Positions 1 through 55,122 of a stretch of DNA of 55,122 nucleotides are shown one piece after another. The notes beneath the pieces are model-generated. The model saw nothing but the letters and a program-made list of their open reading frames with translations. It made no database searches and was not told where the DNA came from. This DNA is from Spirochaetota bacterium (GTDB lineage Bacteria; Spirochaetota; UBA4802; UB4802). The stretch is from contig JARYLT010000010.1 in the NCBI GenBank assembly GCA_029907515.1, positions 1 to 55,122 on the forward strand. The letters are read 5' to 3'. The number at the start of each line of letters is the position of its first letter. The stretch's first letter is position 1. A program made the translations under genes and the position numbers.

Positions 1-87
1 TTGGTTGAGTTTTTATTATCTGGTAGGAGTACAATGCTTCTTTACAAGCATTTTTACACACTCTATGGGACATTACCTCAGGGATGA
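1..87 (+). CDS. Possible 3' end of a CDS entering from the left edge (…LVEFLLSGRSTMLLYKHFYTLYGTLPQG*)
   Basis: Frame 1 open from window base 1 to TGA at 85-87; convergent with the next gene. Too short to identify. Confidence 0.3.
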   Translation: MVEFLLSGRSTMLLYKHFYTLYGTLPQG

Positions 88-180
88 TAATATTATTATT
101 CCTGAATAATAGTAATCATTGAAGATAATTTTTTCTAAGTATATAATGATAAAAAATTTCTATCTTTTGTAATTATTGCA

Positions 181-3100
181 TTACGTTTTTTTATTAAATG
201 GCAATAATATGATAACCTCTGTTCCTACACCTTTCTTGCTTTCTATTTCTATTTCGCCATCGTAACTCTTTATGATTGAATATGAAATTGATAATCCCAA
301 CCCTGTACCCTCTTTAGGTTTTGTGGTGAAAAAAGGTTCAAATAATAAATGTTTATTTTCTTCATGAATCCCTATTCCAGTATCCTTTACAGATAACCGA
401 GCAAAAATTTTTTCTCCTCTCTGCTCGGTGGATATATCTATCTGTATGCTACCCTCACCTTTTTCTACAACCGCATCTTCTGCATTTGTAAGAATATTCA
501 TAATTACCTGAATTAATCGTGTTAAAGGCATTTTTACATATATTTTTTGTTTTGGTATATTGATATTGATAGGTATACCTTTTTTTTGAATATTTTTAGA
601 AAGTATTTTTAATGGATACGTCCGGAATATTTCATTGAGATTAATTATATCATCATTTAATGCTGCAGGTTTGGCATAATCTTTAAGTTGTTTAACAATA
701 TTACTTATACGCTGTATTTCTTCCAGTAAAGACCTGATAATATCTTTAATTTCCTGATCGTAATCCCCTTGATCAAGTTTTTGATCCAATTCAGCAATAT
801 CCAATTGCATAATTGATAAAGGATTATTAATTTCATGAGCAACCCCAGCTATTATTCTACCTATAGCAACCAATTTCTCATATCTGTCAAGAGCCTCCTT
901 CATTTTCACCTGTTCCGCAATAGAATTGATTTTTTCAAATGCAATTGCAATTAAATTAGATACACTGGTTAAAATAGTAATAATGATATTATTTATAAAT
1001 TCTACCTCTTTATTGAAAGCTACCAGAATAATCATTTTAAGATCTTTCCCAATAAAAATTGGTATAAAATTTATATTTTTAAATCTCATAACATTGCTAA
1101 ACAATAATTGATCTTCATCATTTAATTCTATAATTGGGTTGGTTATGAACATAATAGTTTTACTTTTTGTTAATTTCTGAATGATAAAAGAAGTTTTATA
1201 ACTTATTTCTGTATTAGTTACTATATGTTCATTATTGATATACTTATGACTTATATACCTATCGATGGAAAATACTAGAATTTCTAAATAATCTGGGTTT
1301 AATATACTAGTTATAAATGAATGAATTTGTAATAATAAATTATCCATGTCATCGATACGAACAACACTTGCAGTAAACTTAGTTAATGAATTTACTAAAT
1401 CAATAATCTGATGGGATTGCTGTACAATTTCATTTTCAATTTTTTTCTGATGCGTAATATCGCGGATAAATGCAAAATTTCCTAAATAATTACCTAAAAT
1501 GTCATATAGTTTTGACATTGAAACTATTACATTCTTTTCCTGATTATCTGCAGTTATTATAATAGCTTCAAAATCCCGTAACATATCCGGAGAAGAACTT
1601 GTTAGTTCATCCATATTTTGTTTATTAACTGGCTTTATATATGAGCTAAACATTTCACCTTTAACATTTTTACCAGAACGCCCTATTAAATGTAAAAAAG
1701 CGTTATTATAATCAATAATTTCGCCAAATTCATTTATAACCACAAAACCCAATTTAACAGTTTCTATTATTCTTCTGTTATAATTTCGTTCATTCTCAAT
1801 AATTTTATGGAGGCGGGTAATATCCGTAATATCTTTAACAAATCCATAATATTGTTCATCATCGCTTTCAGAGGTAGATAAGTAATTCAAACTTATTATA
1901 TAATTTTTAAATCCGTTGTTTGAGCTGCTTACCTCGGTTATTTGTGATATGTGTGACTTTTTAAGATAATTTATCTTTTTTTCAAATTCTCTTTTATATA
2001 AAGGGTCAAAGAGTTCGGCTAATGTTATTGTACCAAAGCTATCCGGGGTTATATGAAACATTTTCTGGAAGGAAGGATTACAATCTATTATTTTTTGATT
2101 TTTATCAATAACAAAAAAACCATCGATTGTATTATCAATTATACTTTGAAAATAATTTTTTTCGATAGCAATCGTGTTTTCTAATTTTTTTAGATCAGTA
2201 ATATCACTTGCAATGAAAACAAATATCGTTTCATTACTTAATGATTGTATTGGATAAATAAATACTTTAAAATAAATTTCATTATCACTTAGCGTAATCT
2301 TTATTTCTTTATTGTCTGAAGATTGATATACATCATCTTTTGAATAATTCATTAATCGTAAAATATTATTTTCTTCTTTATAATTCGCACCAAAATATTT
2401 TATAAACGTATCATTGGCATATAATATTTCTCCATTTTCATTTGCAAAACAAACTAAATTTTTTGATTTGTTTATAGCATTTTGAAATAATACCAATGTA
2501 TTTTGCTTTTCAACTATTTCCTCAAGATTCCTCATTATAGAAATTTTATAAACATTGCCATCAAAATCAACAAATGGGGAGTTTATAACATCGTAATCTT
2601 GATTATTTTTATTCAATTTTACTTCATATCGAATAGTATTACCATCCAGTACTAAACTTAATTTACAATCAGGACAATAATCATCTTCACAAGCAAAGAC
2701 TTTATAACAATATTGCCCTCTGATATCGCCAAATAACTTCTTTATTGCTTTGTTAGCAAACACTATTAAACCGTTTTTATCAGTAATGTGGATAAGATCA
2801 TCTAGAAGGTCAAAAGCAGAAAAAAAGGGGGCTGAAGAAAACTTGATATTGTCTTCGTTTTCGTGGGTAAGATCTGAATATTTTAATTGCTGTATTTGTT
2901 TATTTTTTATTTGTAATAATATACGATTCGTATTGATACGTCTGATATATAATTCAAACGTATCTGTCAATATTCTGTTTTCCTGTACTTTATTATTTAA
3001 AACTTTATAAACTTCCTCCTGTTGAAATTTGTTTAAAAGAAAAATATCGAAAATATTTCTATCTTTTTTTAAATTTTCAGTATGTAATAAAAATTTTTTA

Positions 3101-3261
3101 TTTTGTAAAAAAGATAGATTGGCATATTTTATCCTGCCAGAATTGTCACATGCAATTATTGGGGTCTCAATTACATCTAGATATTTATATTGGTTAAACA
3201 TGTTAGTAACAATTTGTATAAGTCGGATTAAACTATATCTTATTCCATGAAGATCTCTCAC
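181..3261 (-). CDS. Multi-PAS sensor histidine kinase
   Basis: ORF 1026 aa; repeated PAS-like segments, H-box GVAHEINNPLSIM, HATPase motifs DTGIGI and GTGLGLSIS. Start uncertain (GTG at 3261 or internal ATG). Confidence 0.9.
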   Translation of the reverse strand: MRDLHGIRYSLIRLIQIVTNMFNQYKYLDVIETPIIACDNSGRIKYANLSFLQNKKFLLHTENLKKDRNIFDIFLLNKFQQEEVYKVLNNKVQENRILTDTFELYIRRINTNRILLQIKNKQIQQLKYSDLTHENEDNIKFSSAPFFSAFDLLDDLIHITDKNGLIVFANKAIKKLFGDIRGQYCYKVFACEDDYCPDCKLSLVLDGNTIRYEVKLNKNNQDYDVINSPFVDFDGNVYKISIMRNLEEIVEKQNTLVLFQNAINKSKNLVCFANENGEILYANDTFIKYFGANYKEENNILRLMNYSKDDVYQSSDNKEIKITLSDNEIYFKVFIYPIQSLSNETIFVFIASDITDLKKLENTIAIEKNYFQSIIDNTIDGFFVIDKNQKIIDCNPSFQKMFHITPDSFGTITLAELFDPLYKREFEKKINYLKKSHISQITEVSSSNNGFKNYIISLNYLSTSESDDEQYYGFVKDITDITRLHKIIENERNYNRRIIETVKLGFVVINEFGEIIDYNNAFLHLIGRSGKNVKGEMFSSYIKPVNKQNMDELTSSSPDMLRDFEAIIITADNQEKNVIVSMSKLYDILGNYLGNFAFIRDITHQKKIENEIVQQSHQIIDLVNSLTKFTASVVRIDDMDNLLLQIHSFITSILNPDYLEILVFSIDRYISHKYINNEHIVTNTEISYKTSFIIQKLTKSKTIMFITNPIIELNDEDQLLFSNVMRFKNINFIPIFIGKDLKMIILVAFNKEVEFINNIIITILTSVSNLIAIAFEKINSIAEQVKMKEALDRYEKLVAIGRIIAGVAHEINNPLSIMQLDIAELDQKLDQGDYDQEIKDIIRSLLEEIQRISNIVKQLKDYAKPAALNDDIINLNEIFRTYPLKILSKNIQKKGIPININIPKQKIYVKMPLTRLIQVIMNILTNAEDAVVEKGEGSIQIDISTEQRGEKIFARLSVKDTGIGIHEENKHLLFEPFFTTKPKEGTGLGLSISYSIIKSYDGEIEIESKKGVGTEVIILLPFNKKT

Positions 3262-3518
3262 ATACTATTTATAATAAAATAATAAAAATATTTTTCTATA
3301 GTTGCTACTATGGCTAAATAATACAATAATAAAATCAAATTGTCAAGATATAACCTCATAAACACATTGTATTATACAATGACTTATTGAGATTAACACT
3401 TGACAAATTTATAATACTTTTAGAAGTTTTTTTTAAAATTGATTGGTCATGACTTTATTCAAAATTCTAATAACTTAATTTATTATTCACATAATATTTA
3501 TTATACGGAGTTAGAACA

Positions 3519-4517
3519 TTGGCAAAAGAACAAAATCCTAAAAATTCGAAGAAGAAAAAAAGTACAGCAAAGCCTAAAACCAAAAAAGAAATTACAGCCA
3601 GCAAAAGTAAATCAAGAACAAAGCAATCTGCTATACAGGAAGCACAAGCACAAGCTGCTCATACAAAAAAAGAACAGAAGAAACCCGAAAAAAATCTGAT
3701 AGAAGCTTTAATCAAGGAAGCAGATGAAAATGCACATAACGATTCACTGGAGGAAGTGGAAGTAGACCCTGATGCTTTGCGCCGTGGTGATAAGCCAATG
3801 AATATAGTGGATCATCTGGATGAATTCCGCTCCAGATTGCTCATTGTGTTGGTTACTGTGATAGTGTTAACTGTATTAGGCTTTTATTTCTCCGATTTTT
3901 TGCTGGACGCCATTAACAAACCATTCATAGAGTCAGGTTTTAAATTAAATATATTTAATCTGGTGGAAGGCTTTGTGTTGCGAATAAAGGCCTCTTTTGT
4001 GATGGGACTGCTTATTGGCTTACCTTTGCTTGTCTATCATCTATGGCAATATATAAAACCAGCCATAGACATTGATAACCGAAAATTTGCAGTATATTCA
4101 ATTATTGCAGCTGTTATATTGTTTTACGCTGGCCTTGGAGCTACCTATTTTTATTTATTACCGCTATCAATTAAAGTGCTCCTTAGCTTCACCCCTCCTG
4201 ACATGGAAAATATGATCAATGCTTCAAAATATTTTAATTTTGCAATTTTATTTGCTGTAGCTATTGGCATCACATTTGAAATGCCCATTATAATCATGAT
4301 ACTAACTCGCATTGGTATAGTTTCACCATCATTTTTAATCAGCAAAAGAAAATATGCGATAGTCCTGATATGGATTTTTGCTGCTGTCATAACCCCTACA
4401 ACTGATCCACTAACTTTAACGCTCGTAGCGGTACCTTTAATGCTTTTATATGAGCTATCGATAGTAATTTCAAAATTCATTGTTATACGAAAAAAGAGAA
4501 AAGAACTTACACAATAA
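3519..4517 (+). CDS. tatC: Sec-independent protein translocase TatC with long charged N-terminal extension
   Basis: MNIVDHLDEFRSRLLIVL… and multiple TM segments typical of TatC; TTG start preceded by ACGGAG. Confidence 0.9.
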   Translation: MAKEQNPKNSKKKKSTAKPKTKKEITASKSKSRTKQSAIQEAQAQAAHTKKEQKKPEKNLIEALIKEADENAHNDSLEEVEVDPDALRRGDKPMNIVDHLDEFRSRLLIVLVTVIVLTVLGFYFSDFLLDAINKPFIESGFKLNIFNLVEGFVLRIKASFVMGLLIGLPLLVYHLWQYIKPAIDIDNRKFAVYSIIAAVILFYAGLGATYFYLLPLSIKVLLSFTPPDMENMINASKYFNFAILFAVAIGITFEMPIIIMILTRIGIVSPSFLISKRKYAIVLIWIFAAVITPTTDPLTLTLVAVPLMLLYELSIVISKFIVIRKKRKELTQ

Positions 4518-4610
4518 CTATTTGACAATTTAGCTTATTTATGACGCTATGTTTTCGTTGATGCATGTTTCATGGTATATTTTTTATAAAACATAATAGA
4601 GAGGTGAATT

Positions 4611-5795
4611 ATGGCAATAAAATATCTGGATCAGATCAACGTCAGCAATAAAAAGGTTTTAATACGTGCAGATTTCAATGTGCCGTACGATAAAAACATG
4701 AATATAACTGACGATACCAGAATCACTTCTACATTGCCAACTATTGAATATTGTTTAAAACAGAATGCAACTGTAATTTTAGTATCCCACTTAGGAAGGC
4801 CAAAAGGAAAGCCAGTACCTGAAATGTCATTAAAACCTGTTGCCAAACGGCTTTCAGAGTTGTTAAAAAAAGATGTAGTATTTATTGATAAACCTATTAC
4901 GCAGGGAATTCAGGATGAAATTAATAAATTAAAACCCGGTGATGTGGCGCTTCTGGAAAATATACGGTTTTACCCGGAAGAAGAAAAAAATGATGAAAAT
5001 TTTGGCAAATTATTAGGTGCATTGGCAGACGTGTATGTTAATGATGCATTTGCAACAGCTCACCGTGGACATGCTTCAAATGAAGCTATAACACGCTATG
5101 TCAAAGAATGTGTTGCAGGCTTTTTAATGAAAGATGAACTTGAATATTTTAAAAAGGCTCTGGTTCAGCCACAAAAACCTGTAACAGCAATCATTGGCGG
5201 TGTAAAAATTTCCACAAAAATTGAAGTACTGAAAAATATAATTCCCAAAGTTGACAATCTTCTTATTGGCGGGGGTATGTCATATACATTTTTAAAGGCA
5301 TTGGGATATAATATTGGTAAATCTGTTGTTGAAGAAGACCAGCTTAATACAGCAAAGGAAATTATTGAACTGGCCAAAAAGCACAATGTCAACTTACTTT
5401 TACCAGAAGACATTGTTGTGTCTAACAAGTTTGACAGTCCAGAAGGTAAAGAAGTTGTTCCAATTACCAGTATCCCAGATAACAAAGAGGGCGTTGACAT
5501 TGGCCCTGCCACCCGTAAAAAGTTTGCTGAAATTATAAAACAATCAAAAACAGTTATATGGAATGGGCCATTAGGTGCTTTTGAAACAAAAGAATTTGCT
5601 GAGGGCACCGGGGAAATTGCTAAAATAGTTGCCGAGTCAGGTTGTACAAGCGTTATCGGGGGCGGTGATACTGGTGCAGCAATTAATTCTTCAGGTTATG
5701 CTGACAAAATGACCTACATCTCCACAGCAGGTGGTGCATTCCTGGAACTTATGGAAGGGAAAATACTGCCAGCAGTTAAAGCTCTGGACAAATAA
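4611..5795 (+). CDS. pgk: Phosphoglycerate kinase
   Basis: KVLIRADFNVP, VSHLGRPKG, LLENIRFYPEEEKND, GGGDTGAA motifs; 394 aa. Confidence 0.97.
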   Translation: MAIKYLDQINVSNKKVLIRADFNVPYDKNMNITDDTRITSTLPTIEYCLKQNATVILVSHLGRPKGKPVPEMSLKPVAKRLSELLKKDVVFIDKPITQGIQDEINKLKPGDVALLENIRFYPEEEKNDENFGKLLGALADVYVNDAFATAHRGHASNEAITRYVKECVAGFLMKDELEYFKKALVQPQKPVTAIIGGVKISTKIEVLKNIIPKVDNLLIGGGMSYTFLKALGYNIGKSVVEEDQLNTAKEIIELAKKHNVNLLLPEDIVVSNKFDSPEGKEVVPITSIPDNKEGVDIGPATRKKFAEIIKQSKTVIWNGPLGAFETKEFAEGTGEIAKIVAESGCTSVIGGGDTGAAINSSGYADKMTYISTAGGAFLELMEGKILPAVKALDK

Positions 5796-5797
5796 AC

Positions 5798-5809
5798 AGT
5801 AACTATCGC
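5798..5809 (+). repeat. Dispersed motif AGTAACTATCGC (exact), followed by ACATAA
   Basis: Exact 12-mer immediately after pgk stop. Confidence 0.8.
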
Positions 5810-5819
5810 ACATAAAAAT

Positions 5820-5852
5820 AAAAAAGCGGGTTTTATGATAACCCGCTTTTTT
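5820..5852. terminator. Bidirectional intrinsic terminator between convergent pgk and response regulator
   Basis: AAAAAAGCGGGTT-TTATGAT-AACCCGCTTTTTT. Confidence 0.9.
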
Positions 5853-5890
5853 AATACCATAGCAATAAAAATTTTTGCACAATTTGTTAT

Positions 5891-5902
5891 GCGATAGTTA
5901 CT
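5891..5902 (-). repeat. Dispersed motif AGTAACTATCGC (exact, inverted), followed by ATAA
   Basis: GCGATAGTTACT on + strand; overlaps the stop of the response regulator. Confidence 0.8.
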
Positions 5903-6275
5903 ACATAGTAAGTGCTTTCTTGATTGTTGCCACCAGATTATCTGGATTGACCGGTTTCTGGAAAACACCATTAAAACCCAACTTATCGATTTCAATATTA
6001 GTTGCAGTTGCTGTACCAATGCTGCTTAAAAGATAGATTGGTATTGAAGGGTTGCTCTTCTTAATTTCCTGGGCAACTTTTGTACCTGCGTCTATTCTTT
6101 CCATCATCATATCACATAAAATGAGATCTGGTTTGCTGCTTGCAACAGCGTCAATACCTTCTTTTCCACTCATTGCAGTAACTACATCAAATCCATTTGC
6201 TGAAAGAATAGCTTTGATAGAATCTAAAATATCCGGATCATCATCAATTACTAAGATAATTTTCTTATTTGCCAT
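5901..6275 (-). CDS. Stand-alone response regulator receiver protein
   Basis: VIDDDPDILDSI, DLILCDMMM, FQKPVNPDNL; AGGAG SD upstream of ATG at 6275. Confidence 0.9.
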   Translation of the reverse strand: MANKKIILVIDDDPDILDSIKAILSANGFDVVTAMSGKEGIDAVASSKPDLILCDMMMERIDAGTKVAQEIKKSNPSIPIYLLSSIGTATATNIEIDKLGFNGVFQKPVNPDNLVATIKKALTM

Positions 6276-6302
6276 ACTTATCACTCCTGGTTAGTAGTAA
6301 AA

Positions 6303-6785
6303 TTAAATACCTTTACCCGCTATACAGCGAGAAAAGTGGTTTTCAATGAATTCTGTTAAAAATGTATATGCATCATCTAAATTACACTTTGCCTTACTGG
6401 TCATAGGCAACCCCATTTCCCACTCATACCCACGAATAGCCAGGATATAGCTTTCTGGTTTTTTATTATAAAGATCCTGGCAAAGTGCAAGTATAGATTC
6501 AGCCGACAGTTCATGTGTTGTGAACGTAATTGTATGTGCCGGCTGAATCTTTGTAAGTTCATACGGTTTATCAATGTTAAGTGCTGCATCAGCAAAGATA
6601 ACAAGATCATATTCTGAAATGGTCAAAGCATCTTCAATGTTGAGCTGATAATTATAATCCACATCAACATACTTGCTTAAATATTCATCATTTTCAATCC
6701 TTAATGCCAGCTCAACACCCAGACCATCATCCTGTCTTCCAGGATTGCCATATCCATACACTAAACACTTAACATTATTCAGCAT
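6303..6785 (-). CDS. hoxW: [NiFe]-hydrogenase maturation protease (HoxW/HyaD family)
   Basis: YGYGNPGRQDDGLGVELA N-terminus; adjacent to the hydrogenase large subunit. Confidence 0.85.
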   Translation of the reverse strand: MLNNVKCLVYGYGNPGRQDDGLGVELALRIENDEYLSKYVDVDYNYQLNIEDALTISEYDLVIFADAALNIDKPYELTKIQPAHTITFTTHELSAESILALCQDLYNKKPESYILAIRGYEWEMGLPMTSKAKCNLDDAYTFLTEFIENHFSRCIAGKGI

Positions 6786-6787
6786 GC

Positions 6788-8236
6788 TTACTTCCTTTTC
6801 TGATCTACTACATTGCCTTCAGCATCAACTAATGTAACTTCCAGAGGCATCTTCCCAATAGCATGTGTTGCACAGCTTAAACATGGGTCATATGCACGTA
6901 TTGCTACTTCAACCGCATTAAGCATGCCTTCAGTAATTTCCTTTTTGCCACTGATCTGATTAACTGCTACCCAGTTAACTGCTCTGTTCATTGGCTCATT
7001 ATTATTGGTAGTGGAAACAATAAGGTTAGCCATTTCAATCTGGTCATTATCATTTATACGATAGTGATGGAATAAAGTACCTCGTGGTGCTTCAATTAAT
7101 CCAACACCTTCTTTAACCTTTGTACCCTTGGCAACAAGCTTATCACCCTGCAGATCAGAGTCATTTAAAAGTTGTTCAATCATTTCTGCTGAGTGCAATA
7201 ACTCAATGAGTCGTGCCCAGTGCATATGCATTGACATATTATTGGGTTTGCCTTTTGTATATGCTTTAAATTCTTCAAATTCTTTCTGTGCCAGTGGTGT
7301 TGGAATAAAATCAGCAGTATTGAGTCGTGCTAACGGTCCTACGCGATACCATCCATCTTTTTTGCCCAATGACTTGAGATATGGAAATTTCATATAACTC
7401 CATGATCTGACTTCTTCACCTATATACCTGAGATAGTCCTGATAATCAACATCATTTAAGATCTTCTTGCCATCAGCATCAACTGCTCTCAAAACTCCAT
7501 GGTAAAGATCCAGCGCACCGTCTTTTCGTACAAGGCTTAAGTGATTTGATGGGAATGTTGCAAAATTATCAATAAAATCCTTATTCTTCTTGTGGTAGTC
7601 TTTGAAAAAGTTTAATGCAGCCTGTGACCATTCTATCATCTTTTTAATGTTCATTGGATCAGCTCCTTTGAGGAACTCATCTCTTTCCTGAACACTTAAG
7701 TTTTTGTTAATACCACCAGGAATTGCTCCCGTACCATGTATCTTTTTACCTGCTGTTGCTCTGATTATCTCCTGGCCAAACTTACGCATCATAACACCCT
7801 GTACTGCTAAATCAGGGAATTTCATGGCAACACCAATAACATTGCGTATTGCAGGATCTGCATCAACTCCAAACAACAAATCAGGTGATACTAAATGGAA
7901 AAAATGCAATGCATGTGACTGGAACATCTGTCCATAATGCATGAGTCTACGCATTTTTTCTGCAGTGGGGGTTAATCCATCCGGGCCAACACCAACAATA
8001 ACATCCATCGCTTTAGCTGCTGCTAAATGATGGCTAACAGGGCAAATTCCACAAAGGCGCTGCACCAGAACCGGTGCTTCCCAGTATGGTCTGCCCTGAA
8101 CAAATCGTTCAAATCCTCTAAACTCAACAATGTGAAAACGTGAATCAAGTACATTGTTTTGAGGATCAAGCTGAATGGTCACTTTACCATGACCTTCAAC
8201 CCTTGTTACAGGTTCTATCGTTATTTTTCTAGCCAT
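6788..8236 (-). CDS. hoxH: NAD-reducing [NiFe]-hydrogenase large subunit HoxH
   Basis: ITIEPVTRVEGHGK, RLCGICPVSHH, C-terminal DPCLSCATH followed by a cleavable extension. Confidence 0.95.
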   Translation of the reverse strand: MARKITIEPVTRVEGHGKVTIQLDPQNNVLDSRFHIVEFRGFERFVQGRPYWEAPVLVQRLCGICPVSHHLAAAKAMDVIVGVGPDGLTPTAEKMRRLMHYGQMFQSHALHFFHLVSPDLLFGVDADPAIRNVIGVAMKFPDLAVQGVMMRKFGQEIIRATAGKKIHGTGAIPGGINKNLSVQERDEFLKGADPMNIKKMIEWSQAALNFFKDYHKKNKDFIDNFATFPSNHLSLVRKDGALDLYHGVLRAVDADGKKILNDVDYQDYLRYIGEEVRSWSYMKFPYLKSLGKKDGWYRVGPLARLNTADFIPTPLAQKEFEEFKAYTKGKPNNMSMHMHWARLIELLHSAEMIEQLLNDSDLQGDKLVAKGTKVKEGVGLIEAPRGTLFHHYRINDNDQIEMANLIVSTTNNNEPMNRAVNWVAVNQISGKKEITEGMLNAVEVAIRAYDPCLSCATHAIGKMPLEVTLVDAEGNVVDQKRK

Positions 8237-8260
8237 AAGCTTTCTTCTCCTAAAACAAAA

Positions 8261-8800
8261 TTAGTCAAACTTTACAACTTCGTACGGTAATTCTAACTCT
8301 TTACCGGTAAGAAGTGCTACCAGTGCTTCCCAGATTAAATCTGCACGGGGAGGACATCCCGGCAAGAAATAATCTATTTTAACTATCTCATGACAAGGAT
8401 ATACCCTGTCCAGAATCATTGGTAATTCATCATCATTGGGAATAATATTATCATCAACAGTTGGGCATTTCAAGTATGCTTCTTCCAAGCATTCTTTTAC
8501 AGGAATACCATTGCGCATAGCTGGTAATCCACCCATAATAGCGCATTCACCAACTGATATAAGTATTTTACAATTTTTGCGGAATAACTTAAGGTTTTCA
8601 ACATTTTCACTGTTACAGCATCCACCTTCTATTAATCCAATATCACACTGCTTGGTGAAGGTTTTAATATCATCAATTGGTGACTTGTTAAATTCAACCA
8701 ATTCAATTAACTTTAATATTCTATCATCAATGTCCAGAATGGACATATGGCATCCAAAACATCCTGCCAGTGAAGCAGTTGCGACAACTGGTTTACTCAT
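8261..8800 (-). CDS. hoxY: [NiFe]-hydrogenase small subunit HoxY
   Basis: GCFGCHMSILDIDD, GGCCNSEN, GECAIMGGLPAMRNG, LPGCPPRADLIWEAL; SD GGAGGAA before ATG at 8800 (ORF track start is upstream). Confidence 0.92.
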   Translation of the reverse strand: MSKPVVATASLAGCFGCHMSILDIDDRILKLIELVEFNKSPIDDIKTFTKQCDIGLIEGGCCNSENVENLKLFRKNCKILISVGECAIMGGLPAMRNGIPVKECLEEAYLKCPTVDDNIIPNDDELPMILDRVYPCHEIVKIDYFLPGCPPRADLIWEALVALLTGKELELPYEVVKFD

Positions 8801-8828
8801 TGTATTCCTCCATAGATCTTCATTAAAA

Positions 8829-9524
8829 TCAGGCTTTTTCAATTTCACTGCCAATAGGCTTGCTATCAAACTTACGCTTGCCAATTGGGATAGCAAAACC
8901 AACTTCTTTCTTCAATATAGCACCAACCGGGCACAAATCCATTGCCTTCTTGGCCATTTCATCGGTCATGGTTGCTGCTAAATCTTTATCAACCGTAACT
9001 TCAACATGGCCACCCCTGTTAACAACACCAAAGATACGTTTTCCGTCTGGAGTGGTTATACCACGAACACAGCGCAAGCACTGAACGCAACGGTTTCGTT
9101 CAATTACTATCTTTGGTATTGATGCATCCAGTGTCCGTTTGGGGAAAAGGAACGGAAACCGTGGTGCCATCATCAAATACCGGTATCCTAACGCCTGCAA
9201 CTCGCAATTACCGCTTTTTTCACATGTTGGGCACATGTGATTGCCTTCAACAAAAAGCATTTCAATTATAGCTTTGCGATAATCTTCCAGATCAGCAGTT
9301 TTGTTTTCTACCACCATACCTTCAGTTACAGGTGTTGTACAGGCAGACATATTCCTGCCACCAACTTTAACAGTACAGATACGGCAGGTACCAGCTGGTT
9401 TTAACCCTTCAAAATGGCATAATGTTGGAATATATATGCCATTATCCTTTGCTGCTTCAACAATTGTCTGGCCGGGTTTAGCCTTACATGCTTTTCCGTC
9501 TATAGTAAAATTTATAGTACTCAT
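8829..9524 (-). CDS. hoxU: Hydrogenase diaphorase subunit HoxU
   Basis: CHFEGLKPAGTCRICTVKVGG (2Fe-2S), MCPTCEKSGNCELQ, NRCVQCLRCVR. Confidence 0.93.
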   Translation of the reverse strand: MSTINFTIDGKACKAKPGQTIVEAAKDNGIYIPTLCHFEGLKPAGTCRICTVKVGGRNMSACTTPVTEGMVVENKTADLEDYRKAIIEMLFVEGNHMCPTCEKSGNCELQALGYRYLMMAPRFPFLFPKRTLDASIPKIVIERNRCVQCLRCVRGITTPDGKRIFGVVNRGGHVEVTVDKDLAATMTDEMAKKAMDLCPVGAILKKEVGFAIPIGKRKFDSKPIGSEIEKA

Positions 9525-9525
9525 A

Positions 9526-11334
9526 TTAGTGTTCCTCTACTTTTGGGATTCTTCCTGCTGCTTTGCATGATTCTTCAACAGCAGCTAAAAGATCGAATGT
9601 GGATACATAATCAGTATCCTTCTTTACTTTTGCTTCATACATTTCTCTGAAATTCTGGATAGTAGTATATATTGGATTAGGTGATGTCTGTCCCAAACCG
9701 CAACGGCTGGTGGCTTTCACTATCTTACACCAATCTTCCAGTTCCTGAACATCTTTTGTTGATGCCTTTCCAGACATTATCTTTTCCAACTTCTGTTTAA
9801 GTATTACATTACCTGCTCTACATGGAACACACCAGCCACAGGATTCTTCCACAAAGAAATCCATGAAATTATGGACTATTTCAAAAAGATCGCGGTCAGG
9901 TCCTATGATAATAATTGAACCACCGGTTGCCAGATCATCAAAGCAGATTCTTCGTCCAAAATCTTTCTTGCCTATGCATGTGCCTGATGGACCACCTACC
10001 TGAACAGCCTTTGCTGTTCTGCCACCAACCATTTCCAGTAACGTTGATATGGTAGTACCAAATTCAACTTCATAAACACCAGGATTCTGACAATCTCCAG
10101 AAACACTTAACAGTTTTGTTCCCTTTGACTGTGCGGTACCCATCTTTGCAAACCATTCGCCACCTTCTAACATAATGCGAACTGCACAACACAATGTTTC
10201 AACATTGTTTACAGTTGTAGGATAGCCAAGGTAACCTTTCTGCACCGGGAATGGTGGACGGTTACGTGGTTCACCACGCTTGCCTTCAGCTGATTCAATG
10301 AGTGCTGATTCTTCGCCGCATATATATGCCCCTGCACCCATCTGAATTCTGATATCAAAATCAAACCCTTTGCCTGCAATATTTTTACCAAGTATTTTCT
10401 TTGCACGCAAATCTTCGAGTACCTTTTCAAGGTATTTCTTCAAATAAAGGTATTCAGCTCTAAGGTAAATAATACCTTCATTTGCCCCTACAGCATACCC
10501 TGCAATGGCCATGCCTTCAAATAACATGTGGGGCAATTCAGTTAAAATTACACGGTCTTTAAATGTTCCCGGTTCACCTTCGTCTGCGTTGCAAATAACA
10601 TAATGCTTTGCACCTTCAGCTTTTCTACAGAATTCCCATTTCATACCAGTTGGGAAACCTGCACCACCTCGGCCTCGAAGATTAGCAATTTTAACTTCTT
10701 CAATTACATCTTCTGGCTTTTTAGAAAGTGCAGCTTTAATTGCAGAACCTTGCTCAAAAGGTGCAAAGAGTACCGTGCCCTTTCGCATAATATTATTCTT
10801 TACCATTGCACGGATCAAATCAGACTGATTTGCACCATCGCCGTACTCTTTTACAAGATCCTTAACATCTTTCCCGGCTTTCATCCCGGCTACTATCTCT
10901 TTCACCTTATCCTGAGTAAGGTTTGTAAACACAACACCATTAATGATAGCAGCAGGCTCCTGATCGTTCATACCGATACAAGAAGTATCGTACAAACCAA
11001 TAAGGCCATCAGAAGTTGTTCTTCCAAAGCTGCAACCTACAGCATCTTCAAATGCTTTTGCAATTGCAGCACGGCCTTTCATATTAGCAACCGCACTGTT
11101 ATTCAGATATACCGTATACTTGCCTCTAGGGGTTTTTGTAAAGAAGTGGTAAAATGTTATCACCCCTTCAACATCAACCTTTGAAAGATCAAGTAGCTTA
11201 GCAATCTGACTAACAGCCTCATCCGACACACACCCTAATTCTGTCTGCACATCTGTGATGATGTCCATTAAACGGGTCCTGTCGTTTTTGTACTTTGAAA
11301 CAACCTGTTTAACAACCGCATCTAAGCTTGCCAT
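9526..11334 (-). CDS. hoxF: Hydrogenase diaphorase subunit HoxF with N-terminal HoxE/NuoE-like domain
   Basis: NuoE-like N-terminus then NuoF-like GRGGAGFPTGMKWEFCR, NADEGEPGTFKDR, CGEESALIESAEGKRGEPRNRPPFP, ESCGWCVPCRAGN; GAGGTAAT-ATG start. Confidence 0.94.
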   Translation of the reverse strand: MASLDAVVKQVVSKYKNDRTRLMDIITDVQTELGCVSDEAVSQIAKLLDLSKVDVEGVITFYHFFTKTPRGKYTVYLNNSAVANMKGRAAIAKAFEDAVGCSFGRTTSDGLIGLYDTSCIGMNDQEPAAIINGVVFTNLTQDKVKEIVAGMKAGKDVKDLVKEYGDGANQSDLIRAMVKNNIMRKGTVLFAPFEQGSAIKAALSKKPEDVIEEVKIANLRGRGGAGFPTGMKWEFCRKAEGAKHYVICNADEGEPGTFKDRVILTELPHMLFEGMAIAGYAVGANEGIIYLRAEYLYLKKYLEKVLEDLRAKKILGKNIAGKGFDFDIRIQMGAGAYICGEESALIESAEGKRGEPRNRPPFPVQKGYLGYPTTVNNVETLCCAVRIMLEGGEWFAKMGTAQSKGTKLLSVSGDCQNPGVYEVEFGTTISTLLEMVGGRTAKAVQVGGPSGTCIGKKDFGRRICFDDLATGGSIIIIGPDRDLFEIVHNFMDFFVEESCGWCVPCRAGNVILKQKLEKIMSGKASTKDVQELEDWCKIVKATSRCGLGQTSPNPIYTTIQNFREMYEAKVKKDTDYVSTFDLLAAVEESCKAAGRIPKVEEH

Positions 11335-11706
11335 ATTACCTCTTTTTGATATTTAATAATTAATTTATGATTAGTATAAATTTAATAATTGTTACGCAAA
11401 AAATAATGATAAAAAGGAATCAGTACAATCCTTCAATATTGAACTTTAATTTCAATAAAAAAATTTAGATTTAACGCATTTTTACCAATAAGTGCTATTA
11501 TTATAAAAATATTATATTATTATTGCTATTATTTTAACAATATATATTCATAATATGCCATCATAGAATACAATATATTAAAAATCCCAGTATATAATTT
11601 ACAATTTTAATATATCATTTTATATATAAATATCCATAGATTCGTATAGTAAATACTAATTTATTATTAATCAGGATTATAATTTTTTATCCTGTTTCTA
11701 ATCAGT

Positions 11707-11862
11707 ATGGAAAAAAATAGTTGGTTATTACCACAATCAGCAATAATTACTAAAAATGTTTTATCAGAAATGAATTATATACTCCTGCTGACAAAAGCAT
11801 TAGAAATAACCAGACATTTGTTGCATGAAAAAATAAATTTATTTCATTATAAACTTCCATAA
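11707..11862 (+). CDS. Possible 51-aa small ORF, function unknown
   Basis: MEKNSWLLPQSAIITKNVLSEMNYILLLTKALEITRHLLHEKINLFHYKLP*; no clear SD; below the ORF-track cutoff. Confidence 0.2.
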   Translation: MEKNSWLLPQSAIITKNVLSEMNYILLLTKALEITRHLLHEKINLFHYKLP

Positions 11863-11959
11863 TTTAGATTTATTGTAAATTTAAAAAATTTGAAAAATCC
11901 ATATATACTCTTAAAAAATTCTTGCAAAAACTTATATTAGAACTATTTTAGGAAAAAGT

Positions 11960-12031
11960 GCGGGTGTAATTCAGTGGTAGAATGTCAGCTTCCCAAGCTG
12001 AACGCCGTGGGTTCGAGTCCCATCACCCGCT
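11960..12031 (+). tRNA. tRNA-Gly(CCC)
   Basis: Acceptor GCGGGTG/CACCCGC, anticodon arm TCAGC-TTCCCAA-GCTGA, T-arm GGGTTCGAGTCCC. Confidence 0.95.
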
Positions 12032-12057
12032 CATTTTTTTATATAAACCCCTTCCAC

Positions 12058-12069
12058 AGTAACTATCGC
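12058..12069 (+). repeat. Dispersed motif AGTAACTATCGC (exact), extended AGTAACTATCGCCCATAA
   Basis: Exact 12-mer between tRNA-Gly and cysK. Confidence 0.8.
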
Positions 12070-12175
12070 CCATAATAAAAAATTATGTATTTCCTTTTCA
12101 TGGCGATATAATAACAATTGACATATTTATTCATATAGTATTGTGTACCATATACATTAATTCATAGCTATTTAT

Positions 12176-13120
12176 ATGCAAAAGGCTAATTCACATGTTG
12201 TAAATGTTACTACTCACTCCCTTATTGCTGCCATAGGGAATACTCCTCTTATTGAGTTATCAAAACTTTCACCCAAAGGAAGCAGAATATTAGCAAAATT
12301 TGAAGGTGCAAATCCTGGCGGTTCCATAAAAGACCGTACAGCCTGGTACATGATTAAAAAAGCAATTGAATCAGGAACATTAACGCCCAACAAAACTATA
12401 CTTGAACCAACAAGTGGGAATACGGGTATTGGTCTTGCAATGGTTGGTTCTGTATTAGGATACAAAGTTGTTCTTTGCATGCCAAAATGTGTCAGCGTTG
12501 AACGCCAGCAAACGCTTATTGCGTTTGGAGCACAATTAGTGTTGACTGATGGTTGCATGGGTACTGATGGTGCAATAATCCAGGCACATAAAATGTATGA
12601 AGAAAATCCAGATGTTTATTTTATGCCCAATCAGTTTTCCAATCCGGCAAATGTACTGGCGCACTATGAAACAACCGGAGCAGAAATTCTGGAGCAAACT
12701 GGCGGGCAGATAAGCGCTTTTGTAGCAGGACTGGGAACCACAGGAACCATTATGGGTGTAGCCAAAAGACTAAAAGAATATAATCCAAAAATCAAGATAA
12801 TTGGCGTTGAACCTGTCCCAGGTCATTCAATTCAGGGTTTAAAGAATATGCAGGAGGCGATAGTTCCTGATATATATAATCCCGGCATGCTTGATGACAT
12901 CATTACCATTGACGATGAAACCGCATTTGAACATACACGCAAATTAGCATTACAGGAAGGCCTTTTCTGTGGCATGTCAAGCGGTGCTGCCGTTGCAGGA
13001 AGCATTCAGGTTGCAAACGATCTGAAACAGGGTACTGTGGTTACTATCCTACCCGACAGGGGTGATCGATACCTTTCAACATCGCTATTCCAATCAATTT
13101 GCGCCAAATGCCCACCGTAA
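12176..13120 (+). CDS. cysK: Cysteine synthase (O-acetylserine sulfhydrylase)
   Basis: IGNTPLIELSKL, NPGGSIKDRTAW, EPTSGNTGIGLAMV, GLGTTGTIMGV. Confidence 0.93.
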   Translation: MQKANSHVVNVTTHSLIAAIGNTPLIELSKLSPKGSRILAKFEGANPGGSIKDRTAWYMIKKAIESGTLTPNKTILEPTSGNTGIGLAMVGSVLGYKVVLCMPKCVSVERQQTLIAFGAQLVLTDGCMGTDGAIIQAHKMYEENPDVYFMPNQFSNPANVLAHYETTGAEILEQTGGQISAFVAGLGTTGTIMGVAKRLKEYNPKIKIIGVEPVPGHSIQGLKNMQEAIVPDIYNPGMLDDIITIDDETAFEHTRKLALQEGLFCGMSSGAAVAGSIQVANDLKQGTVVTILPDRGDRYLSTSLFQSICAKCPP

Positions 13121-13142
13121 GATTTGATGCAACATTCTGAGT

Positions 13143-14414
13143 TCAAAGTTCTATCGAACCTTCAATTTTTTCTTCAGATACCGATGTTATCATGACAGGT
13201 ACTATCGAACCCAACTTGCTTCTACTATAATGATAATTTTCAAGTGCAACTTTTAGATAGGTATCGGTAAGTGCCGTTATACCATCCCCATCTTTTTCTA
13301 TGACTGCTGGACGAATTGTATTTAAAAACTGTAAACGATACTGGTATGAACATTCTCGTGCGACATCGCGCAAACGTTGTGCTCTGGCATGGATAATATC
13401 ATATGGCAATGGGCGATAGTTACTGGAAAGTGTCCCTTCCCTGGGTGAATAGCTGAACTGATGAACATAGGCAAACGACAATCGTTGTACCAATTCTAAC
13501 GTTGCTTCAAAATCTTTTTCTGTTTCTGAAGGGTATCCAACAATAATATCAGTACCGATAGCAATCTCTGGCATTGATGTCCTTATTGTGTCAATGAGCT
13601 TTGTATAGAAATCTACTGAATATGGCCGATTCATGTGCCGAAGAACAGGATCAGAACCTGATTGCAGCGGCAGGTGAATGTGTTTGCAAACTTTATCATG
13701 CTTTAAAATATCTATCAGTTCTTCACTAAGGTGTGTAGGTTCAACTGACGTTACCCGTACTCTGAAATTACCATCAAGAGTAATTATTTTCTTTATAAGC
13801 GATGCTAATGTATCATCGTTATACTGATATTTACCAATAGTTATACCAGTTAATACAATTTCAGGACAATTACATTCAATCAAAAATTGTGCATGTTTTA
13901 CAATATCATCCACCGGCCTTGATGTTGGATTACCACGCACTTTTGGGACAATGCAATATGAGCATCCCCCATCACATCCATCCTGAATTTTGATATAGCC
14001 ACGCGTTCGCATAAATGGCAATGCATACGCATTTGCAATAGTACTTATGGAAGTGTCTCCATTATCTGTATCAATTGCCCCTGATAAAATAACCAGTTGA
14101 TCTTTTTGCATATTTGTAAATGATGCCTGTACTTCATTCATGGCATCAAGTTCATCTTTATGTGTTTCAACCATGCAACCCGTAACAATGACCTTGCCAG
14201 TTTTGGAAAATTTTGAACCCTGGCGAATATAATTACGGCATTTTTTATTGCTTTTATCTGTCACTGTGCAGGTGTTAATGATAACAATATCTGCAGGAGA
14301 GCCAAAGGGGACCGCTTTAAAACCTGAAGATAAAAACTGTGATGCTATCTGAGCAGATTCATACTGATTACATTTACACCCTAACGTCTTTATTGAAAAC
14401 GTTTTTTCATACAT
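13143..14414 (-). CDS. mtaB: tRNA (t6A37) methylthiotransferase MtaB
   Basis: KTLGCKCNQYES, radical SAM CDGGCSYCIVPKVRG; 423 aa. Confidence 0.9.
   Translation of the reverse strand: MYEKTFSIKTLGCKCNQYESAQIASQFLSSGFKAVPFGSPADIVIINTCTVTDKSNKKCRNYIRQGSKFSKTGKVIVTGCMVETHKDELDAMNEVQASFTNMQKDQLVILSGAIDTDNGDTSISTIANAYALPFMRTRGYIKIQDGCDGGCSYCIVPKVRGNPTSRPVDDIVKHAQFLIECNCPEIVLTGITIGKYQYNDDTLASLIKKIITLDGNFRVRVTSVEPTHLSEELIDILKHDKVCKHIHLPLQSGSDPVLRHMNRPYSVDFYTKLIDTIRTSMPEIAIGTDIIVGYPSETEKDFEATLELVQRLSFAYVHQFSYSPREGTLSSNYRPLPYDIIHARAQRLRDVARECSYQYRLQFLNTIRPAVIEKDGDGITALTDTYLKVALENYHYSRSKLGSIVPVMITSVSEEKIEGSIEL
13413..13424 (-). repeat. Dispersed motif AGTAACTATCGC (exact) inside mtaB
   Basis: GCGATAGTTACT on +; encodes S-N-Y-R-P in mtaB. 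Confidence 0.75.
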
Positions 14415-15192
14415 TGCTCTCGGTTTTTTTAATCTCCCTGAAAATAATTCGCATCCTGGTTGCTGCAGTAAGATTTGTAGTAACTGCCATAAGAATCATA
14501 GCACCAATCATAACGATTTCAGGATTGACCGATGAATTTTTGAATAATACCTGGAAGAATGGGTGTAAAACTGAAATGACACACAATATTGTTAATCGCT
14601 CAGCTCTCTGCATTACTCCCCGTTTTGTAGTGATACCTATAGCTTCTCCTCGTGCCTTTGTATAACTTACCAGTTCTGATCCTATTAAAGCTACTATTGT
14701 GGCAAGTAATGCAATGAAATTATTCTGATAATACAACGCTATGCCTAAAAACACAACACCTTCACTGTATCTATCAACACATGAATCCCAGTATGCACCT
14801 GATTTTGTTACTGTATTAGTTGTTCGTGCAACACGGCCATCTATTATATCCAGCGTTGCACTTACTATGAGTATCCACCCTGCCAGACCAAAATTCCCAA
14901 TATAATAAAAATAAGCACTGACAAAAGCCAGTATAAGGGAAATTGCAGTAATAGTATTGGGTTTTATTTTAAAATAAATAAAGAAATTAATAAATGGCTG
15001 ATTAACCCAATACCAGAATTCCCTGAAAATAAGGCCCATAAACGTTTCATGCATTCTTGCTACTATTTCAGGATCCTTAGGCCTTTTAGGATATATAAAT
15101 AAAAAAACAATAAAACTTAATAAAGCCAGTGCATTAATGATAATCAATGGCAATAGGGAACGAACAATTTCATTTTGCAAAAATTCAACCAT
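14407..15192 (-). CDS. CDP-alcohol phosphatidyltransferase family protein
   Basis: DIIDGRVARTTNTVTKSGAYWDSCVDRYSEG (DGxxAR…GxxxDxxxD motif). Confidence 0.88.
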   Translation of the reverse strand: MVEFLQNEIVRSLLPLIIINALALLSFIVFLFIYPKRPKDPEIVARMHETFMGLIFREFWYWVNQPFINFFIYFKIKPNTITAISLILAFVSAYFYYIGNFGLAGWILIVSATLDIIDGRVARTTNTVTKSGAYWDSCVDRYSEGVVFLGIALYYQNNFIALLATIVALIGSELVSYTKARGEAIGITTKRGVMQRAERLTILCVISVLHPFFQVLFKNSSVNPEIVMIGAMILMAVTTNLTAATRMRIIFREIKKTESNV

Positions 15193-15320
15193 ACATACTA
15201 CCCTATAAAAGCAAATAATAATGTGGGGTAACCAGCTTATGCAGCAGTATTGATAATAGTCAAGTATATTTGCAGTATTTAATCTGGTTTTCTAAAAAAT
15301 CACATACTGAATATATTTAA

Positions 15321-16397
15321 TTACTTTTCTTTTGTCATTCTATATATAAATCGCGCACGTTCATTTGCCGGGTCTACTTCTAAAGCTTTCTTAGAATAAT
15401 AATTTGCCTTGTTATTGTTTTTATGTTTCATGTATAATTCAGACAACGCTATATAAGCACCAGTATGTGTTGGATCTAACTCAATAACTTTTTCAAATAT
15501 CTTCTTAGCTTCAACATCATCTGGATCAGTTTGTTTATAATACATGATTCCAAGCATATACAAAACTTCAATAGAATCAGGCATAATGATTAATGCTTCT
15601 TTTGCATATTTAATGCCGTCTTTAATATATTTTTCTTTTAGTGAAGCAGGTATATTTGTTTCATATGCTTCTATAAATCGTGTTTTTGCCATGTAATATA
15701 ATAACTCATATATATCTTGCTTATCAACTATCCTGTCTTTATTTTTGTATGCCTGTTCAAATTCATTAAAAGCAAATTGTAAAACATTGTCATTAAAATA
15801 TATTTTACCCAGTTCAATATGAGCTTCTGGATAGCTGGCATCAAGAATAATTGCCTGATTATATTCTTTTATGGCATTGCCAAATTCACCGGTGTTTTTA
15901 TAATAATCACCCCGTGCTTTATGAATCTTTGCAAATTCAGGATATGCACCTTCAAATCGTTGAATAACCCTATCACCTATTGTTGATAATCTGAAATATC
16001 CATACCCAACCAGCATATCGCCAAATGATTGTGAACGGAAAATAGTTTCAACCGTAAAACGGGAAACAATTAAATTATTAGTATTTATCACATATAACGT
16101 TGTTCCTTTATGGATACCGTCAGTATTATAAAGCCTGACAGTTACTTTTGTTTTAGGCTGGACTGTGCGGGTTAATTCCTGTTTTGCTGTATCTTCCCTT
16201 TCCCCAATGCTGATAATTCTCCCCTTAACTATCGCTTTCCATGCAACATAATCATTTTGTGTATAAAAAACAGGAATAATCTGACCAGGATTATCATATT
16301 TCATCTGGCCGGTTGCAAAGATAGTACTCACTAATAAAAATACGATACAAATAGAACGATTCAAAATGTGGAGAATATGATTATTAATGATTCCCAT
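15321..16397 (-). CDS. TPR-repeat exported protein
   Basis: N-terminal hydrophobic segment; repeated TPR-like helices; start overlaps upstream stop (TAATG). Confidence 0.8.
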   Translation of the reverse strand: MGIINNHILHILNRSICIVFLLVSTIFATGQMKYDNPGQIIPVFYTQNDYVAWKAIVKGRIISIGEREDTAKQELTRTVQPKTKVTVRLYNTDGIHKGTTLYVINTNNLIVSRFTVETIFRSQSFGDMLVGYGYFRLSTIGDRVIQRFEGAYPEFAKIHKARGDYYKNTGEFGNAIKEYNQAIILDASYPEAHIELGKIYFNDNVLQFAFNEFEQAYKNKDRIVDKQDIYELLYYMAKTRFIEAYETNIPASLKEKYIKDGIKYAKEALIIMPDSIEVLYMLGIMYYKQTDPDDVEAKKIFEKVIELDPTHTGAYIALSELYMKHKNNNKANYYSKKALEVDPANERARFIYRMTKEK

Positions 16398-17539
16398 TAT
16401 TTTTCCTTTAAATATCGTAAAGGATTAAGTGGCGTTATATATTTCCTGAATTCGAAATGTACATGTGCTCCGGTTACTGAACCCGTCATGCCACTTTTCG
16501 CAATAACCTGCCCTTTCTGAACGCTATCACCTTCCTTAACTAAATTATTACTATTATGCCCATATACAGAAATATACCCATTATCATGTTTTAATACAAC
16601 CACATTTCCATAACCATCTTTCCATCCTGAATAAATTACTGCACCATTAAGAGCCGCTCTAACAGGTGTCCCTACATCACAACTTATATCCAACCCGCAG
16701 TGAAATTGCCTGCCTTTACCCAATGGATTCTTTCTAGTCCCAAAACTTGATGTAATTTTGCCATTTACCGGCCATAGTAACGATATATTTAATTTAATTT
16801 GACTATTTTCTTTTGATTTTTCTCTTTTTGCTATATATGTAGTATGTTTAATGTTAATATCATTTAAATCTACATGAGTATCTGGTATAAAAATTGTTTG
16901 CCCATTAATAACACAATTGGAATTTTTTAATGAATTATTAACCATAATATTATGTAAAGGAACTTTATAAAGACGAGCTATTGCTATTAATGACTCTCCT
17001 TTTTTTACTTTGTGAAAAACCCCTTTTCTGTTGGGAACTATGATCATCTTCCCAGGCTTTAGAATATCGGGGTTATTTATATTATTTGCTAATATTATTA
17101 ACTTATAATTTGTATCAAATTTTTGAGCTATCTTCCATATATTATCATTTTTTTGTATTTGATACTTAGTATGATGCCAGCGCTTATCTTTTTTTTTCAA
17201 TTCATCAATGTTATAACTTTTTTCTTTTTTTTTACTTTTTTGGGGATCTACCACAATCTTATTTGAAAGGTCTATATCATCATCAAAATTTTCGTCAAAT
17301 ATAACCTCACCTTCCAATTCAACCGGAGGTGTATCATTTTCCATCTTTATGCCATCAACAATAAGTTTGTTTTCAACTGATGACAGATTTGATGAAGCAA
17401 TTTTTGTATTATCCTTTGGTTTATCAGCAATCAGTGTAAATATTACTATCACAATAATAAATAACAGTGAAAAAAAACCATAAATAAAAGAATTCTTTTT
17501 CCTTTCTTCCGGGAAGGAATATCGTTTAAAATCATACAT
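16397..17539 (-). CDS. LysM + M23 family metallopeptidase
   Basis: Two LysM-like repeats; HCGLDISCDVGTPVRAALNG…GAHVHFEFRK. Confidence 0.92.
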   Translation of the reverse strand: MYDFKRYSFPEERKKNSFIYGFFSLLFIIVIVIFTLIADKPKDNTKIASSNLSSVENKLIVDGIKMENDTPPVELEGEVIFDENFDDDIDLSNKIVVDPQKSKKKEKSYNIDELKKKDKRWHHTKYQIQKNDNIWKIAQKFDTNYKLIILANNINNPDILKPGKMIIVPNRKGVFHKVKKGESLIAIARLYKVPLHNIMVNNSLKNSNCVINGQTIFIPDTHVDLNDINIKHTTYIAKREKSKENSQIKLNISLLWPVNGKITSSFGTRKNPLGKGRQFHCGLDISCDVGTPVRAALNGAVIYSGWKDGYGNVVVLKHDNGYISVYGHNSNNLVKEGDSVQKGQVIAKSGMTGSVTGAHVHFEFRKYITPLNPLRYLKEK

Positions 17540-17795
17540 TGTAACATCAATCCTAAAAAATATTAAACTTCTAGTAGCAATGTATTATATTAATCGACAT
17601 ACGCCAGCTATAGAATTAATCAATTAGATAATAATTGTATAAATATAACTAATTAACTAATCACAATTATAGCCATTTTAAACCCTGTAATTGGTTTATT
17701 TCAGGTTCCTTCTGTGATATGAATATAGAGGAATAGATACTGGGGAACGTTTTAAATGATAAAAATAAAATCGTATTTTTACCAGAATTGATTTT

Positions 17796-18938
17796 TTATG
17801 AATACACTGAAATGTTTTGCTTATGTTTATCTAATGTTTCAGTTATTTCTATTATTCTTTCCTTCAATAATTGAATTCCCTGGCCAGTTAAACTTGAACC
17901 AGGTATAGCATCTGGAAACCGCAAACGCACATACTGGATTGTTTCCTCTTTTGCAATATCAAGTTTATTGAAATATAGTATAACTGGTTTGTTACTGCAA
18001 TCCAATAATTGTAATTCGTGATTCACTACCTTTATAGCTTTTTCGATATCTATATCCAGGCCTACAACATGTATAATAAAATCTGAATATTTTATCTCTT
18101 CAAGTGTAGACTTAAATGATTCAACAAGATGTGAAGGGAGATTATTGATGAAACCAACAGTATCAGTTAACAAGACTTTGTGGCATTCATCCAGATAGAC
18201 AATTCGGGTATATGCATCAAGAGTAGCAAACAACCTATCTTCAACAAATAAGTCATCCTTTGCGAGCATATTTACAAGAGTTGATTTCCCTGCATTGGTA
18301 TATCCAACTACTGCACCAATTATTTCATTCTGTAGACGCTCCTGCCTCTGCACATTTCTGTGCATGGATATGTGTGATAGTTTCTTTTTAAGGGTTTGTA
18401 TTCTTTTAACAATATGTCGCCTATCAGTTTCCAGCATTTTTTCCCCAGGACCCCTTGTCCCAATTCCACCTCCTAACCTGGATAAAACACCTCCAAGACC
18501 TTTAAGTCGCGGTAAAATATAGTTAAGTTGTGCAAGTTCAACTTGAATCTTTGATTCGACAGTTTTAGCTCTACATGCAAAGATGTCCAGTATAACCTCG
18601 GTTCTACCAATAACACGACAACCAAGAAAATTTTCAAGGTTTCGTATCTGAACAGGTCGTATGGTATTTAAATCAAAGACTACAAGCCTTATTGATTGTT
18701 GCTGGATAATTTTTTTTATTTCTTCAAGTTTACCGCTACCAATAATATATGCTGGATCAAGTGAAATCCGTTTAACTACTAGCTTAGAAACAACAACAGC
18801 GCCCGCTGTTATTACCAGTTGTCTTAATTCATCTAGTGAATGAAACACTTCTTCTTCATTATCGTTTGGTAAATGTATTCCTATAAGAATAGTCTTTTCA
18901 TTTTCAGAAATGGGGATTCTATTTACTGATGCATCCAT
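17796..18938 (-). CDS. hflX: GTPase HflX
   Basis: GGIGTRGPGEKMLETDRR, GYTNAGKSTLVN, LTDTVGFINNLPSHLVESFKSTLEE. Confidence 0.95.
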   Translation of the reverse strand: MDASVNRIPISENEKTILIGIHLPNDNEEEVFHSLDELRQLVITAGAVVVSKLVVKRISLDPAYIIGSGKLEEIKKIIQQQSIRLVVFDLNTIRPVQIRNLENFLGCRVIGRTEVILDIFACRAKTVESKIQVELAQLNYILPRLKGLGGVLSRLGGGIGTRGPGEKMLETDRRHIVKRIQTLKKKLSHISMHRNVQRQERLQNEIIGAVVGYTNAGKSTLVNMLAKDDLFVEDRLFATLDAYTRIVYLDECHKVLLTDTVGFINNLPSHLVESFKSTLEEIKYSDFIIHVVGLDIDIEKAIKVVNHELQLLDCSNKPVILYFNKLDIAKEETIQYVRLRFPDAIPGSSLTGQGIQLLKERIIEITETLDKHKQNISVYS

Positions 18939-19419
18939 TTGATATAACTTTTGACCCGGTTGTAATAAAATTTTTTTTAAACCAGCCTTGATTTACTTCC
19001 AGAGCAAATTTAGCAGGGTATTTTGATGAGTATGTTGGAAAAGTTTGATATGGTTTCATATCCTGAATATCATTTATTATTCCATTTTTATCTATGAATG
19101 CAATACTCAAAGGGATGACGGTATTTTTCATCCAGAATGTTCTGTAATCCTCATCATCAAAAACAAATAGCATCCCGCAATTATCACATAATTCTGATCT
19201 CCCCATGAGTCCTTTAGCATGCTCTTCACCTGTTGCAGCTATCTCAACATTACAATTTATGGGTCTATTTATTGTATTAATAATGTATATAACACAATTT
19301 TTTTTATTTTGTGCATAAACAACAAACTTTCCATTAAAATAACATTTCTGCACAATAACAAAATACATTGCGTTTATTAGTATCAATACAAATATACTGT
19401 TTTTTTTAAACATTTTCAC
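18919..19419 (-). CDS. DUF192 family exported protein
   Basis: N-terminal signal-like segment; AKGLMGRSELCDNCGMLFVF…FWMKNTVIPLSIAFID. Confidence 0.85.
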   Translation of the reverse strand: MKMFKKNSIFVLILINAMYFVIVQKCYFNGKFVVYAQNKKNCVIYIINTINRPINCNVEIAATGEEHAKGLMGRSELCDNCGMLFVFDDEDYRTFWMKNTVIPLSIAFIDKNGIINDIQDMKPYQTFPTYSSKYPAKFALEVNQGWFKKNFITTGSKVISNGCISK

Positions 19420-19441
19420 TATTTACTTTTTATTAATAATT

Positions 19442-20173
19442 TTAAAATTCATTTATATATTCAATACGTATAATCCGGTTTGGATTTTCATCTTTCTGGA
19501 ATAATACATCAAATTCTATTCCCAATCGTTGCATGTACGAATATCTCATACCAACGTTGTACAACCACTCATCAGCTCTATCAAAGTTATAATATACACG
19601 TTCCATCTCAGCTTTAAATATAAATATTTCTCCAAGCGGGATATCCAGAGCTAAAAAATAAGATGTATCTTCAGGGACATATTCAGGCTGAGTTGGTATA
19701 CGCATACCAAAATGTATATGCTGTTCATCATTGAATAAATATATGGGTTTTGTAATTACAAAATACGGCCCATATATCATTTGATTCAGTTCATTCTTGC
19801 TATTATATGTCTTGCCTTCCTCCCCAATATAAAAGGAATCATAGCCAATGGCAAATGAAATTGGGAACATTTCCCATCCATCAGTAAATTTAATTTTCCC
19901 TACCACACCAGGTACATTGGGGTCAGGATCATCTTTACCAATTGCATTCTGAATATCCAGCGAAGCTCCCAAAAAAAAATTATTATGAAGCCCAATAAAT
20001 GCTTTAAGCTCAACCCCGCCATTATCATACCCAAGAAATGATAACTGGTAAGTACCTCTTGCAATTGTATATGCAGTTGGCGTGTCAATCACTGTTGTAT
20101 TTCTTATATAATACTGAGCATAAACATAATGTGTAAAAGTGATAAAAAGTATTGTAATTATTATTTTTCGCAT
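19442..20173 (-). CDS. Predicted exported beta-rich/outer membrane protein
   Basis: Signal peptide MRKIIITILFITFTHYVYAQ, alternating amphipathic strands; start likely ATG at 20173. Confidence 0.6.
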   Translation of the reverse strand: MRKIIITILFITFTHYVYAQYYIRNTTVIDTPTAYTIARGTYQLSFLGYDNGGVELKAFIGLHNNFFLGASLDIQNAIGKDDPDPNVPGVVGKIKFTDGWEMFPISFAIGYDSFYIGEEGKTYNSKNELNQMIYGPYFVITKPIYLFNDEQHIHFGMRIPTQPEYVPEDTSYFLALDIPLGEIFIFKAEMERVYYNFDRADEWLYNVGMRYSYMQRLGIEFDVLFQKDENPNRIIRIEYINEF

Positions 20174-20235
20174 AGTTATCCCAACCATTTCATGAATTGA
20201 TAAATAAGATATAGTATTATATTTATATTCGGCTT

Positions 20236-20961
20236 TTATAATGACAATTTAAGCATATCATTTTGTATCTTGAATATCTTTTGTATCCCATCTTGTGCTA
20301 ATTGCAACATTGATTCAAGTTCTTGTATTGAATAAGAACGCTTTTCGCCAGTACCCTGAATCTCAATTATATTATTGTTGCTGTCCATTACCAAATTCAT
20401 ATCTACATCACACTGAGAATCTTCTTCATAATCCAGATCTAGCAACAACTCTTTTCCAATATAGCCTATTGATATTGCTGCCACCTGGGCTTTGACTGGA
20501 TTTTCAGCAATAATGTTTTGTTTTAGTAATGATTTGACAGCCAACTGTAAAGCAATATAAGCACCAGATATTGCAGCAGTTCTTGTCCCTCCATCTGCCT
20601 GAAGTACGTCACAGTCGACAACCAGTGAAACACCTTGCATAGCTTCTAAATGTAAAACCGTACGTAAACTTCGTCCAATTAATCGCTGGATCTCAACTGA
20701 CCTCCCATCTGGGCGAAGGTTTCTTCTCTCAGTCCTTGGATTTGTAGCATACGGTAATAACGTATATTCAGCTGTTAGCCAGCCAATACCTTTATCCATG
20801 GCATGTTGTGGTACCTGCGGTGACTGTGAAACAGCACATATTACCTGTGTATTGCCACATGTGTATAATACTGAACCCAATGCAGCAGGACAAAATTGTG
20901 GTATTACTGTTACTTTACGTATTTCATCGTATTTTCTGTTGTTCTTTCTCAAGTAACTCAT
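20236..20961 (-). CDS. rph: Ribonuclease PH
   Basis: GSVLYTCGNTQVIC, EIQRLIGRSLR, DCDVLQADGGTRTAAISGAY. Confidence 0.95.
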   Translation of the reverse strand: MSYLRKNNRKYDEIRKVTVIPQFCPAALGSVLYTCGNTQVICAVSQSPQVPQHAMDKGIGWLTAEYTLLPYATNPRTERRNLRPDGRSVEIQRLIGRSLRTVLHLEAMQGVSLVVDCDVLQADGGTRTAAISGAYIALQLAVKSLLKQNIIAENPVKAQVAAISIGYIGKELLLDLDYEEDSQCDVDMNLVMDSNNNIIEIQGTGEKRSYSIQELESMLQLAQDGIQKIFKIQNDMLKLSL

Positions 20962-22120
20962 TTTGCCTTTTTAACTCTTTAAGTTCTTCTAAATCCTGAA
21001 TTTTTTTATCTACATTTTTATGATATGGATTATAATCCCTTGCTTTTTTAAATTCTTCGATAGCACCATCTATATCATCTGTAATAAAATATTTTATGCC
21101 TCGCTGATAATGAACTTCAGCTTTTAATTTATCCTCTAAAGTAATGACCTTTGGTATAAGTTTAAAGGTAACGGTAAAAGAATAAATAGGGCCAAATACA
21201 CCTGCATCCTGATATGAAGCATCTATAACAAATGCAATGTTCTTAATGGCATAGTTAAAACCCAGGCCAAATGTATATTTACCTGCATCATTGAATCTAT
21301 ATCCACCTCTAAAAAATAAAATATCAAGATAATTTAATTCAACACCTGCATTGATTCTAAAGCTTTCATTAAATCCTGAAGTAAAGTCATACAGGTCAGA
21401 TGATGTAATAGCATTTTCTATCAAATCAACATTAAAACCAAAAAAATGTGACATTTTATATGATAATCCTGCACGGATTAATCGTGGCAGACTATCATCT
21501 TTAGCATTTGTTCCAATATTTTGTATTGATAATCCAAGAGATAAATTTCTTATTGGAGCATCAAAAGGGGAAAACATTGTTATACGTTTCAAAATTCCTG
21601 CATCAAATGCAAAGGATTGCAATTGCAATGTATCAATTTGTTGATAGATATATTTTATTGATCCCCCTACTTCCATAAATCCTAAGGAATAACCATACGC
21701 CACGATGCCACTAACATTGTAAAAATTAACTGTTCCAATCTTATTCCCGTTAATATCAATCTTATCAAAAGGGGGGACCCAGAAAACTGAAGTTGAAAAA
21801 CCAAAAAAACCATTCCATACTGGAAATGCTAATGAAACATTTTCAAATCTTGAATCTACTATTAATTCTTGATGCATTAAACTCATAACCGGGAACTTCA
21901 GAGTACCCAATCCAGCTGGATTGTAATAAATAGCATTTACATCACCAACTTCAGCAGTAAATGCTTCACCCATACCAAGCGGTCTGCTGCCAACACCAAT
22001 TTCCAAAAAATCGGCACCAGAAGTTCCTCCTGAACCTGCTGCATATGTATATTGGGAAGTAAAAATAAATAATAACAGTATTATTAAGAAAAAAATATTA
22101 TATTTTTCAGTATGTATCAT
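20924..22120 (-). CDS. PorV/PorQ-type (UPF0164-like) outer membrane protein with C-terminal TPR/coiled segment
   Basis: SGADFLEIGVGSRPLGMGEAFTAEVGDVNAIYYNPAGLG motif. Confidence 0.85.
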   Translation of the reverse strand: MIHTEKYNIFFLIILLLFIFTSQYTYAAGSGGTSGADFLEIGVGSRPLGMGEAFTAEVGDVNAIYYNPAGLGTLKFPVMSLMHQELIVDSRFENVSLAFPVWNGFFGFSTSVFWVPPFDKIDINGNKIGTVNFYNVSGIVAYGYSLGFMEVGGSIKYIYQQIDTLQLQSFAFDAGILKRITMFSPFDAPIRNLSLGLSIQNIGTNAKDDSLPRLIRAGLSYKMSHFFGFNVDLIENAITSSDLYDFTSGFNESFRINAGVELNYLDILFFRGGYRFNDAGKYTFGLGFNYAIKNIAFVIDASYQDAGVFGPIYSFTVTFKLIPKVITLEDKLKAEVHYQRGIKYFITDDIDGAIEEFKKARDYNPYHKNVDKKIQDLEELKELKRQNELLEKEQQKIR

Positions 22121-22281
22121 ATAATCACAATATCACAAACAACATACAATGCCACTGAACAAACTGATAGCATTTAATACTAATAATAAAGAGTATGACC
22201 ATGTACCAATTATAAGTTCGTACAATATATAAATACTACATAACCTGATTTTGATTTATGCAATAAAAAAATGGAAATAAG

Positions 22282-23406
22282 CTATTTAATTTTTATACTT
22301 TTAAGGCTTTTTAAATAAGCATAAATGAATCTATTTATATCTCCATCCATTACATGATCTACTGAGCCTGTTTCCTCTCCTGTACGGTGATCCTTAACCA
22401 TGGTATATGGATGAAATACATAAGAACGAATTTGATTGCCCCATGCAATATCTTTTTTTTCGCCAAATTTTTCCAACTTTTCTTTTTCAAGTTCCCGCTT
22501 TCTAAGCTCATATAACCGTGATTTTAGAATTTTCATTGCATAGGCTTTATTTTTATGTTGTGAACGCTCATTCTGGCATTGGACTACAATCCCGGTTGGA
22601 ATATGAGTAATCCGCACTGCTGAATCAGTCCTGTTAACGTGTTGCCCACCAGCACCTGATGCGCGGTAGGTATCAATTCGTAAATCTGACTCATTTATCT
22701 CAATATCAATATCCTCAGGTGCTTCAGGGATAACATCTACTGATGCAAAAGAAGTATGCCTTCTCTGGTTGCTGTCAAATGGGGATATTCGAACCAGCCT
22801 GTGAATTCCCCGCTCACCCTTTAACAATCCATAGGCATATTCACCCTTTATTAACATGACAACTTCTTTGATCCCCGCTTCAATATCAGGCATATAATCC
22901 AGAATTTCAACATCAAAACGGTTATCTTCTGCCCAACGCGTATACATGCGCATGAGCATGCTTGCCCAATCCTGTGACTCAGTGCCACCAGCACCAGGAT
23001 GAATGGTCACAATGGCATTTTTGTCATCATCAGGATCTGATAGTAATTCCAGTGTTTCTAATTGTTCAAAGCGTTTTGTAAATTGCTCAACCCGCGATGC
23101 AATATCACCTATAACATCAGTATCATTTTCATCAATTGCCATTTCCAAAAGCATTATGGAATCTTCTATATCTTTTCTTAGAATATCCCAGGGTTCAATA
23201 TTCTTTTTAAGCTGGGTTATCTGTTGCTGAACCAAAGTACTTCGTGCTTGATCCTGCCAGAAATTTTCTTTATACGTTTCTTCAACTAATAATTGTAATT
23301 GCTTCTTTTTATCATCTATATGTAGCGCAGTATACAGCTCTTCAATGCTGGCTTTAATCTGCGTCAACTCTCGCATCAAATCTTTTACGTCCGTATATTC
23401 CAACAT
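22282..23406 (-). CDS. prfB: Peptide chain release factor 2
   Basis: SPF tripeptide (RISPFDSNQRRHTSFASV) and GAGGQHVNRTDSAVRITH; full length in one frame. Confidence 0.96.
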   Translation of the reverse strand: MLEYTDVKDLMRELTQIKASIEELYTALHIDDKKKQLQLLVEETYKENFWQDQARSTLVQQQITQLKKNIEPWDILRKDIEDSIMLLEMAIDENDTDVIGDIASRVEQFTKRFEQLETLELLSDPDDDKNAIVTIHPGAGGTESQDWASMLMRMYTRWAEDNRFDVEILDYMPDIEAGIKEVVMLIKGEYAYGLLKGERGIHRLVRISPFDSNQRRHTSFASVDVIPEAPEDIDIEINESDLRIDTYRASGAGGQHVNRTDSAVRITHIPTGIVVQCQNERSQHKNKAYAMKILKSRLYELRKRELEKEKLEKFGEKKDIAWGNQIRSYVFHPYTMVKDHRTGEETGSVDHVMDGDINRFIYAYLKSLKSIKIK

Positions 23407-23483
23407 TTTACTCCTTGCTAATATGAATTTGTTTTTAATTATAATAATTATTAATTACAATAAATATGTATTATAGCGCATGG

Positions 23484-24614
23484 TCAATAGAAAATGGTAT
23501 TTTTTTGTAGAAAGTGATAGCTCAAATGATTAGATATATCCTGTTCAAGTTCTTCTGATGAATGAAAATCCTTACCTGTTATCTCTTGCCACGTATAATC
23601 AGCTTCCATGCAAAGATAAATATATGCCTTTTTGAATATTTCATGTAATTGTTGATACATAAAATTATAAATTTGTATTCTTAATGGTTTAAAATATCGG
23701 TATTTCCCATCAATCCCGGGAAACATTTCATACACAGTCATCATCTCTTCAGGAAATTTATCTCTTAATATCTCTCTGAAATGCAAATGATACCTGAATC
23801 CGCCCATAGATATCCATACAACTTTTTCAGGATCTATTTTTTCCTGCAATAATTTTATAACATTATAATAATCATTTTCCCAGCCGTGATACAGTATAAT
23901 AGGATCAAAGTGAAATGCCACATAATAACCTGCATCAATTGCTTTTACTGCAGCATGTATTCTTTCGTCTAATCTGGCAGTATCATGTTCATAATATGCA
24001 ATATTATGCGGGGTGTTTAAACTCCATGCAATCACTGCATTTCCTTTAGATGGTATATTGAGCAAATGATCAATATTGGCTGACTTGGTTTTTAATTCAA
24101 AAAATATATTGTTGTACTTTGAAAAAAACTGTATGAGTTCAGAACCAATGCCTGTAATTTCATCAAACATAAGTGAATCGGTAAATTCACCTGTTCCGAT
24201 TCTATAGACCATTGATTGCAAACAATTTTTAATAAAATCACGTAATTCGGCAAAAAGCCTTTCAGTATTGGTAAATTGCACAATACCATAATTGTTCAAA
24301 TATACATGCATGTAACAATATGAGCAATTATACAGACAATTAAAGCAGGTATTGATAACCCTGTATCTGCAACAAATCATATATGGTGAACCAGGGCAAA
24401 CCTGATAAAATCTTCCAAGAAAAGGTTTTAGAAGTATTACATCTTTTGAATCAATGTTATTAATCTGCAATTCATTAATTATGGAATTTAATTCTTCTTC
24501 ATTATGATAGGCTATCCTGTTATCTATTGCGCTTGATAAAAACCTATCAACAATTGTGTTGCTTTTCTCTTCCTCTGGATAGACCAGATAGTGTATATCC
24601 TTTATAGTTCGCAT
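23484..24614 (-). CDS. Spore photoproduct lyase-like radical SAM protein
   Basis: CFNCLYNCSYCYMHVYLN (CxxxCxxC with YCY…YLN of the SPL family). Confidence 0.8.
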   Translation of the reverse strand: MRTIKDIHYLVYPEEEKSNTIVDRFLSSAIDNRIAYHNEEELNSIINELQINNIDSKDVILLKPFLGRFYQVCPGSPYMICCRYRVINTCFNCLYNCSYCYMHVYLNNYGIVQFTNTERLFAELRDFIKNCLQSMVYRIGTGEFTDSLMFDEITGIGSELIQFFSKYNNIFFELKTKSANIDHLLNIPSKGNAVIAWSLNTPHNIAYYEHDTARLDERIHAAVKAIDAGYYVAFHFDPIILYHGWENDYYNVIKLLQEKIDPEKVVWISMGGFRYHLHFREILRDKFPEEMMTVYEMFPGIDGKYRYFKPLRIQIYNFMYQQLHEIFKKAYIYLCMEADYTWQEITGKDFHSSEELEQDISNHLSYHFLQKNTIFY

Positions 24615-24747
24615 AGTATCTTATTAAATCTTATGTAAGCAGTACAATTTTTTACGGTAAAGCACTTTTTTTATTGCAAATTTTATAATACTCATTTTAG
24701 TTATTGTTTTACAGGCTACAACAATTTTTATAGATAGGAGTATATCT

Positions 24748-25092
24748 ATGGGATGCTTATTTTGTAACATCATAACAGGAAAAACTCCATCAACCAAAGT
24801 TTTTGAAAATGATAAAGTATATGCATTTAAGGATATAAATCCACAGGCGCCATTTCATGTGTTAGTGGTTCATAAGGATCACATAAAAAATATTGATGAG
24901 CTTAATGAAAAAAATAGTTATATTATGAGTGATATTTTCCTGGCAATAAATGAAATAGCAAAGCAGGAAAAATTGGACAAAGGCTACCGTGTCATCATTA
25001 ATAACGGCACCGCTGCAGGACAGGTAATATGGCATTTGCATGTGCATATACTGGCAGGTAAAGACGATCTTGGTCCTATGCTTGCCCAATAG
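24748..25092 (+). CDS. HIT family (HinT-like) protein
   Basis: CNIITGKTPSTKVFEND, HLHVHILAGK (HxHxH). Confidence 0.95.
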   Translation: MGCLFCNIITGKTPSTKVFENDKVYAFKDINPQAPFHVLVVHKDHIKNIDELNEKNSYIMSDIFLAINEIAKQEKLDKGYRVIINNGTAAGQVIWHLHVHILAGKDDLGPMLAQ

Positions 25093-26347
25093 AAGCTTTT
25101 CGCCTTGGGATTGATACAATAACTCTTTCTATAGATCTATCGGTTGCTTCTTCAATCTGGAATGTTATGTGCTGGTAATGTATTTTCTCACCAACCTCAG
25201 GAATATGCCCCAGTACATATAATAGAAAACCTGCTAATGTTTCAAAATCTCGCTTTTCAATTTTTATTCCAAAACGTCGCTGGAAATATTCAATATCCAG
25301 GTCCCCGGCAACACTGAATTTCCATGGTGCTATCTCTTTAATTGAATCATCCTGTGGATGATCCCTTGTTTGTATCTCACCCACAATTTCTTCGGCAATA
25401 TCTTCATCAGTTAACAACCCTTCTACAGCACCGTACTCGTTCACAACAAAAACCATTGATATTTCTTGTTCTTCCATTTCATCTATAAGCTCATATATTT
25501 TTTTTGAAGAAGGAACAAAATACGGTTTCCGTATTATTTGATCAATATTTTTCACGGATTTGTTTTTTAATATATCCTGATAATATATATATCCAATGAT
25601 ATTATCAACCCTTTCCTCAAAAACAGGTATTCTTGAAAACCTGGTTTTTTCAATCAATTCTATGCAATGTTTTATAGACTGTTTCTTTTCAACTGAGATA
25701 ATATCTATAAGTGGAGTCATAACCTCATTTGCTCTCACATCCCTGAAAGAAAGTATCTCATTGAAATAGATGTAGTGTTGCGATTCAATAATACCTTCTT
25801 TTTCCACGGCTTTAAACAATGTATCAATTTCGTCACGGGAACTTATAGGTAACGGCCTGGAATCATCTTCATGAATTGCGTTCTTTATAACAGTGGCAAA
25901 AGCCAGTGTTATGGTAACCAGTGGCCTGAATATTAATGAAATAACTTGAAATAGCCAGAACGTATGCAGTAAAAATTTTTCTGGCTTTGAACGCGAAACA
26001 ATTTTTGGAAAAAGCTCACAAAAAATCAAAAAGAATATAGTCTGGGCGATAGTTACTATGAAAAGCCTGGAATCATGTATTAAAAGTGCTTTGCTAGCAA
26101 AAAATGTTATAAACGCAGTTGCACCAATATTAGATATATTGTTTCCTATAAGAACTGCTACCAGTGCACTGTCGGGATTTTCAATTATTTGCATAATACT
26201 CTTAGCTCTTGTTATTCCTTTATTGACAAGTGCCTGAACATTTATAATATTACTTGATACTATAGCTGTTTCAGTTGCAGAAAAGAATGCAGAAAGAAAT
26301 GTAAAAATTATGATAAGAATTTGTGATCCAATATATATTTCCATCAT
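25076..26347 (-). CDS. CNNM/DUF21 + CBS domain + CorC/HlyC family protein
   Basis: DUF21-like TM region, MTPLIDIISVEK CBS, VVNEYGAVEGLLTDEDIAEEIVGEI. Confidence 0.92.
   Translation of the reverse strand: MMEIYIGSQILIIIFTFLSAFFSATETAIVSSNIINVQALVNKGITRAKSIMQIIENPDSALVAVLIGNNISNIGATAFITFFASKALLIHDSRLFIVTIAQTIFFLIFCELFPKIVSRSKPEKFLLHTFWLFQVISLIFRPLVTITLAFATVIKNAIHEDDSRPLPISSRDEIDTLFKAVEKEGIIESQHYIYFNEILSFRDVRANEVMTPLIDIISVEKKQSIKHCIELIEKTRFSRIPVFEERVDNIIGYIYYQDILKNKSVKNIDQIIRKPYFVPSSKKIYELIDEMEEQEISMVFVVNEYGAVEGLLTDEDIAEEIVGEIQTRDHPQDDSIKEIAPWKFSVAGDLDIEYFQRRFGIKIEKRDFETLAGFLLYVLGHIPEVGEKIHYQHITFQIEEATDRSIERVIVSIPRRKASIGQA
26046..26057 (-). repeat. Dispersed motif AGTAACTATCGC (exact) inside CorC-like gene
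   Basis: Encodes V-T-I-A in this CDS. Confidence 0.75.
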
Positions 26348-27603
26348 AACTCTTCTTTTTTTACTTCAATTGATTGGATTCTGTTTTTTGTAACATACCG
26401 TACAGTTAAAATATAATCATCAACCATGATTGAAGCTCTTCGTTTTGGCAAATAACCAAGCCTTTCAATAATATAGCCCCCAATTGTCTCACTTTCTGAT
26501 GAATCTATTGAAACATTAAACAAAGCATTAAATTCATCAATCTGCATATCTCCTGGAACTATTACCACATCCTTTTCTTTTTTTATTTCAGCCTTGGGAA
26601 TGTCTTCCCACAATGTGTAACCTCTGCCAAATAATTCTGCAATTATTCTTTTTAATGTAACAATACCTGCCGTCCCACCATATTCATCTACCACAACTGC
26701 TATCTGGATTTTATTTCTTAAAAATTCTTCAAGTAATTCGCTTAATGATTTTGACGCTGGATAGTGATAAATTGGATGAATAAGTTTTGTTATCGTTTTT
26801 GCTTTTTTAATTCCAGTAGCATATGGCACAAGTTCACGCGAGTCAATTAAACCTATAATGGTATCCAGATTATTTTTATAAACTGGTGCTCTAACAACAT
26901 CTGTTTCTTTAAATATATTGATGGCCTCCTGAACGCTTGCATCATAGGGAATAAATATTGCTTTATTTCTATGTATCATTGCATTTTCTGCTGTTTTCTT
27001 GGTAAATCGCAAAAGGTTACTGATAAATTGTTTTTCATCACCTGACAATATTCCATACTTTTCGCCATAATAAATAGCCGCTGACAAATCATCTTCTGAT
27101 ATATCAAATGAAGCATCTAATCGCAATTTAAATATCTTTATGAATGAATTGGAAATCGATAATAGAATATATCGAATAGGCAATATAATAGTATGAAACA
27201 ATGATATAATCGGCATTATATAATGAACCAGTTTTCGGTAATTATATAACGATAATAACTTTGGGATTATCTCACCAAAAAGGATTATGACAGGAGTAAC
27301 TATTGCTATTGCTATAATATGCCCATACTGTGGCCATTGCGATAATAACAGTGATGTTGAAAGAGATGACAATAAAATATTTACAAATAAGTTGCCCGTT
27401 AATAATGTTATCAAAATATTTTGAGGATGAGATAAAAATTTTGCTATTTTGTTTTCTAGTAAATTCTCAGAAAAAGAAAACTTTATCAATTCACTTTTTT
27501 TAAAAGAGAATAATATAGTCTCTGAACCCGAGAAAAATGCTGATAAAAATAAGCAAATAAATATGATTGCGATCTGTAAATGAACGTAATCCATTATATT
27601 CAT
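26344..27603 (-). CDS. CNNM/DUF21 + CBS domain + CorC/HlyC family protein (second paralog)
   Basis: GSETILFSFKKSEL, GEIIPKLLS, VVDEYGGTAGIVTLKRIIAELFG. Confidence 0.92.
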   Translation of the reverse strand: MNIMDYVHLQIAIIFICLFLSAFFSGSETILFSFKKSELIKFSFSENLLENKIAKFLSHPQNILITLLTGNLFVNILLSSLSTSLLLSQWPQYGHIIAIAIVTPVIILFGEIIPKLLSLYNYRKLVHYIMPIISLFHTIILPIRYILLSISNSFIKIFKLRLDASFDISEDDLSAAIYYGEKYGILSGDEKQFISNLLRFTKKTAENAMIHRNKAIFIPYDASVQEAINIFKETDVVRAPVYKNNLDTIIGLIDSRELVPYATGIKKAKTITKLIHPIYHYPASKSLSELLEEFLRNKIQIAVVVDEYGGTAGIVTLKRIIAELFGRGYTLWEDIPKAEIKKEKDVVIVPGDMQIDEFNALFNVSIDSSESETIGGYIIERLGYLPKRRASIMVDDYILTVRYVTKNRIQSIEVKKEEL

Positions 27604-27614
27604 CGATCAAAATC

Positions 27615-28028
27615 TTAAGGGAAGATCTCTATCTCTTTTACTTTTAATACCCTGGCACATACTTTTTTAAATTCATCAGTAGGTTGTTGCAACCCTTTTT
27701 CTATTTTAGAAAGATATGAAGGGGAACAGCGCAACATTTTTGCCAATTCATATTGCTTAATCCCTTTAGATATACGAATACTCCAAAGTTTATTTTTAGA
27801 TTGAACAAATTCGTTTATAATTTCTTTTTTATCAGGTATACTTTCGGGAAATAACCTGGCTATACTGACATTCAGATATTTTGCACACTGTTTCTTAAAT
27901 TCTTCAGTAGGTTCCTGAACACCACGTTCAATTTTACATAAATATGATGGTGATACGTGTAATGCTTTTGCCATATCAACCTGTTTAATATTTTTCTTTC
28001 TTCTATAGTAAAGAATCATATTAGCCAC
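27615..28028 (-). CDS. Tandem XRE-type helix-turn-helix protein
   Basis: Two similar HTH_3 units (KQVDMAKALHVSPSYLCKIERG / KQYELAKMLRCSPSYLSKIEKG); GTG start 9 nt after GGAGG. Confidence 0.9.
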   Translation of the reverse strand: MANMILYYRRKKNIKQVDMAKALHVSPSYLCKIERGVQEPTEEFKKQCAKYLNVSIARLFPESIPDKKEIINEFVQSKNKLWSIRISKGIKQYELAKMLRCSPSYLSKIEKGLQQPTDEFKKVCARVLKVKEIEIFP

Positions 28029-28058
28029 AAAATTATTCCTCCTTGGGAAAAACTGCTT

Positions 28059-28925
28059 TTACTTTTTAAAGTCAAGAACCACATTAAAGCTAATTGATTG
28101 AGAGGTTTGATTGCCCGCGAAGTCTTCTGCAATAACTGTCAGATTATTAATTCCCGGGTTATACGAAACATTTGTTACTAAATAATTCCCTTTGCTATCA
28201 TATAAATTTTCAAATGGTAACCCTTTAATTGTCAACTTATTTTTATTATCAAGTTTTATTGCATCAAATTTGACATCTGTAACAGTAACATTATTTAAAA
28301 TCACTTTCAGGGAAAAAACACCGCAACGCTCATTTTTCTGAATGGCATCAAAACACTGAATAGCAAGAGGATGATGTTGGGTTAACCTTATATTACCACC
28401 TTCACGTAGTCTCGTGTAACTATCGCCCACTTTAATATATACTGCTTCTATAACTGGTGGTTTTTTATCATCAATTGATGGCATCACTGTAAAAGGATTT
28501 ACTGATACAATAAAATGATTCAAAATAGCAAAATGAAGATGTGTTCCATACGATCTTCCAGTATTCCCCATAAATGCTAAGCTGTCAGTAAGCGCATAAC
28601 GTGGTTGCAAATGTATATTATTTTCTAAATGAACATACAATGACTTCTCTTTTTTATTATGTTCCAGTATGCAATAGTTGCCAACTCCGGGATATTGTTC
28701 CAGAGGGAATAATGCTTTGTCCCAGGCAAAAACTAAATTTCCTTCCTTTACGGGATATACCTTTTTGTCAATTGAAGATATATCCACTCCATTATGGAAA
28801 TGATCAGGACGTGGCTCCCCAAATGTTGAATGTATTGTTCCGTTTTGAACAGGGAACTGGAATGATAATAGAAAACATGATAATACAACTAAGGAAAAAA
28901 TTATAAATAATTTATCTTCTTTCAT
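28059..28925 (-). CDS. M23 family peptidase-like exported protein
   Basis: STFGEPRPDHFHNGVDIS, GTHLHFAIL; ATG at 28925 after GAGG. Confidence 0.88.
   Translation of the reverse strand: MKEDKLFIIFSLVVLSCFLLSFQFPVQNGTIHSTFGEPRPDHFHNGVDISSIDKKVYPVKEGNLVFAWDKALFPLEQYPGVGNYCILEHNKKEKSLYVHLENNIHLQPRYALTDSLAFMGNTGRSYGTHLHFAILNHFIVSVNPFTVMPSIDDKKPPVIEAVYIKVGDSYTRLREGGNIRLTQHHPLAIQCFDAIQKNERCGVFSLKVILNNVTVTDVKFDAIKLDNKNKLTIKGLPFENLYDSKGNYLVTNVSYNPGINNLTVIAEDFAGNQTSQSISFNVVLDFKK
28415..28426 (+). repeat. Dispersed motif, 11/12 (TGTAACTATCGC, followed by CCA) inside M23 gene
   Basis: Differs from the consensus at the first base only; GDSYT in the CDS. Confidence 0.65.
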
Positions 28926-28933
28926 ATATATCC

Positions 28934-31189
28934 TCAATGAGATTCCGGTAATGTATGCACGGTGCAATATTCGCCAGGTTCAGTTCCTGCATAAAATAAT
29001 TCGTTGATTGCAACACGTGGGCATAACCCATCTTTTCGTGGAACCAAACCGGTATCCAGGCAGATAGTTTGTTTTGTAATTCCCTGCTCTGGTATAATAA
29101 ATGATTTATATTCTGAATCCTTATATATAGCAAATACATAATCAGCCCAAACAGGTGCTGCTACAACACCACCACTTCTTCCCTTGCCCAGAGAGATTGC
29201 ACCCGTTTTATTGCCAATCCACACTGCTGTAACAGAATCAGGAGTATACCCCAAAAACCACGCATCAACGTAGTCACTACTTGTACCTGTTTTGCCTGCA
29301 ACATCAACTGGAACCGATTTATTTTTGAATACCCATGATGCTGTACCACCTTCTTCAAATACACCTTTCAACATTGAAACCACAACTGCGCATGCAACAG
29401 GGTCAATTATCTTGCCATATTCTTTTCGTTTTTCCTGTATTTGCAATAAAACCTCTTCTTCATTATTCCAGACAATATTTCCATTATAATCTTTAACATA
29501 GCGTATACCATAGGGAATAATAAAATCGCCACCATTAACAATAACTGAATGCAATATACAATTTTCTAGTGGCGATAGTTCATATGTACCCAGCGCCAAT
29601 GACAATGTTTTATAAAAACGGGAATCCAGTTCACTGCTGGACAAATTAAGAGCTTTTTGTATAATTGACATAATGCGGGAATATCCCTCTTTTTCAAGGA
29701 CCTGAACTGCAACAACATTGATCGATTTCTTTAAGGCTTCTCGTACTATTACCTTTCCTGAGTATATCCCATCATAATTTTTAGGGGAATATCCACCCTT
29801 AAACGTCATGGGTATATCATCAAAAATTGTTGAAGGTGTTATAACCTTATCCTGAATAGCCGCAACGTATACTACTGGCTTAAACGATGATCCAGGCTGT
29901 CTTCGTATTTGCTGAACATGGTCCATCTGGTTTTGATAAGAAAAGCTGTAACCACCAGCATACGCTATAATTTCTCCGGTAAATGGATTAATTGATACAA
30001 AAGCTCCCTCAATATTTTTGGCTTTTTCCATTTCAGCCAGTGCACGCTCTGGATTTTTTATATATTTTGCATTCTTTTCGTGATACTCTCTTTGTAATTG
30101 TATGCCTTTCTTCAACGCAGTTAGTGCAATATCCTGTTTTGTAGCATCCAGCGTAGTATATACACTTAACCCCCCCTTTTTCACAACTTCCTCAGAAAAT
30201 TTATTTACCAGTATTCTTCGTATATATTCATTGAAAAATGGTGCTCTATTAATACGATATAAACTGAATATGAAGCTTCCTATTAACGATGATTCCGCAG
30301 TACTATCCTTTGAAAATTGGACATCCCATTGTTTTAAAAAATTTTTATACTGAATTTCGGCCATCTGTTGTTTTAAAAAGCCTGCATCAACCATCGATTT
30401 CAAAATCCTTCTTGTTTTCTTTAGTGAAACATCAAGGTTATTAAGTGGTGAATAAATAAGTGGATTTGAGATAGTAGCCACGATCATTGCACATTCAGTT
30501 TCGTTACAATCTATGATTGACTTACCAAAAAACATTTTTGCAGCAGCTTCAACACCATACGCACCATTACCAAAATATATATAATTAAGGTACATTGATA
30601 GGATGTCCTGCTTGTCATAATGTTTTTCTATTTCCAGTGCACAAAATATTTCATATATTTTGCGCTTTATATTACGCTCCATATCAGTAAACAGCACTTT
30701 TGCCAGTTGTTGCGTGATAGTGCTGCCCCCCTGTACAACTCTCAGATGTATCAGATTGACAGCAAATGCCCGTAAAATGCCTTTTAAACTAACACCATTA
30801 TGAACATAAAAATCTCTGTCTTCACTGGCAATAACTGCTTTGATAAGCCATTTTGGGAAGTATGAATAAGGAACTATCTCCCTTTTTTGTTCAAAAAATT
30901 CGCCTATTATTTCGTTATTGCGATCATAAATTCTGGTAGGAATATCTACAACTTTTGCAGAAACATCTATCTCACTATACGTATATGAATAACCTTCCTT
31001 CAATTCCTCTGTGCGATCAATCAGTTGTTTATATTTGAAAAGCTTATCAAGGGTCTTTTGTTTGTCATGTATCCATTCGATATATACAATTGATGTATAC
31101 AACAGAATCACAGTAAGAACAATAACAGGAATCCCAATAAATGTAAAAAATTTATGTTTTTTTATCCAATCAAATAGATTAACATCCAT
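28934..31189 (-). CDS. Penicillin-binding protein 1A/1C-type (transglycosylase/transpeptidase)
   Basis: ASEDRDFYVHNGVSLKGILRA, GGSTITQQLAKVLF, RQPGSSFKPVVY, AGKTGTSSDYVDAWFLGYTP. Confidence 0.95.
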   Translation of the reverse strand: MDVNLFDWIKKHKFFTFIGIPVIVLTVILLYTSIVYIEWIHDKQKTLDKLFKYKQLIDRTEELKEGYSYTYSEIDVSAKVVDIPTRIYDRNNEIIGEFFEQKREIVPYSYFPKWLIKAVIASEDRDFYVHNGVSLKGILRAFAVNLIHLRVVQGGSTITQQLAKVLFTDMERNIKRKIYEIFCALEIEKHYDKQDILSMYLNYIYFGNGAYGVEAAAKMFFGKSIIDCNETECAMIVATISNPLIYSPLNNLDVSLKKTRRILKSMVDAGFLKQQMAEIQYKNFLKQWDVQFSKDSTAESSLIGSFIFSLYRINRAPFFNEYIRRILVNKFSEEVVKKGGLSVYTTLDATKQDIALTALKKGIQLQREYHEKNAKYIKNPERALAEMEKAKNIEGAFVSINPFTGEIIAYAGGYSFSYQNQMDHVQQIRRQPGSSFKPVVYVAAIQDKVITPSTIFDDIPMTFKGGYSPKNYDGIYSGKVIVREALKKSINVVAVQVLEKEGYSRIMSIIQKALNLSSSELDSRFYKTLSLALGTYELSPLENCILHSVIVNGGDFIIPYGIRYVKDYNGNIVWNNEEEVLLQIQEKRKEYGKIIDPVACAVVVSMLKGVFEEGGTASWVFKNKSVPVDVAGKTGTSSDYVDAWFLGYTPDSVTAVWIGNKTGAISLGKGRSGGVVAAPVWADYVFAIYKDSEYKSFIIPEQGITKQTICLDTGLVPRKDGLCPRVAINELFYAGTEPGEYCTVHTLPESH

Positions 31190-31209
31190 ACCATAAGCCT
31201 TGTGATTTT

Positions 31210-32256
31210 TTAGTTACTATTGCTTGAATAATGCTTCCCTGAAAGCTGGCCACAAGCACCATCTATATCACTTCCGGCACTTTTCCTTATAGAAATGGGT
31301 ATATTCATAATTTCAAGTCTTTTTATAAATTTATTTATTTCTTCCTGGGTGGGAATTTCTAAGTTATGCTTGCCCTTGTTTAACGGTATAAGATTAAGTT
31401 TAATACGGTTATATCTGAACATGGTTTTTAAACGCTGTGCATCTTCTTCAGAAATATTATCTTTCCGCATGATATATTCTATTGTTACTCTATTTCGCGA
31501 TGCAGGAAATTTATTTTCCAGTAACCGTATGATTTTTTCCATAGGATATTTTTTTTCAACCGGCATATGCTTTGCACGTTTTACCATATCGGTATCATTT
31601 AATGATATTGCTAAATTATATGGGCGTTTTTCATCTATAAACCGTTCAATACCTTCATACATACCACATGTCGATATTGTAATTTTTCTTACCGATATAT
31701 GGAAGCCAAAAGTATAATTCATAATATCAGCAGCTTTTAATACATTATCATAATTAAGGAATGGCTCTCCCATTCCCATAAAGACAACATTATTATTTTT
31801 TAATCCTGTTAAACGCCTTACCTGATTTATCTGGTCCAGAATTTCTGCAGTTTGTAAATTACGCTTAAAGCCAATTTTAGCTGTTTCACAAAAAGCGCAC
31901 CCCATTGGGCAACCTGCCTGGCTTGAAACGCAGATGGTCAATCGTCCTTCATCAGTGCCATCATTACGAATAAAAACAGATTCAATAAAATGACCATCAA
32001 AGGTTTTAAATAAAAATTTTTCTGTACCATCAACCACTGATTTTTTACGATCAACCAATGTTAGCGGTGATATTTCATACTGTTCATCCAGATGGTAGCG
32101 CAGATCCCTGGAAAAGTTTGTCATTTCAAAAAAATTATCAACATTGCGCTCATAAAGCCAGTTAAACAGCTGTTTTGCTCTGTAACTTTTTTCGCCAATA
32201 GCTTCAAATAATAATTCAACTTCTTTCAGGGAATAATTTTTAATAAATTCTTTCAT
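31210..32256 (-). CDS. rlmN: 23S rRNA (adenine2503-C2)-methyltransferase RlmN
   Basis: CVSSQAGCPMGCAFCETAKIGFKRNL, FMGMGEPFLNYDNV. Confidence 0.95.
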   Translation of the reverse strand: MKEFIKNYSLKEVELLFEAIGEKSYRAKQLFNWLYERNVDNFFEMTNFSRDLRYHLDEQYEISPLTLVDRKKSVVDGTEKFLFKTFDGHFIESVFIRNDGTDEGRLTICVSSQAGCPMGCAFCETAKIGFKRNLQTAEILDQINQVRRLTGLKNNNVVFMGMGEPFLNYDNVLKAADIMNYTFGFHISVRKITISTCGMYEGIERFIDEKRPYNLAISLNDTDMVKRAKHMPVEKKYPMEKIIRLLENKFPASRNRVTIEYIMRKDNISEEDAQRLKTMFRYNRIKLNLIPLNKGKHNLEIPTQEEINKFIKRLEIMNIPISIRKSAGSDIDGACGQLSGKHYSSNSN

Positions 32257-32399
32257 ACATGAAACTAAATAGAATGTTTAGCTTTATAATTATAAGATAC
32301 AAATGGGAACATACGATTTAAATATAAAATAAGGTTGGATTGTAAAAAATAGACAAATAGATTTCAAAAAGATATATTTCAATTAAAATTATTTTAATG

Positions 32400-32439
32400 T
32401 AAGGATATACCCAGCATAGCATAGCAGAGTATATCCTTA
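32400..32439 (-). terminator. Hairpin downstream of tatA
   Basis: TAAGGATATAC … GTATATCCTTA, 11-bp arms. Confidence 0.55.
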
Positions 32440-32452
32440 TAAGTTTAATTTC

Positions 32453-32620
32453 TTAAGATTTCTTTTCATCCTTGACATCATCATCAGAATTCATAGCCTT
32501 TTTGAATTCTTTTATTCCTGATCCAATATCCTTTGCGATTTTTGGTATTTTTCCAGCACCAAAAATGATTAAAACTATAAAGAATATTATAAGTAATTCT
32601 GGAAGTCCCGGCATACTCAT
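32453..32620 (-). CDS. tatA: Twin-arginine translocase subunit TatA
   Basis: [48 protein letters not shown] upstream of ATG at 32620. Confidence 0.95.
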
Positions 32621-32775
32621 AATAAAAGCCTCCATAATAATATGATTTGCTCACAGATAGTATACTACAATTATTTGTCAAATATTTTAAATATTAGTTT
32701 CAAATATTGTAATATTTATTATAATATATGTATCTTATACAGAAAAATCTAATTTTATTTTTAATTATTGCAAAC

Positions 32776-34506
32776 TTATACTGCTGAGGTAAAAACAACT
32801 CTTTTTGTTTCGTTATCTTCATAAAATTTTGTATTTTGCATTGCCTTATCTATCTGTAATTTACTACGCTTAATAGTAATAATTACACCAGGGTATGCAA
32901 TATCGGTTATACTTATGGATGGTTCTTTTTCTAATTTATATTTTTTTTCAATTTCATCCCTTTGGTCCAGTAACAATTTAAGCTGCTTGTTGTTATCTGA
33001 TAATTCTTTTAATAGTAGCAAACAATTTTTCTTTTTTACCGGTGGCAAAATATTCAGGAATTCCTTTGGATTTTCAAACACTCCCTCACCAAAACTATTT
33101 TTAATTTTTTTAAGAATTTCTTCTACATTGGTTTTGTATTTTTCCATCTGTTTGCGCAAGTCAGCCAATTCCCGCTCTACAATAAGACTTTTCCCTGCAG
33201 TCAGTTTTGTAATATTTTGCAATTGTGAACCTGCAACATTAACTATAATTTCATGACGGGCAGTTGTCTCACCTCCGATAATCTTGCCATGTCTTCCTGT
33301 AACAATCACTGCATCATTTGAAAATACTACACTATTAATTATCGAGTCCTCTATCTCAATTTTTCCCAGAGCTTCTATAGTTGAATTTAATGCAAATTTG
33401 GCCTTAACAGAACCACCAGCAATAATTTTTGCTTCACCCTTTCCACCAATTCCCAATTTTACCACTATGTCACCATTTGCTGTTAGCCTGGCATCATCAA
33501 CATTCTTATCCACATAAATATCACCGGTTGCATTTACAGTAAAACCCGGTAACACAGAACCCATTATCTGAACCGACCCATCAAAATCAATATTACCTGA
33601 CTCATAATTTACATCACCTTTAATGATTGCAACTGGCAATACCGACAGTGTTTTGCCTTCAATATCAAGGCAACCATCTATTTGAGAAACAAATATTAAT
33701 GGATTTGATTCAGAAGGGACAATATTGGAGCCTGGATAATATCCATCTTTCTGGACAATAGTAGCTTCAACTTTTTCTCCATAAATATCAAATCCATCCT
33801 CAGGCTTTATACCTGGAATTTTTTGTAAAACTTCCTGTCCTTTTTTTATTTCAATGATTGCACCAACTTCTTTAAAATCGATTCTACCATCATCCAAAAG
33901 TTTGCCTGCTTTCTTTTCAATTTGTACTAAAGGAATATAATAATCATCATACCCATCAACAGGTTCTCTGCCACGTGCTACTAAAATTCTATGTACTTTT
34001 GGATTATGTGGATCAATTTCATTCATCTGGGATTCGATCTCATTTTTATCAATAATGCCTACTATTTTATTTGCTAAAAGCTGCTGCTCAATATCTTTAT
34101 ATACTGGTAATTTTAAAAATTTTGTTGGGAAAATAATATATGAAGCTTTTAACTTATCTTTAGAAATCTGCAAAGGAAGTTTTAACTGTATCCGGGAAGT
34201 TCTCTGATCATAAACAACAAATCCATAATCACTTGCACGATAGCACCCGCTTATTGAATCAAAAATTATACCATCACCGGCTTTAAATGGTTTAAATTTT
34301 TCAGATTTATAATATTTATATCCTGAATCCAAATGATACACTACATCAGCAGGATCATCAACTTCAATAACACGTGCTACTATTTCATCTCTATATACAA
34401 AATTATAAGGCGAGGAAAGTGTATAAAATTTATTTCCAGTTTCATCTGTTTTTTCAACAAACATTGATGAAACATTTGGATCAAAATAAAAAACAGTTAA
34501 TTTCAT
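32776..34506 (-). CDS. FapA/DUF342 family protein
   Basis: Central beta-helix-like repeats (GDVNYESGNIDFDGSVQIMGSVLPGFTVNATGDIYVD), C-terminal coiled coil. Confidence 0.9.
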   Translation of the reverse strand: MKLTVFYFDPNVSSMFVEKTDETGNKFYTLSSPYNFVYRDEIVARVIEVDDPADVVYHLDSGYKYYKSEKFKPFKAGDGIIFDSISGCYRASDYGFVVYDQRTSRIQLKLPLQISKDKLKASYIIFPTKFLKLPVYKDIEQQLLANKIVGIIDKNEIESQMNEIDPHNPKVHRILVARGREPVDGYDDYYIPLVQIEKKAGKLLDDGRIDFKEVGAIIEIKKGQEVLQKIPGIKPEDGFDIYGEKVEATIVQKDGYYPGSNIVPSESNPLIFVSQIDGCLDIEGKTLSVLPVAIIKGDVNYESGNIDFDGSVQIMGSVLPGFTVNATGDIYVDKNVDDARLTANGDIVVKLGIGGKGEAKIIAGGSVKAKFALNSTIEALGKIEIEDSIINSVVFSNDAVIVTGRHGKIIGGETTARHEIIVNVAGSQLQNITKLTAGKSLIVERELADLRKQMEKYKTNVEEILKKIKNSFGEGVFENPKEFLNILPPVKKKNCLLLLKELSDNNKQLKLLLDQRDEIEKKYKLEKEPSISITDIAYPGVIITIKRSKLQIDKAMQNTKFYEDNETKRVVFTSAV

Positions 34507-34565
34507 GGAACTTCACCAGGGTATGATTGTATTATACTTTTAATCAGCATTCTGCCCCCTTATAT

Positions 34566-34577
34566 AGTAACTATCGG
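34566..34577 (+). repeat. Dispersed motif, 11/12 (AGTAACTATCGG then TTAC)
   Basis: In the divergent intergenic region; forms GTAAC-TATCG-GTTAC. Confidence 0.55.
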
Positions 34578-34777
34578 TTACAAAAATAGTATACATCATT
34601 AGATAATTAAATACAACTAAAATTTTGAATAATCAGATTTAAAATAATATAAAGGACAAATATTTTAATTCATTGAAATTATGTATTGTTTGATTATTAT
34701 CTTTCAAATATTATTATGGACAAATTATTGTAATTATTGTATATTTTAATAATTTATATTTCTAGGGTACATGATAC

Positions 34778-36019
34778 ATGAAACCAAAAAGAATAAATAA
34801 CAAGATTACTATAGATGAAATAATAAAGCTTTCAAATGAGCTCAATACCATACAGGATTTAGACATACTCCTTGAAAAGTTGCTTTTTGAGGCACGTACG
34901 TCAGTTAATGCAGATGCTGGTTCTATATATATTAAAGATAAAGATGAACTTGTTTTCAGCCATGTCCAGAACGATACACTGACTAAACGACTATCACCTG
35001 GGCAGAAACTGATTTATACAACATTCCGCGTCAAAATAAACACCAGTTCAATTGCGGGTTTTGTTGCATCAACCGGAAATTTATTAAATATACCGGATGT
35101 GTATAATATACCCCCAGATGTAACCTATAAATTTAATGCCACATATGATGTTATTTCACATTACAAAACAACCTCCATGCTTACTGTTCCACTACAAACA
35201 GTTAATGGGGCAATTATTGGTGTGTTACAGCTGATTAACGCAAAAGACGATAAAGGTAATGTAATACCTTTTACAAAAGACGACGAACCTATAGTAATGC
35301 TGTTTGCAAATAATGCAAGTCTTGTTTTACAGCGTGCTCGGATGACCCGCGCAATATTACTAAGGATGATAAGCATGGCCGAATTGCGAGACCCAAAAGA
35401 AACTGGTGCCCATGTTAACAGAGTTGCTACGTATGCAATTGAACTGTATGAACAGTGGGCAAAACGCCATCATATTAACGAAAAAGAGATAGAAACCAAC
35501 AGGGACATTTTACGAATGGCTGCCATGCTCCATGATGTGGGAAAAGTTGCCATCTCGGATTTGATTTTGAAGAAGCCAGCACGCTTTACCGAGGAAGAGT
35601 ACCAGATTATGAAAAGCCATACATATTTAGGTGCACGCCTGTTTAAGGATACACAATCACAGTTTGACGAGATAGCAAGTATTGTAGCATTAACACATCA
35701 TGAAAACTGGGATGGAACCGGTTATCCCGGTTATATTGATTTAGATACTGGCAAACCTTTAGAAAAAGACAGCAAGGGAAACCCATTACCGCGTAAGGGG
35801 GATGAAATCCCTATTTATGGTCGTATTGTTGCTCTTGCTGATGTGTATGATGCATTATCATCTAAAAGAGTATATAAAGATGCATGGAATGAAAACGATG
35901 TTCTCAATGAAATAAAATTAGCCAGTGGTAAGAAATTTGATCCCGAACTTATAGATATTTTCTTTTCTTGCTATGACTTTCTTAAATCTATCAGGTTACG
36001 ATACCCTGACAGTGAATAA
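34778..36019 (+). CDS. GAF + HD-GYP domain protein (putative c-di-GMP phosphodiesterase)
   Basis: GAF-like N-terminus; MLHDVGKVAISD, HHENWDGTGYPG, ADVYDALSSKRVYKDAW. Confidence 0.93.
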   Translation: MKPKRINNKITIDEIIKLSNELNTIQDLDILLEKLLFEARTSVNADAGSIYIKDKDELVFSHVQNDTLTKRLSPGQKLIYTTFRVKINTSSIAGFVASTGNLLNIPDVYNIPPDVTYKFNATYDVISHYKTTSMLTVPLQTVNGAIIGVLQLINAKDDKGNVIPFTKDDEPIVMLFANNASLVLQRARMTRAILLRMISMAELRDPKETGAHVNRVATYAIELYEQWAKRHHINEKEIETNRDILRMAAMLHDVGKVAISDLILKKPARFTEEEYQIMKSHTYLGARLFKDTQSQFDEIASIVALTHHENWDGTGYPGYIDLDTGKPLEKDSKGNPLPRKGDEIPIYGRIVALADVYDALSSKRVYKDAWNENDVLNEIKLASGKKFDPELIDIFFSCYDFLKSIRLRYPDSE

Positions 36020-36021
36020 TA

Positions 36022-36057
36022 TATAAAGGGGTATGTATTTTTGCATACCCCTTTATA
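36022..36057. terminator. Bidirectional terminator between HD-GYP gene and asd
   Basis: Perfect 14-bp stem TATAAAGGGGTATG / CATACCCCTTTATA, loop TATTTTTG. Confidence 0.88.
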
Positions 36058-36058
36058 A

Positions 36059-37072
36059 CTATACTATTTTTTTCTCAATCAAAAGTTCTGCAATTTGAAT
36101 AGCATTAAGCGCAGCACCTTTTCGTATATTGTCAGACACTATCCACATATTTATACCATTGGGTATTGATTCATCTTCCCGTATTCTTCCCACAAATACA
36201 TCATCCTTACCGGCAGCATGAATTGCCAGAGGATATTCATTCTTTGAGGGATCATCAACCACTGTAACACCTTTTGCAGAACGTAGCAGTTCACGTACTT
36301 CCTGCGGTGTTATTTTCTTCTCGGTTTCAATATTTACTGATTCTGAGTGGCCATAAAATACTGGGACTCTTACTGTAGTTGCAGTTACCTGAATTGAACT
36401 ATCGCCCATAATCTTTTTAGTTTCATTAACCATCTTCATTTCTTCTTTTGTGTATCCATTTTCAAGGAATACATCAATGTGAGGCAACACATTAAATGCT
36501 ATCTGATGAGGATACACTTTCCGCTGTGATATGGGTTTTCCATTCATAATATCTTTTACCTGAATCTGAAGTTCCTCAATTGCCTTGAGGCCAGTTCCGG
36601 AAACAGCCTGATAGGTACTTACAACTATTCGTTTTATCTTTGCAACATCATGTATAGGCTTCAGAGCAACTACCATCTGAATTGTTGAACAATTTGGATT
36701 AGCGATAATGCCATTGTGCCAGTCAACATCATTTGGGTTAACTTCCGGAACCACCAGAGGGACATCCTTTTCCATTCGCCAGGCCGAGCTATTGTCAATA
36801 ACAATACAGCCAGACTCAGCAGCTTTTCGAGCTACTTCTCTACTTATGGAAGCACCTGCAGAAAAAAGCCCAATATCGAATCCTTTAAAAGCATCATCTG
36901 TTACCGGTTCAACAGTAACCTTTCGATCACCAAACTCTATTGTTTGTCCAACAGTAGTTTTTCCCAGGAAGCGAATATTGTTAATAGGAAAATTGCGTTG
37001 CAATAAAATTTTTCTGAATTCAATGCCAACTGCACCTGTTGCACCTAAAATTACCACATTGTATTTTTTCAT
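36059..37072 (-). CDS. asd: Aspartate-semialdehyde dehydrogenase
   Basis: VVILGATGAVGIEF, NPNCSTIQMVVALKPIHD; start ATG at 37072 after GGGGG (ORF track start is upstream). Confidence 0.95.
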   Translation of the reverse strand: MKKYNVVILGATGAVGIEFRKILLQRNFPINNIRFLGKTTVGQTIEFGDRKVTVEPVTDDAFKGFDIGLFSAGASISREVARKAAESGCIVIDNSSAWRMEKDVPLVVPEVNPNDVDWHNGIIANPNCSTIQMVVALKPIHDVAKIKRIVVSTYQAVSGTGLKAIEELQIQVKDIMNGKPISQRKVYPHQIAFNVLPHIDVFLENGYTKEEMKMVNETKKIMGDSSIQVTATTVRVPVFYGHSESVNIETEKKITPQEVRELLRSAKGVTVVDDPSKNEYPLAIHAAGKDDVFVGRIREDESIPNGINMWIVSDNIRKGAALNAIQIAELLIEKKIV

Positions 37073-37281
37073 AATGAATGATCCCCCTGCATTTTTACTT
37101 ATTGTGTATTTGTCATATATAGCACTTTTTTTTGTCAATAATAACTTTTTTATTTTATCAATTAGTCATAAAAAATTATTTTTCACATTAATTATTTCAA
37201 AATCATTACCATAATTGTATTTCGCAATTGACAAATATTTTCGCTTTACTCATAACGTATTAATAATGTTTATCATTTTGT

Positions 37282-37293
37282 GCGATAGTCACT
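37282..37293 (-). repeat. Dispersed motif, 11/12 (GCGATAGTCACT)
   Basis: Intergenic between asd and argC. Confidence 0.6.
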
Positions 37294-37334
37294 TTTAACT
37301 AAATTTCAGGTTAAAAAAAAGCAATACATCAAGA

Positions 37335-37430
37335 TTTCGTCATTGCAAATCCCATAGTGGTGAAGCAATCTAAATCTTAAAAACAAGATTGCTTCGTCAT
37401 CCCAATACAATCGGGACTTGGGATAATGAT
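37335..37430. repeat. Compound hairpin-forming repeat-like element
   Basis: GAAGCAATCT(37362-37371)…AGATTGCTTC(37386-37395), then ATCCCAA(37399-37405)…TTGGGAT(37418-37424); resembles GATTGCTTCGTC-type dispersed repeats. Confidence 0.6.
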
Positions 37431-37465
37431 AGGATCATGTACATTCTATTCCTGGAGGAATATTT

Positions 37466-38512
37466 ATGAAAAAAGCATTAATTGTTGGTGCTACCGGATT
37501 TGGCGGCTTAGGGTTGATTGAAATTCTTTTGCGTCATAAAGGTTTTCAGATTGCACAATTAGTTGCCCGCAAGGATGTTGGCAAAAAAATATCAGAAGTG
37601 TTCCCGCATCTTGAAGGTTTTTGCGATATGCCAGTACAATCACCCGAAGAAATCAATTACGACGATATAGATATTGCATTTTTCTCAACTCCTGATAAAG
37701 CAGGCATGCAGATGATTCATACATTTTATAAAAAAAACATCCCGGTTATTGATTTCAGCGGTGATTTCAGGTTTGCCACTGTTGATGACTACACTATCTA
37801 TGCCAAAAATAAAGGCATGAATACCGAACACGCTTCCTCTGACGTACTTGCACATACTGTGTATGGATTGCCCGAAAAATATGCAGAAAAAATTAAAAAA
37901 GCAAAAATTGTGGGCAACCCAGGCTGTTTTGCCATAGCTATGATTTTGGGATTATTACCTGCAGTTGAGACAGGCATCATTGATTCTGAAACAATCATCT
38001 GTGATGGCAAAACAGGTGTATCCGGTGCAGGCAAAAATCCAGGTGAAGCTAATTTTTATCCTCAGCGGTATGAAGATGTAAACACCTATCGTGAAGGGCA
38101 TCATCAGCATATTGTGGAAGTTGAAAACATAGTCAATGCCCATAGCAAAAAGAAACATAAAATTTTATTTATTCCGCAAATCGTCCCTCTAAACCGAGGC
38201 ATTCTTGTTACCATATATGCTGATGTACAATCAAAAATAACCAGTGATGAGTTATTTGAAATATACACAAGCTACTACACCAATAAGCCGTTTATCCATA
38301 TCACACACCGTTCCTGCCACACCACTGATGTTCGTGGAACTAATCGATGCCAGATACGCCCTTCAATAGACTCAAGGACAGGTAAGCTTTTTATAACATC
38401 AGTTATTGATAACCTCATAAAAGGTCAATCTGGCAACGCTGTTCAAAATGCCAATTTAATCATGGGATTTGATGAAACCGAAGGCCTTATGGTCCCTGCT
38501 TTTTATCCATAA
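37466..38512 (+). CDS. argC: N-acetyl-gamma-glutamyl-phosphate reductase
   Basis: IVGATGFGGLGLIEIL, VGNPGCFAIAMILGL, GVSGAGKNP, HHQHIVE; SD GGAGGA. Confidence 0.93.
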   Translation: MKKALIVGATGFGGLGLIEILLRHKGFQIAQLVARKDVGKKISEVFPHLEGFCDMPVQSPEEINYDDIDIAFFSTPDKAGMQMIHTFYKKNIPVIDFSGDFRFATVDDYTIYAKNKGMNTEHASSDVLAHTVYGLPEKYAEKIKKAKIVGNPGCFAIAMILGLLPAVETGIIDSETIICDGKTGVSGAGKNPGEANFYPQRYEDVNTYREGHHQHIVEVENIVNAHSKKKHKILFIPQIVPLNRGILVTIYADVQSKITSDELFEIYTSYYTNKPFIHITHRSCHTTDVRGTNRCQIRPSIDSRTGKLFITSVIDNLIKGQSGNAVQNANLIMGFDETEGLMVPAFYP

Positions 38513-38515
38513 TAA

Positions 38516-39244
38516 TTATTCATGAGCGGGAACCATTGGTACAAACCGTACGTACGTTATTACTTTCTGTGAATAATTATTTCCGTTACGGACAATTTTT
38601 ACCAGTTCTTGATGATAATCACCAACCGGTGCAACCAGAATGCCACCATCTTCTTTAAGCTGACTCAGCAATGTATCTGGAACTGTAGGCGGAGCAGCAG
38701 TGAGCATGATGACATCAAACGGAGCATGTTCAGGCCAGCCCTTATAACCATCACCAATTTTAACGGTAACGTTTTTATAGCCTAAGGATTTCAATCGCAA
38801 CGCAGCCTGTTTACCAAGAGGTTCAACTATTTCAATAGTAAAGACTTCCTTTGCTAGCAACGATAAAATTGCCGCCTGATATCCTGAACCTGTGCCAATC
38901 TCAAGTACTTTCTCACTGCCATCAAGTTCACATAATTCAGTCATCAGTGCAACAATATATGGCTGAGATATGGTCTGACCATAACCAATTGGCAACGGAT
39001 GATCTTCATACGCCTGAGGTATACTGAGTTCTGGCACAAATTTGTGTCGTTCTACCTGCAGCATTGCCTGTAATACACGAGGGTCTCTGATTCCACGGGC
39101 TTCTATCTGTTTTTTTACCATTAATTCACGAAGCTGCTGCAATGATTCCCCCTTTACATCATTGAAGGTGGCATTGAATAATGATACAAGAGCTATCGCT
39201 ACTGCAATCAGTATAAAAATAACTGTCGTTATTTGCCAATTCAT
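38516..39244 (-). CDS. pcm: Protein-L-isoaspartate O-methyltransferase with N-terminal membrane segment
   Basis: VERHKFVPE, YEDHPLPIGYGQTISQPYIVALM, VLEIGTGSGYQAAIL. Confidence 0.93.
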   Translation of the reverse strand: MNWQITTVIFILIAVAIALVSLFNATFNDVKGESLQQLRELMVKKQIEARGIRDPRVLQAMLQVERHKFVPELSIPQAYEDHPLPIGYGQTISQPYIVALMTELCELDGSEKVLEIGTGSGYQAAILSLLAKEVFTIEIVEPLGKQAALRLKSLGYKNVTVKIGDGYKGWPEHAPFDVIMLTAAPPTVPDTLLSQLKEDGGILVAPVGDYHQELVKIVRNGNNYSQKVITYVRFVPMVPAHE

Positions 39245-39399
39245 TTTTTAAAATATACTGTTTTGTGCTAATGCTTTTGATAATAAATATAAATTTTTTT
39301 ATTTATCTTGACAAGTTTTTTATAATAATTATTGATTTCCTTTTCAATCTTGAATTAAATATTTGATTTACATTTTATCATAATTTACTACTATAGTAA

Positions 39400-39411
39400 G
39401 CGATAGTTACT
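39400..39411 (-). repeat. Dispersed motif AGTAACTATCGC (exact), palindromic variant AGTAA-CTATCGC-TTACT
   Basis: 18 bp upstream of ptsI start. Confidence 0.75.
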
Positions 39412-39429
39412 GGCAACAGGTACATTGTT

Positions 39430-41175
39430 ATGTCCAAATCAATAGAAGGAGTTATTGCTTCACCAGGTATAGTCATAGGAAAAGCCTATATTTATCGAGG
39501 TGACAATATCATTATTCCCAAATACACCATAACAGATGACCAGGTTGAAAAAGAAATACAAAGGTATGATGAATCCCTTGCAAAAACCAAAGAAGAAATC
39601 AAAGCTATACAATCGCAGATAGCAACCAGTTTATCCAATGATATGGCCGATATATTCAAAAGCCATTTGATGGTTCTTGAAGATCCATATCTGGATCAAA
39701 AAGTTCGTGAAACCATCAGCAAGGAAAAACGTAATGCAGAATGGGTTTTGAATGATATCACATTACAACTGATTCAGAGCTTAAAATCAATTGAAGATGA
39801 ATATTTGCGTGAACGAATTATCGATATCTCGGATATTAACAAGCGGCTTATTAATAATTTACAAAAAACACACGATGAATCACTGGCCGATTTAAAAGAA
39901 GAGGTTATTGTAGTAGCAACTGACCTGACGCCATCTGATACGGCTATGATGAATAAAAAATATGTTTTGGGTTTCATTACCGATCGTGGTGGCAGAACTT
40001 CCCATACAGCAATTATGGCACGTGCACTGGAAATCCCCGCAATAGTTGGTACCCAGGTTGGCACTTCACTTATAAAGCACGGTGATACTATCATACTGGA
40101 TGCTATACACGGGAAAATAATTGTTAACCCATCCAAAGATGAAATTGGTGAATATGAAAAATACCGCGAAGATCTAAAACAGCTTGAAAATGAATTAGCC
40201 GCTATAATTGAACTTCCTTCCCATACTCTTGATAATGAAACTATATATATTTATGGCAATATAGAAATCCCCGATGAAATGAATATTATACGGGATCACG
40301 GTGCACAGGGTATTGGGCTTTTTAGATCAGAATTTTTGTTTCTGGATAAATCTTTACCTGATGAAGAAAAACAGTTTGAAGAATATAAAAAGGTAGTTGA
40401 ATTCTTTAATCCTCACCCTGTTACCATTCGAACGCTTGATATAGGTGGCGATAAGATTTATGCTTTTACCAAGCAATACAAAGAGCGAAATCCCTTCTTA
40501 GGATGTAGAGCCATACGATTTAGCCTTGAAAATGAATTTTTATTCAGGCCACAACTCAGAGCAATACTTCGCGCTTCTGCATATGGCAATGTTAAATTGA
40601 TGTTTCCCATGATTTCTTCTGTTGAAGAGCTTCTCAAAGCAAAATCAATTTTATATGAAGAAATGGAAAATTTACAGAAATTGGGAGTACCTTTTAATCA
40701 AAATTTACCGGTTGGTATAATGATTGAGGTACCTTCAGCCGCAATAAATGTTGATATATTCTGTAAATATTGTGATTTCTTTTCTGTTGGAACCAATGAC
40801 CTGGTTCAATACACATTAGCTGTTGACCGTATCAGTGAAAAAATAGCATATCTTTATAATCCGCTAAATCTGGCTGTACTAAGACTTTTAAAATTAATTG
40901 CTGATGTAGCAAATCAGAATAATATCTCTCTTTCAATATGCGGTGAGATGGCAGGTGAACCAAAATATACCATGCTTTTACTTGGTTTAGGATACCGCCA
41001 ATTATCTATGGGTTCTGCATTCATGTACCAGATTAAACGTATCATACGTTCTGTTACCGTTGAGGAGTGTAAAAACATGGTTAACAATTTGATGCAACTG
41101 GATAATACGTATGACATAGAAAATGCAATGTTGGAACTATTAAACAAAAAATTTCCCAATATGTTTTTCAAATAA
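39430..41175 (+). CDS. ptsI: Phosphoenolpyruvate-protein phosphotransferase (PTS enzyme I)
   Basis: GGRTSHTAIMARALEIPAIVGT, GIGLFRSEFLFLD, FFSVGTNDLVQYTLAVDR. Confidence 0.96.
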   Translation: MSKSIEGVIASPGIVIGKAYIYRGDNIIIPKYTITDDQVEKEIQRYDESLAKTKEEIKAIQSQIATSLSNDMADIFKSHLMVLEDPYLDQKVRETISKEKRNAEWVLNDITLQLIQSLKSIEDEYLRERIIDISDINKRLINNLQKTHDESLADLKEEVIVVATDLTPSDTAMMNKKYVLGFITDRGGRTSHTAIMARALEIPAIVGTQVGTSLIKHGDTIILDAIHGKIIVNPSKDEIGEYEKYREDLKQLENELAAIIELPSHTLDNETIYIYGNIEIPDEMNIIRDHGAQGIGLFRSEFLFLDKSLPDEEKQFEEYKKVVEFFNPHPVTIRTLDIGGDKIYAFTKQYKERNPFLGCRAIRFSLENEFLFRPQLRAILRASAYGNVKLMFPMISSVEELLKAKSILYEEMENLQKLGVPFNQNLPVGIMIEVPSAAINVDIFCKYCDFFSVGTNDLVQYTLAVDRISEKIAYLYNPLNLAVLRLLKLIADVANQNNISLSICGEMAGEPKYTMLLLGLGYRQLSMGSAFMYQIKRIIRSVTVEECKNMVNNLMQLDNTYDIENAMLELLNKKFPNMFFK

Positions 41176-41185
41176 TTCACTCACC

Positions 41186-41938
41186 ATGAAATTATATCAC
41201 GACTTAGCAGAATATTATTTCACAATAGAGAAGTGTCACAGGAATATAATTCACGATATACATCTTATAAAAGAACTTGCTGCAAACATACCAAATCCTG
41301 TCTTACTTGATTTAGGTTGTGGAACAGGCGAACACCTCAATGAATTATTTAAATGTGGGTTTACATGTACCGGTTTAGATAACAGTAAAAATATGCTAAC
41401 ACATGCTAAATTGCGATTTCCCAATGCTGCCAACTTTATTCTTTCAGATATCACAAACTTTGACTTTTTTGAAAATTTTGATATAGTCATTTCTTTATTT
41501 GGTTCATTTGATTATATGATACTTGATGAAGACGTTGACAGAGTGTTATGGAATACATGGCGAGCTTTGAAAAATAATGGTTTTGGACTTTTTGAAATAT
41601 GGAATGCAGTACCCGTCAGGGAAATTAAGGAAAAACCATTAACAACAGTATCACGTGTCACATATAAAAACCTGACGATTAAACGTGAACGTGGATTTAC
41701 CCTCCTACCTGATACTGATAAAACAATTGCCCAGGTAGACTATAGATATACCATTTCAGATGGCAATTCAACCCGACATGTAAAAGATAAACACATTATG
41801 CGTGCTTTTTTTAAAGAAGAGATAGAAGAATTTTTATATAATAATGGTTTTAAAATTGTTACTATCTATGCCAATTCCAGAAAAGAACCATTTATAAAAA
41901 CATCCAACAAACTTTTAATTCATTTTAAAAAGAATTAA
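41186..41938 (+). CDS. Class I SAM-dependent methyltransferase
   Basis: LLDLGCGTGEHLNELF, GLDNSKNML. Confidence 0.85.
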   Translation: MKLYHDLAEYYFTIEKCHRNIIHDIHLIKELAANIPNPVLLDLGCGTGEHLNELFKCGFTCTGLDNSKNMLTHAKLRFPNAANFILSDITNFDFFENFDIVISLFGSFDYMILDEDVDRVLWNTWRALKNNGFGLFEIWNAVPVREIKEKPLTTVSRVTYKNLTIKRERGFTLLPDTDKTIAQVDYRYTISDGNSTRHVKDKHIMRAFFKEEIEEFLYNNGFKIVTIYANSRKEPFIKTSNKLLIHFKKN

Positions 41939-41943
41939 AAAAA

Positions 41944-41976
41944 ATTATCCATGACCGTTTGATAGCCATGGATAAT
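41944..41976. terminator. Terminator hairpin between convergent methyltransferase and lon
   Basis: ATTATCCATG … CATGGATAAT. Confidence 0.7.
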
Positions 41977-42007
41977 AATTACTCTGTACAAAATATTTAT
42001 ACATAAT

Positions 42008-44455
42008 CTATGTATAATTGTGTTTGGTCAATAATTCATTGCTTACGTCTGAAATTATTGATTCCCGTACTGTATCTTTCCACTGCTCATTAAGTTTCTC
42101 GGTCTTTTGCCTGTCTTTAAAAAATTTTTCAGGTTCTTCCAATGATAAGAACAGTACTTCTTCCATGCTTGTAACAGGATGGAATATTAGCTGTTTTCGT
42201 ACATATTCAGGTATCTTTTCCAGATCTTTTTCATTATCCTTAGGTATGATAATATGAGTGATTTGTGCACGATGTGCAGCCAGTACCTTTTCTTTTAATC
42301 CACCTATTGGGAGTACTTTGCCACGTAAGGTTATTTCACCTGTCATGGCAACATCACATCGAACCGGGATCTGGCTTAATAATGAAGCAATAACCACACC
42401 CATAGTAATGCCCGCAGAAGGTCCATCTTTAGGGATTGCACCTTCAGGAACATGCAGGTGTATATCATGCTTACGCAATACATCTTCGGGTATATTAAAA
42501 TACTGAGCATTAGCACGTACATAGGTAAAAGCTGCATGAGCAGATTCTTGCATCACCTCACCCAACTGGCCTGTCAGTATAAGTTGACCTTTCCCTTTTA
42601 TCAAAGAAGCTTCAACCTGTAACACATCTCCTCCTACTTCAGTCCAGGCAAGTCCATTGGCAAGGCCTATCTCACTTTTTTGTTCTTTTTCACCATATTT
42701 AAACTTGATAGGTCCTAAATACTCGTGCAGGATATCAACAGTTATTTCACGAACATGCGAAGAGCCATGTTTTACAACTTCACGTGCAACTTTACGGCAA
42801 ACTTTTGCTATTACTCGTTCTAAACTTCTTACACCAGCTTCACGTGTATAATGACGTATGGTATACAGCATCATATCTTCGCTATATTTGATATTTGACT
42901 CGTTCAGTCCATTTTCTTTAATTTGCTTGGGTAGTAAGAACTGCAATCCAATATTTAATTTTTCCGGTTCAGTGTAACTATTAATTTCAATTATTTCCAT
43001 TCTGTCCTGTAGGGGAGCAGGTATCCTGTGCTGTACATTAGCAGTTGTTATAAACAGCACATCTGAAAGGTCATACGGTACTTCAAGATAATGATCAACA
43101 AATGTATTATTCTGCTCGGGATCAAGCACTTCAAGCAGAGCTGACGAAGGATCACCCCTGAAATCCATTGACATTTTGTCAACTTCATCAAGCAGGAATA
43201 CAGGATTAACAACTCCGGCCTTTTTCATCTGCTGAATGATTCTTCCCGGTAACGCACCTACATACGTTCTTCGATGGCCACGTATTTCAGCTTCATCACG
43301 AACACCACCCAGTGACATCCTTACAAATTTCCTGCCCAGTGCCCTGGCAACTGAACGGCCTAAAGAAGTTTTCCCAACACCAGGAGGGCCAACAAAACAT
43401 AATATTGGGCCTTTTAGTTTATTTGAAAGATGACGCACCGCTATATATTCAATAATCCTTTCTTTAACTTCTTCCAGTCCATAATGATCTTCATTGAGAA
43501 CATTCATTGCATGATCGATATCACGATTGTCTCGTGTGCGCTTATACCAGGGAACATCACGCAACCATTCGATATATGTACGCACAACAGCAGATTCAGC
43601 CGACAACGGAGGCATCTTTTCCAAACGTTTAAGTTCTTTTAATGCTTTATCTTTTGCTTCTTTGGACATTTTTGCTTCTTCAATTGATTTTCGCAACTCT
43701 TCAACTTCATCAGCTAAATCATCACCCTGCCCCAATTCCTTCTTTATTACCTTGATCTGTTCATTGAGATAGTATTCCTTCTGGGTCTTTTCCATCTGTT
43801 TTCTGACTTTACCCTGAATCTTTTTTTCAATATACATTATTTCAATTTCCCCATTAATCAGCTCAATGAGTTTCTCTATCCGTTCTACAGGGTTACCCAA
43901 TTCCAGTATTGCCTGTTTATATTCAACTCGCATTGTAATATACGAAGCAATAACATCAGCCAGATGTGAAATATCCTCAATCTGCATCACGGTAGTTAAT
44001 GCTTCCTGAGGAACTTTTTTATTTAATTTAATATATTTTTCAAAGGTATCAATTAAATTGCGCTTTAAGGCTTCTACCTTTGAATCAGTTTCATATGGAC
44101 GCTCAATATCCTTAATTCCTACCGTAATACCATCATCAGTTGATTCAAATTGTGAAATATACACACGTGAAATACCCTCAACCAGCACTTTAACAGTACC
44201 GTCAGGTAATTTTAAAAGCTGAAGAATCTCGGAAAGGGTTCCAACATCATGAATATCTTCTTTCTTTGGGTTTGCTATCTGTGAATCAACCTGAGCAGCA
44301 AGGACCAATAGACGGTCACCCTTCATTGCCGAATCCAGCGCTTTAATTGAGATATCCCGGCCAACAAATAGTGGTATTACCATATGTGGGAATATTACCA
44401 TATCCCGTAATGGCAATAAAGGGTATCGTTTAAAGTAATCTATATCTTTCTTCAT
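42008..44455 (-). CDS. lon: ATP-dependent protease Lon
   Basis: [28 protein letters not shown] (catalytic Ser); SD CAGGAGA before ATG at 44455. Confidence 0.97.
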
Positions 44456-44527
44456 AGTTTCTCCTGAATTGTGTGAGTAGTGTTCCAATACATAAAATAC
44501 TGAAAATAGTGCAATCCGGACACATAC

Positions 44528-45796
44528 TTACGCACTTTTTTCTGCCGATTTCTGAATAATTTCAGGGGATTTTCTGTGCAGTACAACATCCTCGTTAATG
44601 ATAACCTTAGCTATGGTTTTCTTGGAAGGAATCTCATACATCAGATCCAGCATTATCTCTTCAAGAACTGACCGCAATCCACGTGCGCCGGTTTCGCGTT
44701 CTATTGCAATCTGAGCTATTGCATCAATGGCTGAATCAGTAAATTCAAGTTCAACATTTTCAAAGGCAAATATTTTCTGGTATTGCTTAGTTAAAGCATT
44801 GCGCGGTTTTGTTAAAATTTCCCTTAAAGCCTGTTTGTCAAGCTCATGCAATACAGCATGGACATGCAATCTGCCTACAAACTCTGGAATTAAACCATAC
44901 CGTATAAGATCTTCAGGGATCATTTTCTCCAGTATATTGATTTTGCCAATATCTTTCACTGACTTAACTTCCGCACCAAATCCCATGGTTTTATTACCAA
45001 TGCGAGCATGAACAATTTTATCCAGCCCAACAAATGCGCCACCACAAATAAACAAAATGTTCCTGGTATCAATGGATATGAACTCCTGATGAGGATGTTT
45101 TCTGCCACCCTGTGGTGGAACATTGGCAATAGTTCCTTCAACAATCTTTAATAATGCCTGCTGAACACCTTCACCAGATACATCACGTGTAATAGATGGG
45201 TTTTCAGATTTGCGTGAAATCTTATCGATTTCATCGATATAAATTATTCCTATCTCAGCCCTTTTAACATCGCCATCTGCATTCTGAATCAGTCTCAGCA
45301 ATATATTTTCTACATCCTCACCCACATAGCCTGCTTCGGTCAGTGATGTTGCATCTGCTATGGCAAACGGTACTTTTAAAATTTTTGCCAGTGTTTGTGC
45401 AAGCAATGTTTTACCGCTTCCCGTTGGGCCAATTAATAAAATATTGCTTTTATCTAATTCAACATCACCTTTTCTTAAGTTAAAGTTACTGGTAATTCGT
45501 TTATAGTGGTTATAGACTGCTACTGAAAGAACTTTCTTTGCATATTCCTGCCCAATAACATATTCATCAAGAATAGCTTTAATCTCATGAGGTTTTGGTA
45601 AATTGCTGGTTAAAAGGTCGCCGCCTTCTAATGCCCAGTCTTCTTCCAGTATCTCATTACATAACTCAACACATTCATCGCAGATATATACATTAGGACC
45701 AGCAACTAATTTTCGTACCAGGTCCTGGCTTTTCCCACAAAATGAACAATAATGGGTTATTTCAGGCTTGCCATTATCTTTTTTCTTATTTGACAT
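44528..45796 (-). CDS. clpX: ATP-dependent Clp protease ATP-binding subunit ClpX
   Basis: Zn-finger CSFCGKSQ…[23 protein letters not shown]. Confidence 0.97.
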
Positions 45797-45832
45797 ATAT
45801 CCTCTTAATAATAATTATCTCTTATACATTAC

Positions 45833-46423
45833 TTATCTACTATCTTTTTGAATAACTTTATCAATTAATCCATACTCTACGGCTTCCTGGGCATCCATAA
45901 AATAATCCCTGTCCACATCTTTTTCAATTTTTTCTATAGGCTGTTTGGTATGGATGGCATATATTTCATTCAACTTTGACTTAATTTTCAGGATTTCCTT
46001 TGCATGAATAGCAATGTCAGAGGCCTGCCCCTGAAAGCCACCCATTGGCTGATGAATCATTATACGCGAATTTGGCAGTGCAGAACGTTTTCCCGGTGCA
46101 CCCGCTGCCAGTAGCAGTGAAGCCATTGAAGCTGCCTGCCCCAGGCATATAGTTGCAACGTCAGGCTTAACATATTGCATGGTATCATAAATAGCCAGAC
46201 CAGATGTTACAATGCCTCCTGGTGAGTTAATATATACATAAATATCCTTGTCAGGGTCTTCTGCTTCCAGAAATAACAACTGAGCTATAACTAAACTTGC
46301 TACATGGTCATCAATTGCATCTCCAATGAAAATGATACGATCCTTTAATAAACGGGAATATATATCATATGCCCGCTCACCACGTGCTGTTTGTTCTACA
46401 ACAATTGGTACAAGATAGCTCAT
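45833..46423 (-). CDS. clpP: ATP-dependent Clp protease proteolytic subunit
   Basis: [50 protein letters not shown]. Confidence 0.97.
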
Positions 46424-46518
46424 GAAATTACCTCAACAAATTTATAAATTTCTAAATAACCATACATATAGTGTAGCATCTGTTCCCGTAACTTCTATAA
46501 TTTGTTATGAATGCCTAT

Positions 46519-47862
46519 TCACTTCTTCTGAGTAATATATTCCTGAAAAGTTACAGGCTTAAGCATCTTAATATCTGCATTCTGATAAATAAAATCATAT
46601 GCTGTATCCAGTATTAAATCACCTTCAATTTCATCCCTGTTCCCTTTTTCCTCAATCACTTTTACGACTTCTTCTTCTGTAACGCCATTTTGTTCAGCTA
46701 TTGATTTGATGAATTTCTGGAACTGTTCTTCAGAAACTTTAAGCTGCTCAAGTTCGGCAATCTTTGTTAACACCAGTGCATTTTTAATATTGCGCTGAGC
46801 TTCATCCATAATAGATTTCGATAGCTCTTCAGGATTAATCCCAAAAATTGAAGCAAATTCATTGATATCTTTGCCAACATTGCCAAATCGTGACTGCAAT
46901 CTCCTGAAAATAGCGTACATCTCTTTTTGTATCAAGGATTGAGGTATGTCAAATTTACTGTTTTCAACAATCTTTGTCAGTATATCATTCTTTGCCTGAT
47001 TCAGTGTCTGCTCTTTTGCATAGGTTTCCAGATTTTCCCTGATTCGGGTCTTCAACTCCTCAAGAGAATTGTATTCTCCCACACTTTTAGCAAATTCATC
47101 ATTGAGTTCAGGTAACTGTCGCTCAAAAATCTCTTCAACCTTCACCAGATACGTTACCTTTTGCCCCTTGAGATCTTCCACTTCATAATCTTTGGGGTAT
47201 TTAACTTTAATTTCTTTCTCTTCACCTTTTTTCATCCCAATAATATCATCATCAATAGCCCATGATTCTTTGCTCTTCCCAACAACAAGGCTGTGCGAGG
47301 TAAAGGCAGTTGCATCTATCTCCTCTGTTGATTTATCATCAATGCGCTTCATTTTAATTGTTACCTGATCACCTTTAGCTACCTTGGCATCTTCACCTTC
47401 TTTTTTGGTTACTGTTGCCATCCGTTCACGCATTGATTCTATTTCATAATCAACATCTTCATCGGTTACTTTTACTGATTTTTGCTCAACATGAATGCTT
47501 TTATAATTGCCAAGCTCAATAGTTGGCGGTATATCAAATTCTACTATAAAAGAAAAAGGCTTTCCTTTTTCAAGGTCTTTAAAATCAAATACAGGCTGGC
47601 TTACCGGTGTATAGCCCTTCTGTTCAATGGCTTCAATATACGCAGACCGCACAATATTTTCGGCAGCTTCACCTGTAACAAATTCAGCATATTTTTTTTC
47701 AACTAAATCAAGCGGCGCTTTCCCAACCCTGAAGCCCTTAATTTCAGCCTTCTTCTGAACATTTTTTAAAACCTTTTCATATTCAGCATCAACACGGTCA
47801 TTAGGTATTTCAATATCAAGACGTATCCGTGCATTTTCAAGTTTTGACTCTTTAATTTCCAA
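46519..47862 (-). CDS. tig: Trigger factor
   Basis: IKGFRVGKAPLDLVEKKY; position upstream of clpP-clpX-lon; 447 aa. Confidence 0.95.
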   Translation of the reverse strand: MEIKESKLENARIRLDIEIPNDRVDAEYEKVLKNVQKKAEIKGFRVGKAPLDLVEKKYAEFVTGEAAENIVRSAYIEAIEQKGYTPVSQPVFDFKDLEKGKPFSFIVEFDIPPTIELGNYKSIHVEQKSVKVTDEDVDYEIESMRERMATVTKKEGEDAKVAKGDQVTIKMKRIDDKSTEEIDATAFTSHSLVVGKSKESWAIDDDIIGMKKGEEKEIKVKYPKDYEVEDLKGQKVTYLVKVEEIFERQLPELNDEFAKSVGEYNSLEELKTRIRENLETYAKEQTLNQAKNDILTKIVENSKFDIPQSLIQKEMYAIFRRLQSRFGNVGKDINEFASIFGINPEELSKSIMDEAQRNIKNALVLTKIAELEQLKVSEEQFQKFIKSIAEQNGVTEEEVVKVIEEKGNRDEIEGDLILDTAYDFIYQNADIKMLKPVTFQEYITQKK

Positions 47863-48098
47863 GGTTGACTCTCCTAATTATATATTAAAATATTATATAG
47901 TAAATTCATTACCAGATAAAATGAAGAAGGGGTACTTTACGTTAATCAAAAAGGTCTGATACATCAATTTTTCATGAAAAGACCATGAAATATACAAATT
48001 ATGTACTATTATAGCACAATTTTGAGTTAACTATAGAATAAACGATTGATTTTTTGTATATTTAATTTTACCATACATACCGTCAAATACTTTTTTAA

Positions 48099-48110
48099 GC
48101 GATAGTTATT
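48099..48110 (-). repeat. Dispersed motif, 11/12 (GCGATAGTTATT)
   Basis: Adjacent to the tRNA cluster terminator. Confidence 0.55.
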
Positions 48111-48113
48111 AAT

Positions 48114-48145
48114 AAAAAAAGCTGCTTGTAATTAAGCAGCCTTTT
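48114..48145 (-). terminator. Terminator of tRNA cluster
   Basis: GCTGCTT-GTAATT-AAGCAGC with poly-T on the minus strand. Confidence 0.85.
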
Positions 48146-48153
48146 AAAAAATG

Positions 48154-48225
48154 AGCGGGAAACGGGATTTGAACCCGCGACCTCAACCTTGGCAAGGTTG
48201 CACTCTACCGCTGAGTTATTCCCGC
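48154..48225 (-). tRNA. tRNA-Gly(GCC)
   Basis: Acceptor GCGGGAA, anticodon loop TTGCCAA. Confidence 0.95.
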
Positions 48226-48229
48226 CTAT

Positions 48230-48311
48230 TGCGAGCGAAGGGACTTGAACCCCCACACCCTAAGGTACTAGATCCTAAGTCTAGCGCGTCTACCAGTTCC
48301 GCCACGCTCGC
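48230..48311 (-). tRNA. tRNA-Leu(TAG)
   Basis: Long variable arm; anticodon loop CTTAGGA. Confidence 0.95.
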
Positions 48312-48379
48312 ATACTAAAATACAATATCAAAAAATCAAGCAATTTTTTCAAGCTAAATTTGATTTGCGTAGCGGAAAT

Positions 48380-48452
48380 TGGGTTGCCCGAGACTCGAAC
48401 TCGGAACCATCTGATTAAGAGTCAGGTGCTCTACCAGTTGAGCTAGCAACCC
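48380..48452 (-). tRNA. tRNA-Lys(CTT)
   Basis: Acceptor GGGTTGC/GCAACCC, anticodon loop CTCTTAA. Confidence 0.95.
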
Positions 48453-48636
48453 CTCTTTCAAATACTTAAACCTGACTTTAGTTAATCAAAAAATAATTTA
48501 AAATAACGATTTTTCCATATTAAATTATGTAATTATGTGTCAAGTTCTTTTTAAAGCAATTATAAAAATAATAGGTTAAAACAGTAATTACTATAAAAAA
48601 TAGCTCTTTAGCTATAATTTCTAAAAAAATTTCATG

Positions 48637-51600
48637 TTAATTACTTATTGCAGCAATAATTTGTTTTAATTCTTCAAAACAATATGGTTTGGGTAATATC
48701 CCATTAAAGCCATAATCTTTATAATTAGACATAACAGGATCATTTGAATACCCACTGGAAACTATTACTTTAAATTCGTTGTCAAATTTGCGAATCTGTG
48801 TTATAGTATCTTTACCACCTTTTTTACCTGGTATAGTTAAATCCATAATGGCAAATGAATAATGCTGGTCTGATTCTTTTGCCACTAAATATTTTTTATA
48901 GGCTTCATCGCCATCACAGGCTATATCCACTTCATAACCCAATTCCTCTAACATCGTGCGTAAAATAAACTGAATATTTTCATCATCCTCCAGAACCAGT
49001 ACTCTACCTTTTCCAATAAATGAGATTTCATTACCATTTTCATCTATCGTTTCAACTTTTTTTTCAGTTGCTTTAAGATATATATCAAAACATGTGCCTT
49101 TACCTGGTTGTGAATCAACAAATATATAGCCACCATGTTGTTTAATGATTGAATAAACTACCGTCAATCCCAAGCCAGTGCCATGTGGTTTAGTAGTGTA
49201 ATATGGGTCAAAAATCTTTTCAATATTTTCATTTTGTATTCCCGGGCCGTTATCCTCAATTGATATTCTTATATATTTATCATTACCAATAATAGCTTTA
49301 ATGGGATCATCTTCATTAACATTTAATGCATAAACTTTCAACAGACCATGATCATTCATAGCTTCCCGAGCATTAATTACTATATTCTGAATAACCTGGC
49401 TGATTTGCCCTTCATCCACCTCTACATTATAGAGATTATCATCTATGATAAACTTAGATTCTATACCAGAACCACGCAATACAAAAGTAACTATGTCTTT
49501 TAACATAGCACTTAAAGAAGTAACCTTCTTTACCGGAGCACCTCCTTTTGCAAACGTCAGTAATTGCTGCGTGAGCTCTTTTGCTTTAAATGACGCTTTT
49601 TCAGCATCATTAATATGCTGATACAATTCTGATGACGCATTCATTCTAGTTTTTATTAAAGAAAGATTACCTACAATTGAGGTAAGTATATTATTAAAAT
49701 CATGAGCAATGCCTGCTGCCAGAAGCCCAACGGATTCTAATTTTGAAGTCCGTGCAATATGCTCCTCTATTATTTTCTTTTGCGTTATATCGCGTAAAAC
49801 AACGATTGTTCCTGTAATACTATTCATCTGGTCTTTTAATGGCAGGATATATAATTCAATGTTATAGGAAACATTACCAACATGCAGAATACATTCATTT
49901 GAAATTGATTTTTGCTGTAATATTTCAATTATAGTATTAAAAGTAAAATTAACTGGTTGCTTACAATCCAAATCAAGGATAGATATAATATCTTTTCCTA
50001 TGAGTTCATCGTATTCTTTATTCAGGAGATTACAGGTTGCATTATTTACCAGTAGTATTACCGCTGATCTATCAGTTACTATAACAGCATCATTAATGGA
50101 CTCAAGTACCCGGTTAAAACGTTCTTTTTCTTCAAATAACTGGATATTGCGAAGTGTTAGTTCTTCTTTTGTTTTTATTAAATCATTATTAATTTTTTGT
50201 AATTCTTTATACTGTTCATATATAATCTGTGCACTTCGTTTCAACTGAGTAATATCAATAATTGAGCTAATAACAAACGTTTCCCCTGAAGAAACAAAAA
50301 CATCAGAGTTAATAATACAATCTTTTAATAATCCATTCTTGGTTTTAAACGTTACATGGAAATCTTTAACTTTTTCATTTGTCCTTAGAGTATGAATATA
50401 ATTCTGCAACTCTTCTTTATCAGCAAATATATTTAATTCAAATATTGACCTGCCAATGGATTCCTCAGGCACATAGCCAAATGTTTGGCATGCTGCTTCG
50501 TTAACTTCTCGGTAAACTCCATCTCTAAATGTATTTATAGTCATTGGAATAGGGCTTGAATAAAATGCTTTATAAAACTTTTCTTCAGAGGTTTTTAACT
50601 CCAGTTCAATTTTTTTGCGTATGCTTATATCTGAAGCTGAGCCTAAAATGGCAATACGGCCATTGTACATTATTGTAGCTACATTAAAATCAATCCACTT
50701 TACTATATTATTTTTTGTTATTATTCTTGCCTCGTACCTGTTTATTATATCTTCACCGCGCTGGCGAGCATCTGCACGTAATCTGGCAGCCTCAACATCA
50801 TCGGGATGAACAAAATAATAAAAAGGCTTGCTAATAATTTCTTCTTCAGAGTATTCAAGGATATGTGCAGTTTCTGGATTAATCCACTGCAAAATGTCAT
50901 CCTGAATAATAAATATTGCAGTTAATACAGAATTTGCCAATGTTTTAAATTTTTCTTCACTTTCTATTAGTTTTATTTCAGATAATTTTTTTTCATGAAT
51001 ATCAGTACCAACACCTGAAAGGCCTAAAAAATTACCCTGCTCATCATAATGTGATTGTGATATTGTAAGAACATACCTGTATAAACCATCTTTTGTAATT
51101 AAGCGGTATTCCAATGGTTCAATAATTCTTTTTTTAACCCTTTCATAACTTTCCAATACCATTGGTAAATCTTCAGGAAATATAAATTCAGTGAAAGATT
51201 TACCAATCATTTCAGAAGGGTAAAACCCAATAAAATTTTTTATGTTTGAACTTACATAACGAATAATCCCATCTTTATCAACCTGGTATACTATATCATG
51301 AAACGGGCTTATTTTAACATCATCAAATTGTGAATGTGCTATTAAACTTTTAATTAAAAATCTATCTATAATAACACCAACCTGTTGCCCAATGGCTTCA
51401 AGTAAAGAGTGAATAGTTTCAGGAATTTTATTTGTAGAATGTGAACCTATATTAATAGCACCAATAATAGAATCATGAAATAGTATTGGAATTGTAGCTA
51501 CTGCCTGTATTCCTTCGGCCTTTCTGAAGTCTTCATCTGATAAAGCCATTGCGGTATAATCAATATACTGCGGTTGACCTTTCATTATAAGCTGATAGTT

Positions 51601-52146
51601 CCAGCTATCGGGAGTATATTTGGAGGCTTTTTCTAAAAAGGTTGTATTAACTCCTTTTGCAAAGGTAAGGTTAAGTTCCTGGGTTAATGGATCAATTATA
51701 TATATTCCACCACAATCCATCCCTGTGACTCGTAATGTTGTATCTAAAATATAGTTAAATACATCAGCAAAATGGTCGGCATCTTCATCAAAGACTTGTA
51801 ACTGATACAAATCTTCATATATTTTTTTCATTATATGAGGAATCTTCTGGTTAAATTTAGGTACAATTAACAATACATCACGTTTATTAAACTTTATTTT
51901 ATGTAGTGAGAAACTGTAGGGAATTTGTTTATCGGGAACATCGATTATTATTGTTGGATTATCGTTTGTCAACCTTTCAAAGTAGTTACGTATATCATCA
52001 CCAACTATCGAATATGGAAATATTTCTTTTATATTTTTATTAACATATGATGAATTATTAGAATCGATTATGTGTAAGGAATTATCGACAATAACAAAAT
52101 CACAATTAGCAAATTGCAAAATATCAAAAACAAACGAGGTGTCCAT
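48637..52146 (-). CDS. Hybrid sensor histidine kinase (GAF, multiple PAS, HisKA/HATPase, C-terminal receiver)
   Basis: GIAHDFNNILTSIVGNL, DNGPGIQ, GTGLGLTVVYSIIKQHGG, receiver VLEDDENIQFIL…AIMDLTIPGKKGG…LPKPY. Confidence 0.93.
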   Translation of the reverse strand: MDTSFVFDILQFANCDFVIVDNSLHIIDSNNSSYVNKNIKEIFPYSIVGDDIRNYFERLTNDNPTIIIDVPDKQIPYSFSLHKIKFNKRDVLLIVPKFNQKIPHIMKKIYEDLYQLQVFDEDADHFADVFNYILDTTLRVTGMDCGGIYIIDPLTQELNLTFAKGVNTTFLEKASKYTPDSWNYQLIMKGQPQYIDYTAMALSDEDFRKAEGIQAVATIPILFHDSIIGAINIGSHSTNKIPETIHSLLEAIGQQVGVIIDRFLIKSLIAHSQFDDVKISPFHDIVYQVDKDGIIRYVSSNIKNFIGFYPSEMIGKSFTEFIFPEDLPMVLESYERVKKRIIEPLEYRLITKDGLYRYVLTISQSHYDEQGNFLGLSGVGTDIHEKKLSEIKLIESEEKFKTLANSVLTAIFIIQDDILQWINPETAHILEYSEEEIISKPFYYFVHPDDVEAARLRADARQRGEDIINRYEARIITKNNIVKWIDFNVATIMYNGRIAILGSASDISIRKKIELELKTSEEKFYKAFYSSPIPMTINTFRDGVYREVNEAACQTFGYVPEESIGRSIFELNIFADKEELQNYIHTLRTNEKVKDFHVTFKTKNGLLKDCIINSDVFVSSGETFVISSIIDITQLKRSAQIIYEQYKELQKINNDLIKTKEELTLRNIQLFEEKERFNRVLESINDAVIVTDRSAVILLVNNATCNLLNKEYDELIGKDIISILDLDCKQPVNFTFNTIIEILQQKSISNECILHVGNVSYNIELYILPLKDQMNSITGTIVVLRDITQKKIIEEHIARTSKLESVGLLAAGIAHDFNNILTSIVGNLSLIKTRMNASSELYQHINDAEKASFKAKELTQQLLTFAKGGAPVKKVTSLSAMLKDIVTFVLRGSGIESKFIIDDNLYNVEVDEGQISQVIQNIVINAREAMNDHGLLKVYALNVNEDDPIKAIIGNDKYIRISIEDNGPGIQNENIEKIFDPYYTTKPHGTGLGLTVVYSIIKQHGGYIFVDSQPGKGTCFDIYLKATEKKVETIDENGNEISFIGKGRVLVLEDDENIQFILRTMLEELGYEVDIACDGDEAYKKYLVAKESDQHYSFAIMDLTIPGKKGGKDTITQIRKFDNEFKVIVSSGYSNDPVMSNYKDYGFNGILPKPYCFEELKQIIAAISN

Positions 52147-52149
52147 AGG

Positions 52150-52842
52150 CTATTTTACAATTTCTTCCGTTTCAAAGTTTCGGCTGGCAAAATCCTTTTC
52201 AAAAAGAGCAATCCACAACTCAACTCGTTCTTTACCGTAACACTCCTTCCATGCTTCAAGTATCGTTTCAACAGGTATATCCGCAAAACTGCCGTGATAC
52301 TCTATATATTCCATATATTGCTTCTTTTCAGTGTTATACTCAGGGAAAATTGCATCATCCACACCATTAAAATCAATAGGTGATATTTTATGGAGCAGGC
52401 ATAATTCTTTATTGAAGGCTGGTGTTGCTTTTACCCATTTTCCGTTTAAATAAAACTCAGTAAAACCATGATACACAAATATATTACTTCCCAATGTTTC
52501 CAGAAGTTGCTTTGTTGCTATATGATTTTTAACGGTTGCAAAGCCTACTCTGCTAGGGATATTGCAGGCACGGCCTAAAGCACATAATAATGAAGCTTTT
52601 GACACACAGTATCCACGCTTGCGGTTCAGTACAAAACTGCCTCTATAATGTTCAGGCTTATAAAACGGAGAATACGGATCATATTTGATATCATCACGGA
52701 CAGCATAAAAAAGCTTTACTGCCTTTTTAACAGCATCGGTTTCATTGCTAATAATAGTGCGAGCGTAGTCAAGAACGTCAGGGCTATCGCTATCAATGCA
52801 TTGTGTTGGCGTAAGATATTTTTCCAATTGCTTTTCAGTCAT
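52150..52842 (-). CDS. Transglutaminase-like family protein
   Basis: RGYCVSKASLLCALGRACNIPSRVGFATV, YHGFTEFYLNGKWVKATPAFN. Confidence 0.88.
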   Translation of the reverse strand: MTEKQLEKYLTPTQCIDSDSPDVLDYARTIISNETDAVKKAVKLFYAVRDDIKYDPYSPFYKPEHYRGSFVLNRKRGYCVSKASLLCALGRACNIPSRVGFATVKNHIATKQLLETLGSNIFVYHGFTEFYLNGKWVKATPAFNKELCLLHKISPIDFNGVDDAIFPEYNTEKKQYMEYIEYHGSFADIPVETILEAWKECYGKERVELWIALFEKDFASRNFETEEIVK

Positions 52843-52973
52843 ATAAGTAGTATATGGTTATAAATTTAGGTAATAGTATAAATAGTATAGTCCAAATCAT
52901 GTTTCCTTCAATAATTAATCCTAATATATTAAAAATGATTTTATTGTTGATGTCAAACAATTATTAATTTTGA

Positions 52974-53612
52974 CTATAGACAATACACTGCAATAAACTC
53001 ATTAAAATACTTATATCCCCAAATCTGTTTTTTCAACTTTAACGTACACTCTGCAAGCATATCGTAAAACCTGTTTTCAGCACAGGCAATCATATCCCCA
53101 ATAAAAACTACAGTATGCCCCCCAGCATATTTATAAGCCTGTAATGCCTCTAAAGCCATGGTACTTTGTGGCTGAGGCCAGCATAAAAAGAGTGTCCGTT
53201 CTGGATACTGTCCTGCTTCCAGTGCATCACCTTTTTGAACATCGTACCATTGTTCATCAAACCACACATTATCTGAGTGATTAACAAACGGATATTGAGC
53301 ATCATCTGGGGGATATTTATCAAATGCAACCACATCAGCACCCACCTGCTTCAGCATATAAGCCCAGTATCCATTGCCTGCACCTATTTCAATTATGGGC
53401 GATAGTTCCTGTATAAGAGACAGTACCTGAAAGGTTGGTACTGCAAATGCATACTTTTTTATCAGTTCATAGCGCAAGTTCCAGTACTGGTATTCATCCA
53501 GGTGCTTATCTTTATACTGTAGTATTTCTTGTAAATAAGGGTTATGGATAGTGAAGTCTAATTCATCGGGAATATAGCGGAATATATCATATTCACTGAA
53601 AGTGTTTTGCAT
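52974..53612 (-). CDS. Predicted SAM-dependent methyltransferase-like protein
   Basis: IIEIGAGNGYWAYMLKQVGADVVAFD. Confidence 0.65.
   Translation of the reverse strand: MQNTFSEYDIFRYIPDELDFTIHNPYLQEILQYKDKHLDEYQYWNLRYELIKKYAFAVPTFQVLSLIQELSPIIEIGAGNGYWAYMLKQVGADVVAFDKYPPDDAQYPFVNHSDNVWFDEQWYDVQKGDALEAGQYPERTLFLCWPQPQSTMALEALQAYKYAGGHTVVFIGDMIACAENRFYDMLAECTLKLKKQIWGYKYFNEFIAVYCL
53399..53410 (-). repeat. Dispersed motif, 11/12 (GCGATAGTTCCT; extended TTATGGGCGATAGTT)
   Basis: Inside the methyltransferase-like CDS (E-L-S-P-I). Confidence 0.5.
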
Positions 53613-53632
53613 GGTGAATATACTGTATGGTG

Positions 53633-53706
<74 letters not shown>

Positions 53707-53722
53707 GAGTATAATAAAAATG

Positions 53723-53794
53723 GGTGGATGACGGGGCTCGAACCCGCAACAACTGGATCCACAGTCCAGGGCTCTACCATTGAGCTACATCCAC
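53723..53794 (-). tRNA. tRNA-His(GTG)
   Basis: Acceptor GTGGATG/CATCCAC with C73 and encoded G-1; anticodon loop CTGTGGA. Confidence 0.95.
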
Positions 53795-53906
53795 CATAAC
53801 TATCTGACAAATCAACTATAATTAGGAATGACAATACTCAACATGTAATTATAGTGTCAATTATATTTCAACTCAAAATTTTTTCAATTTAACGTAATAA
53901 ATACTA

Positions 53907-54941
53907 CTATTTTCGCTGCCATCTGAAAAGAAGCGAACCTGATAATAAAAATATAGCAGATACCACAATCAAATACAATAACTGATAGCGTATATCAAAT
54001 AGTGTGGCACCTTCATTCATCACCATACGTGCACTTTCCACTATAGGTGTAAGCGGCAAAAGCTGGGATACCTTCTGTACCCAGGGACGTGCCCCCTCCA
54101 GTGAAAACCACACCTCTGATAGAAACATCATGGGCCAGGTAATAATATTAATTAACCCATCAGCAAACTCCTGGCTGTCACTTCGACAAGCAATCAGTAA
54201 ACCCAACGAAATCATACAGAACCCACCCAGTGCAAAAACTACAAACAGCGTAAATAACGAACCCTTACACTGAAATCCATACAACAAAACAGTTCCAATA
54301 TACACAACAATTGTTGTTGCAAGCATTACAAACATACGCGACAATATCTGAGCTGTTAAAAATTCAAATGGTCTTACAGGTGCAACACTGAATCGTTTTA
54401 ATATGCCGTTTTTTCTATACATTACCAGGACATAACCTACACCATACAATGAGTTAAACATTGCATTCATTCCTAAAATGCCAGGAAAAAGCCATTCAAC
54501 ATAGCGAATTCCTCTACCCTTAAATGAATGTTTAGAAAAGAATGTAGTAGTTGTACCTGCGCCTTTCAATAGTTGTTCTGCTATATACCCATTGGGTGAT
54601 GAATCATTGATAAAATACGTATTATGCTCAGGATCCAGCAACATGTCTATTTTAAATTTTTGTAAACTATCAACAGCTTTTTCCTTAGATGAAAACTCAA
54701 TAAAATCTATATACTTTAATTTTAAAAACTCATTGAATTGTTTATTACTTATAATCGTAATTTCATTATTCAACGGCTTAACCACACCAACTTTGAGTAC
54801 TGGCGATGATTCGCTTCTGAACACAACACTGAAACCAATAATAATCAAAAGCGGGAAAATAATATTCCACCCAAGAGCTGACCTGTCGCGGTAAAATTCT
54901 TTTGTACGTGCAATAAATATTGTCCATATCCTGTATAGCAT
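53907..54941 (-). CDS. ABC-2 type transporter permease
   Basis: N-terminal TM, extracytoplasmic domain, C-terminal TM cluster; FLSEVWFSLEGARPWVQKVSQLLPLTPIVESAR. Confidence 0.88.
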   Translation of the reverse strand: MLYRIWTIFIARTKEFYRDRSALGWNIIFPLLIIIGFSVVFRSESSPVLKVGVVKPLNNEITIISNKQFNEFLKLKYIDFIEFSSKEKAVDSLQKFKIDMLLDPEHNTYFINDSSPNGYIAEQLLKGAGTTTTFFSKHSFKGRGIRYVEWLFPGILGMNAMFNSLYGVGYVLVMYRKNGILKRFSVAPVRPFEFLTAQILSRMFVMLATTIVVYIGTVLLYGFQCKGSLFTLFVVFALGGFCMISLGLLIACRSDSQEFADGLINIITWPMMFLSEVWFSLEGARPWVQKVSQLLPLTPIVESARMVMNEGATLFDIRYQLLYLIVVSAIFLLSGSLLFRWQRK

Positions 54942-54943
54942 TG

Positions 54944-55122
54944 TTAAGCCCTTAATTGCGTTCCTGTTAATTTTAAAAACAAGTCCTCTAAATTTTGTGA
55001 ACGTACCACCATGCCAGTAATATCAACATTGTTATCAATAAGCAGCCTTAAGCAATCATGCGGTTGTTCGGTGTGTATTTCAATGGTATGATTTACCGTA
55101 TACCACTCACAATTCATCTGGC
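54944..55122 (-). CDS. ABC transporter ATP-binding protein (C-terminal fragment, continues beyond the window)
   Basis: Minus-strand reading frame ending …VDITGMVVRSQNLEDLFLKLTGTQLRA*; directly upstream of the permease. Confidence 0.75.
   Translation of the reverse strand, partial: QMNCEWYTVNHTIEIHTEQPHDCLRLLIDNNVDITGMVVRSQNLEDLFLKLTGTQLRA

Follow-up and report, generated by a model that had tools for sequence, protein, structure and literature searches.

Where pgk and a response-regulator gene converge, a 12-mer occurs twice in inverted orientation, on either side of a terminator. Is this arrangement a structure proper to gene ends, as an initial annotation proposed by comparison with the inverted uptake-sequence pairs of Neisseria, or does it say something about the 12-mer itself? 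We addressed this question in the window, i.e. the whole 55,122-nucleotide stretch of Spirochaetota DNA that contains the locus, and in the five genomes of its uncultured genus that were compared (G000, G001, G002, G003 and G004). The inverted pair is where the annotation had placed it, both copies being exact and the terminator lying between them (Table 1). The arms are separated by 81 bp (89 bp core to core), and the right one runs into the response-regulator stop codon.

Table 1. Positions in the window of the pgk locus and of further copies of the motif.
Feature	Position	Strand	Evidence
pgk, phosphoglycerate kinase	4611..5795	+	Pfam PF00162, 522.8 bits
Left motif copy, 12-mer AGTAACTATCGC	5798..5809	+	exact match; matrix 25.6 bits
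Left copy, extended match CAGTAACTATCGCACATAA	5797-5815	+	motif matrix
Bidirectional intrinsic terminator	5819..5853	both	14-bp stem, 7-nt loop, A/T runs on both sides
Right motif copy, inverted	5891..5902	-	exact match; matrix 20.0 bits
Response-regulator receiver protein gene	5901..6284	-	Pfam PF00072, 83.5 bits
Motif copy just 3' of tRNA gene (11960-12031)	12058..12069	+	12-mer match
Motif copy AGGAACTATCGC inside PLP-dependent enzyme gene	12857..12868	-	12-mer match
Motif copy inside radical-SAM gene	13413..13424	-	12-mer match
Motif copy inside CNNM/CorC-family gene	26046..26057	-	12-mer match
Motif copy TGTAACTATCGC inside ORF 28059-28967	28415..28426	+	12-mer match
Intergenic motif copy AGTGACTATCGC	37282..37293	-	12-mer match
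Motif copy upstream of ORF 39430-41175	39400..39411	-	12-mer match
Motif copy AATAACTATCGC adjoining tRNA cluster	48099..48110	-	12-mer match
Best-scoring window copy CAGGAACTATCGCCCATAA, inside ORF 52974-53612	53399..53410	-	29.0 bits

When folded as single-stranded RNA, the 113-nt stretch at the end of pgk forms a long hairpin of -39.3 kcal/mol (shuffled sequences, -13.0 +/- 2.9 kcal/mol; z = -9.2), to which the terminator on its own contributes -18.6 kcal/mol and in which a 13-bp outer stem made of the motif arms can close over the terminator. That the outer copies can extend the hairpin, as had been suggested, is therefore borne out by the fold. The pair is also present in three of the four species in which the locus was compared, namely G000, G002 and G003. 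In G003 the cores are 89 bp apart, the same as in the window, and extra sequence lies 5' of the left arm; in G002 the distance is 74 bp and one of the arms carries a mismatch. Both observations would suit a functional extended terminator or a cruciform at the end of pgk. Against such a role, the terminator is complete without the motif arms and is itself found in all four species, including G004, which keeps it together with the left arm and lacks the right one. In G003, pgk and the pair are separated by some 120 bases able to form long hairpins (G003:C31, about 21560-21680); this stretch is confined to G003 and is possibly a small inserted repeat.

A gene-end structure should be met at other gene ends, and this is where the proposal failed. 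In 1.88 Mb of stretches from the five genomes of the genus, containing 1,018 sites, convergent neighbours closer than 150 bp numbered 19, where shuffling the orientations predicts 13.4 (P = 0.05, marginal), and those closer than 60 bp numbered 5, against 4 expected; just three lay within 30 bp. The strong half of the sites did show an excess of convergent pairs under 150 bp (10 vs 4.5, P = 0.004), same-strand close pairs being nearly absent (1) and divergent ones numbering 7. Most of the close pairs listed fall within one gene. Tight inverted pairs that would themselves serve as intrinsic terminators were essentially absent from the 1.88 Mb, nearly every copy of the motif lies alone, and the pgk locus was the sole case of motif arms placed around a terminator. 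Thus, although the locus is conserved in three species, inverted gene-end pairs had to be rejected as a class, and we regard a functional role of the pair in termination or cruciform formation as very improbable. The situation in Neisseria and Haemophilus is different, as there the paired copies lie within about 21 bp and themselves form the terminator stem, whereas the stem at pgk is a different sequence and its motif arms are farther apart. In H. influenzae 86-028NP, 109 pairs of uptake signal sequences (USS) lie within 14 bp of each other (PMC7811141); such terminator pairs are a frequent accompaniment of USS and of the DNA uptake sequences (DUS) of Neisseriaceae, and are not needed for uptake (PMC2397512). 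The pgk pair consists of two independent copies of a directional, genus-wide motif that chance to flank an ordinary terminator, and the extension of the hairpin by the outer arms is probably a by-product. What is out of the ordinary is the motif, not the pair.

In the 3.49-Mb source genome, the motif CAGKARCTATCGCHHA, T-rich on its 5' side, is present once per ~1.6-2 kb, i.e. in about 2,000 copies. A matrix refined iteratively on 419 kb of this genome gave, after the T-rich 5' side, the consensus CAG[GT]A[AG]CTATCGC[CAT][AC]A, in which the 8-base core ACTATCGC is near-invariant, the CAGK-A prefix is degenerate, and the sides are T-rich and A-rich. In the same 419 kb, 255 sites exceed the matrix threshold, vs 16 in reversed-sequence controls, which corresponds to about one per 1.6 kb; the mean gap between sites is 1.7 kb. 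Exact counts over the whole source genome tell the same story, with 276 copies of the 11-mer GTAACTATCGC (2 for the reversed control) and 811 of the 9-mer (32 for the reversed control). The window itself holds 22 copies with at most two mismatches where 2.5 are expected, a number reached by none of 100 shuffles. The only known RNA families detected in the window are tRNAs. A search of the literature for the literal 9-mer gave, among the matches listed and as far as their titles and the beginnings of their abstracts tell, no relevant account.

The motif is a property of the genus. The exact 11-mer occurs 210-286 times in each of the five genus genomes and 0-4 times in each of 291 sampled genomes from elsewhere in the phylum; the exact 9-mer occurs 421-945 times per genus genome, vs 26-44 for its reversed control. 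No comparably enriched k-mer was found in stretches from six other genera of the order. The nearest named relatives of the genus, in a tree of Pgk, are MAGs labelled Spirochaetes (100/100 support). Within the genus a dialect can be recognised: in G004 the variant AGCTATCGC reaches 0.181 per kb, vs 0.02-0.07 in the other genus genomes (P = 1.6e-18 on matrix-selected sites), and AACTATCGC is halved. This dialect accounts for the lower 9-mer count of G004.

Conservation was examined by aligning stretches of G000 to the other genus genomes, with frame-matched controls. A perfect 8-base core was kept at 62% of sites vs 26% of controls in G002 (P = 2e-4), at 53% vs 20% in G004 (P = 0.003) and at 24% vs 7% in G001 (P = 0.03, weak); in the closest genome, G003, the values were 70% vs 50%, not significant with n = 10. 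Conservation of the flanks ends about 12 bases to either side of the motif. In the alignments of G000 with G002, the differences in the core are never gaps; they are substitutions, several of them toward the consensus. A mobile repeat of the REP or MITE kind was rejected, since there is neither an insertion signature nor an extended homologous element and the core is ungapped. No depletion of sites was seen in sequence that does not align between species (0.50 vs 0.46 per kb, in a small sample), which speaks against a role in uptake.

Genes contain 86% of the sites and 88% of the bases, so that density is equal within genes and between them, and the sites run with the gene strand in 445 cases and against it in 431. 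A transcription-factor site was rejected on these two grounds. Spacing depends on orientation. Up to 2 kb, same-strand pairs reach 0.15-0.8 of the expected count, a deficit that fades by 4 kb; for strong sites the values are 0-0.8 up to 4 kb. Counts of opposite-strand pairs range from about 0.7 of expectation in the closest bins to about 1.4. Neighbouring sites are accordingly on opposite strands more often than on the same strand (591 vs 383, P = 3e-11), a tendency that holds in every one of the five genomes. The copies of either orientation thus form an evenly spaced set of their own, from which we infer that the reader of the motif is sensitive to its direction. This repulsion between same-strand copies sets a quantitative constraint on any explanation.

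As of 2025, only Neisseriaceae and Pasteurellaceae were known to discriminate homologous DNA by means of short enriched motifs, which are 9-12 nt long, highly enriched and organised in dialects (PMC12616744), with a spacing of about 1.0-1.5 kb (PMC7811141, PMC2397512). In our analysis the features of the spirochaete motif match those of DUS and USS: a short core with degenerate AT-rich sides, spacing, placement, conservation and dialects (PMC12616744, PMC7811141, PMC2397512, PMC5031613). The USS of Pasteurellaceae (Haemophilus influenzae AAGTGCGGT) have the same build, with a near-invariant core, weaker AT-rich flanks and about one copy per 1-2 kb, are located in coding and non-coding DNA alike, and are common to related species, with variants. 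They differ in being of unrelated sequence and in another phylum, in their tight terminator pairs, which are essentially absent from the spirochaete motif, and in that no type IV pilus or PilT was found in the spirochaete genus. The DUS of Neisseriaceae (e.g. ATGCCGTCTGAA) share the 12-nt scale, species dialects and a spacing of ~1.5 kb (PMC2397512); their sequence is likewise unrelated, and no ComP-like receptor is known in the spirochaete genus. The comparison with uptake sequences made in the initial annotation is well supported as a likeness, the motif being genome-wide, genus-specific, conserved, dialect-bearing and of DUS/USS density; the inverted pair as a gene-end structure is not supported.

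The best-supported explanation, and one that we consider somewhat probable from these likenesses, is that the motif works like a DNA uptake sequence. In this model, DNA bearing the motif would be preferred by a surface receptor of the competence apparatus, DNA of the genus would therefore be preferentially taken up and recombined, and biased uptake together with homologous recombination would maintain the copies by drive, selection or both. Uptake as the function, and a receptor as the reader of the motif, are both what we infer to be most likely. It is a more tentative suggestion, which we would put forward with less than even confidence, that this is a third, independently evolved uptake-sequence system, located in Spirochaetota, dependent on direction and operating without a type IV pilus of the PilT type.

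The competence genes of the genus give a mixed picture. ComEC, the channel of the inner membrane, is intact in four of the five genomes; it is short (641 aa) and falls below the cut-off of the NCBI ComEC/Rec2 equivalog, and a gene with a phosphoribosyltransferase domain (ComF-like) lies near it. In G004, only the last ~37 codons of comEC are present, at the end of a contig (G004:C67, 16,336 bases), and the remaining part was not found in the assembly. We rejected a link between an apparent loss of comEC and the lower 9-mer count of this genome, as the remnant is at a contig end and the count reflects the dialect. DprA is present in all five genomes, and both ComEC and DprA are also found in relatives free of the motif. 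Each genus genome, as well as the relatives from the order that were examined, has two DprA-family genes (in G000, G000:C174:13966-14583 and G000:C190:280-879). The outer part that such an apparatus usually has was not found: in the genus genomes, no PilT exceeded the curated cut-off, no type IV pilus was found and stand-alone ComEA had no convincing match. Pilin-like genes were found in the genus at a single locus, a type II secretion system that genera without the motif also have. This locus (G002:C18:66000-80000; G000:C168:8000-16915) encodes GspD, E, G, I-like, K, M, PilM-like/L and further pseudopilins with N-methylation signatures; it was undetected in G001 (93% complete).

The main rivals of uptake are a Chi-type and a chromosome-organising role. 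Chi sites are short, lie mostly on the leading strand and differ between genera. A Chi-like directional recombination signal, read by an end-processing enzyme of the RecBCD/AddAB type particular to the genus, would resemble the motif in being directional, dense and genome-wide, and an oriented function fits the same-strand repulsion and the independence between strands. The near-lack of strand bias argues against it: 85 sites are on the plus and 92 on the minus strand of a 340-kb stretch with an overall skew of -0.106, and 426 vs 486 are on the G-rich and C-rich strands overall. The consensus is moreover longer, its flanks degenerate, and its ~138-fold excess, for the 11-mer, above that known of Chi. 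On the absence of a strong strand bias we rejected Chi itself or any other replication-polar motif, and a Chi-like signal in the wider sense seems to us unlikely, if worth keeping in mind. The same small chance goes to the motif being bound, at regular spacing on each strand, by a chromosome-organising or nucleoid protein specific to the genus. Such sites would be expected genome-wide, in genes and between them, with even spacing per strand, and they would not require competence machinery; known segregation and nucleoid sites are, however, unlike some 2,000 oriented, non-palindromic, genus-restricted and dialect-bearing sites, and there is no clear skew with replication.

The HIP1 element of cyanobacteria (GCGATCGC) is similar as an abundant short motif, genome-wide and mostly in genes; unlike the oriented spirochaete motif, with its strand-dependent spacing, HIP1 is palindromic. 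Least probable of all is that a methylation or defence system uses the motif to mark self DNA. A genus-specific, non-palindromic and dense motif might serve this purpose, but restriction-modification sites are short, exact and normally not enriched, whereas the motif is longer, with degenerate flanks.

Should uptake prove to be the function, a third case in another phylum would mean that sequence-selective sex evolved repeatedly, and would provide a fresh system in which to ask whether uptake tags spread by drive or by selection; were the receptor not a type IV pilin, the range of known mechanisms of selective uptake would grow. If the function lies elsewhere, some 2,000 oriented sites still form a genus-wide signature that calls for an explanation.

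Two minor observations concern the distribution of sites and of other words. Between 16227 and 26045, the window has 9.8 kb without an over-threshold site, occupied by ordinary housekeeping genes (RF-1, RNase PH, a GTPase and a radical-SAM protein resembling spore photoproduct lyase). In G003, the 8-mer GCAATGAC, unrelated to the motif, is likewise enriched, with 72 copies vs 8.8 expected in 371 kb.
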